Positions 1 through 64,000 of a DNA stretch of 64,000 nucleotides are shown here, piece by piece. Location: assembly GCF_000264995.1 (NCBI RefSeq), contig NW_006767439.1, forward strand, positions 1,550,903 through 1,614,902, given 5' to 3'. This stretch comes from Punctularia strigosozonata HHB-11173 SS5. Taxonomy: Eukaryota; Basidiomycota; Agaricomycetes; Corticiales; Punctulariaceae. Numbering within the stretch: position 1 is the stretch's first letter; every line of letters begins with the position of its first letter. The notes beneath the pieces were generated by a model. The model saw only the letters and a program-made list of their open reading frames with translations. It made no database searches and was not told the origin of the DNA. The position numbers were made by a program, and so were the translations under genes.

Positions 1-1825
1 CCTCTCCGTGACGGCGCCGACGCGCGCCAGCCGTGGCACGGCCGCGACGCCGCTCCAGGCGACGATCATCTCACCCGCCGCACCTGCGCCAGCGATCACC
101 GACGCCGACTTTGCGAGCATGAGCCTGCTCGACGACGCATCCGCATCCGCCCAAGCTCCTACCCGCAGCCTGGACCAGCAACCACAGCAAGAGCAGAAGC
201 AGTCCGAGCAGCCGGCTGCCACCTCCTCGGATGCGTCCTCCCCCGCCTCCGGGCCCGTGGACGTCCCCCGCGCCACGCAACGCGCCAACGAGCTCGGGCC
301 CATCGGCTCTCCACCCCGCGGACTGACCGTTACCGGCGTCTCACCTCCGCCGAATTCGACGCCGGGTTCCGCAGGCTTTCCGGCCTCCCCTCCCGCCCCG
401 CCGCTCTCTACCTCGCCCTTCTCCGCGCCGGGCGCGCAGACCGCGTTCCGCGACGTCGACTTCCGCGCGCGCTCGGGCATGGCTGCCTCCCTCGGCGCGC
501 GGACCTGGATGGCGTCTTCCTCCTCGCACCCGACTCTCGGGAACGAAGAGGCGGTCGAGGACGCCGACCTGGAAGAGTTCATACCCGGCTCGCTCTCCGA
601 CCTCCTCACGCCCGAGGAACGCCAGCGCCGTCTGTCCCGCAACGCCAACGCCGCAGCGCGCCCGAAACCGTCCATGCTCGCCGCGCCCCAGCTGCGTCCC
701 GCCCCGTCGCACCACGCCGACTCCGGCGCGGGCGGGCACCGCTACTCGCGCTCCGTGCCGGGCGCGTCGCTCCTGAGCGACATCAAGTCGATCTGGGCGC
801 GGCCGGACGGAATGGCTCCCGGCTCGCCGGGCGCGATGGGCGGCGCGGGCGGAGTGGTGGGCGCGTCGCCCGGCGCGAGCCCCGGCCTCGCGCTCGGGAA
901 CGGCACCCCGTCCTCGTTCACGTCGCGCTCGCCGCCCGCGACGTCGGTGCCGATGCTCAGCCCGACGAACGCCTCCGCCGCGTTTTTGCCCGGCCTGCAC
1001 GCGCACTATGCGCAGGCGTACGGCCAGCGGCCCGGGCTCGTCGGCGCGTCGGCGTCGTTCAGCCTCGGCCAGGCGGGCGACGCCGCGAACGTCAACGGCG
1101 GCAGCGTCGCCGCGTTCTCCCCGCCGCGGGCGGCGAACGGCTTCGTGCGCCCGCCGCTGTCCGCCGCGCCGTCCGACCCGACGTTCCTCCGCGCCTCGGC
1201 GCTCGCGCACCCGCAGTCACAGTCGCAGACGCTCTCCCAAACCCTCGCCGCGCAGCACCTGCAACAGCAACAATACCCGCACGCGGGCGTACCCGCGCTG
1301 GGCAACACCGCGGACTTGGACTACGGGGCAGGCGGCGGGGCAGGCGCGCTGCTGTCGCCCTCCGCGCGCGCGCTGCAGGCGCACGCGCCGGGCCAGTCGC
1401 TCCCTCAGGGGCTCGCCGCCGGTTACTCGCGCATCCACGCGCGCCCGCCGGCGTTCGGCGTCGGCAGCCCGAGCCCCGCGGCCGGGGTCGCGTTCAGCCC
1501 GGGCAGCAAGACGGGCGGCGGGATCGGCTACGCGGAGTGGGCAAGCTCGGGCGGGGGCGTGGGCGTGGGCGGCGGCGGGGCGGAGAACGGGCTCGGGCTG
1601 GAGAGCATGTTCTCGCGCTTGTCGTCGTTCTCGGCGGCGTCGAAGGCGGGCGCGAGGAGCGTGAGCGGCGGGGCGCAGGCGCAGGCGGGGAGGGGGTACG
1701 GGGCGCAGGCGCAGGCGCAGACGCAGACGCAGACGCAGGTGCAAGGGGGGACGCCGTTGAGCCCGCTCAGCAAGCCGGCTTTTACGGGCGACGACGACGA
1801 CGTGCTGTTCAGCTTCGATCATTGA
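1..1825 (+). CDS. C-terminal part of a low-complexity protein, probably a fungal CCCH zinc-finger protein (5' end outside window)
   Basis: The reading frame is open from the left edge to a stop at 1823-1825. Its first possible initiator is a GTG at 8, so the true start lies upstream of the window. About 606 residues are visible, very rich in Ala, Ser, Pro, Gly and Gln, with no globular domain. Two conserved-looking islands stand out: LEEFIPGSLSDLLTPEERQR (residues about 190-210) and SLLSDIKSIWARPDG (about 255). I associate the LTPEER-type island with fungal CCCH-type RNA-binding proteins whose zinc fingers lie N-terminally, but no finger is inside this window, so the family call is tentative. 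The C-terminus ends in an acidic GDDDDVLFSFDH. GC-rich wobble positions make the opposite strand and other frames look open; those are shadows. Confidence 0.55.
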   Translation, partial: LSVTAPTRASRGTAATPLQATIISPAAPAPAITDADFASMSLLDDASASAQAPTRSLDQQPQQEQKQSEQPAATSSDASSPASGPVDVPRATQRANELGPIGSPPRGLTVTGVSPPPNSTPGSAGFPASPPAPPLSTSPFSAPGAQTAFRDVDFRARSGMAASLGARTWMASSSSHPTLGNEEAVEDADLEEFIPGSLSDLLTPEERQRRLSRNANAAARPKPSMLAAPQLRPAPSHHADSGAGGHRYSRSVPGASLLSDIKSIWARPDGMAPGSPGAMGGAGGVVGASPGASPGLALGNGTPSSFTSRSPPATSVPMLSPTNASAAFLPGLHAHYAQAYGQRPGLVGASASFSLGQAGDAANVNGGSVAAFSPPRAANGFVRPPLSAAPSDPTFLRASALAHPQSQSQTLSQTLAAQHLQQQQYPHAGVPALGNTADLDYGAGGGAGALLSPSARALQAHAPGQSLPQGLAAGYSRIHARPPAFGVGSPSPAAGVAFSPGSKTGGGIGYAEWASSGGGVGVGGGGAENGLGLESMFSRLSSFSAASKAGARSVSGGAQAQAGRGYGAQAQAQTQTQTQVQGGTPLSPLSKPAFTGDDDDVLFSFDH

Positions 1826-2367
1826 GCGGGGCGTGCTCCTCAGCCCATCAAAACCAAACGAAAAAATTGCAAGTCAACGAAAACCGGACCGCCTGCCGTC
1901 GGACCATCACATCTCGGGACCTTGGAATGGCCTCCTTCCCTCCCTCTTCCCAATGCAATTGTCTTTCTTCGCGCCCCTCTTGTCCTCGTAATGTCTCCTC
2001 CTGCCATTGCCTTGTCTCATACTCTTCAGCTAATGTACACAACCCAATTCACCCATCACCGCTTGGCTTGCGCGTCTGCCCATCGCCCCTGCTCGAGTTC
2101 TTCTCCTCTCCCAATCTCCGTCTATTTTGTGTGCGTGATACTGTCATCATTCTTGACTCTGTCCATGTCCATGTGTGTGCGTGTTGTCGTGCGTGTGCGT
2201 CTCATTCCATGTGACCCGAAGGTATATATATATATAACCGCAGTGGTACTGTCGATGTGTAGGCGCCGAGAGCGCGCCGTAATTGTATCTATATGCAGTC
2301 TCTCTTCCCCTCGGGCAGCCAGTTCTACGACGTTCATGACCCGCGACAGCACTTCGGATCGGAACGT
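1826..2367. other. Intergenic: convergent 3' ends, no gene seen
   Basis: This is the 3' flank of the upstream gene and of the minus-strand secreted-protein gene. It holds a TATATATATATA run near 2223-2236 and pyrimidine-rich stretches. Its right part (from about 2220) is recognisably similar to 3530-3656, the 3' flank of the paralogous secreted-protein gene. Confidence 0.5.
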
Positions 2368-2654
2368 TCACGGGCACTGCTTGTTACAGAAGCTACCCTA
2401 TAAACACCCCAACAACCGCGGTCAAAAAGTGTGTCGGGGAAGAGCTCGAAGATGACGACAGGACTCACGTCTTCGCCGCAGCAGATACAGCGCGAGCAGG
2501 TTAATCCGCAGTGGTTGGGCGCTCCGGCGACGCATGCGCGTTCGGTGAGGCGGTCGAGGTAGGTTGCGGATGCCGAGGCTGGAGTTGCGGAGAGGAGGAG
2601 GGCGGTGAGCATGGCGAGGATCGCTGGTAGGCTGGTGATGGTAAGAAACTTCAT
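2368..2654 (-). CDS. Small secreted cysteine-rich protein, copy 1 (71 aa, 8 Cys)
   Basis: The model is complement(join(2368..2397,2469..2654)): exon 1 has 62 codons, then a 71-nt GTGAGT...TAG intron, then a 10-codon exon ending in TGA. The protein starts MKFLTITSLPAIL with a clear signal peptide (hydrophobic core, then ATPASASA). The mature part is only about 41-45 residues. All eight cysteines follow the pattern C-x7-C-x3-C-x2-C-x-CC-x6-C-x3-C, and the last two lie in the tiny second exon. The start is the MKF methionine, because the paralog at 3657-3948 aligns from exactly there. A TATAAAG box (2741-2747, minus strand) lies about 90 bp upstream. I do not recognise the family. A knottin-like effector or secreted peptide is plausible, but the function is unknown. 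Confidence 0.8.
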
Positions 2655-3656
2655 CGCGGTGGTATAGCGGCGGGCGTTCCGGATGCGAAGTCGAGGTTCG
2701 CGAGGCAACGGGGGCTCCAGGTCATGCGATATCTTGCCAGCTTTATATGTTCACCTTTGAGGCCATGTTTTCTGGTATACGATACGTTCTCGCGCCGATA
2801 GCTGTCACCGGCGGGGGGCGGCAATCCACGGCGGGATATCGATGCTGATAACGGGAGGGCGTTGGTCCTCGCGGGGACGGGAGACTGCATCTCGGAGCGA
2901 CTTGGCGTGGACCACGGGTTGTCAAGCAGCACCAGAAGGTGTTATCGAGTAGTATGGCGCGCCTGGGTCAAGTGAGATGGCATGCTGCGTATTGACAGCG
3001 CCCAGAGTTCAAACTTATTGGCAGATGCACGCGCATTGGATTGATCTCGACTGCGCGTATAAATTCAACCCGGGATAACGGTGTTTATGCAACCGTCGGA
3101 GTCACGTCGGCACTCAATGCGGCCACGATTCAGTAGAGGGTATTTTTTCGGCCATGGTGTCCTTGGAGGAGGAGGAAGGGAAGACAGCAGTGTTCGAAGT
3201 TTATTAGACGGTGGTCCACATCAGATTCAAGTCGGCGAGCGGGTTGGGGGATCCAATGGACGACACCACATAATTCTATCCATCTCTGGAACTCTTGATT
3301 TCTTGGATAGGCGGTGAGCTTGCGCTTCTTGACGGGAGGAAGGGAGGTGGGGAGCTTGATGGGACCTAGCCGCAGAAATATAATGCCAAGGAATACTGAT
3401 CGTGAGAATGATTTTGGAAGACTCCGCGATTGACTGTGGGAAGCCCTCCTTTCTGCCTTCACGCTCATCTCTCTTCGCTAGGTCCTGATTCTGACCACAA
3501 CACGTCTCGTTTGATGTGCCCCCAAAGATATAGATACACACACGCAGCGGTGCTTGATACATAGGGTCGAGAGCGTGGCATAACCGTATCTAGTCTCCAC
3601 TTTGCAACGAGCTCTGTCACGACCCGCGAAGAAAACCCTCGGGAAGCATAGGGCTT

Positions 3657-3948
3657 TCACGGGCACGCCTTGGCACAGAAGCTACCCTGGAAACGAACGA
3701 GAGAGACATAGTCAGCGAAGGCATCCGGGACGCAGACCGGGAGCGATGAGACGCACGTCTATGTCGCAGCAGATGCAGTGAGAACAAGTGATGCTGCAGT
3801 GGTTGGGTGCGCCGGCGATGCAGGCACGCTCGGTGAGGCGGTCGAAGTAGGTCGCGGATGCGGAGGCTGTCGTCGCGGAGAGGAGGAGGACGGCAAACAT
3901 GGCGAGGGCCACCGGCATGGCTGTGATGGTGCGAGAGTCGAACTTCAT
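3657..3948 (-). CDS. Small secreted cysteine-rich protein, copy 2 (73 aa, 8 Cys)
   Basis: The model is complement(join(3657..3686,3757..3948)), with a 70-nt GTGCGT...CAG intron at the same codon as in copy 1. It encodes MKFDSRTITAMPVALAMFAV, a signal peptide, then ATYFDRLTERACIAGAPNHC and the same eight-cysteine spacing, ending ID|GSFCAKACP. It is roughly 70% identical to copy 1 in the mature region. Conservation of the ten-codon second exon across the two copies strongly supports the splice model, because the unspliced tails differ completely. A CATAAAG box lies at 4044-4050 on the minus strand. Function unknown. Confidence 0.8.
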
Positions 3949-4384
3949 CGTGCGTGGTGAACGGCGAGTGCTTTCGGAGAGTTCGAAGTTGAAGGTGAGG
4001 TTGCTCGCGTACGATGGCTCCCCTATCCTGCGATGACCGCCAGCTTTATGAGGTTGATTGGGTCGGCGTTCCTGGGATGCGGACCGTGAGCATCGTGGAG
4101 ACATCAAGAGCTATCATAGAGCGGGCCACTGATTGCGGGTCGGTTCTACGAGAAGCCGGTTCTCCTGGGATGCGAGTGACCTGACCTCGAGCCGCGAGCT
4201 GTCAATCGGCTCGGGCAACAAGTGACATTCTGATCCAGGCAAGGTGGCGGGACTGGGTTGATTGATACCATGCTGCGTATTGACAGCGCCGACGTCCGTG
4301 AATCATCGTCGTTGGCAGATGCGCGCAGGGGAGGGCCGATAGCACTGACAGTGATTGTGTAACTGCTGGGCTAATGCGACTGCC

Positions 4385-4491
4385 CGTCCTCGACGCAGCA
4401 ATAGGATGTCGATCTTGAGCATGTCTCTCATCAAAGCCGGAGAGCCGGATGCGGACGGCACACATACACGAGATGTTTTTGCGTTTCACCA
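4385..4491. repeat. Diverged direct repeat upstream of the CHAT gene (partner at 8410-8530)
   Basis: It begins GTCCTCGACGCAGCAAT and continues with GATCTTGA, GAGA-CGGATGCGGAC and ACG-GAGATGT blocks that recur in order at 8410-8530, just 3' of the CHAT stop codon. Similarity is about 70-75% by eye. It may be the relic of the 3' flank of a lost tandem CHAT gene, or a small dispersed element. Confidence 0.5.
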
Positions 4492-4916
4492 GTTTTCGAT
4501 CTACTTTTGAGCTGACCGAGAGCGCGAAAGCCAGTTCCCGAGGCCTCGCCTCGGGGAGCTTCGGAGTGCAATGGTTTCCTTTTCCGACTGCTGAAGCTTA
4601 CTGCCACTCACACCGCGTGATCTATATCTACCTGGCTTTTTGATTGTATAACCCCAGTACTGATGACTGTTCGAACTCATCTAATAGTAACTGCAGGCCA
4701 TTCATTCCTGTGCCATGTTTCTATGCATGGCTGTACCATATGCTCTACTATGCACGATGTATCACGCTGGTTCACGGCACTATTCATACTACAGATGCAC
4801 TGATGGTGGAGACACAGACACTATATTTATCCAATTCTTCCTGATTGATGTATCTTCTCCGAGGTTATAAGCCAGGAGCCTCCATCGTACCTATCGCCAA
4901 CCATCCACCACGCGCA

Positions 4917-7900
4917 ATGGGCTCCCTGGCTCCTGGTGTGTATGTATTCTTATATTACGCGCTCATCCAGAACTGATGCAAGGGCAGCGCACTCGTTTGT
5001 ACATCTCGACGTAGAGAATATCAAGCTGATGCGGCGGCACTTCATCGCGTTCATCGATGCATCCGTCGCCGCCGTTCACCTGATACTCCGCTCGCAACAT
5101 TGTTCAGCCATCGACCGTGATCTGCATTACCGGCTAGCCACACAACTGATCTCTCGCTACGAAGAAGCCGGCGGAGATGAACGGCTTGAAGAACCGATTG
5201 ATATACTTCGGGCGCTTTTACGCTGCCCGGAATTGCAGCAGGAGCAGAGAATACAAGCGACGGAGACCCTCGCGCGGGCGCTGACACTCGAACACAGCCG
5301 TAGCGGCATTGAAGATGCTCTCATAAATGCCAAACAGCTCTCTGACTCCGCCATGTTCATGCGAAAAGACCTGGGTCTCGACTCGGTGATGGGTCTTGGA
5401 CTTCGAGCGATGGTTCTCACCCGTCTGTGGATCACCAAGATGATGACAAACGATGTAGTAGCTCTGGAGCTAGAGTCGTGCCTGAGCGGCCTTCGACAGT
5501 ACGTGTCAAGCCCAGAGTGTGCGGGAAGGGCTTCTACACTCATGGTACTTTCTCGCTGCCTTGCGATCCAAGGAATGGGTCGTAAAGACTTCCACGCTGT
5601 CGATGCTGCCGTGCTATACGCTCGCGATGCATGTAAACGCGGCCTCGCATTGTCGTCTGCCACCTCTCATCATCACCTGGGTAATTTGGCGTTAATACTG
5701 CATCGTCGATTCTCACAGGTTCATGCCGACAGGCCCGAGCTGGATGAGTCTATCACACTCTTTCAACGAGTTATCGAGATGAGAACCGATATCCAGCCCC
5801 CGCTTCGGTATGAAAGCTACTACGCCTTGGCCCTGCTCACGCGTTATGAGAAGAGAGGATCTGTGGACGACCTCGACGAAGCCATCCGTCTTGTGCGAGC
5901 CTACATTGGTACCCATGCGGAGAACTCGCTCCATGTATGGCACAATCGATATGTTTTAGGCGTGACGCTGTGGCGAAGATTCGAGCGGTATGGTGCTCAC
6001 GCGGACTTCGACGAAGCCTTACAATGTGCGCAACAATGCTACAAGTCCTCGCGCGCAGATCAATCCCGTGCTGTCGCGAGTATATCAATGATATGTGATC
6101 TTTATAGCATCTCACTGGTGAAACAACGTCGGTTGGGAATGCCGTACGATGTGAAACTGCTCATCGAAGCCTGCGACGCAGGCCGCGAACATCTGGCGAT
6201 GCAACCTCCTGGAACATTGCACAGATACGAAGCGCTTTCGTACCTAGCACGGTTCCTTAATGCCCTCGGCTCCCTGACCCGTTCCAGATCTCTGCTAAAG
6301 GAGGCTGCCCAACGTGGCCAAGAAGCATTGCGGCTTTGTGCTGCTGGGTATACAAACCTGGCCGAGATACATAATATCATGGCAGACACAATGCAGGAAT
6401 TATACGATCTGGTTGGAGATGTCGCTTATATCGATACAGCCATTGAGCACCGATGCATGTCCTTGAAGATTTCATCCACAATACCAGCAGCATACGCTAC
6501 TTTCTGCGTCGGACTCGCCGAAGATTATCATGCTCGATTCAAGGCAATCCAATATAGACAAGATCTCGTCGAGTGTATGCAAGCTTACAGTAATGCCATC
6601 GATCATCCATACTCGTCAATCCTCGACCGCCTTGGATTCATTAGGCGATCACTTGCAATAGCTAAAGAAGCAGACGATACGCACTTTCTTACCAAGGCCT
6701 ATCAACGAGCGATGACACTTCTACCTCGCATTGCCTACCGCGGAATAAATATTCGCCACCGACTAGAGGCACTGAAGAGCATAAAGGATATACAGACCCT
6801 CGCCGTGGACGCTGCCATGCATGCCTTATCCATTGATCAACCGCGGCTCGCGGTCGAAAATGTAGAACACGGGCGGGCAATCCTATGGAATGGCGTCCTC
6901 GAGCTGCGCACCCCGTTCGAGGGCCTCCCATCTGAGCTATCGCTCCGCTTGCGGGAGGTCTCCCGGATCCTATACGAAGCTGAAATGAACGAGTCGCAAA
7001 ACGTCACCGAGGGCGAAGCATCCAGACTACGAAAGCTCGTTGACGAGTTCGAGAGACTCGTAGAAGAAGCTCGAGCTAGTCCCGGATTTGAGCGCTTTCT
7101 GCTCCCCCCAGGCTTTGAGCACCTACGAAAGGCTGCCTCTGGAGGACCCGTGGTGCTTCTAATTACCACAGAAGTTATTGCGCACGGAATAGTGATCCCA
7201 TCGGATAGCTCTGAGCCTTATGTCGTGCCGTTGCCCGACGCCGGCATCGCGCGCGTATCGCAGTGGTCGAGGACGCTATCGCAAGCACAGCGAGCTACAC
7301 GGAGTGCGGTCGACGGCGAATACCAAGGGAGCTATAGAGACAATCGGATCCTCGTCAAACATCGTAATATGACCGTGAAGGGACTCTCCCAAGTACTGCA
7401 AGACCTGTGGACGGATGTCGTAGATCCAATCCTGAAATCTTTAAAACTTCCCGTAAGCTATTGCCGTTTATCCCGAGTAAACATCACTAATCACTCATTG
7501 TCGGTATGTCCTCGATGCTCAGCAAAGGCGCGGAGAAGTACACGCGCGCCCACGATTATGGTGGTGCCCAACAGGCGAGTTCGCCTTCTTGCCGCTCCAC
7601 GCTGCGGGGACTGCGTCGGGGCTATGCACCTCGGACTTCGTCGTTTCCTCCTACATCCCGTCGCTGAGTGTCCTTGTCGAAGCCCGTCGTCAACGCCAGG
7701 TTTCTTCTGCCGATGCATACGTCCTGCTCGTTGCACAGCCAAACGTCCCAGGAGTCCAGCCTTTACCAATGGCCGCGAGGGAGGTGTCGCAGTTAGCGGC
7801 CATACATCCTCAGCACCGTCTCGTATGCATCGACAAGGATATTGGTGACGCGGATAGCTGGGATGCCGTCACGGTAGATGTGGTACGCGAAGCGATCCAG

Positions 7901-8383
7901 AAAGCTTCTGTCGTGCACCTTGCTTGCCACGCCAAACAGGATAAAGACGATCCGCTCAGCAGCGGTTTCGTACTGAATGGCGGCAGTCTGACGATAGCGG
8001 ATATCGCTCGCGCTAGGATGCCTCGAGCATTCTTCGCCTTTCTTAGCGCTTGTGAGTCGGCAGCAGGGGACGAATGTCTGCCTGATGCAATCGTGCATCT
8101 CGCGGGATCAATGCTTTTCGCAGGGTTCAAGTCCGTAGTCGGTACTATGTGGTGAGTCGATCTCATCCCGCGAAGGAAAGTAACTCATTCTCGATCATTA
8201 TTCAGGGAGATGTACGATGTAGACGGTCCGGCGGTAGCGACAGAGGTTCACCAGGCCTTGGTGGATGGTGGGTATCGCGATCCCAGCTTCATCCCTCGAG
8301 CACTAGACTCTGCTATTCGCAAACTCCGTGAAAGCGGGCTACCGCCAGAGCGGTGGGCAACGTACACTCATATGGGGATCTGA
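4917..8383 (+). CDS. TPR-CHAT domain protein (caspase-like peptidase fold), about 1096 aa
   Basis: The preferred model is join(4917..4935,4988..7452,7523..8151,8206..8383). The ATG at 4917 lies about 50 bp after a TTATAAG box, and a 52-nt GTGTGT...CAG first intron removes an out-of-frame segment. The alternative is an unspliced start at ATG 4942. Residues up to about 750 are helical, TPR-like repeats with recurrent A..L.LA..LA patterns and paired helices. The C-terminal CHAT domain contains LWWCPTGEFAFLPLHAAG, the catalytic-type histidine in VVHLACHA (about residue 959) and the cysteine in FLSACESAAGD (about 1002), then SVVGTMW split by a 54-nt intron. Both dyad residues are present, so it could be proteolytically active. 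CHAT/TPR proteins are strongly expanded in agaricomycetes; their substrates there are unknown. Confidence 0.85.
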
Positions 8384-8409
8384 AGTGTTCGGTACTACTT
8401 ATGCAAGCG

Positions 8410-8530
8410 GTCCTCGACGCAGCAATCAATCGGTAGGCTATCGATCTTGACCGTGACCCGATCCCTCCCCAAAAGCCTGAGAGACGGATGCGGACCGCAC
8501 ACAGACGCGAGATGTCCTTGAGTTTTATTA
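8410..8530. repeat. Diverged direct repeat downstream of the CHAT gene
   Basis: This is the partner of 4385-4491. It starts 27 bp after the CHAT stop codon, so it belongs to the 3' flank of that gene. See the finding on flanking repeats. Confidence 0.5.
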
Positions 8531-8755
8531 GATGTGGTCTGACAACCGGTTTACAAGTTGTGAAAAGGAAGGAGAACAAAGTGAATGGCCGACCTTCACG
8601 CGGCGAAGCCGAGACCGAAATGCAGTCCAATGGTTCGTGGGAATAACATGAACTCGTATGACTCCTTGGTTCGTCGCCTTTCGTCTCTGTATCGTCTCAC
8701 AAGTTCCCTCCTAGACCTGTTCGTTACCTTCATCGCTTGTGATCGGGATCATAAT

Positions 8756-10523
8756 ATGGCAGAAACAGAACGTGAGGAGACGAATTTCAAGATTGCTTGA
8801 TCGTTTTCACACATCGATCGTGATTCGTTTAGTAGCAGGGCGCTCGGAGACAGCGCCTCACTGTCCTTCTTGCCGGTGTTCGGAAGGATTCATCATTCCG
8901 CATGGTTATGAGTACGATGAAGAGGAGAGACAAGGCTCCGCTCGCTTCGAGGACTCTATAGACTCTCTTGAAGACCGTATCGAGCACCTCGTCGCGCGAT
9001 TGTACGAGCTACGCCGGCAAAGAAACGCCCTAACCCCTATCAATCGCCTACCTCCCGAGATCCTCCTCAACATCTTCCTCCATTTCCGCGCCATATCTTG
9101 GTACACCCATCCGCGATGGGTCGAAATCTCCCATATCTGCTCCATGTGGCGCAATATAGCCCTGTCCAGCTCGGTGCTGTGGAACACATTGGACCTCCGA
9201 TATCCGAAGCTGACGAAAGAGCTGATTCGACGTTCCCGGGGCGTTCCCGTTCATGTGCATCGCGCTAGCACAGCCATTCTCGGTCTTCCCTTTCTGGACC
9301 CTTCCATACCCATCGCCTCTATCGATGTCGCCGTTTATTGCGCCCATATTCCAGCGGTGCTGGGAGTTCCCTTTGGACAGTTATCCCAACTGAAAGAGCT
9401 CGAGGTCACGATGCTTGAATTCCCCTTCCGTGGGCCCTATTTACACAATGAATTGACCCAGCAGTACCCTTGCCTTCAAGTGATTCGCTTGCATCGGTGT
9501 CATCTTGATTGGACCTCCCCGTTGCTGAATACCCCTACTCACTTGCGGGTTATTGAGATTACAGACTCCCCGAGTTACATGTTCTTACAAGACTTGTATC
9601 ATCGACCCTTCCGCCACGTCTTGACAGTCCTGAGCCACCAACAGAAGCTAGAGTATCTCGAGCTTGATCGTGCTCTACCCTTCCTCAATCCCTCAAACCT
9701 CGGCAACATACCCGCGCAACGAGTGTCGCTACCAAACCTGCGATACCTACGAATCCACGATAACGCATCCGAGATGCTGTTCCTCTTTTCACGTCTCCGC
9801 CTCCCTCCTGGTTGCACTGTGGTTTTGAATATCGCGGAAGAGAGCGGGGATAACGCCGCGGATCGTTTCGTGCCGTCAATCGACTTGCTTTCCTTCACGG
9901 AATCCGTTCTGGCTCACGCACGCGATTATCGAGAGTCATCCTTGATGATATCTTGGGCAGGGTCCCTGACATTGGTCTGCGTAGATGGCCATCGCGTCGG
10001 TGACCAGACACCCCCTAGGATAGAGTGCTCGTGGCCGATCCCTCGCGATGAGGACCCTCGTGCGTACACGGCAGTACTTGGGCCCTCCATCGGCGCGCTC
10101 TCGGTTTCGAAGATCCGTATAACAGTGGGACCTGTGCGCACGCGACTAGAGCATGAACACTGGCGACAGCTCTTCGGCAACCTTAACAACGTATCTACCC
10201 TCCGCGTGTCTATGAACTACAATAACCTCCTCGGCACTCTTCGAGCCCTTGCAGACTTCGACGCCGATACGCCCCGGATGCTTCCCCACATGCACACCCT
10301 CGAGATAGCCGCCCTCAGATCCGTCACATTGGCGTCGCAGTCTGACCAGCGTGCCGCTGTCGAGGAGATTGCTCATCACTTGGAGCACCGATCCACGGAC
10401 GGCGTGTTCGAGAGATTGTACATCTGCGAGGACGTGAGGGAGAGTACAGAATGGATACGAGTTCGTATGGAGGGCGTAGCCTCGATGGTTGTATGGGGAG
10501 CCGACCTCAGAAAATGGATGTAG
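8756..10523 (+). CDS. F-box domain protein, agaricomycete type (about 566 aa)
   Basis: The preferred model is join(8756..8771,8839..10523), starting MAETE, with a 67-nt GTGAGG...CAG intron. The continuous frame has no upstream ATG (its first codon at 8739 is GTG), so a short first exon is needed; total length is divisible by three. A basic coiled-coil-like stretch (SLEDRIEHLVARLYELRRQR) precedes the F-box: NRLPPEILLNIFLHF, then WVEISHICSMWRNIALSSSV and LWNTLDL. The rest has degenerate leucine-rich segments typical of these proteins (LKELEVTMLEFP, LEYLELDRALPF, LPNLRYLRIHD). F-box proteins recruit targets to SCF ubiquitin ligases through Skp1. The target here is unknown, and these genes are highly expanded and fast-evolving in agaricomycetes. 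Confidence 0.85.
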
Positions 10524-11943
10524 TGGTAGAAATTGCATCGATCGTTTTCTTGCCTTAGGTAGAGCCGATTTGTGGTTTGTGGTCCATATTACTACTGTGA
10601 GAATTCCTTGATCGGGAGTCCCTGGACAAACTGGTACAGGCATGGCCCGGCGTGTGCGCCGCGGCACGCTTCGGGTGAGAGCGTTGTGATGATGGAGGGG
10701 GAGAAGGAACGCGATTCAACTTGGGTGAATGAGCGCCGGACACGGCGACGCTCGCATCTTCAGCTCGGCCGGGTCTGTGGGCAAGTTATGGGTGCTCGAG
10801 GAGAGGGTGTGCTGGCGAGGGGAAAGTGACGCAATGAGCGCCGAGAATCAGTACCATTAAAAATCAAGTTGAAGGCGAGGCTCTCGAAAGTCCCATATAT
10901 TCGATGACTTGTCTCTCCTCTCGTGCGATACGTCCCTGATCATTTGACTGCTGACTTCTTGCCTGGAAAATCGCACATGATCTGCGATTTGGAGCTTTTC
11001 AACGCATCATGTTCAGCCTTATCCGCGTTCCGGCCGGCCGTCTCTCACATTCCACGGCACCTTCAGATGCCATGCCCCGTCGCGTGTACTGTACAATACC
11101 GAGCGTCTTCGCGAGAAGTAAGCCGCCTGTCAGGCCAAGGCCGGCAAGCACGTTAGAGCGATGATACCAGCCTCGTCTCTCCTTGACAGCGGGTGCGACT
11201 GCGCGCGCGGTACGCAGGGATTTGGATCATGGGGTGAGAGGGACCGGAACGCCTTGTCCGTGCGGGCTGGGTAACGGAGCAAATTAATGGAAGTAATCTC
11301 AGCCATCTGCGCCGGGTGGCTCATACACTATCATTCGCAAGTTATATGATAGTTATATAGAATGTATCTGCGGGCGGTCAACGCTCTTTGCAGTAGGCAA
11401 AGATGTCTGCGGGAGCCCACCAAGATACAAAGCAATATTACAAGTTTCACTCCACTTGATCCGCGTGCAGATACACCCTCATGCAGGAGTAGCGAAGACA
11501 TCGGAATTCCGCATATCCATTCCGAGCCGATGTTAGACAGGGCACATATCTGTACAACTGAACATAACGGAAGTCAAACTTAGACACAGGCATCTGCTCG
11601 TGTTTATCAATGACGCTTGAAGGATTGTCGGACAAGTCGTGAACTCACGCTGATGACACATTTCTACATGTAAGCTAGGTTAGCTACCATTGGGCTGTCA
11701 CGAAGCCAGCTTTCATTCGTGATAGCACCTTAGGGATTTGGCATATGACCCGGAGAGATGGTTGCGTCGACATGTGTCAATTCTTCTTGCGGACGAGAAA
11801 GGGTCGGTCATCAGTGGTAGGCAGTAGGTATGTAGCATCCAATTGGAAGGCGAGCTGAGGCGCGAGAAGATGGAAGAGGATGAAGAAGATGGCATGCGCG
11901 GGCCGCCGTCGGGTGCCGCCCGCGTACGAGCGTGTGTCCGATA
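10524..11943. other. Intergenic, no gene recognised
   Basis: I see only short ORFs without conserved motifs or plausible splicing. The composition is mixed, with scattered A/T-rich stretches around 11330-11450 and 11640-11700. Confidence 0.4.
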
Positions 11944-12641
11944 CTGTGCATCCACCCCTAATGCAACATCGCCCCCTAATGCAACATCGACACAAATCCC
12001 TCTCCTGTTCCTTTCCTGCTCAGCTGTTCGTCTCGGAAAAAAATCTATGTACTCTTAAACATCTATAAATACTGTATGTAAGAGATGAAGTAGGAACGAG
12101 GCTTGGTTCGGGCTACAGAAAAACATTAGGACTGCTCGAGTGAGTTGATGCAACATGTCGCGAGTACTCCACGGCCTCGCTTCGCCGGATCGGTAACGGA
12201 AAATTCATGGAAATATTTGGTAGTACTCAGTACCTTGTATTCTATCTGCTACGCCACCCCGATTTGCAATTGCTGTAATAATGCTGCTGTAGGAGGATGT
12301 TCAACACAAAGGACGGTGTTGGCGTGACGGATGAGTTCAAACTCCGCCTGCGTTGATTGGCCTGAGCCTCTTGAGCCCTGCGTTGCGCTGCAGCCTGTCC
12401 TAGTTCGGCACCTCGGCAAATCGTGACCGCGTGTGATGATCTCGCAACTTTGGCTGGTGCTCACTTCGTCTCGCCGGCATCTCGCTGGCAGAGCTGAGGC
12501 TCAACCAAAATATTTGAGACGCTGCATGACATATCTATAGCATCCTGGCTATCTACTGCCAACGTTTCGGACAATTTCGAGCTAATTTGAGGGAGATATA
12601 ACCCTAATGCAACACGCGTTGCATTAGGGGTGGATGCACAG
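11944..12641. mobile_element. MITE-like element, 698 bp, 24-bp perfect terminal inverted repeats, TA target duplication
   Basis: The left end CTGTGCATCCACCCCTAATG... (11944-11967) is exactly repeated inverted at 12618-12641, and both ends are flanked by TA (11942-11943 and 12642-12643). The motif CCCTAATGCAAC recurs just inside each end (11972-11984 direct; 12602-12613), where with the right inverted repeat it forms a near-perfect palindrome. No internal ORF of note exists. TIRs plus a TA duplication point to mobilisation by a Tc1/mariner/pogo-class transposase encoded elsewhere. Confidence 0.75.
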
Positions 12642-13338
12642 TATGTCAAACACCGATTGTCAACGCTTCGCGCTTCGACCCAAATCGGCCAAGGTGTGGC
12701 GCTTCTAGACCGCGCGTAGGAGTTTATTGTTGTGCGCTTTTTCGGTGCTCAGCCTCCGAGCCCGAACATCGTTCCTATTGTCCTTGACCTCGTACCGTCA
12801 CCGTCAGCGCCATCCGTGCATCTCCTCGTCTCGCCGCCGTCCCCGCGCCCGCAGAATAACCAGATTTGTACCAGCGGCGAGCGCCACAGCCCTACCGCCG
12901 AACCGTCGCATCGTACACATAAAAGTAGACGAGGGCGTTGCAGTCAAAGCAAGGAAGGAGAGGTACGAGCGCAAAAAAGGTTCCGGGCTTTGATCGCGTC
13001 TGATCCGCGGTATACTTGGGCCAGCTTCGGCTAGATACCCAGATCTCGACTGGCTCTTTAGCCTGCCGCCGAGCACCGCGTTCACCTCGACCCCGCCCCG
13101 CCCTCTTGCTCGCCGTCGCAGCGACCGTAGGCTAGGACGATTGTCAAGCGACCAACATATCCCAAGCGTCGGCCTGAACACTGCTCTGGGACCGAGACAT
13201 ACAATAAGGCACTGCTCAAGCATACCCCGCCCGCCACACACGCGACCGAACCCCGCTCCGCGCTCCTCCCCCGGAGTTATAGGACATCCATCTTGAATTA
13301 CCGCTGGCCACCCCTCGTAACGAAGAGATCTTGCTGCG
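12642..13338. other. Upstream region of the MAP kinase gene
   Basis: This is a GC-rich promoter and 5' UTR region without a recognisable gene. The ORFs at 12727-13034 lack conserved motifs. Confidence 0.4.
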
Positions 13339-15189
<1,851 letters not shown>

Positions 15190-15640
15190 GGGGGGATCAG
15201 TGTTCTGCAGTCATTTACTTTCTCTTCCTATCCATTCACGAGAACAAAAGCGGCTTTCGGTAACCTCGATATATTATCATCTCCCTTGGTTTTCTTTCGC
15301 ATCTAATTACCCCTTTCTTTATCGTAATATTCCGAAGACGGACATGGTGGAACGCGAAGTGAAGGGAGAAAAAAGAAGTGTACATATATTACGGTATATA
15401 TGAGATATGTGATACAGTGGATATGGAGTGGATGGTTGCGCGGTTGCGGCGTTGGTTGGTGAAGCATGCGTGAGGAAGAATGGGGTGAGCTGGAAAGGCC
15501 AGCGCGACGGGCATGGATGGGTGAGGAGGACCCGGTTGTAAGCGGTATGATGCGGATCGTGGCTGGATGCGATGCGAAGGAATAGCGTAGACGATTGAAG
15601 GGGCACATACAGAAGGAGTGAGGAGAAGAGCAGGGGGAGA
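15190..15640. other. Convergent 3' flanks of the MAP kinase and BUD13 genes
   Basis: T-rich and purine-rich stretches with a TATATATTACGGTATATATG near-palindrome at about 15384-15403. No gene is visible. Confidence 0.4.
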
Positions 15641-16723
15641 TTACATGTCGTCGACACTCCATTCGTATGCTTCGCGTCCTGCACGTTTTCGCTCGTTGAG
15701 TTTTTGGAAGAGGCGTTTCTCGAAGCCGTTCCCTCGATCTGAGACGAGGACGTTGGTATCGACGCATTCATGGAGATGGGAGGAAGGTATGGCTCACCGA
15801 CGCCATCCCACCTGTACCCGGGCTTGATCCCAAATCGGTTCGGCGGAGGTGGGGGGCCTGAATATTCTGGCCTTCGTGGGCCCTTCGACTTCTTTTTCTA
15901 CGAACGCGCAACAGTGTTGGACATCAAAACCACGGAATGCGTGCAACAAGTGCGTGCTCACCGTCAAGAACTGTGCCGCGGGGTCGTTCCACCGCTCCTG
16001 CGCCCGCATCTCCTCGTTCATCTCCCGGTCGTCCGCGTACCGCGCCACGTCCCTCGTTCGCGCCTTCTCGAGCTCCTCCCGCCGCTTCTTCTCCTCGTCG
16101 CGCTGCACGAGCCCCTTCCCCCATTCCATCTTGCGCGCCTCCCTCTCCTCCCGCTCGCGCTTCTTCCGAGCCGCCTCCGCCTTCTCCGCCGCGGTATCGA
16201 TCCGCCGGCCGGACGCGTCGCGATACACGGTCTCCTGCGCCGTCGCGGCCTCCTCGTCCGGCTGCTTTGAGGTTTTCTTCGCGACTTGGGCGGAGGGGAG
16301 GTGTTTCTTGATCTGCGACTTGGTGAGCAACCCGCCGACGAACGGCTGGTCCTCCCCCTCCTCGACCACTTGCGGTTTCTCGTCCTCAGCGGGGGGCGGC
16401 GTCGGCGCGCGGATCGTCGCCCAACCACCTCCCGAGCCCTCCCCGCCACCCTCCACCCGCCTCTTCTTGAACCCGCGGTCGGACGCGACGACGGCCTCCT
16501 TCAGCTCTTCGTCGTCCCCGTCCTCGCCCTCGGGCGCGGCCCAGCCGGGGATATCGTCGTCTTTGATGAAGGCGGGTGTCGTAGAAGTAGCGGAGGATGA
16601 AGGGTCGGCGTGTTTCTTCTTTTTCTTCTTCTTCTGCGTCGGGTCGCCGGTGCGGGCCAGGATGGCGTCGGCTTTGGGGCCGGACATGTATTTGGCAGCG
16701 AGGTAGGCCTTCATGGACGACAT
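15641..16723 (-). CDS. BUD13: BUD13 / Cwc26 pre-mRNA splicing factor (RES complex), 319 aa
   Basis: The model is complement(join(15641..15738,15798..15897,15962..16723)), with introns of 59 and 64 nt. The N-terminus MSSMKAYLAAKYMSGPKADA is followed by a lysine run and an acidic, low-complexity middle. The conserved C-terminal block holds ETVYRDASGRRID, a charged coiled coil (RKKREREEREARKMEWGKGL), RWNDPAAQFLT, RPEYSGPPPPPNRFGIKPGY and RWDGV|DRGNGFEKRLFQKLNE. It ends EWSVDDM. This matches the Bud13 family, which forms the RES complex with Snu17/Ist3 and Pml1 on the activated spliceosome and helps nuclear pre-mRNA retention. The length is close to that of fungal Bud13. It is convergent with the MAP kinase gene. 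Confidence 0.93.
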
Positions 16724-18650
16724 TTCTGCAATCAGTTGGCACGATTATAGTATGCTTATGAGGTATGGTCTTCTCAGTTTCAGTGCTGCCAGCGGTGAAT
16801 GAGGTCGTACACAATGATAGAGGAGAATGGACGCGGTGAGTTGGAGGCGACGGAGTTCGAACTCGCATGTCGGATCTTGAAGCGGAGCGTTACTTCCGCT
16901 GTATTCCGAGTCCGCAGCCCCGCCCCCATCTGCATCTTCATCGCTGCGTAGTGTAGCCCTTGCGCGATGGCCAGTCCCCCTATAAATAGAGACGTCTCGC
17001 TCTAATAATTACTGGGAGACCAAACTCCCTAGCTTTGGCCCGGATCTCAATACCGGATCTCAATAATACTTGTAAAACAAAACATGTCTAATTACGCAAC
17101 AAAAGCGATTCCATATAAGTGTGACCTGATTCCCATTCTTTGCAGCTCTATCGACTGTACATATATATTTCAGAGCCAGGCACTGCGATGCATGTATTCG
17201 GGCATGTACCGACTTCGGAGGCGGATTTGAGCACGCTCACTGTGCTGGATGAGACTAAAGTAGCTCAGGCAGGTGAGCTTTGTAAAGGACATTCACACAG
17301 CTGTCGTAATCATGTGTTGAAGGTTAGCAACGGCGCCGCGCAAGGGCGACCGAGCGCATAGATAAGCGCTGAACATGACCAAGGATCAATAACAGGCATA
17401 AGTTCTGATGTGCTTGCAACGTCGCAAAGCCCTACTCCTGCCCGAGTCCACCGAGCGTAGCTTGAACGACGATCGGCAGTGCCTTCACCCCGAAGCAATA
17501 GAGCAGGCTTGTGCACATCCGCTATATGTTGGCTGCGCGAACACCCTGGTATGTGCAGATTATTCAAATTGATGCTATCACAGCGTAGTCGGAGGACGAA
17601 AGGCAGCCAACAGGCACAGAACGTCTCGTGAGATAGCGCCCAGGGATGCCATGAACCTTATAAATCGCAGCAAGCTGCAGATGGTGACGATGTCCTTGGT
17701 TTTGTTCAGAAATATGATGGTGTTCGGTACGCAGGTAAGCGACGCAAACATCGACGGAGACATGGGCGTTGCCATCGTGGACATAAGATAGGGCTCATTC
17801 AGTTTCAACAGGTCCCACGGGTCTTGCTAGTCGAATATAATAATCTACGCTCAAAATTCTCAGAAATCGCCGCCCCAGATTTCAAGATGATGTACATTCA
17901 AAGAGAATTGTGGTTTTATATTTAGAGAGTGTGCCCCGTAGCGAGTGGAATTCGCTGCGCAGCACTTATCACACCTGTTGAAACTGAATGAGCCCTATCT
18001 TAGATGGCATAGAGCCCCGGGAATAGCGGTGTTGATCTCGCTGGCGAGGTGAGAAATGCTTCTGACCGTCGCAGTGTGTGCTAGACGCGAAGGAGAGGGA
18101 GGGTCCAGTACCAGTAGAAGACAAAGAACCATGTGTCTGTCCGCGGTGACCGTGCTTGGCGTCCTAAACGCTGTGAAAACCGTGTGTACTGATGCAGGAT
18201 ATACGCCATTTTGTCACGGCAACAGGGAAGAGGGAGGTCATTCGTTGTGGAGGTGGCTATCCTATCAAATCGTGAGGTAGAATACCAGCCCCATCTTGCC
18301 AGACAGCCGTAGAATGGAAGATACTCCTTCTGAGCGAACAGCCCTACGGGCACGCGCGATGAACGTGCCAATGGCCGCGATCGAAGCTAGGGTACATGTA
18401 CGATCAGAAATCATGAGAATATATACATAGACATCGTGCGTGGAGACACTCGCGTACCTCCGGAGCCACGAACACAGCATCGGTGGAGTATACGTGCAAG
18501 TCTTTACACGCAGAAACCATCACCGTCTCTACCAAAGCAGCGCTTAGCGTGGCATGTGAGATCTCCTCGCGCACAGCACTTGTGTGTTGGCATCGACGCG
18601 TGCCGAGAAGACTAGCAGCTACTCACGCAGCCCAGCCGTGACAGCTGTAT
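16724..18650. other. Gene-poor region; possible degraded coding fragments
   Basis: No confident gene. Plus-strand 17172-17273 looks exon-like (CAG acceptor, open frame, GTGAGC donor). The minus strand around 18080-18480 has several short open frames with splice-like sites, but I could not assemble a protein. A small MITE (17786-18000) interrupts the region. It may be a decayed gene or the insertion-prone flank of the KDZ element. Confidence 0.35.
17786..18000. mobile_element. Small MITE, 215 bp, 28-bp perfect terminal inverted repeats, TA target duplication
   Basis: The sequence beginning AGATAGGGCTCATTCAGTTT at 17786-17813 is perfectly repeated inverted at 17973-18000, and both outer ends are bordered by TA (17784-17785, 18001-18002). 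The internal 159 bp is non-coding. It differs in sequence from the 698-bp element at 11.9 kb, so at least two TA-targeting families are present. Confidence 0.7.
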
Positions 18651-20115
18651 CTGTACAGGGACTCCGACTAATAGTCGGGAGCCCGCCTTTCGCGTTTTAC
18701 GACTAAATAGCCATGGAGGCCATGGCGGTGCGTCAGGGTCACCCTGATTGTACATTGACTGGAATACCCATCGCGTGTACTGCTGCCGAATCCTGGCCGG
18801 ATGCTTCTTTGGAGGTGAGTACGTGGGAGAGTAGTTTGATGGGCGTTTGGTAGCGCCATAATAGCATGCCGGGCATTGCTCGCTTAACATATACGTTCCA
18901 GACCCATGCCGTATCAATGCCGAGTGCTTCTCTGGAGGTGAGTAGGCGGCATTGGCTCGATTACCGTGCCTGGGTGTTTGGTAGCCCTCCGACGCCGCTC
19001 GCTTAACATACCCACCGACGTTCCGCTCGCTGCTCGCTTAATATGCCCCGCCCTCCGCTCGCTTAATACCGCCGCCCTCCCGCTCGCCGCTCGCTTAATA
19101 TGCCCCGCCCTCCGCTCGCTTAATACCGCCGCNNNNNNNNNNNNNNNNNNNNNNNNNNNNNNNNNNNNNNNNNNNNNNNNNNNNNNNNNNNNNNNNNNNN
19201 NNNNNNNNNNNNNNNNNNNNNNNNNNNNNNNNNNNNNNNNNNNNNNNNNNNNNNNNNNNNNNNNNNNNNNNNNNNNNNNNNNNNNNNNNNNNNNNNNNNN
19301 NNNNNNNNNNNNNNNNNNNNNNNNNNNNNNNNNNNNNNNNNNNNNNNNNNNNNNNNNNNNNNNTTGCTCGCTTAACAGTATACGGTTCCAGACCCATGCC
19401 GTATCAATGCCGAGTGCTTCTCTGAGGTGAGTAGGCGGCATTGGCTCGATTACCGTGCCTGGGTGTTTGGTAGCCTCCGACGCCGCTCGCTTAACATACC
19501 ACCGACGTTCCGCTCGCTGCTCGCTTAATACTGCCCCGCCCTCCGCTCGCTTAATACCGCCGCCCTCCCGCTCGCCGCTCGCTTAATATGCCCCGCCCTC
19601 CGCTCGCTTAATACCGCCGCCCTCCCGCCCGCCTCTCGCTTAATCCTCCCGCCTCCCGCCCTCCCGCTCGCTGCTCGCTTAATATGCCCCGCCCTCCGCT
19701 CGCTTAATACCGCCGCCCTCCCGCCCGCCTCTCGCTTAATCCTCCCGCCCTCCCGCCTGCCGCTCGCTTAATTTGCCCCGCTCTTAATAAACCACCGCCC
19801 TCCCGCCCGCTGCTCGCTTAATCCTCCCGCCCTCCAGCCCGTTGCTCGCTTAACTACTCCTCCCGCTCTCCTGTTTGCTCAGCTGGCCTTGCTTAGCACT
19901 GGTTCACACTGCCCTCTGGAATTAGCTCAGCATACCCGCACAGCGCTCTGTCAGTACGCCCGCCGACGCTCGCTTAGCGCACCGGCGCGCCGGCACTGTG
20001 GTGGCTTAGTAAGTTACCGTGCCTGCCCGACGCTCGCTTAGCGCACCGGCGCGCCGGCACGGTGGTGGTGGCTTAGTAAGTTGCCCTGCCCGCTGATGCT
20101 CACGTGCAACACTGA
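18651..20115. repeat. Left terminal inverted repeat with GCTCGCTTAA array (contains gap)
   Basis: After an outer 230-bp unique part, the segment carries about twenty copies of GCTCGCTTA(A/G) spaced roughly 20-60 bp in CCGCCCTCCC-type GC-rich spacers. At 19964-20090 there are two tandem 63-bp units with the palindrome-rich core GCACCGGCGCGCCGGC. The inverse array is at 30230-31430. Confidence 0.8.
19133..19363. other. Assembly gap (231 N)
   Basis: The sequence after the gap (19364-19620) repeats the sequence before it (18876-19132) with small indels. The gap therefore joins two overlapping contig ends rather than hiding unique sequence, or else represents a real tandem copy. Confidence 0.9.
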
Positions 20116-20240
20116 CACAGCTCTAGGCCAGGCGCACCTGGCTGATGGTTGCGCACGTGCAAGATTCTCACGTCACTCCTTGTTGGTATGACGTAGACAA
20201 TTATGAGGACAGGCGATACAATACTGTTCGAGATAGTAGG

Positions 20241-23109
20241 TCATTTGTGACGCGGCTTCTTCGTAGAGCGTGTGGAAATGTCAGTCTTGTCCGCTGCCCG
20301 CTTAGGTCCGCGCTTCTTGGCCGTTGCGGTAGACGATCGCGACCTTGTCTGCAGTCCGGTTGTCTCGGCCACCCTCTTCTGAGTATTCTTCTTCTTGAGG
20401 TTCGTGGAAGAGGTGCGAGAAGCTGAGGTAGAGGCGGAAGTAGACGATGGTGCGGCGTGGTGGAGAATCCAGGTGACCTCCTTCACAGCTGCTATCCAGT
20501 CGGCAAGAATTCCTTCACGATGATACGAGACGACCGTTCCCCACCATACCACGGAGGCGACCACGAGCATCATGCCTTTGGAGCCACTGTATGTGAGATA
20601 TCTCCAGTCCGCATCCTCTGGCACCTGGGCAACACAGCTGATGCGGCCATCCGCAAGGCACCAGTCAGGGGACAAGGCTCGCAACCACTCTCTCCACCGA
20701 ACGACGAATTCGCGCAACAGGATTATGTCGGGGATGTTGTCCGGGTCGCGCTTGGTTTGGACCATCCACCAGTGGACCTGGCTAGGCCGGGAGGTTGTCG
20801 ACATGTTGCGGTTCCCGTCGGTATAACCTCGCGCGGCCTCGAATGCGACCCACGCATCGAGGAGTGGATTGATAGTCTCTTGAAGATGATCGGCGCCGAT
20901 ATCGAGCAGTACTGACCGCCAGCTGTCAACTGCGCCCTGGACCCATGTCTGCCAGGTGGGCACATAGACGGCGGCCTCGGTGCTCCTGTCACAATCGGGC
21001 GGCGGAGATGCATTGCGGGGCGCCGGCGAGTTGTTGCGAGGCGCCGGCGAGTTGTTGCGGGGCGCTGGCGAGTTGTTGCGGGGCGCCGGCGAGTTGTTGC
21101 GGGGCGCCGGCGAGTTGTTGCGCGGCGGAGGAGTCGCATCACGATGCGGCGGGGTCGCATTACGCGGCGCCGGCGAGTCATTGCGCGGCGGAGGAGTCGC
21201 GTCACGAGGCGGTGGGGTCGCATTGCGGGGCACCGGCGAGTCATTGCGAGGCGCCGGCGAGTCGGTGCGTGGCGGAGGAGTCGCGTCACGATGCGGTGGG
21301 GTCACGTTGCGTGGTGCCGGCGAGTCATTGCGCGGTGGAGGAGTTGTGTCACGAGGCGGTGGAGTTGCGCTGCGAGACAGCAGCAGCGCATTGCGAGGCG
21401 GCGCATTGCTGGACGTGCTCGACGCGTTGTCCGATGCATCCGAAGTGTTGCCCAACGTGTTTGACGCGTTTCCCGACGCGTCCGACGCGTTTCCCGACGC
21501 GTCCGATGCGTTGCCCGACACGTCCGACGCGTTTCCCGACGCGTCCGACACGTTTCCCGACGCGTCCGACGCGTTTGCATTGCCAGGGATTCGGGGCTCT
21601 TCAGGTGCAGTAGGCGACTCTTCGTGAGAAGGGATGGACGAGGGTCTTGCTCCAGCAATCGGGCAAGGGCGAGGGCGAGGTCTGGTGTCCAACGCAGAGG
21701 ATCCATCGGCGAAGCCCTGCCCGTCATCGGGTGATTGGCCAGAATCGATGTGGGAAGGCGAAGCAGTGGCGGCAGTGGTCTTACGGCGGTGTTTCTTTGG
21801 CGGCTCCGGTTGGGGCTCCTCGCAGATAGTTGCTATGTCGGCGATGGCCTCGTCTCTGGTCATACCGGAGGCCATCCGTTTGTCAATAGCTTCCAGGATG
21901 CCATTCCACCCGTTTGCTGCACAATCAATTAGCAACGTAAGAGAGGATATCAAGAAAATATACGCACGATATCGCAAAGCGGCCCATTGATCCCACTCGG
22001 TCTGAAACGCCTGCCACGCCGCGTTCCGTGCATTTATGATATTCGCAAGTTCGGACGTTCCACCGTTCGCGTAACTACATCAGATATGAGTTAGACGCTA
22101 TATAACGCAGGGAAAGACCACATACCTATAGGACTGCGCTGTATCACCGTACTTCGGCTCAGGACCGCAGGCAAAGACACAAAAGGACCATCCGGTTTCA
22201 ACGGTCAAAGAATCGAGGACCGATGTGACAATGTTCGGGACAGTTTCGCAGAGCCTGCCAATAAGTCAGCTTGTCGTCAGAAGTTACGAAGTAATTAGAC
22301 TCACTGTTGATATGATACCGGATCATACATCGGGTGTTTGAAAACGAGGTCGCTGGCTTGCTCGTCCTCGCCGCCTTCGTTGTCATCGCCTTCAGTGTCC
22401 TCGCCTTCATCGTCCTGGCCACCATCATTTCCTTCGCTGTCGTTCTCAGGCTCCGCGGAGGATTTGCCCAAGTCATCAAGCCGACACGTAGCCCTCGCTT
22501 GACGTAACTCCTCGACGATGACTTTTACGTTGTCGGGCTCAGCATCGAGGCGGCTGGTAAGCCATTTCCCCCGGTATGTGAGCTCGCTGGGTGGTGCAGT
22601 ATCTGGCGGAAGTGCTTGGCAGTGGGCCTCGTACGCCTGTCGAAATTCGAGCTTGAGGTTGTCGTTCGTGCGGAAGTTGACGTATTTCGAGTATGCCTGC
22701 CACCGCAGTGGCATGCGCGTGCGCTTCTTCTTCTGTGCGAGAGCAGCACGGCATATTTTGATGATAAGCTTGCGGCCGCCTTTGACCGTGCCACCAGGCC
22801 GTGTCTCGTTTGTAAAGAAGCCTTTGATGTACTGTGCGTGAGTCATTAGCGAACCCTTCAATAACACGGTGTGGAAGAACTGACTTTCATGTCCTTTTTC
22901 TTACGGGCCTGTATTGCGTCGGCGTTGTTACCGTTCGCCTTCTCAACCTCGGCTTCTGTGAGGGTTATGGGAAATTTGGTGTAATACTCCACCACGAGGG
23001 CGGTCCACATGTCCTGGAACGCGCGCGTAGACTGGCATTGTACATAAGTCGGTATCCATGAGGCTAGAAACCTTGCTTGAGGCGTCTTAGTACGTCTTTT
23101 TGAGCCCAT
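20241..23109 (-). CDS. KDZ element companion protein of unknown function, 887 aa
   Basis: The model is complement(join(20241..21916,21968..22074,22126..22254,22305..22831,22885..23109)); four introns of 50-53 nt and total length divisible by three. It starts MGSKRRTKTPQARFLASWIP at an ATG where the basic N-terminus typical of these agaricomycete proteins begins. It continues with YYTKFPITLTEAEVEK, a basic segment, an acidic stretch (residues about 210-245), ETGWSFCVFACGPEP and a Trp-rich motif WQAFQTEWDQWAAL. The middle is low complexity: NASDASG repeats and about five NNSPAPR heptads with PPPRDAT variants. The C-terminal third (WVAFEAARGY, VVRWREWLRALSPDWC, DADWRYLTYSGSKGMMLVV, VVWWG) recurs in proteins I recall beside KDZ transposases. 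The basic tail (KKRGPKRAADK) suggests nuclear DNA binding. Its role in transposition is unknown. Confidence 0.75.
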
Positions 23110-23428
23110 AGAGAGAAAAGGTGCCGGGCGAGCGAGGCAGGAGGGACATTTCGTGAGAAGATAGCTCCGCACGTGAACAAAAAATTATTAAATAAACGTA
23201 CCATCCTGCTGTGGTTCGTCGCTCTTTCTTCCTCTCCACGCCCCGACTCTTCGCCCGGGTCACGTCTTGAATAGGACACGATGGTGAATCAGAGCAAGAG
23301 CGAGAGAGAGGTGTGTTCACTCACGGTTCATATTTGAGCCCGGCCCTCAATGCTTGTTGGACAGATCCGCCTTTTGATTCATCAAATGCGAAGCTTGCTT
23401 GAGCTAGCTGAAGGTAAGTATCAGTGCA
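23110..23428. promoter_or_regulatory. Divergent promoter between two KDZ-element genes
   Basis: Only 319 bp separate the start codons of the minus-strand companion gene and the plus-strand RNase H1-N-like gene. The segment should hold both core promoters. It has an AT-rich patch, AAAAAATTATTAAATAAA, at about 23179-23196. Confidence 0.45.
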
Positions 23429-24397
23429 ATGAGCATGTCTTCGATTCTCAATGCACGACTAGGCATGTTAGACGCACCTGGGGCGGATGTTCTGGGAGAG
23501 CTAAATGAGGAGCCGGAGCCGCCTCTCCCCACTCCAACGATTCCCACTTCTCCACGTTCTGGCCAGAAAGCCACTGTTAAGTCCCCCGCTCGCGTTCGCC
23601 CGGGCATGCATCCGACGCTCGGTGCTGGCACAACTTCTCGTGCCGCCGGTGGGAAGCAGCGTGCTGTGGATAATGTAGAGCCCTGCCTGTCGACGCCGAT
23701 GTCTTCAGATGCTGAAGACGATACTTGCAGTCCGATCGACGTGGATCGCCCTTACTACGAAATGGTGAGCCTTATTCGATGTAGCTGTCCTGATGACTTA
23801 CTAACCATTCTTTCAGCCCTCGTTCAAGTCCAGAGGAGTTCGCATCGAGACTATAGGTTCTCCCTCAATGTCGGGTCGTCCTTCTGGTCCGTCGCGCGCC
23901 GTGACACGTCTTCCAGTCGGAACCACACCGATGGCGTCGCCAGCGCAACCGGCGGCATCGTTCTCGCACCCTGCAACGCCCACGCGGATGCCGATGCTGT
24001 CTCCTGGCAATGCAAACCCAAACGCGGCAGCTGCTAGAGACCAGACCCCTGCACCTGCGCAGGGCACTTCTGGTCAGCCCATCCCGTCGCATCTCCGCTG
24101 GTACGCAATCACAATGGGCTCCAAGGTCGGAGTCGTGAGAGGCTGGTGAGTACACCATTTTGTGCTGGTGTTCCTTGTTGACGCTGTGTTAGGCACATCG
24201 CAAGGGCCAACACCCTCCCCTTCGAGTCCATGTGCAATGTGTTCGACACACAGGAAGAGGCGCAAGAGATCTTCGACGAGGCCTTCCTCTCCGGGTCTGT
24301 GTTGGTTCGGCTGAACAACAACTGGGTCGAGGTCACCCGCGACCCGATGTTTGTGCCCTATATCCTTCCGCTCACGCAAATCCCCCCGCCGCAGTGA
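23429..24397 (+). CDS. Element-borne protein with RNase H1 N-terminal (viroplasmin-like) domain, 289 aa
   Basis: The model is join(23429..23764,23817..24145,24193..24397), with introns of 52 and 47 nt and phases 0 and 2. The N-terminal two-thirds is Pro/Ser/Thr-rich and probably disordered. The C-terminal part RWYAITMGSKVGVVRGWHIA...FESMCNVFDTQEEAQEIF fits the small RNase H1 N-terminal / caulimovirus viroplasmin fold: a W-Y-V-x-x-G start, G-V-x-x-x-W, then an F-x-T-x-E-E-A helix. That domain binds RNA/DNA hybrids or dsRNA in eukaryotic RNase H1. No RNase H catalytic domain follows. Such stand-alone domain proteins are common in agaricomycetes; here one sits inside a DNA transposon next to the transposase. 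Family assignment is by motif only. Confidence 0.7.
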
Positions 24398-25622
24398 TTT
24401 TGCGCATTGTGTTGTTGATGTGATATCGAGGATATGTTGTCACGCGCCGCTATGTCTTTACGATTTACGAACTGTAACGCCCGTCTTGATGAAAATATGA
24501 CTCGTTGAACAATTTGCCTTACTCACCACGGTCGTGTTTGTGAGACAAGAACAAATTGATCAACGGGAGGCGTACGAGTCGCCCGATAATCCCGTAGTTG
24601 TTGCTCAACCGGATATCAGCTACATATACAGTGTTGGGCAGTCTGTAGATAATTCAATTGTCGAGACGTTACCCTGATAGTTTGTGTTTTGTTAGCCTGA
24701 GGAAGAGGTGCCAAGTCCCGACATGGAGAGTCGAGTTGTTGATGGCGGATGGTCGTTGTGGAACACCATTCGTGGCTGTTGAAGCCGGCGAGACCGGTGT
24801 ATCTTGAACAATCGAAGTGTCCAGCATGTGCGCGATGAGGATTGAGGTCAATCCTGCCGATGAAAGATGCGTATTAGGAACAGATCGTTGTGATTGGAGA
24901 TGACCGTAGGTGTGTTCACTGAGTTGTATGCACACCACGGCAACACACCTCTGCGTCTCAACCACAACAGCAATCCAATCAAGATGCTCACCATATCTTA
25001 GACAACCGCACGGCAGTCTCGACTCTACGCTTGAAGAGCGCGATCTTGCACGAATCCCAAATAGCCACACGTCGACATGCTGCATCTCACTGGTGTCCGG
25101 TATTCTTGGCAAACGGCGTTGTGAACTTGTTGATAGATCTTGCGGGCATCTCTCGTGCTTCAGTCGATCGCAAGGTATCATGTTCCATACTCCTCCAAGT
25201 TGGTGAGTTGTATTCACATCGCAAAATGTACGATGTTGACGATTACCTAGGCTATCCATTCCCTCAACGAGCGATCCACTGGAAGACTCGATAACGCATC
25301 TATTTCAAACTTGTTAGCTAGAGATCTGCCCCGATATGCCGTTTCATCCTGTACTACGGCTAAAGGTAAGCAAACACGATACTTCTCTTCCGATTCTTCT
25401 TGTGCAGCTTTCGTGAATACTTACACGGCTTTCATATATCTGTGCGGCTTCGATTTCCATGAATACTTATCAGGCTTTCATAGATATCTGTTATCACCGG
25501 CATGTTAGCCACGGGTAGCCGAGAGCGGCTCGACACGCGTGACTTGCCACGTCTCTCCGTCCTGCGTCAACAAGCAATAGCCTACACCTTGTCACAATGT
25601 ACCTCCATCGAGCCCATTCAGC
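24398..25622. other. Non-coding interior of the KDZ element
   Basis: This is the interval between the RNase H1-N-like gene and the transposase. An open frame of 196 codons on the minus strand (24669-25259, ATG start) has no recognisable motif and I do not call it. A cluster of short, similar AT-rich phrases (TGTGCGGCTTCGATTTCCATGAATACTT) occurs near 25410-25490. Confidence 0.4.
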
Positions 25623-28600
25623 ATGAATAACAAACGTTCGGCTTCCGACGACGGCTCGTCGTCCAAACGCAGCAAGCTGTACATGCGGCCACCTCCCAAA
25701 GTCAAGAAGGACGTTGCTCGGACCGTCCGCACATCACTGCTCCGGAAGACCGCGAGCGGACAGATAGGATCGCGGACGATCATGTCCACTGTACCCTCGT
25801 TATCCAAACCTGCATCCGTATTGCCTGGCGCAGTCCTGGATGCGAACTCCCTACAGAACCTCAGCGAGTTTTTCATCGACATTGACCCCGTTCCTCCCGT
25901 TGACCCTGAGTCAACCAACGAGAACAACGAAAACGACGAAGGTGGCACGTTCTCCTCATTATCCGTGCGTGTTTCTAAGTATATCGCATTCGAGTATGCT
26001 AAGTCACTTTCACAGGCCCATATCCAAGCGTGGGTAGACGTCCGTCGCCAGCGTTGGCTGGAGGAGTTGATTCGGATGGATGGGATACAGCTTTCGGCCC
26101 CGTGCCAATGCGGCATGCAAGAGGGAGTTTTGCGCTGCCGCGAGTGCTTAAACGGTGACCTACTGTGCTCGGGATGCATGGTCGCCACTCACCAGAATCT
26201 CCCGCTGCATCATATTGAGGTCAGTGACATGCTAGCCTGCATGTCCAATACTAACTTTCCCCAGAAATGGACAGGGACTCACTTCGAGCGGGCTTGGCTT
26301 CGAGATCATGGACTGGTCGTCCAACTCGGCCATCGCCCCGGAGAAACGTGTTCCTCACCCATCCCGGCTCATTCCAAGTTTACCGTGGTGCATTCAAATG
26401 GGCCGCACGTTGTCAAACTCCTCTTTTGCGGCTGCACAGCCGTCGACCAAGACATCCAGCTGTTGCGCACGAAATGGATGCCAGCAACGTGGCAGTCTCC
26501 TCGCACCGCCATCACGTTCGATTACCTCAAGACTTTTCATCTCTTATCTTTGACTGCGAAGACGTCGCTTTGGGACTACTATCAGGTAGTCCAGTTCAAG
26601 GGAGACAACGCCGGTCTACACCCCATGAAGGTTCGTTACACGTATCTAGCTATACCTTGTTTTTCTAAATCATACCTCAGTATTATCGTCCCGCCGTTTC
26701 GTTCGCAACCCGGGTATGGCGGCACTTGAAGAGCTTGCACTGGGGAGGGAGCGTTTACATCCCACTTCCTGAAGGTGTACGGTCCACGCCACGCGGTGCG
26801 CTCACCGTAGCATGCCCGCCGTGTCCCCATCCTGGAATCAACTTGCCGCCTGACTGGGACAAGAAGCCGCCGGATCAAATGTATGTATGGTCTCACTAAT
26901 GTCTTGCATGCCGTTGATGCCGTTTTCAGTTGGCTTTATGCGCTCTTTCTCGCTATCGACGCGAACTTCAAGCTCAAATTGAAGGATCGCAGTATACAAG
27001 ACGTGCGTTTCGGATCCGGGTGGTCATATTTTGTGGACTCGGAAGAATACCTCAAACATGTCGGGAAAGCGACCGATGCGCAGGAGGTGCGTCTTTCCTT
27101 CCGTTTGCCGTTCATTGCTCATTACTACTGTTAGGTGTCACAATGCGGCAGTCACCACAACGCCGTTCAGCAGGCATTGACTCGCGGTAATTCGAAGACC
27201 ATTGCGACAGGTATTGCCGGCGTCATCTGCTCACGCCATGCGATGATACTACCGAATGGTGTCGGGGATCTCCAAAAAGGGGAACGGTGGGTTTCTGCAA
27301 TTGCGCGCTCAACTGTTGTCTGATCATGTACCTAGTTACGCAAATATCGATTTCATTCTCGCGTCCGTTATCGCTCTCGTTGGGAAAGACATACAAACCG
27401 TGAACATTTTGTATGACATCATGTGTGCCTATAGCGTCAACATGCGCGCCCGCTTTGCATTACTTCCATTACTACTCATTATCCCCTGGTTCTTGGTCAT
27501 TCGGGCCTTCATTCCCAAGCTTCATATCTACGATCACGGCCTCGCTTGTCAAACCAAATTCTCGCTCAATGTCAACAGGGGCGTTGCGCGGACCCACGGC
27601 GAGACGATCGAGCAAATCTGGGCATACCTCGGAATTGCGGCTACAAGCACCCGGGAGATGGGCCCAGGACTTCGAGAAATGGTCCTCACCGACATGATGG
27701 GTGGCAGCAATTTCCGTAAGCGGGTGAATCTTGGTACGTTGTCATGACCTCGACGTGTATTCCTGTTGACCGTTCGGCAGGTCACCACTTCGCGACCCAT
27801 CTACCGGAGGCTGTCCAGCTCCGTGATGCTTACCAGGAGCTTGCCGACGACTTCTCTGCAACGTTTCCATCCGAGGTTGTTGCGAAATGGCGCGCGATGG
27901 TTGTTGCGTGGCAACGTGATCACTCCCAGCCGGACCCGTTCGCCGAGCCAGAGAAAGGTACAGTATCCGTGGATTTGTGATGTTCGTTTCTTGCTAACGC
28001 CGCATACAGCTAATAATATGGATGCATTGCGTGAGGAACTGCTGACAGAAGAGGCTGCGATACCGGTCAACCCTCTCCAGAAGGTTTCGGCCTCGGAGTT
28101 CATCAAGATGGGCCTGGACCTGGAAGAGAAGCAGTAAGCTGTTCCGATCTGTTTGTGGACAGCTTCTGATATATTACTGCTCATAGACGAGGAATACGCG
28201 TGCGCGTTGCTACGACATCGCAACGCACTGCCTCTCAACGAATCTCCGTCCAGCAATTGCAAACTTCCCTCAGGCACGGCCTCAATCAATTCTTCAAGGT
28301 TCAGGCGACCTACATGCCGACATGCCGAAACGTTCGCGACGTGTTGGATGGCGACAATGCCAGCCAGTCAGAGGACAACGGCACACTCGCGGACCACCTC
28401 CCTGAGAATGTACCGCTTCTCCTGCCTTCTTCCATCAAAGCCGAGGTTCGGAAGGCCGTTTGTCTTTCGGACATCATCAATATCGAACGTCGGATGCGAA
28501 TCGCCCAAGCCGAAGACGCCCTCGCGGATCTTCGGCGACTTCGTCGCGTGTATCAAGGACTGCACGCCCGACTGCGCAAGAACGTTTACGGTGTCGGACA

Positions 28601-29891
28601 GTCAACAAACACCCGTTCGCGCGCTATCCTCAATGCGTTCCTTGACAAGATCAAGACTCAGAAGAACAGGTATCGCGCCGCTTTCAACGCGCTATCCTCG
28701 CTGGATCCCGGAGGGCCTTGGACGTCGTACCTGAAGGAGTTGAAGGATGCGGATGTTAGTGGTCCCGGCAAGGATGAAGAGGACGAGATCGAAGAGCGCG
28801 TTCGGGGGCAGGTACGCGATACTAACAAAGCCAAGCCAACAAACGCCCGTGTCCGCAAACAGCAACAGTACATGAAGTCTTGGATCTGGACGACCCCAGT
28901 GCCAAACACCCGCCCTGTTTCCGCGGAATCGATGTCCGAAACCGAGTTGAACGAGCAAATTCGCGCGGAATGGGCGAAGACTGACGCGCGCGCTGCGCGA
29001 TGGTCCGAAGAAGTCGAGCTGCTCGTCGAGGAGATGCGACGAACTTTAGTTTGGTTGGACTGGAAGGCGGATTGGTGGTTAACGCAGCCGGCACGTCGTG
29101 AGGATGTATCATCTGATGTCAAGGCTGGCCTAGACGGGTGCGCTAACAAACAAGCTGCCATCCTCCGACAACAGCTGCGCAACTTCGCATCAACATGGGT
29201 CCCGACGCTTTTGGAACTCAATCTGGGCAGGGATTGGGTTGGGCCCTACCTGAAGTATGCGAAACCTCGTACACGCTTGAAGAAGGATCAAGACAGAATC
29301 TCTATTGCCTCGGCCCTCGCGGAATACAATTCCACTACGCAACTTGACCCGGTCCCCACCTCTTCCAATGCTGCTGGTGCCGTCGCGGCTTCATCCGACG
29401 CTGCTGGCACTGTTACAGCTTCGTCCAACACCACTGGCCCCTTCTCGAGTTCGTCCAACACCGGCGGCGCCGTCCCGGCTTTGTCCAACGCCGACGGCAT
29501 GGTCCCCAACCCCTCCAACAATGCGGGCGACGTCCTCGCCCCTGCTAATGCCACAGGGGCTGTTGCAGCTTCCTCAACCGCCGCCGGCGGTGTCCCCGCT
29601 TCGTCCAATACTGCTGGCGCCATCTCGGCTTCGTCCAGAGCCGCTGGCGCCGTCCCAGATTCGTCCACCTCCTCCACCATAGCAGGAGCCGCTGCGACTT
29701 CCTCCAATACCGCCGGAGCCGTCCCCACCCCTGCCGCTGGCGCCCTCCCCGCCTCTTTCGATGCTGCCGACGCCATGGACACTGCCCGCCATTCCGAATA
29801 TGACAACCCATCCGCTTCACCCGCGAACGCGTCACGTGCTCTTCGCGAAGGAGCCTCCGATGATGACAGCGACGACGAGACGTTCTGGTAA
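25623..29891 (+). CDS. KDZ transposase with CxC2-type zinc cluster, 1274 aa, intact
   Basis: The model is join(25623..25964,26016..26219,26265..26630,26681..26880,26930..27086,27135..27286,27336..27733,27781..27957,28010..28133,28187..29891); introns are 45-53 nt and the total is divisible by three. The N-terminal cysteine cluster (about residues 143-180) reads PCQCGMQEGVLRCRECLNGD, LLCSGCMVATH, LHHIE. KDZ core motifs follow: WLYALFLAIDANFKLK (candidate catalytic Asp, about 381), SQCGSHHNAV, GVICSRHAM, PNGVGDLQKGERYAN, ILYDIMC (Asp about 501), IPKLHIYDHG, and HGETIEQIW (Glu about 563) with STREMGPG. The C-terminal third is helical, then an Ala/Ser-rich repeat tract (SSNAAGAV-type, about 29340-29760) and an acidic tail. 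KDZ transposases are RNase H-fold cut-and-paste enzymes. No frameshift or stop was needed, so the gene may be active. Confidence 0.92.
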
Positions 29892-30194
29892 TGTAGCACG
29901 TATATTTGTATTCAAATCATTCACTACATGTAATATATACCTTTCTGGCGACTTTTCGAGCATTCGTCATGGACAGCGTACATAGTGTTTGCTCAACCGT
30001 GCACGTGACGCAATCAGTTTTGCGTGCGAAATCGTTCACAGCCGCATCAACAGCTGCGTCAACGGCGGGAAGTCCGAGACCAGTACTGTGTGAGGATCTG
30101 TGATTGACAACACAAAGGATGCGAGCACGAGTTGAGCCAATTTGAGAAAGTGTGGTGAGCCAGAGTTACATGTACGCCATGAAGCAAACAGTGG

Positions 30195-31696
30195 GCTGTG
30201 GAAAATAAGCCAACATCGAGGGGAAGTGGCCAGCCGGGCAGGCAGGAAGGCGGGAGCAGGGGGAGCGGGTTAAGCGAGCAGCGGGCGGGGGCGGGAGGAT
30301 TAAGCGAGCAGCAGGCGAGAGGGCGGGAGGGCGGGAGGATTAAGCGAGCGGCGGGCGGGAGGGCGGGAGGCGGGAGGATTAAGCGAGAGGCGGGCGGGAG
30401 GGCGGCGGTATTAAGCGAGCGGAGGGCGGGGCATATTAAGCGAGCGGCGAGCGGGAGGGCGGCGGTATTAAGCGAGCGGAGGGCGGGGCATATTAAGCGA
30501 GCAGCGAGCGGAACGTCGGTGGGTATGTTAAGCGAGCGGCGTCGGAGGGCTACCAAACACCCAGGCACGGTAATCGAGCCAATGCCGCCTACTCACCTCC
30601 AGAGAAGCACTCGGCATTGATACGGCATGGGTCTGGAACGTATATGTTAAGCGAGCAATGCCCGGCATGCTATTATGGCGCTACCAAACGCCCATCAAAC
30701 TACTCTCCCACGTACTCACCTCCAAAGAAGCATCCGGCCAGGATTCGGCAGCAGTACACGCGATGGGTATTCCAGTCAATGTACAATCAGGGTGACCCTG
30801 ACGCACCGCCATGGCCTCCATGGCTATTTAGTCNNNNNNNNNNNNNNNNNNNNNNNNNNNNNNNNNNNNNNNNNNNNNNNNNNNNNNNNNNNNNNNNNNN
30901 NNNNNNNNNNNNNNNNNNNNNNNNNNNNNNNNNNNNNNNNNNNNNNNNNNNNNNNNNNNNNNNNNNNNNNNNNNNNNNNNNNNNNNNNNNNNNNNNNNNN
31001 NNNNNNNNNNNNNNNNNNNNNNNNNNNNNNNNNNNNNNNNNNNNNNNNNNNNNNNNNNNNNNNNNNNNNNNNNNNNNNNAGCAGCAGGCGAGAGGGCGGG
31101 AGGGCGGGAGGATTAAGCGAGCGGCGGGCGGGAGGGCGGGAGGCGGGAGGATTAAGCGAGAGGCGGGCGGGAGGGCGGCGGTATTAAGCGAGCGGAGGGC
31201 GGGGCATATTAAGCGAGCGGCGAGCGGGAGGGCGGCGGTATTAAGCGAGCGGAGGGCGGGGCATATTAAGCGAGCAGCGAGCGGAACGTCGGTGGGTATG
31301 TTAAGCGAGCGGCGTCGGAGGGCTACCAAACACCCAGGCACGGTAATCGAGCCAATGCCGCCTACTCACCTCCAGAGAAGCACTCGGCATTGATACGGCA
31401 TGGGTCTGGAACGTATATGTTAAGCGAGCAATGCCCGGCATGCTATTATGGCGCTACCAAACGCCCATCAAACTACCTTCCCACGTACTCACCTCCAAAG
31501 AAGCACCGGCATAGATACGGCAAGGATATATCACTCCCCGGGGCGGTATATGTCATTTAAAGGAGCCCTGGGCACGTGGCCGACAGGCTGTATTATGCTG
31601 AACAGCCTGGCTAACTGCCCCTTGCACAGGACACGACTAAATAGCCAGAAAACGCGAAAGGTAGGCCCCCGACTATTAGTCGGAGCTACCGTACAG
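30195..31696. repeat. Right terminal inverted repeat with TTAAGCGAGC array (contains gap)
   Basis: This is the inverted counterpart of the left repeat, with ATTAAGCGAGC every 25-60 bp. The part before the gap (30617-30833) is an exact reverse complement of the left outer repeat (18701-18917), whereas the part after the gap (from about 31506) diverges from it before converging again at the tip. See the assembly finding. Confidence 0.75.
30834..31079. other. Assembly gap (246 N)
   Basis: The sequence after the gap (31080-31505) repeats 30307-30732 almost exactly. The gap therefore joins overlapping repeat-terminated contigs. Confidence 0.9.
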
Positions 31697-32712
31697 GGGC
31701 AGCTGCCAGTGTTGCGCAGCCTTCCACAAGGGAAGATTGAGCGCAGATTCATAATTGATGTTTGGGTAATTTGTATGGACGGTTGTACTGGGCAAGCGTG
31801 CCAAGATACTGTACATAGGGACAAGCTAGAGCCTGACTCTCTGCTAGATGAGGGCAAGATGCGAAGGGCGACCTCCGCATAGTTTCCCACGCACGCGGCT
31901 CTCCCTTTGACTTCATTAGCGGCTCGACAGAACTGATGGTCTTTGTGATTCTCATGCTCGTCCATGTAGCCATCATGGATGAGAAAATGTTGTGTAGCAT
32001 GCTCATTTGCCACTCACCCATTCCGCCACCCAGAAATCTAGGCGCCCGTCATCTTAGCATCACGAACGGCCGACCTACCGGTCGCTTCTTCGGCAGAAGA
32101 GATCCTCCTTATGTCCGCACCTTGACTGTGTTCGCCTGCCCGGAGAAACATGGATCTGTACTCTTTCAACCTCAAATGGTAGCATTCTGATCAGTTCGCA
32201 CATTCTGATGCCTAGCCCACATACTTGCTCCGAGAGTTGGGCTCGCTCTTCGTTCACTCGGCGAGGAAAACAGCCTTCGAGCAATTTAACCCCGTCGATG
32301 CGCTGATGGACGCGGAACGTTGAAATGCCGAATTAAGGTGATGGCAGCGCTCGAGTTTGGCGCTATGTGATTCACCGCCAAGCGCAGCTACTGAAGCGGG
32401 ATTTTGCTCAGTTGAGTGGCTGTAAGCTCGACGTGATAGGTTCGGTCAGTTCCCAAAACAGCGGGAGAGCCATTGCAACAGAAGTCGTCCCACGAGCGGG
32501 CAGAAACTTTGCAGCTTCTGAGATCTGATGACTTGCTGGCCGATTCTGAGTGATTATTCGCTGCTATACTTGTTTCATCGTGACATCGTGAGTGACCTCT
32601 TATCATAGGCTTGAGTTTAAGAGCCCTTATCTTAATCCAGACGCAGACTGTCCGGGCTATATGTAGTGAGCTCTGAACAACTTCCCGGGAGGCACAACTT
32701 GGTTTGATCACC
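31697..32712. other. Intergenic right flank of the KDZ element
   Basis: No confident gene. The minus-strand frame at 31531-32013 runs into the transposon end and has no recognisable domain. The region from about 32340 to 32712 is the promoter side of the DUF6533 gene. Confidence 0.4.
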
Positions 32713-34178
32713 ATGGACATGTCTAATCCTCCGATTACGCCTGCATTGATCTCATTTCTGAAAGATCTGTGAGTGTGATCTCCAGCTTATGATTCAACAT
32801 ACCGTGCCATACCTAATTTTCCGCTCTACGTTACAGGCAAATTGTTAACATGAACGAACCAGCGATGCTCGCGTTGATGATGTACGACTATCGTGAGCAT
32901 GAATTGCCGGCCATTCTTGTCATTTGTCTAGCTGACTAGCTGCACTCAGTGCTCACACTAGCCGACGAGGTATTACTAGCTTCATCTTTGTATGATAAAT
33001 TTTTACGAGCTCAGACTATAGGTCGAGTTGGTGTGGAAGCGGCCATTTACCGGCATCACCTTACTTTTCTTAATTAATCGCTACTTCGCGCCGATGGAGA
33101 TGATCGTGCTGACCGTAGCCTTTCAAAGCAACTGGCCGATGGAGGTGAAATATTCTGTTCTCTGACATGGAAGCGTGAACTTACCCTCGCCATAGTTGTA
33201 CGCAAGGTTTTGTCCTTAACCATCGTTCGGGAATTTGATATGCGTCCATAGGTGTCAACGATTCTCGCGTTACGAGGGAGCAGGATATGCAGCAGTTACC
33301 GGAATATGCCAATGTAAGAAACCTCTTCTGTCGCACGAGCCAACAAGTTCTAATCGAAGAATATCCAGTGATTATGATAATTCGCGTCTACGCGCTCTTC
33401 GGGAAGAGTCGCCCTGTGTTGGTTGGTCTCATCCTCGTGTTCTTGGCGCAGGTAGCCGTGCAAGCCCGAGTTCTCGTCACCGGAGTCGGTCAGCTTACAA
33501 TATTCAATGCTTGATGTGCAGTGACTGATTCGTATCTGGGATTCTCAGCGCTCAAGGTCCCGATATTGGCGGGCTGTATTCTTGTCGGGAGGACGCAACT
33601 GTTTACGGGACTTTGGATAGCTCCGCTCGTCACGGATGGCTGCATATTCTTTTTGACACTGTGGCGGTCAAGGATCTATTTCAACCGGGCTGCGCGCATG
33701 CCGTGCGTCTCTCTGATGCCATCTAACGGGTGTTGCAACTGACCTCGTATGTGTGCAGGATGCTTCAGCTCTTTCTCAGGGTGAGCCCGATATCGATTGC
33801 ACTCGTCGTTGTCGGTCACTTACACTCGTGTACTGGTACCCAGGACGGTGTAGCCTATTTCTTCGTCATTTTTGGCTCAAACCTGCTCAACGTCATCATG
33901 TTCTTGGTGAGCGGGATCTCTTGAACCTTGACGAGATGTTCTCTGTGACGAGAATGTATCTTTTGCTAGGCCGTCAGCGCTGAGCCCCTAAGGCCATTCT
34001 TCGCGCCGGAGGCCCAAGCAATAACCTCGATAATGGTTTCTCGGTGAGTGGCGAACAATCATGCGATGAGCAACCTGCGATGTTCATGATTCCGAGCAGC
34101 ATCGTTCTCAACATCCGATCGTTCTCTCAAGACGCAGTTATACCCCTGGCCAGCCTCTCGAGATCAGAAAATCGGTGA
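32713..34178 (+). CDS. DUF6533-type multi-pass membrane protein, 288 aa, 12 exons
   Basis: The model is join(32713..32768,32837..32892,32950..32969,33022..33144,33196..33206,33252..33313,33369..33488,33522..33702,33759..33780,33844..33906,33970..34043,34100..34178); exons sum to 289 codons including stop. Diagnostic motifs are YDYLLTLADEVELVWKRPFT, LFLINRYFAP, CQRFSRYEGAGYAAV, IMIIRVYALFGKSRP, GLWIAPLVTDGCIFFLTLW, QLFLRDGVAYFFVIFGSNLL and AITSIMVSRIVLNIR. Six to seven hydrophobic segments are visible. The family is a large agaricomycete group of GPCR-like membrane proteins of unknown function. An 11-nt and a 20-nt exon make automated prediction difficult. It is convergent with the eIF2-alpha gene. 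Confidence 0.85.
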
Positions 34179-34415
34179 CGCTAGATAGGAATTTCCGGTA
34201 TATGAATCCTGAGATGAATTTATGAGGCAGTCGATGTTTGATGTCAAACGATATCCGATGGATCTGAGCCACAACTTCGAGGAAAACTCATACTGTTATA
34301 TAGACGAACAATCCTCGCATCAATGCAAGCGAATTTTGTAAACATACATTGAAATGCTACGCAGATGGACGCGTGGCACATAAACCCCGCCGTATCGTGC
34401 TCCAAAGGGCGTATC

Positions 34416-35787
34416 TCATATGCCCTCCTCCTCCTCCTCGTCGCCGGACACCTCCTGGTTTTCGAGCGCGGCCTTTTGCATGAGCTGTGCAAGGTCTTGG
34501 TCTTCGGTCTCGGACACCGCTTTCGGCTGTCGTTGGCATCAGCAAGTGAGTATGACGGACAGAATCAGATGATATCAAGAGAGAAAGACATACCTTCATC
34601 TTCACGACGAGCGACCCTCCCTGGTCCTCGATCGTGTGCTGTATGCTCTCAATGGCGCGTTCTAACCGGTCAACGGCCGAGAACTAGATATCCCGACGAA
34701 GTCGGTCAAGGCCCATGTTTTTCGGGTACGTGGCTTGAACGCGTACCTTATCCGTCGCGTTCGTGCTGAGAACGTACAATGGCGGAGCGACGAGCTTGGC
34801 CTTGATCGGTACCGCCTGGCTGCTCACCTTCTCGCCCGCCTTGAGAGCCTTCTTGATCGCGTCGATACCGGCCGGGGTGTAGCATGTCAGCTCGATGTCA
34901 GCCCGGAGCTTGATCGGCTGCGGCGTGAGCCGACGCGCGATCGTCGCCATGAGTAGCTTGAGCGTGCTTTCGGGGACGGGCTCGGGGAGGGAGGAGAACA
35001 CGGTGTCCTGTTCGCTAAAACGAAACGGTTAGGAATGACGACGCTATGGACTTGGATACTGACGTTAGCGCGAGCTTGAAGGCATCATAGGGGTGGCCGT
35101 ATGTCTTTCCTAGAGGCCACGCGATCTTATCGTACAGTTGTTCAAGTTTTTCTTCCTCGTTCGCCACACCGACGGGGTCTTCCGGGCCAACGGGCTCGGT
35201 GTCGTCCTCACCCGCCGCCCTCTTCGCTCGCCGCGCGCGCTTCGACTCCTTCGCCGCCTCCGCCGCTTCCTTATCGTCCAGTTCAGGAGCTGCCGCGCCA
35301 TTGGCATCTCCCGAAGGCAGCTTGGTCGCGACGTGGCGGAGGATGGACGCGACCGTCTTGGACTTCATGTAGCGCTCTTCGCACTTGATGATATCTTCGG
35401 GCGACACTCGGCGTTTTGAGAGATCGATGTATCCTGGATTGAAATCTGAATATCGGGGGCGGAGGATGAGGGGATCGGATGTGACGAGCCTTTTTCTTTG
35501 TCCACACGAAGTACCACGACCACCTCGTTCCTGCCGACTCGGATGAGCTTCTGGATAGAACGTATACGTCTCCGGGAAAGCTCAGAGAGCAGTATCATTC
35601 CCTCAATGTTGTCGTATTCTAGCTGGCGACCAAGCGTAGATGGAATCAAGCTCGGTGAGTTTTTGGTGATGCGATTTATATGCGACCAGCGTACCAGCTT
35701 CACGTACGCGCCCATCTCGGCAATCTGGCGCACTTGCACCATGACGAGCTCGTCAACCTCTGGATACCGTTGTTCGTAGTACCGCAT
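34416..35787 (-). CDS. SUI2: Translation initiation factor eIF2 alpha subunit, 354 aa
   Basis: The model is complement(join(34416..34526,34594..34683,34747..35014,35064..35433,35490..35622,35695..35787)). It starts [20 protein letters not shown], the conserved S1 domain. [19 protein letters not shown] carries the regulatory serine equivalent to Ser51 (residue 47 here), the target of Gcn2-type kinases. [22 protein letters not shown] completes the OB fold. The alpha-helical and C-terminal alpha/beta domains follow ([56 protein letters not shown]) with an acidic tail. An Ala/Lys/Arg-rich insertion (about residues 100-150) makes it longer than yeast eIF2-alpha. The second intron (35434-35489) has a GC rather than GT donor. 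eIF2 delivers initiator Met-tRNA to the 40S subunit. Confidence 0.95.
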
Positions 35788-36984
35788 CGTGAGCGAGGAG
35801 GTCGTCGGGGTCGGTGGAGGGCGATGAGATGAGAATGCCGAGTCAGACTCGAACGTTATCCGGACCTGCAACTGATCTTGATCAGATGTTCTACCTTATT
35901 CGGAGTCCCACGCTCAGATACATTCTACTGACTGTGGGAATACTCTCATCAATGGCGAACACTTAATTCTGGATCCGTCTGTCATATTTTTTCGATGCTC
36001 AATGCATAAGGCCACTTTGAACATATGTAGGACTTGCTGCCTCGCGCGCCGTCGAGAACGGAGCGAGCACTGACCAGCGGCTTCACCGCGGGGACCATTG
36101 ACTGAGTCACGCGGAGGAGGCGGGAATTTCCAAATTTGTCTTAGGCCGGCGCGTCAATAGCGACCGTCGGCCTTTACGTCGACGACGTGGTGTTCCAAAC
36201 TCTCTGCTCGTCTATTCCTCGGGGTCAGCAGACGAGCACGGGGCACTCCAGGGCTGCCGTATAAGAATCAAGTTCTAACATTGACCGCCTATCTTTGCAC
36301 TACGCTTTATTTGGCCTTCTCATGCGGATTTGCTCCGACAATCATCGCGTACGCGGCGACCGAATCAATGAGATTCGAGGCGATCCTCTTCAACTCTCTT
36401 CGACATAGGTAATACATGTTTACCGGGCCACAGATTAGCCATGCTCTACGGGCTTGCTCCGGTGAAACGATATATGGGATGCGACCTCGTAAAGTCCCAC
36501 ACGCTGCAACTGCACTTTGAGGGCAATCTTTGATAACTTTCGGTTTCAAGGAGATGTAATCGAATACGGCGCACTGTTGTCGGGCGCTGAAGGTGCGCTT
36601 GCGTCACGAAGGACGGCATCGGCGTAAACCTCGGGTCGACACCGAAGCTTCTACCCTGCTGCTCGGGTCGCCTGTATCCATGTCAGTGGATATAGCTTTC
36701 CCATGCTTCGAGAATTGCCTTGAACTGATTCTTGTAGCTACTTTTGGCCACACTCCGATGTTCACCCTCCCCACCCGCTGCAAGGGACCGCCCGCCCTCT
36801 CATCCCGAACGCCGGACAGATTGCTTCGTCTCCAACCCCGTCAATCCGACTATGCATGCCCCTGATGAGTTTACCCCGGACATTTCCCCGCACGCTCTTT
36901 GGTCTCGTTTCGAAAGCGTATAAAAGATGGCACGCTCGACGTCGTTTCACCTCACCGGTCTACCCAACCAGGCAATCAGCAGCA
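35788..36984. other. Intergenic region between eIF2-alpha and GH7; GH7 promoter
   Basis: No gene seen. The part near 36984 is the promoter of the cellobiohydrolase gene: a CCCCACCC box (about 36769) that fits the SYGGRG Cre1/CreA site on the minus strand, and a TATA box at 36919. Confidence 0.45.
36919..36926 (+). promoter_or_regulatory. TATA box of the GH7 gene (TATAAAAG)
   Basis: A canonical TATAAAAG lies 59 bp upstream of the ATG, as expected for a strongly inducible secreted enzyme gene. Confidence 0.75.
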
Positions 36985-38797
36985 ATGTTCCGCGCCGCAG
37001 CCCTCGTCTCCTTTGTCTTCCTCGCGACCGTGTCTGCCCAACAAGCCGGCACGTCCACCGCGGAGACCCACCCTGCGCTCTCGTACCAAACTTGCACCGC
37101 TTCCGGTGGATGCTCCACCGTGGCAGGCAGCGTCACTCTTGACTCCAACTGGCGCTGGGTTCACAACGTCGGCGGCTACACCAACTGCTACACCGGTAAG
37201 GACAAACGATTTACGTTGACATTGACGTTTATGCTCATCCTTGAGTTTAGGTAACGAGTGGGACGCAACCCTCTGTCCCGACCCAGAGACGTGCGCGACA
37301 AACTGCGCTCTCGACGGCGCCGACTACTCCGGCACCTACGGCATCACGTCCTCCGGCTCCGCGCTCACCCTCGCGTTCAAGACCGGCTCCAACGTCGGCT
37401 CGCGCGTCTACCTCATGAAGGACGAGTCTACCTACGAAACGTTCAACCTGCTCAACAAGGAGTTCACCATGGACGTCGATGTTTCCAAGCTCCCCTGCGG
37501 TCTCAACGGCGCCGTCTACTTCTCTGCCATGTCCCCCGACGGTGACACCTCGTCGACCAACACCGCCGGCGCCAAGTACGGTACCGGCTACTGTGACTCG
37601 CAGTGCCCGCGCGACCTTAAGTTCATTGAGGGCAAGGTATGCTGGTCTCCCCTCATGTATCGTGCCCCAGTTTCTGATAAACCCCCCTTTTTTCTTCAGG
37701 CCAACCTCATTGGCTGGAACGGCACCTCCGCTAACTCCGGCACCGGTTCCACCGGCGCGTGCTGTACCGAGATGGACATTTGGGAAGCCAACTCCATCTC
37801 CGAGGCCGTCACTCCCCATCCTTGCGAGGGCACCAGCATCACCGCCTGCACCGGCGACGAGTGCACCTCGACTTGTGACCAGGCCGGGTGCGACTTCAAC
37901 TCCTTCCGTATGGGCAACACGTCCTTCTACGGCCCGGACATGATCGTCGACACCACCAAGCCTATAACCGTCGTCACCCAGTTCCTCACCAACGACAACA
38001 CCACGACCGGCACCCTCTCCGAGATCCGCCGCATCTACGTCCAGAACGGCAAGGTCATCCAGAACTCGCAGTCGACCATTCCCGGCGTCACCGGTAACTC
38101 GATCACCGACTCGTGGTGCGCGGCGCAGAAGACCGCCTTCGGCGACACCAACACCTTCCAGCAGCTCGGTGGGCTCGAGCAGCTCGGCAATGCGTTCGCG
38201 AAGGGCATGGTCCTCGTCCTCTCGATCTGGGACGACTACGCCGTCAACATGCTCTGGCTCGACTCTGACTACCCGACCACCAAGGACGCGTCCTCTCCCG
38301 GTGTTGCCCGCGGTACCTGCTCGACCTCCTCCGGTGTGCCCGCCCAGGTCGAGGCCAACGGCGCCAGCATCTCGGTCACCTACTCGAACATCAAGGTAGG
38401 CGACATCGGCTCGACGTTCTCCGCAACCGGCTGTAAGTCGTTTGCCGCATCGACTTTACAATTCCCCTCTGACCACGCTCACTCGCAGCTTCCACCGGTT
38501 CGTCAGGATCCGGCTCCACCGGCACCACCACCGCCCCGGCCGGCTCTTCCCCGACCGGCGGCAGCGGCAGCGGTGGTTCCGTCGCGAAGTACGGCCAATG
38601 CGGAGGCACAGGTACGCTATAGATCATTGCCTTCGAGGGCGCTTCCTAACATTTTTCGTCTGAAGGCTTCACTGGACCGACCTCGTGCGCGTCTGGCTCG
38701 ACCTGTACCGTGTTGAACCCCTGTGAGTCGCCTCTCCATGCCATTTCCGGGTCTATTCTGACGAGTCTGTCCCACAGACTACTCGCAGTGCCTCTAA
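36985..38797 (+). CDS. GH7 cellobiohydrolase (Cel7A type) with C-terminal CBM1, 509 aa
   Basis: The model is join(36985..37195,37251..37636,37700..38432,38489..38611,38666..38722,38778..38797). It has a signal peptide [18 protein letters not shown] and a mature start QQAGTSTAE. The GH7 domain contains the catalytic block [12 protein letters not shown] (nucleophile Glu, Asp, acid/base Glu as E-x-D-x-x-E), SWRW-type glucose-binding Trp (SNWRWVH) and [11 protein letters not shown]. Many cysteine pairs are present. A Gly/Ser/Thr linker ([15 protein letters not shown]) leads to a CBM1: [20 protein letters not shown]...NPYYSQCL. It would release cellobiose processively from the reducing ends of cellulose, outside the cell. 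The tunnel-forming loops appear full length, favouring cellobiohydrolase over endoglucanase. The gene looks intact. The last exon is only 20 nt. Confidence 0.95.
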
Positions 38798-39551
38798 AAG
38801 TCTCGAGATCGGGTCGCTAGAGTGATTTGGATGGCTCCTCTCCTTATGATGTATACTATTGGGTCTTGAATGACACAGTGCTTATGGCTATCCTTCCGCA
38901 CTATGCTCCGTGCAGCGCAAGATGAAGTCTACCATCGCGAGTTACTCATGCTCGCCTTTGAAACGCGTGATGTCACCGCGCTTTGTGCCGCCGTTGACCG
39001 CAACGACATCGACCCTACGGTTGCTTCAGGTGGGTACCCTCTCTCCGTTGACTTGATTCTTGAGCTTGCCCATGCCGACCGGACTCGGTATCCCGCAACG
39101 CCATGACCCCTAAGTTCACCATCTGCTGATACTACACGGCCCTGATCGAACATGGCCTTATTCGATATCGATACTCATATTGTCGCCTGCAGTGTTTTGG
39201 CGAATAGATGGAACTGTCCAGAGGCCGCCGTTCATTCGTGAATGTCTCAACGCTCGATCTCGAGCATGTATAGTGAGTTCGAACGCAGCGTCAGACCCTT
39301 GTGCTAGTACACACGCTAAGTTCCCGAGTTCTTCACGGCAAGCGCAAACGCAGTTGACCTAAGATAAGGTGGACATGCATTCGAACAATATATATATTAG
39401 AATCACAAGCAACCCAATGAGGGCCTGAAAGCAGGACAAACAAAAAGCACAGGAACATCTTCGGGGGCCATACTTCATAGTACATGCAACGTTTGGTTGA
39501 ATCACAGAAACGAAAAATAAACGCAAGCTAATACTATATCTCACAACCTTT
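38798..39551. other. Intergenic between GH7 and TUP1; contains a conserved exon-like fragment
   Basis: Around 38930-39030 an open frame reads LAFETRDVTALCAAVDRNDI, followed by a GTGGGT donor-like site. A related fragment occurs on the minus strand at about 53349-53465. The rest is the 3' flanks of GH7 and TUP1. Confidence 0.45.
38930..39105 (+). pseudogene. Fragment of an unrecognised gene family (VDRNDID motif), copy A
   Basis: The frame contains AAVDRNDIDPTVASG and then, further on, a TATCCCGCAACGCCATGACC block. Both have counterparts in the same order on the minus strand at about 53290-53465. No complete gene could be built here, so I read it as a decayed or partial copy. The parent family is unknown to me. 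Confidence 0.35.
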
Positions 39552-42500
39552 TCAGCTGATCGTCTTGTAGCTCCCTAGTGACATCGACCGCGTTAGCCAG
39601 GGTAGGAACCCTCAGTTGGTCATGCTACTCACATATACGGGCCTGCCAGTCACCGCTGCCGCTCGCTATCATGCCGCCCTGCGGGTTGAGGTCGATTGAT
39701 ATCACTGCAGGCACGGTAGCATTGATAAGCTCCCGTATGTATAGGATTCCGAAGGTGTAACCGTACCAGAGTTTTTATGCCCTTGCAACATAAGCTGCAC
39801 CGTCGCCGTCCTCGCGTCCCAAAACTGGACACCGCGATCCTTCGACCCGGACACGACCCACTCCCCGTCCGCAGACACCGCGACAGACAGCACGTAGTCC
39901 TTATGTCCCAAAAAGTTCATCGTGCACTGGCTGCCCTTCTCCCCTCCCTCCTTCACGTCCTTCAGCGCCTTCTGCACCGCCGGGCCGCCCCTCGGCACGT
40001 TGCGGATGTCCCAGTACTTGAGAGTCTTGTCCAAACTGCCCGAGACGAGCCCCTTCCCGTCCGGCGTGAAGGCGACGGAGTAAACCGAATCTTTATGGCC
40101 GCGGAGGCGCTCGACGAGCTGGCCCGTGTTCACGTCCCAGATGCGGACGATGGTGTCTAGCGAGCCCGCGGCGACGAGGCGGCCGTCCGGGGACATGGCA
40201 ACGGAGGTGACGCCGGCGTCGATCGAGTCCGGTTCGTTGATAGCGAGTAACTTGGTGAGCGAGCCGCCTGTGCCTGTGCAAGAAGGATGCTGTGAGCACA
40301 CCCGCGTCACGGATTTAGGTAACACCCGCGAACTCACTCGGGGTTCCGTTGGAGTCGACCTCCATATCCCATATCCGAGCCGTCTTGTCTCCGGAGCCCG
40401 ACACGATCAGCCGCCCGTTGCGCGAAAATTCGAGCGAATAGATCTCTTGCTCGTGCCCATCAAAGATGTTCCGGATGCGCTTCTTGGCGATGTCCCAAAT
40501 CTATGGCACCATTAGCACTACTCCTACAAGGCGAGACAAGAGCACCTACCCGAATCTGCTTGTCTTCGGCACCAGTCGCTAGGTATTTGCCATCCGGGCT
40601 GAAGCACACACTCCGGATATACAAGTCGCCCTGCTTGCTAGCATTCTCGTCCACCAGAACACTAGACGCCCTCTCATCAGTCCCAGTCACCTCAAGTGGG
40701 AAAAAAGTCCAGCTAACCAAGTCTTGGCACCGGTCTTGACGTCGTAGATCTGCGCCGATCGGTTACACCCCGTCGCGAGGTACTTGCCGTCATGCGAGAA
40801 TCGCACGCAGCACACCACACTGCGATAGACAGGCACCGTCAGCATCTCCATCGCATTACATCGCGCAAACAGCGAGTGGGAAAAAAAAAAGTACCTCTCG
40901 TGATAGAGCGTATGTACCAAGTTGACGTCCAACACGCGCTTCACCTTAGGGTTCCACACCGCGAACCAGTCGCTGCCCTCCTGCAAACCGAACAGTGCCA
41001 TATTAGCAACCAAGAAGCGATTCGGCCATCAGGGGTCATACCTTCTTCAGCTCGGGAGGGATCGATCCCGGGCTCAGCGTCATAGGGTCTACCTCGTCAG
41101 CCGGCGCTGCGCCCGGTCCACCAGGAGGGGGAGGGGGAACACCAGAGCCAGGGTACCCAGGTCCACTCGGCACACCTATCCCAAGGCCATATTCATTAGA
41201 TCCCTGTGCCAGAAAACCCTCACGGAACATCAAGAGGACGACGTACCGGCCGAAGCACCAGCTGGAGCAGCCGAAGGCCCCGCAGATGCGGGCACCCCCG
41301 CCGTCGACAACGCAGGCGAATACCCTTCTAAAGGATGAAAAAAAAAATCGTCATCAGCACCCCGCTCCACGATTGCCCAGCCTCAGACAGACCTTTCGCC
41401 CTCACGTCCCTCTCCGTCTTCGCCCTCTTCAACTCGCGGTCGTCCCGCTCGCGCTCCCTCTCCCGCTGCTCCCGGTCACGCTCGCGCTCCCTATCGCGCT
41501 GCTCCCTCTCGCGTTCTCTCTCCCTCTCGCGCTCCCTTCCCCTCTCGCGCTCGTCCCTTCCCGGCTGTGGCGGCAGCTGCGGCTGCGACTGCTGAAACCG
41601 CGCCGGGTCGCCGCTCACGAGCCGCATGTCCCGCTCCGCGCGCTCGCGGTCCGAGAGCGTCAACCGCGCGTCGCGGTCCCTGATAAAGCAACCAAAAAAA
41701 ACAAAATCACACACTGATCGTCAGCATCCGGTTATGGCCGAAACGCAAGAGCGAAAAAGGGGGATGTCAACGAGCAAGCAAGAATAAAAAGACCGGGGAA
41801 AAAAATAAACGCGAGGGAATGTCGAACGAGAGGAAATATGACAAGGAAGCGGCCACCTACCGGTCCATCCGCGCGTCCCGTTCGCGCATTTCGCGATCCC
41901 GTTCACGTTCCCTGTCGCGATCCCGCTCACGGTCCATCCTTCCGTCGCGCATGGTGACGTCCCTGTCCCTCTCTCTCTCCGCCAGCCTGATCTCGCGGTC
42001 GCGGTCGCCTAACGAAAAAGAGTGTATAATCAGGACACAAAGCTCCCCCCTATGCCCTCTCTCTCTCCAACTAGACGAGGAGAGCGAAGGACAAATAACT
42101 CACGGGGCATATAATTCTCGGGCCCAGGGACAGGAGGGAGACCAGGGTAGCCTCCCGGTCCAGGTCCGCCTAACCCGACGGGACCGGGTCCTCCTGGACC
42201 GGTACCTGGCGTACCCAACGGCCCTCCAGGTGGCGCCGACAGCCCAATGGGGGGTAGTCCGCCGGGGCCGGGCGTGGGGGCGCCCGGACCGGAGATGGAC
42301 GGTGGCCCACCGGGGAGGCCGGGAACGGATGTGGGTGGACGCGAGGGGTCGAACTGACGAAAAGAAGGGGCGACGCGTTAGAGAAGAGGAAACGGTGGAA
42401 GAAACGTGATCGACGTACGCGATCGCGGCCGTCGCGGTCGCGCGAGAAGTCGGCGAGGCCGAGGCGGGCGTCGATGCGGCCGTCCATGCCGCGCCCGTCG

Positions 42501-43220
42501 AGTCCGCGCCCGTTGATCTCGGCCGAGCGGGCATCGAGCGAAGAGAGCCTGAAGTGCGTCGCATCTGAGTGAGATGCGCGGCGATGACTGCCGAGACGAC
42601 GTACCCTGGGCGCCCGTTGACGTCGCCGCGGTCTAGGCCGAGGCCGATGCCGCGCTCGCGCGGGTCAAGCTGGCCGTTCCGGAGGGCATCGACCTGGGCC
42701 CGCAGGCGCCCGAGCTCGTCTTCGTACTGCTGGCGGATCTTGCCGTGTTGGGCCTCGAGGTCGTACAGCGATTGGCGGATGATGTTCAGTTCGTTGACCT
42801 GGGATGTCACTGGAAAGGTACCGGACACGTGTCAGGATAGGTGCTTCTTTGAAAAGCCAATGGAAGTAGAAGGAATGAAGGGAGAGGCAAAGGGATAGAT
42901 AGCATGTGCGCCACATGTCCGAATCGGGCAACGCTTGTCCCGTTATGGTATAGGGGAAAGAAGAGGCGAAGGAGCCACACCTTTGGAGTCGTACTCGTCC
43001 CGCTGGCCACGGAGGAGTTCCGCCTCGCGCGATAGCCCGTCGAACTCGTTCCGGATGGCTTCAAAGTGGGCGTCCAAGCGCGAGCCGGGCGCGCTCGGTG
43101 GACCCGTCGGTTGCAGCGACCGATGCTGATCGCCCATTGTACGAAGTTAGCGCCCCCCGAGTTTCGGTTCGAGCCGGGTCGGTGGAAAGAGGGTCTCACG
43201 TTGTAGATGGAGGACGACAT
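39552..43220 (-). CDS. TUP1: Tup1 general transcriptional co-repressor, 821 aa
   Basis: The model is complement(join(39552..39574,39633..39704,39767..40273,40338..40500,40550..40661,40718..40819,40895..40980,41042..41175,41247..41327,41393..41679,41861..42008,42104..42353,42419..42548,42605..42809,42981..43125,43200..43220)). The N-terminal Tup_N coiled coil ([40 protein letters not shown]) forms the tetramer that binds Ssn6/Cyc8. A Gly/Pro-rich linker and an unusual Arg/Glu/Asp-rich mixed-charge block (residues about 251-395) follow. The propeller (about 468-821) has seven WD repeats, including [61 protein letters not shown] and a final ARIW|SYKTIS. It is recruited by DNA-binding repressors to silence glucose-repressed and developmental genes. 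Exon phases of the propeller are shared with the fusion gene at 48.2-52.3 kb. Confidence 0.95.
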
Positions 43221-45328
43221 GTCGGGTCCTCCTGTCGTCCTGATGTTGTGGGTGCGGTGAAACGACGACGAGGGAGACGGTGTGCGTGGTAGTGGCGACG
43301 GGGAAAAGGGCGTGCGGAAGGGAGGAAGACCGAAGCCGCGCCCCCCCAGTCCGGAGCCCAGCTTATATCACCCGGCAACCAAAGAAGGGGCAGGCTTCGA
43401 TGGCTCGCACGCCGAAGTCCTTCTTCTGGGTCGCCGGTCGGACAGATCGTCGCGGAGCTCGAAACTGACCACGACCCAGCGCTGTGGATCTGGTTCACAC
43501 ACTGTTCCTTTATCCAACTTCGGCAACGACCGCAACTCTGGCAGATCCCCGCAAGGCCGCTCCCAACGGAAGTGATGCCCACGCGCACTCTCTTCGTGCC
43601 TCTCAGATCTCTGTGAACCTCGGTCCGGCGCCGCGGGGACAATGGCAGTCCCAGATATCCAAGCGTTCGTGGGATGCATGATGGCTCGCAGGCTCAGCAC
43701 GAAGGTTTAAGCTCGAATCTACGCCGGACCATTTGCCCGTGTATTCATTGTTCAGATTCCCTGCGCACGAGGATGGCTATGTATACTTCGTGTCTATCAA
43801 TCTCCTTCCTTATCCGGGGCGTCAGCCAGAGACATGAGGTGAGGCGTGGGCATTCCTGCTCCATCATGAGGCATGCATTCGTTTCATACTTTAACGGCAG
43901 AAGGTGCTATCATCTGGACCTCTTGTCTCTCGCGTTCTTGCTGGAGAAGTAAGGCCGTCGCTGCGCTTTTCCAGATTAATGACGCGATGACGACCACGAA
44001 CAAAGGGAGAAGCGAATGACATACGATATGGAAGAAACGACCAAAAATACAAGGCGTCTTGTCGAATTAAGCCCTCTTCTGCTTCGCACCCTCTCCTTCT
44101 AGAGCCAGCCCGGATTGCCAACGGTAGCCGGCATTCTCTCATCACTGTCATATATAGCCATCGCGCGTCTGTCCCGTCCATCTTACAAGACAAAAGATGG
44201 GATAAACAGCGAATTGCCAACATGCGGCTGTGTGTTGCCATTCCACGAGAGCCTGTCTAGAACAACCTGTTGCCCTTTCTTTTCATCTACGGAGATTGCG
44301 CGAGTAGGGCATCCGAGCTCCTTGCCTCTATCATCGATTCCTCGTGGGCGGCGAATCGCCCAGAGGTAACCGCCTATTTCTGCAAAATGGCACGTGACTA
44401 ACTGAACTCTCTCTTCGGCCTATGTCGCCTCCGAGTCCCTTTCTTCGGCTTCGACGGACGGGTCGCACTGGCGTTCGTATATACCACTTATTCATGCAAA
44501 ACAACCTGGAAACCCACAATCATCCGAGCTCGACCTTACCCAGACTCCCGAATGACTGAACATATCACGAACGCATCATGATCAAGGAGCCGTCCGCCAA
44601 CGCGGGCGTCCACGGCGAACGAGATTGTGAACCTTCTCTTGCCTCACGCCTCTGTGCCGCGAAGGGCACTAAGATAGACGATGCTCGACATACTCGATGT
44701 GACGATTGAGAAGCACGCATAACCGAACGTCCTGCGACGCGTAGAGATACCTGCGTCCATGCTGACAACCATTGTTACCGCGACATATCACTGCGACATA
44801 GCGCCCTGGACGACAACAAGTTTGAAGAATACGCATTCACCTCTGAGGACACAATAACATCTCGTCCCCTCCACTTTTCAAACTTTCGTCGCATGGCCGC
44901 CATGTCCTTCTGACCCCCCACGCATTGATCCATCTTCACGAACGCCAGTCACGAGAGCGAACGTTACGACCCGGCCCGTTTCGCCCACTTGGACCACCAC
45001 CTGTAAGGCTGTCATGCTACTCATCGCTTCCTAGCCTTTCCTGAACCCCATCGTCTTGTACTAGTAGCCCACCCGGCGGCGTATGCTCGGCACATCCCCA
45101 TCATGCCTCGTTTCGCCGGCCCCAGTCACCGGGTTCCCGCCTCGCCTTCTACGACCTGCCTGTCTCCGCCTCGCCTCGCCTTCTCGGTCTCGGTCAATTG
45201 ACCCCGATATTCGCGTAAATGTGACCTGGCGATGGCGAGCCTTCATAAGGCGGGTCGCGAACCGAGGCGAAGACGTCCTCAGCTCTCCTGTGCGACACGT
45301 TCATTCGCTCAGAAGCTCGTCGCCCGCG
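43221..45328. other. Large intergenic region upstream of TUP1 and GH27; no gene seen
   Basis: These 2.1 kb separate the divergent starts of TUP1 and the alpha-galactosidase gene. Open frames here are short and without motifs. The part near 43221-43480 is the TUP1 promoter/5' UTR. The last 300 bp contain pyrimidine-rich sequence before the GH27 ATG. Confidence 0.45.
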
Positions 45329-47822
45329 ATGAAGGGCACGCATATACTCGCCTCCGCCGCTCTTCTAGCTCGTGGAGCGACCGCCCTGAACAACAGAGGC
45401 GTCGCTAAAACACCCGGTGAGTTACCTTCGCCGCCCTTCCTCTGAGCGCTCCGCCGACTCACTCACTGCGCAGTGATGGGCTACAACGGTACTGCAGATC
45501 CATTCATTACCCTGTCTTCGTCAGAGCCTTGACGCACGATCTTCCCCGATTAGCATGGAACGCGTTCCAATGCAACATCAACGAGGACCTCTTCCTCACC
45601 ACAGCCAACCTGATGGTCTCCCTCGGACTCAAGGTACAGCTCCTTTTTAAACGATCGCTTCCTCCTCGTGCTCCATGTAATGGCGCTGGCGTGTAGGACG
45701 CCGGCTACCACTATATCAACCTCGACGACTGCTACGCGCTCAAGAACCGCACGTCGAGCGGGGCCATCGTCGAGGGTATATGTCACGGATCATTGCGCTT
45801 CCGACTCGACTACTGAATGGGTTCGCAGATCCGGCCAAGTTCCCGAGCGGGATGCGCAGCCTGACGGACAAAATACACGCAATGGGATTGTGGGCGATTT
45901 CCGTGTTACTTGTTGTGGCTATCGCATTGATGAGCAAAAACCGACAGCAAAGCGGGAATCGTGCGTACATTCAAATTCACGACGTTGCTGGCTCGGCTCA
46001 CCGCTGTTGCTCTTTCCGTAGTACGGCGACTCGGGATGGTATACCTGCGCCGGCTACCCCGGTTCGTTCCAACACGAAGCTCAAGACGCGCACACCTTCT
46101 TCGACGAGTGGAACTTTGATTTGCTCAAGTGAGTCAAACTTCCCCCGCTATTCATTCTCGTCAGATGACTGATAGCTGGACCTCAGGTTTGACAATTGCG
46201 CCAGCAAGTTCTCGTATTCCGTTTGTACGATGGAAGGGGCTGACGTTGATGGTACCAGTTCCGTACGACGATATCATCCGGCAAGGTATCATAGGAAGTA
46301 GGTCTCATCTCGATGGAACAGAAAGATAGAATCGGCGCTGACCGCCGTTCTGACCAGAGTACCAGCGCATGGCTGACGCGATCGCGAAGGTCGCAAGACC
46401 GATCGTGTTTTCCCTCTGCGAATGGGGTTGGGTCCGTTTCCTTACACCACGCCGTCGCATGATTTCGGCTCACCCGTCTTCCCGCTCACAGAGCCAGGTC
46501 TGGCTGTACGTCGACTAGGATTTCGTCGCTGAACCTGAACACTCATGCATTGTGATAGATGGGGAGCCAAGCTGGGACAGAGTTGGAGGGTGTGTAGCTT
46601 CGGTTCCTCGACCCCGGGAGTACGCTAAGCTGCTACAACAGACCACGGGTGATATCGGCCCCGACTGGCCCAGTCTCGCCAACATCATCAACTTGTGAAA
46701 TGCCTATCACCTTACTTTCGTCAGCCCGTCGTCTGATACGATGTAATAGCAACGCCTTTATCACCCAAGCTACGAACTTCTACGGACGGAACGATATGGA
46801 CATGGTGCGTCCCAACCTCTCGCGAGCGTAGACCTTCGTTTCATGCAGAATCCATAGTTGCAACTGTAAGCGTCCGGCCAGCAGGAAACTCGCATGAAGA
46901 ACTCATTTTTGCTCGCCAGCGGAAACGGCGGGCTCACGTACGACGAAGCGAAGTCGCACTTCACCGCGTGGGCGCTAATGAAGTGGGTTTTCGTCGGCCT
47001 CACCCTCGTAGTTCCATGTCTAACATTCTGTAGATCGCCCTTGCTCATCGGAACAAACGTACGAACCACTTCGCTTTTTTTTCCCCTGCGACCTTCTTTA
47101 TTGATGTTGTACTCAGCTATCCGCAATCACGAACGACGTCCTTGGCATACTGAAGAACAAGGAAATCATCGCCATCAACCAGGATCCGGTGGTGGGAGAG
47201 AGTATATCCCCGTTCAGGTCCGTTCACCTCTTGACTCTCTCACTGATTTTCTCAGCATCTGATCGGACTTGTACATCACAGATGGGGCTCCCTTGTGCGT
47301 TCCTTCTCGGGAGCACCATGTTCGCTTGGGTTTTGATGATACATGTCAGGGCGACTATTTTTCTAGCATCAGCAGCGACTACCCTCCTCAGTATTGGAGC
47401 GGCGACTCTCAGAACGGGACCGTGTTCATGCTCGTATGCACCTCGATAATAAACCCGTCCACCTATGCTGACGTGTCGACATATAAAGCTTAACACCTTG
47501 AACGAGACTGCCGACATGTCCTTCAACCTCACCGAATCGCCCTGGATTCGCGCCGGTCGGAAGTACTCCGTTCGTGTATGTACAACCACCACCGCTTTCC
47601 ACCAGGTTTCGACGTCTCATGGTTATATTACCGCTGCAGGATCTATGGACACACACCGAAAATGGAACGGCTGTGCGTAACTTCACGGCAAAGGCGGTCC
47701 CGCCGCATGGCGTCGTCGCGCTCCTACTCAAAGACGCCGGAGACGAGCCCGACGGCCTCTACCCGGCATGCTCGGTGTGGTATCAATGCATCGATAAGAA
47801 TGGGACGCATGTCGGGGGGTGA
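45329..47822 (+). CDS. GH27 alpha-galactosidase, secreted, 429 aa, 22 exons
   Basis: The model is join(45329..45416,45474..45488,45554..45633,45697..45775,45829..45889,45948..45960,46022..46128,46187..46203,46259..46297,46358..46431,46492..46505,46559..46589,46642..46694,46750..46804,46858..46865,46920..46982,47034..47058,47117..47217,47282..47294,47350..47433,47489..47575,47640..47822); total divisible by three. The signal peptide is MKGTHILASAALLARGATA. GH27 motifs are GYN-AWNAFQCNINE, GYHYINLDDCYA, KAGIYGDSGWYTCAGYPGSF, the nucleophile Asp in KFDNCA, SLCEWGW, GDIGPDWPSL and the acid/base Asp in FYGRNDMDM. ALMKSPLLIGTN and AINQDPVVGESISPFRWG follow, with a C-terminal beta domain. It would remove alpha-1,6-galactose from galactomannans. 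One intron (46204-46258) uses GCAAGT as donor, and one exon is 8 nt. Confidence 0.93.
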
Positions 47823-48235
47823 TTGATAAGATTCAGCTAGATCGCCGGCCACGAAAGACAAGTGCAGCGGGGCGATTCAGGAATTCCATACGTTCTGGTG
47901 TGAGGCGTACGACGTTCCGATTCGGTGTTCTCAAGCCTCCTTTGCCGTTCGCGAATATAAACGAGGATGGCGAAATGTTGCGCTCCCATTCCTTCGAGAC
48001 ACTTGTGCAGATAATCCTTGACCTGTTTCATGAATTTGCAGTGAATTGGGACTTTTATTACAACATGAAGTTCGATTAGCGCGCGATGGCTGTTGACCGC
48101 AAAGCAAGCGCCGGCTCCATGCTATATGAGGATGCACTTGCGGCTCCATGGCTCTTGTCTTTCCCCCTCGCCCTGGCGTGTCACCCTCCGTGCGTTTGTA
48201 AACTCTTGACGGCTTGACACTCCCGCTCGGACATT

Positions 48236-51200
48236 ATGCCACATCTCGTGCCCGAGGGCTCCGGGAGCTCGAGAAAGCGAGTCGCATCTGCCGACCTTGA
48301 TGACGCAGATCGTCGAGTTCGATCTTCGGGGCTAGGTGAAAAGCTTCACGTCAAAAGCGAGCAAGCATCGATCGAGCTATCCGTAGCCTTCGACGCAGAC
48401 TCTGGTGAGTGGCCGGAGCTTAGCCACCCGCGGATGTTTGGCTGAAAGATTGCACACCAGGTATAGAACGATGGCCAACCAGCACCCAGGAAGATCAGGG
48501 AGAAGACAAGCTTACTAAGTCGGAGGTAGATGTAGTTTGGATCGACGAGGACGTCGAGCACAGCACTCTGCGTAGGTTTAGTATACTAGGCTCGGTGCCC
48601 TGAAGGTATCGAATGTCATGTAGGTTTGCAAGACCTCCAAGCGGAAACTATACAGACCTTGGAGCTGTGCTCTGCAGCAACACTCGTGTGTCCAGTGCGT
48701 TTCTGCATTTCTGCTGTCGTGATGAATCTTGGAATAGGGTCGATACTGATGGCTCTTGTCTTTCAGAATCTTCTGGCTACACTCAAGGACGAAATCGCCG
48801 CATCAAACAACATGGTCACGGACGTCAAATTGACCGCGTACGTACCGCACAAGCACCGTTCATGCACATGTTCACGTGTTTCCATATAGCCAATTGTCTC
48901 AAATAAAAGAGTTTCTCAGGCAAAGTCGCTCGAAAGAGCTTCTCTTCAGCCTCGTCAATTACCATCGTTTCCGTGACTGGCTGGGATCGGTATTGTCAAC
49001 CGCTTCTCAACAATCGCATCCGTCCTCATCGTTGTTTCAGATCTCTACACAACTCGGCTTCATGGAGAATGTGGCGGTGACCGAATCCATGCATCGTGAT
49101 GGACTGAAGGTGGTGCATGAAACGCAACGCATCATTATGGATCCTGCTTGGCACGACAGTATTTACGGACTTCGCGGAGAAGGGGCAAACAGTTTTCTTA
49201 ATCTGCTACAGGAGGTATGACTCCATACTTCGTCGCAGACCTCCGTTGCTCAGTCTGTAGCTCCTAGATCGATCAGGACCCTTCCGTCGGTGGGACCAAT
49301 CGGAGATGAAAAGTACCCACCCCAATTACGATGAGGCGGAGATGATGAAATGCGCACGACAAATGATCCTAAAGCTATCCGTCGTAAGCGACACCATACC
49401 GTCCTCCCTCTTTCTCAAACGGGTCTTTTGCTCTATGGAACGAGCAATTGGCAGGGGGGCGTATGCCGATGTCTACTGCGGATCTTACGAGGAACAACCT
49501 ATTGCATTGAAACAACTCAGGATCTTTGGAGATTCCGAGCCATCGCAACCCCATAAAGTACAGATTCCGTCGACCCCAGTAGCAGCTGCCCAAATACTGA
49601 CCACTCAACAACAAAGGATCTGTATCGAGAAGCCCTACTATGGCGTCAGCTCAGACACCCTTGCATACTCCCATTTCTGGGACTGTATGAGGACACGCAT
49701 GCAAAGGATCTGTGCATGGTCTCCCCTTGCATGTCAGGTGGCAGCCTTCTAGACTTTGTGAAGAAGTTCGTGGTTGAAGTAGATGTTGTCAACCTTGTGG
49801 GCTTTTTTTCTGCTTGCCCTCATGGAATGCGATATTTACCGGCTATTTTCAGCTCATAGACGCGATCGGGGGTCTTTGTTACCTCCACGATCAATCTTTT
49901 GTTCACGGAGATTTGCGAGCGGTACGTAGGCAGTTGACGAGAAGGCAATCAACGAGCGGGCACCTTCATTGATTCATAATCACCTTTGCAGGCCAATGTT
50001 CTCATCGATGAGCATGGTCGTGCATACCTTGCAGACTTCGGTCTCATCTCCTTCATCGAGAATTCCAGCATCACCACCCAATGTCGCGGCAACGCGCTGT
50101 GGAAGGCACCCGAACTTCTTCAGGGGGAGTTGCAACGTACCCCTGCCACTGATATTTATTCTTTGGCATGTCTATGTTTGGAGGTGGGCGTGCAAGTTCA
50201 GATACGACACGTGTCACTAATTATCAAAATACTCAGCTCATCACGCTTGAGAATCCCTTTGGGGGCATACCTGAGACTGTCGCCGTCATTAAGGTGTATC
50301 AGGGCATCCGCCCCGAGCGCCCTCAAAACATTAAAGTACCTCTGCGGATTGGAGAAGACGATCTATGGAACCTGATAGAGGCATGCTGGCATCAGGATCC
50401 TCACCAGCGACCGATGGCCAAGGATGTCCTGGAAAATCTACCTCCGTATCTTCCCTCGAAGCTTCATTCACGGATACCGTCTCCCGTTCCGACCCGCGAT
50501 CCCGCCTTGGGAAGAAGACATAAGTGTCAAGTGTGTGGGAAGTCCTACCAAAGGCGATCCTCATTACGAGATCACATGAACATACATGATGGCCTCAAAC
50601 GTGCGTAGCTTGATGCTCACACCTCGTTGCCCTCTCACAGGTGTTAAAGCATATCAATGTTCCTTCCCCGGTTGTATGCAAGCCTTTTCCTCGAAGCCCG
50701 CCTTAAATAGGTATCACCCTATTCCGGATATGTTTGACTAATCGTCCTCTAACGTAGCTTGGCTGCCAGGCACTTTCACCGGCATCCGGTTCCGGGCAAG
50801 AGTCATCGCAAGGTGGGTTTGAAGCTTGTGATCCCCCAAGCTAGCCAATGCTTGATAGAGGCCATACGGGCTGTCAGTATGTGACTCTTATGTACTGATG
50901 ATACCGCGCAGGAGGGCCCCGGATGGTTCGCGGATTGGAACCCAGAAGTGAAGTGCACGTTGGATGTGGACTTGATGCATACATTTATCCACTCGGAGTC
51001 CGTTTTGCGCCTTTTAACGAGGTGATGTAATATAGATGTTGACAGTGTTTTTTTTTTTTGTCGCAGGGCTGTGTTCTGCGTGCGCTTTTCGCATGATGGC
51101 AAGTACTTTGCTACCGGGCATAGCACATCGGTACGTATCTACGACGTGGGGACAGGTGCCGAAACTTGGTGAGTCATAATTTCTTCCCTGTGGAGGTCAT

Positions 51201-52316
51201 GAACAGGTGCTGATGAGAAAGCGCATAGTGTTTTGGAACATGACACAAAACATGACACAACCCCTCCCAGTGCGTGCTTCAGCCCGGATGACAAGTACCT
51301 CGTGACATGTGGATATCACGAGAACATCTTCGTATGCTACTTCTATGGGCGCTTGACGAGAGGATGTTCAACAGTGTTGCAGCTCTGGAACATTGCCGAG
51401 AAGAGCGTACGCAGTGTCTGCAGAAACTCTAAAGGGCCATTTTTTTTGCTTGCGTTCTCCCCCAACGGGAAATTCCTCGTGTCCGGCTCAAGGAGTGGGA
51501 TAGTCCAAATATGGGACGTGGAGGTTAAATCCGACGGATCGCTGAGTGAGTTCGCTGGTTTTGTCTATAGGTAATGTAGCGAGTGTTCATATCCCTTTTT
51601 CGCAGGCTTTGGCGACTGGCCCTCTGAGCTGTATGCAATAGAAGGATTAGGCCCGTACCGTGTCTACTTGGACTGCATCGCCATATCTCCGGACAGCCAA
51701 CTCGTCGCCACCGGCTGCTCGGACGCCATCCGCATCTGGGACATTAACACGGGACAGCTCGTTAAGCGCCTTCGATACCCCTCTAATCGGTACTGCCCCG
51801 TCGCATTCACCCCGGATGGGAAGGGGCTCGTCTCCGGTAGCTCGGACAGAACACTTAAGTACTGGGACATCCGCAACGTGCCGAGGGGCGGACCGGAGAT
51901 GAGGGAGGCTCTGATAGATGACAACGAAGGTGAAGAAGAGGGAACCCGGTGCAATATGACCTTTCTGGGGCACACAGATGTGGTGACTTCGGTAGCAGTG
52001 TCGCCGGACGGAGAGTGGATCTTGTCTGGATATTTCAATGATACGGTAAAGCTTTGGGATGCGAGAACAGCGACACTGCAGCTCACGTTGAGGGGACACA
52101 ATAGCGGCGGTAGGTTACAATATATAGTATCTTGGGAAGATAGCTGATGTTTGCATTTGTGTGCAGTGAACTCTGTGGACTTCCACCCACAGAGCGGCAT
52201 ATTCGCGAGCAGCGACTACAGCGGGAACGTCCGTATATGTGAGTGCTTGATGTCTAGAACACTCGTGCTCGCTGACAAGGTCGGTGATGGTAGGGAACTA
52301 CAAGACCATCCACTGA
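48236..52316 (+). CDS. Fusion protein: TKL-like kinase + two C2H2 zinc fingers + Tup1 WD40 propeller, 995 aa
   Basis: The model is join(48236..48404,48461..48571,48624..48694,48767..48837,48890..48989,49041..49214,49261..49557,49617..49796,49853..49921,49992..50183,50237..50600,50641..50710,50770..50812,50912..51021,51067..51168,51229..51331,51383..51545,51606..52109,52167..52238,52294..52316), 996 codons including stop. A helical N-terminus leads to a kinase domain (about 285-550): GRGAYADVYCG, IALKQL, YREALLWRQLRHP, HGDLRAANVL (Asp kept, HRD as HGD), ADFGLIS, KAPELL. Finger 1 is CQVCGKSYQRRSSLRDHMNIH; finger 2 is CSFPGCMQ...ALNRHFHRH; both have perfect C2H2 spacing. From residue 638 (EGPGWFADWNPEVKCTLDVD) it matches Tup1 through [13 protein letters not shown] to VRIWNYKTIH at the stop. 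The Tup1 N-terminal tetramer/linker is absent. No stop or frameshift was needed. Splicing across the kinase-finger-propeller junctions is inferred, not shown by RNA. Confidence 0.82.
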
Positions 52317-55300
52317 AGCTCTGCGAGACCGTGACCCTCTTCTGTCTGTAAAATATCGTGTGAACTCATCGTGATATACATAATGCATCCCTTATCCTGA
52401 GACCTGGTGTTATTGTGCTTCTTGAGTAATGTGCGTCGATGATGCATGCAGAGTCTCCCCGGAGCTGGCGGAGAGATTCACCGCGTGGATGGAGATCAAC
52501 GGAAGTAAATGGGAGGTAGATACACGCTGTTCAGTGGAATGGTAGTGCATTCTGCGATATACTTGAATACTCAATATTCGATGTAAAGAACTTCACCCAA
52601 GACCATGGATGAAATCCGTTGCTGGTCTGATGACGTGCTATGGAATCACCGAGGACAAGGGCGGGGGCGTCCTTGTGTTTGTTCTGGCCTATGTAGACAA
52701 ACGCGTGCAAATCACATTTCACCTCCAAAATGCGAGACGAGCGGTGCAATTATGTGTAGCCGCATGTCAACCAGCTCACACTGATACCTCAAGGCCTGCC
52801 TTTCACTTCAGGCGCTATATGCGCGATGTCCCCACCGAGTCTGGTAAAAATTTAAAAAAAATCTGTCCGGAACAGGCCCAAACTTGGAAAACAGCGATGC
52901 AGGTCCCGTAAGCGACGGTGCCGTCTCGAACTGGACCTTTACGGAGCCTACCTAAGGTCGAGGAAGTTGAGAGATGGAGAACCGGGAGATTCAGGCTGCG
53001 GTCAAATCTGACACTGTATCGAATCCTCGCGTTTTGGGGAGATCTTGGGCCGTCGTGTCTTGTACAGTAACATGGTCGCATACGTGGTTGACCACGTGCA
53101 TCCACGACGTCGACATACGCCGTTACCGTGATGCGAAATTGTCGATGATCCCTCTTCGACAGCCCGTGCAGCGCCATGGCTTAGGTTTGTAGAAGGGTGA
53201 CAACCCCGGCGAGGAGCTCTACTCAACGATCGGTACTTGCAGTGCCTGTGGACGAGAAGGGGCACGGTCATGTTCAGTGCCATGACGCTGCGGTATCCAC
53301 TGCTAGTGAGTGCCCTGCTGGAGCCCGCAAGAAGCCACAAAGAGAGACTGACTTGACGCGACCGTAGGTCCATCGATGTCGTTGCGGTCGACGGCGAACA
53401 TGACAGTCCTGTGGGCAGAGAGCGTGGTGATGTCATGCGTGCTGAATGCGAGCACTAGTGATCCCGGACTCAGCGCCAAATCTCGGCAACACGGAATACT
53501 ACGCAGGCGGATAAGCACTTGTATAGGCAGGAGACGGGGCGAAGACGGCGACGTAGCGTATCCAGTCATCCACAAGTGGTGGTGATCGCGAAGAACATCA
53601 TCGGGGTTTGTCCGCCGTGACTTGGTGGCTCGGGTCCGATGTTCGTGATCGACGACCATGACCTTACTTTGAACGTTCAGCGCTTCAGCTATGGGATGTC
53701 ATCGATCCTTGCGCCCCCTGCAGTTTCGTTCAGCTCTGGACCCTGCATCAACTATCGGTCGAAGCCGCAGGCGGTGCGATGCACAGTGAGAAAGTCGACT
53801 TCATCCTCGTACAAGCGCGTGATGGCTGTTGTGCGCAGTCATCCTCCTCTCTGTTGCATGCGCACACCGACTCCCAGTACTTGTCTTCAATCCTACATAG
53901 GACAAACTGTGGAGGTATAGTGCCCTCTACGTATATCATTGTGCCATTTGGCTTTGGCCCCTTGATCGTGGGCTTAGCAGTCCATCGTCTGGAGTGAACT
54001 CATCAGCTTTCGGGCGACTACTGGAGATGATCCGGTAACTTTCGGGCCGGGCCCGTACCACGCCCACGCGTGGCACGGGGCAATGGCACAGCTGCATCGG
54101 TACCGTAGACGGGAGAAAGCGGTAAAACACGCTCAGTCGTCGGGAGACGCTGCTTTCGTCGCGTGGCTAACATGTTGCAACGGCGCCGGGAACGCTCAAT
54201 GACGCAAGGCGCTTGCAATCCCTGAGTACGTGTCCTGCAATCGTCCGAGGCCAATGGTACGATGTATATTGAATCCAGGCACCTCCTAAGCGTATTTCCT
54301 CATTGCCCTAGCGCAATGGCGCATCGTGTGTACCTTGACTAGGCGAGATCGTATAGATTTTCTCGGAACAGAATTCTTCGGAGACTGGGAGCGTGGGCAC
54401 TGACACGTGCCCCTTATAATCGCTGTCGCCTTGGCGTTGGCGAGGCCCAGGAACAGAAACGTCGAATCTTTCGTGCTAACAACACTCAGCCCGGCGACCC
54501 CGGCTACTATAGATCCTGCTGGGCGCAACACTTTCCGGTCTGCTACCATCGCTTTGTTCCGAAAACGGCAACCGCGGTCCCGGCGGTCCAGGGCGGAAGA
54601 ACTCCCTCAATTATGTGTTACAGCCACGTTGATGTCTAAACTCTGATCAAGGCCTAAGGCACTTTCAGAAGTTTGCTATCTCACATACATTGGATACTCA
54701 TGTGAACTACAGGTGAGCATGACATAGCATATGCCTAGCTCACTTCTCTAATATATACTGGTTACAGAAAGATGCACGCAATATTAATGATTTCTCGTAA
54801 TCAATTTCCATTAACGCGCGGATCTGTTACTATGATGACGCCCTGCCCGGTACGGCCGTGGGCGCCGGACCGTCGATCATCTTGTGCATTCGACATCGAA
54901 CAATCGAGAAGGCAATTTTCAAAAGCCATGTACTCGGAATCTTAGCAACGAGAGAAACCCATAGCTCCATGCTCGCCCGCCGGCCCGTGTCATGCTGGCG
55001 TGCGCGAGCAGATGATGCCTGGGGCGAATGCTGCGTACTCGCTTACCGTGCCTATCCGACGGGGAACTCGGAGAGCTCCTAGGATGTTCTCTCTGGAATG
55101 GCTCAGACCAACTCGAGCAACTCCCGCCTTCGTTGAGTGCGACGGATGTTCCTCAGTTAACGCTTTTGCCTCCGACGTCGAGCGCGCATGGTGCCCACGG
55201 GCTCCGCAGTGTCGACAGGGCGGAGGCTTCTGGACGCCTGGGCCATTTCCAAGTCGTCTCCGATTTCGAGCGCACGCGACGGCGGTCCCTGACGGATAGG

Positions 55301-55433
55301 CGCAATCGCGAAAGGTTCAAAAAGGCGGATAAGCATGGCATCCTACTACCCAACGTACCGGCAACGGCAGAAAGTCCCCTCCTTCGACTTCTAGGCACCT
55401 TAATCAAACCCCACGTTCTTTTCCGTACATACA
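52317..55433. other. Gene-poor 3.1 kb region; decayed fragments only
   Basis: No complete gene seen. Minus-strand 53240-53470 holds a relative of the VDRNDID fragment at 38.9 kb. 54100-55000 shows short unrelated frames. The frame at 55028-55561 has no motif and overlaps the first exon of the next gene in another frame. Confidence 0.4.
53240..53470 (-). pseudogene. Fragment of an unrecognised gene family (VDRNDID motif), copy B
   Basis: On the minus strand the frame reads LAFSTHDITTL, then after an intron-like insertion FAVDRNDIDGPTVAS, and further down GGATACCGCAGCGTCATGGC. These blocks line up with 38930-39105 in the same order. No full gene can be assembled. Basis: direct comparison of the two window segments. 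Confidence 0.35.
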
Positions 55434-56291
55434 ATGAACAGTCGTTCATGGCGAGGCAAGCTCGTTCTCAGCGGCATGGCGAACTCTACAAGCGGTGGAC
55501 CGCAAGAGCTTCGGGCCACCGTGGCAGAGACCAACGGCGACAGGTGAGCTACGGAACTTGAGATGCCAGCGTCAATCATACCAATTCATACCAGTAGCCG
55601 CTTGGAAGCTTGGCCCGCCCAGTTTCTTCTGCACATCTGTAAACGCACAGCGGTCTTGCAGGCGATGCAGATCTGGGTCGAACGCAACAATCCGCCGCTG
55701 TGCGCCTTCATGCCTGATCGCCACCCGGACCCGCAACTTCACAAGCTCAACCAGAGCAACTTTCGTTCTTTCTCCCGTCTTCTATCTGAGAACCAGCTGG
55801 TAAGCATGGCCTTTCCTTAGCCTTTCATGTCGCCGAGTACCAAACTGATGTCTTTTGTCCAGGTGGCCGTGACCACTTGGCAGTTAGACCCTGCGCTTCC
55901 CGAGTCCGGGGTCATTTTATATCCCGCTCCCTCCACTCCCAGCCTCCTCGTCGGCGTTATCTTTCCGTTTGGGGCTTTCCCAGACTTTATCACCGGTCGG
56001 TCCCCGACCGTATCACAACAGACGCCGAGTATCGGCTCATATCCATCATCCCAACAATACCCGGGTGCCACGCCCCAGTTCCCTGTGCATCCCACCGGCT
56101 ATCAGCAGCTGTATCCCCAATACCCAGTCCATATGGACGTTCCCCTAGGCGAGGCTCAGTACGCCTTTATACCTGCGCAGACGAGCACTCAGCAATACCC
56201 CCATTCCGCGGACTCCTCGAGCTCGGACTCGTCCTGGCCCTCCACGAGCGACGGCTCGTTGCCCCCAGGCTACCAATACCCCCAGAACTAA
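55434..56291 (+). CDS. Hypothetical protein, 247 aa, with Gln/Tyr/Pro-rich C-terminus
   Basis: The model is join(55434..55543,55595..55799,55863..56291), with introns of 51 and 63 nt, consistent phases and total divisible by three. It starts MNSRSWRGKLVLSGMANSTS. The middle (RLEAWPAQFLLHICKRTAVL, MQIWVERNNPPLCAF, HPDPQLHKLNQSNFRSFSRL) looks like a folded helical domain that I do not recognise. The C-terminal 100 residues are rich in Gln, Tyr, Pro and Ser (QQYPGATPQFPVHPTGYQQL) and probably disordered. A further 5' exon is possible, because an ATG frame at 55335 (MASYYPTYRQRQK) lies just upstream. No functional assignment. Confidence 0.6.
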
Positions 56292-56752
56292 TGCTTCGCC
56301 AACCAACGCCATTGCTGTATCTGTATGCTATCATCGCTATCGCTCTTGTTGTGCCCCACTAGCTTCTTCGACCTTGTTTTTGCAGCTCGGTGTCATTGAG
56401 CTAGACGCGACGCAGAACCTATATCCACCTTGATATGTATAAGTAGTCAAGTTCCGAAAGCCTTGTATATGTAGCCTTGATCGATGACAATGTATCAGTA
56501 GCCGTCGTGAAAAGCGCCGTATATTACCGGGCCGTATATCGTTCACGGATGATGAATCTCAACGTCCATGACAGGCAACATGCAAGGATTGGACTGCGTA
56601 GCATAGATTGACAGAAGATCGACCCAGATACCGGACAGCAATAATACTTCAGAAAACAGTCAAAGGATGGACAATTACAGTTGCGAAATAACGACAAGTA
56701 TGTCGTCATCGATAAAAAAAAATGTTGTTCTCGCGCTGGCGGATAGAGCTGA

Positions 56753-59700
56753 CTATGCCTCAAGCTGGAGACGGTGTCGGCTCGGCCGGGACACCTCCGT
56801 AATCCATTCGCCGTCGGTGTCCTCTGCCTCACCAGGAGTCTCGGCCAGGATCAGGCCATCATTCTCGCCGCTCCTCCGCTTCTTCTTGGCAGGCGTCTGC
56901 GCATCCGTCGTCTCGTCGACAGACCGTTTCGTGTTCGTGACCTCAGTGCCAAAATCAACACTCTGACCGCGCTTTGACTTCTTCTTGGACTTCTTCGGTA
57001 GGGATACCTCGTTGCCCTCTTCGCCTTCGTCCTCGTCCTCGTCATGGTGGTCGTGCGAGTCGGACCTAGGTCCGTCGTTCACCGAGCGCGAACGCGTCTT
57101 CTTGGAGTGCTTCGACTTCTTCGACTTCTTTGGCGCTGGTTCGAACGGTTTGCCGTTCTTGACTGACCACTCGATCTCAAGGATTCTGACGCATCGAAAA
57201 TAAGCAGGTGTGTATGAAAGAAGAAGCAAGTACCACCCACCGCTCCTGCAGCTTGAGGTTGTCTGGCACGTACGACTGCGCCTTCTTGTACAAGTCCAGC
57301 GCGACTTGCAAGTCGCCCCTAGCGAAATATCATACGTCAGCGACTCTAAGGGGATTATTATACAGGGCAAACCCACTTTTCGGACTGAGCCCTTGCCAGG
57401 GCGACATATGCTCTCCCGGTCTTTTTCTTCGACGTGGGGGACAGTACGTCCGCTAGCTGCAGCTCCTTGTCGCCGTGATCCCTGTGAAACATGCGATATC
57501 AGTCCAATATTCAAAACGTCACAGAGCAGGTGGTTCCCCAAACGCACATCTTCTTCTCGAGCTCCGTCAGCCTCCTCTTCAGCTCGTCGTCCAAGTCGGC
57601 GTGCTTCTCCAAAATGGGCGTCATCACACCCGCAGGTAACGACCGGCTTGCCTGGTCCTCATCATGGCTCTGGCCGTGATCCTGACTCTGGTCGCGGTCC
57701 ATCCCGTCCAATATCCCACCCGGGCCCTCTGACCTCCTCGACCTCTCCTTCTCCAGTTCCTTCTCCAGCTCCTCCAATCTCGCTCGCTCCCGGTCTCTCT
57801 CCGCCAAACGGCGCGTGACCTCCTTCTCGACGGCCTTGTTGATCCGCTCCTCGATCTCCTCGTCCGTCAGACTCCTCAGCACGCCGCTGCCCCCACCACC
57901 GCTCGACGCAGATTGCGGCGCCTCAGACACGCTGGCGAGGCTGAGCGCGAATGGCTGGAAGCGGAAGTCGGTCGAGGCGCCAGGGGCGAGCGACGTTCGC
58001 CGGGGGACTTTGGACGAGCCGGCGTCGACGGGGCGTGGGGCGAGCGAGGGGCGGGGGCCGCGATGGCCGGTGACGGGAACGGTGGGTGCGATGGGTGCAG
58101 CGGTAGCGGCGGGGCCAGGAGCGGGCGCAGCTTCTATAGTGGCAGGCAGTGCCGCGGGGGCGAGCTTCGGCGCTTTCTGCTGAACTGCCGCAAAGTGCGG
58201 CTTTGGGGCGGGTCGGGAATCTAGAGGGAGGAACGAGGATGGTCAGCTGGGGAAGATGTGTAGAGGGAACGACCTCGAACCTCGTTCGTTGACGACGGGC
58301 TTGTTCTCCACGTTCTTGGTGCGCACCGCGAAGCTACGAACGGCACGCGGATCAGACGTGAGCGGGAAGAGGCACAGATGAGGGTCGGACGCACTTGAGG
58401 GTGTTGAGGGTGTCCTGCCGGAACCTCGTGCCGGGAGCGAGGTTACAGATGAGCAGGCCCACGCTTTGGCCTCCGAGAGCGTCTTGAAGGATGCGCGTCA
58501 GCTTGCTATCGCGATATGGAATACGGCTCTGTGCGCGGGCGCAGGGTCAGACGGAGGTATGATGAGAGAGATGGAAGCGGGAACACACCGCGCCAGAATT
58601 CAAGGCGTGCACGACCTGGCCGAGGACGCTGAGCGACTTGTTGATCGCCGAGCTCTCCTCCATCCGCGAACGGTCGTTGCCCGTGTGCTGATCTTACAGC
58701 GTCAGCTGGTCGCTCAGCGAGCGCGGCGAAGGGGGAAGGTGGGTACGAACCTTGTTGTTCTCGCTGCCGGCCAGATCGACGAGGTTGATCTTGCCGGTGC
58801 GGGTGGTGAACCCACTTTGCATAGCGACCTATCACAGGAACAAGACGTTAAAGAGGAAGCAGATTTGATATCCGGATGGGACAGTACCTCGACGGTGAGC
58901 ACAGCGTGGCTCCGAGACGAGGCGTGGTTGAGGTTGGTCGAACCCGTCGATCGTCGTTTGTTCGCCTTGCTGGATGACGAGAAACCGAAGAGCAAGACGT
59001 CAGATTAGTACGCGTCGTCGCCTCGGTAACGAGACGGTACGAGAAGGACTCACGCGTAGACTGACTCGAATTCGTCCAGGCTGCCCACTGGCACCGTGGA
59101 CAGGTTGGCGACGAACACCTGCCCGAACTCATTCTCGCGTACGGGCAGCTTCGGCGCCTGGTGAATCCGGACAACGACGTGAGCAGGCCCGTCGATCGAG
59201 GACGGAAAAGGTAAATAGGGAGACTGACGCTTTCTCGGGCGACGAAGAGATCGTAGCATTCGTCTTTGTAGATCTCCATGTAGCTCACGGAGAACTCGAT
59301 GCTGTCCAGGCGCACGCCTGTCGTCTGCTGTATCCTCGTGAGCAACGGATGGAGCCAGTGTTTTGGTGGGAGACTCACGGCGGCGGACGCGGACGTCAAT
59401 GCTTCGCGGCAGGCGAACAGTTCCTGGTAAAGATAACCTTGGGTTATTACATCTCCCTATGCGCGACTAACCGAGTTTCCAGATTCGAAGAAGGCGTACC
59501 TGTAATACTCGGGGAATGACGCCCGGTTCGTCCGGCGTTCCCTGCATGGTATGCGTCTTCCCGGATGAGGTCACGCCGTATGCGAAGATGGTGACGGTCT
59601 GCAATCGGGGCTCGTCAGTACCGAGTCAAGCTCTTTGCGCCAAGAGAGGGCATGATAAATGTTGTTGAGGAGATTTCAACGCACCACGCCACCAAATACG

Positions 59701-60128
59701 GCGTCCAGGAGGGGCCGGACGTCGCGGTTGAAGATTTCGTCTTGGGTGGTTGAAGGCGGCCATGCGGACGAGAACCTGGATGTGAAAACCGTGATCAACT
59801 GTCATCCTTCGCGCTTGATCGGAGCTCCCATCCTCCGAGGAGTATGGGGACACGACATGAAGAGAAGGGCCGCAAGGTCGCAGGGGATAAATAGGAATAC
59901 TCACGGAAATCGGAATATCTGGGTCACGTCTCTTGGATTGGCGACGACCACGCATCCTGAAAGCACACGCAAAGTTCAGCCATAGGTCGTGATAACCTCA
60001 ATATGCGTGAACCATCGCCGCTCACCTCCGCCTTCTGCCTCCGAATGCGGTTCGACATGAATCCCCCCGTCGTCCACTTCCTGCGGCAGTTTGGGCCTCA
60101 GGCGCGCCGAGATCTTGACCTTAGACAT
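56753..60128 (-). CDS. Kinesin motor protein with C-terminal TPR-like segment (about 770 aa, about 16 exons)
   Basis: The start [20 protein letters not shown] is at 60128. The first exons are 60026-60128, 59905-59956, 59685-59775, 59500-59598, 59379-59423, 59229-59324, 59054-59157, 58888-58969, 58751-58828, 58589-58687 and 58395-58528. Motor motifs are the P-loop [28 protein letters not shown], switch [13 protein letters not shown], switch [13 protein letters not shown] and [15 protein letters not shown], ending with [18 protein letters not shown] Pro/Ala-rich neck, a charged coiled coil ([20 protein letters not shown]), a TPR-like pair ([20 protein letters not shown]) and a Lys-rich tail follow. 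The N-terminal motor without a large stalk and the basic tail suggest a chromokinesin of the kinesin-10/Kid type, but the subfamily is uncertain. The 3' exons are approximate. Confidence 0.85.
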
Positions 60129-60540
60129 CCCTCAAGACAAGATCCGCGTGTTCCAGAGGAGGTGTAAGAGTAATACGAGATTTCAGAGAGCGTTGTGTAT
60201 TTGATCGCGGTGGATGTGATACAACTTCGGATTGATGGAGTAAAGTCCGCGGTGAGAGACGCGATTTGTTGCGCAATAGCAGTGCCTATTCCCAGTTGGA
60301 TCTTGACCACGACAGCTGCAGGAGGAATGAGCCCAGGAACGACCGGAAAGGCGGGACCGAGCTTGGACCACAGCGGTTCGACTTTGGCCGCAAAGGGGAG
60401 GAAAGGCGCGCGGAGATAAACACGATCACGTGGATACGCTGCCGGTCGTCACGGCGCTTTCAATGGTCGTTCAATGATCGTTGAGGCCCCCACCCGCGGG
60501 ACCCCTGCGTTTTTGCATCGTCCTCTCTCCGCCCGGCGTC

Positions 60541-62081
60541 ATGAACGGTGAGCGCGTGCTTCGCATGATTGTTGCGATCGTTAATGCTGATTTCTCGGCA
60601 GGAATCGTATCGTACAATGAGGATAGCGACGGCGAGGACAGCCAGCACCGTCCCAAGGCGAGCAGCACGACGACAACCGCCCATGTGAGCGTTTCCTCAG
60701 CCGGCGTTTCGTCGCACCTGCTTCCCTCTTTCTCGCACGATCTTTTCTCGCTGGGCAGGGCACGACGATGAAGCGAAAGGATGTTGACGCCAGGTTGTCA
60801 GACAGTGAGCACCCCTTGTGCCTGTGATGTATCTATGAAATACTCACGTGGACGTTCGTCAGCCCGCCGACCTGCGGCCACGAATACGACGACACAACGG
60901 CCGCAAGTTGTAATACGTCGACCGGCGCACGTCAAGGTGCATCCACGAAAGCATAGTCCGAGCCCGCCAGAGGATGACGTCCCAGGGCCGTCGACGAGTA
61001 CGCTAAGGCCTGCACCATCCACCCAGCAACCCGAGCACGGAGACAGCGCGGCCCGGCTCCGCGCGCTCCTTCATCCGCCGCCTATCCCCGGCGTCGCAGA
61101 CTGGGGCATCCCCCCCGCCCCATCCGCACCTCCCGACCCCGCGATCCAGGTGAGTACCCCAGATCCCACCCCTACGCTCTCGTCCTCATCAGATGTGCTC
61201 ACCACCCGTTGCTTTCTGTTTCTGTTTCTTCCCTCATCGGCAGGCTAAACTGGCGAGATTCGCTTCGCTCAAACAGGATCCGAAGTCGCCGCAACATTTC
61301 AACGACTCGCTGATGTCCAACCGCGCCTTCCGGAACCCGCACCTGTACGCCAAGCTCGTCGAGTTCGCCGACGTCGACGAGCGCGCTTCCTATTTCCCCC
61401 GGACGCTCTGGGACCCGAACGACGTCCGGGAGGAGTGGTTCGCAGACCGAATCGGTGCGTGGTTATCCCAGCAGATGTGTGCTGCGTCGTTGATGCGCGT
61501 CCGTTTTCGATCTACGCTACGCGCCCGCCTCTCTGTTTGCTCCGTCGTCAAAACCATATTCGTGTTGGCACCATCACACTCGCTTTGCTATGCTCCGCGG
61601 ATCTCTGTTGCTTGAATACCCTCATCGCCTGTCGGACATACCAATAATCCCGATGTGGCGATACGACACCTGTGTTCGATGACCGCCATCGGGGAAAACG
61701 TCCCTCCACGCATTATCCGACCATCACACCAATACAATATCGCACATCTCGGGCGTTCGATTGGGCTGTGCAATTGCTACATCGCTTGTTCTTTCCATCC
61801 ATCTGGCGAACCTCAATTCCTCGTGTGCGCGGGCGCATCTCCCCCGCCTTTGTCGTGCATATGAAGCCGAGCGACAAAAAGCGCGCTCGGAGCAGCAAGC
61901 AGCGTCTCAGACGAACACCGGCAAGAACGTCAAGCGCACCCACATCGACTTTGCTTCCTCCTCGTCTGTGAAGACGGGAGCGGGGGCTATGAGCGACCTT
62001 GCGGCGGCTTATGGAGGAGCCAGGAGTGTGGGGGGCGGGAACCTGTCGTCCGCGCCGGCCAAACGCAGTAGATGGGGGTGA
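60541..62081 (+). CDS. HCNGP / SAP30BP-like transcription regulator, 282 aa
   Basis: The model is join(60541..60547,60602..60684,60759..60804,60863..61149,61244..61454,61867..62081); phases fit and the total is divisible by three. It starts [16 protein letters not shown], the acidic N-terminus typical of the family. After a Pro/Ser-rich segment ([28 protein letters not shown]) the HCNGP domain follows: [56 protein letters not shown]. The C-terminus ([17 protein letters not shown]) ends in a basic patch. Mammalian SAP30BP is linked to Sin3/HDAC repression and, more recently, to splicing of short introns. The last intron (61455-61866, 412 nt, ATGAAG acceptor) is unusually long for this genome, so the last junction is less certain. 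Confidence 0.78.
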
Positions 62082-63314
62082 TTTGTTCGGATCTTGGTTT
62101 TCGGATCGCTCGGTGGCAGCTTGAACGCGGTTTTCGTTTCTCAAGGTCCCTGTCCTGTATCTGACAAACGGGGAAATGGATTTGTGGAGGTGTTGGCAAT
62201 ATCGTCACCGGTGTACCGATTCTCCACGAGATATGATCCGGTCGACCGAACATGGCACCGCAAGCACTCTGGCTTGAAGCGCGGGCTGCTCTGCTGGTTT
62301 CCCCGAGTTCTCCTGGATCACAACCGGCGCTCTAGAAAGAACGCTATTGATCATCACCCGGTCTATTCCAAATTGTTCCATCTCCTATCCATGCACTGAA
62401 ACTTGACTCATTCGGCCGCCTAGCTAGTTATGGCCTATAAAGACTCGCCCTTGAGGCTTAATAAATCAGCTAAATTTTACCCGAAGCGGAGAGAAGGAAG
62501 CAGACATCCCAAGAAAGCAAGTGATACGGAGCAGTACACATCTAGCTGAGCTATAGGAACCCGCGTCACGGATATCCGAGCAATAAATCAGAAGCGCTAA
62601 GCCAACACAGTTATGTGGCCTTCGATATCTACGCTACACCACCAGCCGATCATGTTAGAACACGTTTTCCCACGGTACTTCGAGACATCGTATATACAGC
62701 AGGATTCCCTACGGCACACGCAACACAAAGGTTTATCTAGTGTAAACTACCCAAGTCTAACCCCCGACCCAACAAGGCGGTTCTGAAACGGCTGGTACGA
62801 ATTTATTTTCGTGCATCACAGCAGGGACCAGAGCTCGATACGGAACGCACCTCTGCACCACACTCGCCAATGATATCGACGCAGTCAACTTTCAATTGCG
62901 TGTCCCTCCCTCCCTGACGAGCCTCCATCTCAGCTATACATCGAGGCTCGTTTGTCGATCTAAGTTCTCGTACAGTCACATATGCAAGAGACGGCAAAGG
63001 GATGCAAGTCTTTGCCAGCTCGGAGTGGCGAAACTTAGCCTAAGATACATTGCTGGAGCAGTGATAATGATAGACCGCTGCCTTATACCATCGCCCGTGA
63101 AAAAGTCTCGGCGTGCAGTACAGCCCCCGGTGCCTCGTGGGAAATCTATCTACCTATACCACAACCTACCATGGTCGGAAAGCCTCGACCCTATCTCAGC
63201 CACACCACGCAGTACAACAGCGCGCTGTCGCAAAACATGGCATGCCAACTCCCTTTGCGTCAGAACCGATGCTTGATGAACTTCTGGATCTGAAGGCAAG
63301 AGCGATAATTCCCT
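62082..63314. other. Intergenic; no gene recognised
   Basis: AT-richer than the rest of the window, with short frames lacking motifs. It separates the HCNGP-like gene from the copia element at the right edge. Confidence 0.4.
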
Positions 63315-63690
63315 AATATATGATCCTCAGTCAAAGTATAAGGGAAAAGACTGAGTTACGCATGTAGTACCTAATATATGACTACAGAGGCATCATAAGT
63401 ACGTTAGGACATAAGGGACATGAAGGGACATGGCAGACTCACTCCTCAGTCAAAGTATAAGGGAAAAGACTGAGGAGATGCGAAGGGAGAGCTCCTGGTA
63501 TATGTGAGGGAGCTCGAGGGAAGCATTTCCATAAAGGGAACAAAAGAATGTGCCTAAAGCGGTAATATCAATCAGGAAAGATAGAAGATCGCAAAGAAGA
63601 ACACAAGAATAGAACATGTGAGAGAATCTGTACATAATAGGTAACGAGCGTGTGATATTTCCTTATATATACAATATACAAAGTTCAACA
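63315..63690 (-). repeat. LTR of a Ty1/copia retrotransposon (3' LTR, outer end approximate)
   Basis: On the minus strand the LTR begins TGTTGAACTTTG at 63690, directly after a purine-rich tract CAAGCGGGAG (63700-63691) that fits a polypurine tract. The outer end is placed near ...GGATCA by the TG...CA rule, without a visible target duplication. Inside, the phrase CCTCAGTCAAAGTATAAGGG occurs twice (about 63326 and 63444). Confidence 0.65.
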
Positions 63691-63701
63691 CTCCCGCTTG
63701 T

Positions 63702-64000
63702 TCAAGTTGCGATCGAAGGAACAGAAGGAATAAGTCCTGAATGAGTGACAAAATGTTCCAAGACATTGAATGGAACATTCTTTGTGAAAACGTCGGCCAT
63801 TTGGTCCTCAGTCGCCACGTAGAAGATATCCACTTGACCACTTTCATAGAATTCACGAATATAGTGGTAGCGAATTTCGATGTGTTTAGTGCGGCGATCA
63901 AGCACAGGATTGACGGAAAGAAAAATGGATCCTTGGTTATCGACACACAAAGGAGTTGGAGCTGAGATATCATCACCAAGCTCTTCACCAAAGGTGCGAA
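63702..64000 (-). mobile_element. Ty1/copia retrotransposon, 3' end of pol (RNase H), continues beyond right edge
   Basis: The minus-strand frame enters from the right edge (RTFGEELGDDISAPTPL) and reads CVDNQGSIFLSVNPVLDRRT, KHIEIRYHYIREF, VATEDQMADVFTKNV. This is the characteristic C-terminal RNase H block of copia-type polyproteins (D-N-x-x-A/S..., R-T-K-H-I-E/D-I, Q-x-A-D-x-x-T-K). It stops at 63702, followed by the polypurine tract and LTR. The visible part is intact; the rest is outside the window. Confidence 0.9.

Follow-up and report, generated by a model that had tools for sequence, protein, structure and literature searches.

How did a kinase, C2H2 zinc fingers and the WD40 propeller of the co-repressor Tup1 come to lie in one open frame of Punctularia strigosozonata, is that frame read as one protein, and what would such a protein do? 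The frame was found in a stretch of 64,000 nucleotides (hereinafter referred to as the window), which is part of contig C7 of a genome of 33.6 Mb in 32 contigs. Our preferred reading, to which we assign a probability of about 0.58, is that of a lineage-specific gene arisen by exon shuffling, which would yield one spliced protein, a kinase with a propeller re-specified for binding or sensing, and not a Tup1 co-repressor. The features on which this reading is based are listed in Table 1.

Table 1. Features of the chimeric gene and of the neighboring Tup1 gene (positions in the window).
Feature	Position	Strand	Remark
Intact Tup1 gene, 16 exons, 821 aa, Tup_N and propeller	39552..43220	-	Donor of the chimera propeller
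Chimeric gene	48236..52316	+	19 exons, 1001 aa: N-terminal region, TKL-like kinase, two C2H2 fingers, Tup1-derived propeller
N-terminal region, exons 1-5 and start of exon 6	48236..49434	+	Without Pfam match
Kinase domain, residues 308-563, exons 6-10	49435..50440	+	Pfam, catalytic motifs
C2H2 finger 1	50525..50587	+	Encoded by exon 10, in which the kinase domain also ends
Phase-1 linker intron (intron 10) between the fingers, at K|P	50601..50649	+	Position common to six other C2H2 loci of the genome (two with identical modules)
C2H2 finger 2, interrupted by a phase-2 intron (50711-50769)	50658..50785	+	Intron common to L017
Junction intron 12, 99 nt, phase 0	50813..50911	+	Acceptor is the counterpart of the Tup1 intron 9 acceptor
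Propeller, exons 13-19	50912..52313	+	blastn similarity to Tup1 from about 50908
First in-frame ATG from which a separate propeller could start	50975..50977	+	Preceded by 21 conserved codons (50912-50974)

The gene begins with ATG at 48236 and ends with TGA at 52314-52316. All 18 introns had GT-AG borders and no internal stop codon was present, in agreement with the intact single frame described in the first-pass annotation, although the 20 exons and 996 codons given there were replaced by 19 exons and 1001 aa. Three splice choices were ambiguous, every one in frame: the acceptor of intron 10 (50640 or 50649), the acceptor of intron 11 (50769 or 12 nt earlier), and the donor of intron 13 (50998 or 51022, the latter adding 24 nt). 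Acceptors 50649 and 50769 were favored because the introns that they close are common to other C2H2 loci; 50640 was dropped for 50649 since the same intron is present in other finger genes of the genome. A branch-like CTNAY motif was absent from both forms of intron 13. For intron 4, acceptor 48909 led to stops from exon 5 onward, and 48889 was adopted. Exons 1-4 were placed by the open frame and splice sites only. No Rfam family or tRNA gene was detected in the window.

A Pfam search of the first 308 residues returned no family, while Tup_N was recovered from the Tup1 of the window as a control (1.5e-28). The kinase domain was matched by PF00069 (8.5e-41) and PF07714 (1.9e-39), and the propeller by seven WD40 stretches (4.8e-47); these scores were obtained with a first model of 1012 aa, the final model having 1001 aa. 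The kinase motifs reported earlier (Gly loop, Lys, HGDL, DFG, and APE) were all present, as GRGAYADV at 313, IALK, HGDLRAAN, DFG, and APE. The first of them carries Ala where the consensus loop has its third Gly, and HGD lacks the Arg of the consensus HRD. The kinase is referred to as TKL-like, a label set by resemblance; a TKL expansion has been described in Laccaria (PMC2838846). Exon 10 encodes both finger 1 and the final part of the kinase domain, so that these two are joined whatever the splicing.

Of the two fingers, PF00096 (1.3e-8) covered finger 1 only, and finger 2 was recognized by a second PF13894 stretch and by C2H2 spacing. Zinc ligands were kept, and the linker was TGEKP-like. 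Seven other C2H2 loci of the genome were scanned, with a further finger match (L021) left out. In six of the seven, representing five distinct modules (L020 and L062 have one identical two-finger module sequence), a phase-1 linker intron (K|P) was located at the exact position of intron 10 of the chimera; at L064, no two-finger module was found in the scan. One of the seven loci (L017) also has the phase-2 intron that precedes the first His of finger 2. By these common intron positions, the derivation of the finger exons from the C2H2 gene family of the genome is well supported. The finger 2 helix reads SKPALNR in the chimera, vs. VNSNMRR in four of the six resolved finger genes; the remaining two have VRSNAKR or VRSNARR. 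The family-type helix V(N/R)SN(M/A)(R/K)R was not found in the chimera, and the parental DNA specificity of the fingers was probably lost.

The intact Tup1 gene lies 5 kb away, upstream of the chimera, and was the sole match over the cut-off in a Tup_N profile search of the genome. A weak second match (C13:981331-981498, + strand, 7.6e-4) fell below the cut-off, with no entry for C13 among the propeller matches. Chimera exons 13-19 matched Tup1 exons 10-16 in order and with identical phases (0, 2, 2, 0, 1, 1, 1), their sizes being 86 (or 110)/102/103/163/504/72/23 in the chimera and 86/102/112/163/507/72/23 in Tup1. The sizes 102, 163, 72, and 23 are the same in both genes, 103/112 and 504/507 are offset by multiples of three, and the first exon measures 86 in both with donor 50998, the ancestral donor. 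The blastn similarity (66% over 1261 positions) sets in at the Tup1 intron 9 acceptor, and the junction of the chimera falls on this phase-0 intron of Tup1. Neither the nearby Tup1 gene nor this location of the junction is mentioned in the first-pass annotation. A Tup1-type seven-bladed propeller was present, with its scaffold kept (54% identity to the Tup1 of the window).

In a tree of 21 propellers (the alignment excluded P0244, whose start motif was unmatched, and one of two propellers in P0021, namely the first), the chimera and the Tup1 of the window were grouped with an ultrafast bootstrap of 97, their branch lengths being 1.05 and 0.001 substitutions per site, respectively. Further, [11 protein letters not shown] was found in these two only, being absent from the other 19 of the 21 aligned propellers. 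This grouping and the common stretch imply that the copy of the Tup1 propeller probably arose within the lineage and then changed fast. As to other genes nearby, an alpha-galactosidase-like gene was noticed by eye between Tup1 and the chimera (45330-47822, + strand), on motifs that we take to be of that type, and a gene end at 38500-38800 (+ strand) carried a tail (YGQCGG...YSQCL) that is presumably fungal cellulose-binding-like.

In neutral simulations with substitutions only and the same divergence, every one of 2000 sequences acquired one or more stops (mean 9.7). Because seven propeller exons match the adjacent Tup1 in order and phase, and all of these simulations gained stops, chance is excluded, and the fused frame at 48236-52316 is real. 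For the fingers and propeller, a three-source, phase-matched assembly is well supported by the exon comparison. In this assembly, a TKL-like kinase gene carries finger exons that stem from a C2H2 gene family, and copied Tup1 exons 10-16 are attached by way of a phase-0 intron, with the frame left open and the propeller core kept. The product would be spliced and translated as one protein, in which the propeller would serve the kinase as a re-specified binding or sensing module and the fingers may tether the chimera to DNA or protein. The finger and propeller donor families are still readable in the same genome, the Tup1 donor only 5 kb away, so the steps by which a new multidomain gene is made become directly testable: joining matched by intron phase, then loss of parental contact residues while the folds stay.

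The loss of contact residues was most evident on the top face of the propeller. Three contact positions per blade (R1-2, R1, and D-1) have been defined, and seven contact positions are needed by Tup11 to bind Fep1, according to PMC3419727; these seven were located in the chimera alignment by residue type and order. The chimera matched the Tup1 of the window at none of the 21 top-face contact positions, vs. 183 of 319 other positions (p 4e-8), and the seven essential for Tup11-Fep1 (PMC3419727) were among the 21 changed. In nine canonical Tup1 propellers, 19 of the 21 contact columns were invariant; the chimera kept 0/19 of them, vs. 104/165 of the other invariant columns. By register, R1-2, R1, and D-1 were each kept in 0/7, and core positions in 6/7 or 7/7. 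Loop positions beside the contacts were also poorly kept (1/6 to 2/7), and the tetrad Asp after D-1 was retained in two of the six blades where Tup1 has Asp; the upper face of the chimera propeller may be weakened.

The nonsynonymous difference was 0.76 at the top-face hotspots (34.7/45.7 sites) vs. 0.25 elsewhere. Its excess over the overall synonymous difference (0.56; p 0.014) is weak, being suggestive but not proof of positive selection on the top face, and the change may in part be relaxation, not new specificity. Other Tup1 duplicates showed a milder loss, with 14/19 (P0001_2), 8/19 (P0004_1), and 9/19 (P0004_2) invariant contact columns kept, which exceeded the loss at other invariant columns (p 0.014, 0.002, and 0.003, respectively); erosion after duplication is thus not unique to the chimera. 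A tentative reading, which we consider rather unlikely, is that of a recognition kinase made by exon shuffling, in which diversifying selection has reshaped the top face of the captured, ready-made Tup1 scaffold to fit a new ligand. If true, a surveillance or self/non-self sensor would have been built from a co-repressor part, in a genome that has many kinase-WD40 loci with hypervariable top faces, and with parallel kinase-Tup1 fusions in Marasmius.

It is also conceivable, if unlikely, that the chimera is functionless, drifting or silent with its frame not yet broken. The very long branch, a GC3 below that of Tup1 (0.68 vs. 0.81), the eroded top-face loops and tetrad Asp, and an architecture without recurrence among the matches listed would fit such a state. 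However, none of the 2000 neutral simulations was free of stops at the same divergence, the WD Trp residues were identical to those of Tup1 in 6/6 cases, and outside the hotspots the nonsynonymous difference was about half of the synonymous one (pN/pS 0.46). Over the propeller, dN was 0.35 and dS 1.11 between the chimera and Tup1 (NG86), a dS near saturation that makes the ratio rough. Judging from these comparisons, the propeller has been subject to selection as coding sequence.

Two separate genes, one for the kinase and fingers ending near 50884 and one for the propeller starting at 50975, would account for several features of the junction: read-through of intron 12 gives 23 residues followed by a stop at 50882-50884, an in-frame ATG is available at 50975, and intron 12, at 99 nt, exceeds all of the other 17 introns in length (46-72 nt). 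This arrangement is nevertheless improbable. Just 90 nt would separate the stop from the ATG, and intron 12 has all its signals in place, namely donor GTGGGT, a branch-like CTGAT 16 nt from the intron end, and the Tup1 acceptor. Moreover, the 21 codons that precede the ATG show conservation at the protein level, with 14/21 residues kept vs. Tup1 and nonsynonymous differences at 10.0/50.6 sites, vs. synonymous differences at 134.3/239.2 over the propeller (p 2e-6, Fisher on rounded counts). Being conserved upstream of any in-frame start, these codons argue for translation from the upstream exon and favor one gene, and from this pattern the chimera is likely expressed as a single gene. The 5' part of intron 12 (50813-50884), with its 23 open codons, may be a former coding tail of a kinase-finger gene, or yield a shorter isoform if retained.

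In Tup1, DNA-bound partners are docked by the propeller, and the N-terminus provides the contacts for the tetramer and for Ssn6. A protein in which fingers are combined with the propeller but Tup_N is missing therefore has no obvious module for repression. In a six-frame genome search, no Tup_N match was detected at the chimera, which together with the lack of a Pfam family in its first 308 residues bears out the loss of the N-terminal tetramer part noted in the first-pass annotation. Its proposal of a self-targeting repressor brought to DNA by the fingers, or a dominant-negative competitor for Tup1 partners, would be favored by the retained zinc ligands and TGEKP-like linker and by a Tup1-derived propeller with seven WD40 stretches, but is very improbable given the top-face match of 0/21, the missing Tup_N and Pfam-free N-terminus, and a finger 2 helix that differs from all six resolved finger genes.

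In searches over 5.8 billion proteins, 244 proteins were among the matches listed (best 120 of 4183 matches; 119; 5); for the sets of 120 and 119, scoring was limited to the 8000 candidates sharing most words. None of the 244 listed combined kinase, fingers, and propeller in one protein, which is consistent with the earlier statement that no such architecture was known. The search with the finger-propeller junction, suggested at the same time, gave no full match, the matches listed covering at most 49% of the query. No publication on a kinase-finger-propeller architecture was found in the open-licence literature. The C2H2 regex matched five of the 244 listed proteins, four of them animal and the fifth P0242, an unnamed protein with C2H2 profiles.

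The closest likeness was found in three hypothetical Marasmius proteins (P0004, P0007, and P0008), which join a TKL-like kinase, 35-37% identical to that of the chimera, to Tup1-like propellers in one predicted protein. Unlike the chimera, they carry two propellers each, and the C2H2 regex gave no motif in them. Their six propellers kept 9/21, 9/21, 11/20, 20/21, 17/18, and 17/21 top-face residues. By eye, a Tup1 segment that precedes the propeller (PPEFKK or a close variant) is also retained in them, so the breakpoint differs, and an independent origin of these fusions is probable. This suggests that kinase and Tup1 propeller were fused more than once in mushroom-forming fungi. In P0004, the linker between the propellers resembles the kinase tail by eye, as if the unit had been duplicated.

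Compared with the Tup1/Tup11/Cag1 co-repressors, the chimera has a propeller of the same Tup1 exons, with seven WD40 stretches and grouped with the Tup1 of the window, but lacks Tup_N and keeps 0/21 top-face positions. The two Tup1 paralogues of Coprinopsis both carry Tup_N (PMC5200907), whereas the copy in the chimera is without Tup_N and fused. In fission yeast, WD40 divergence is reported (PMC2882346) to matter for the difference between Tup11 and Tup12, and the binding of TupA to protein kinase A is a subject of PMC4559445.

Within the same genome, four contigs chosen by eye (C3, C8, C22, and C23) were surveyed for a kinase match on the same strand and at most 3 kb upstream of a WD40 cluster. 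Such a match preceded at least 14 of the 28 clusters on these contigs (at least seven on C23 and at least five on C8; L007 and L047 are examples), the counts being lower bounds from the matches listed. As in the chimera, these loci have a kinase followed by WD40 repeats, with variability greatest at R1-2, R1, and D-1: among 23 distinct repeats from six places, the highest entropies were found at the three contact positions (3.4, 3.0, and 3.5 bits), entropies that are comparable among free positions only, as the repeat regex fixes several positions. Their repeats are highly alike, whereas the blades of the chimera differ from one another. The C2H2 regex gave no motif in the seven locus sequences (six places) checked, and a search with the chimera kinase found 0/14 of the loci among the matches listed, with 78 of 279 candidates scored. 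By this comparison, the kinase-WD40 loci would be analogues of the chimera, not kin.

Fungal NLRs with WD40 repeats offer a further parallel, in that variable repeat domains, shaped by positive selection, are there combined with exchangeable effector domains, kinase domains included (PMC4986451). The chimera differs from them in that it shows no nucleotide-binding domain and that its propeller lacks the makeup of a conserved-repeat array. As an analogy and not a demonstration, the design of the chimera resembles a format used often in this genome.
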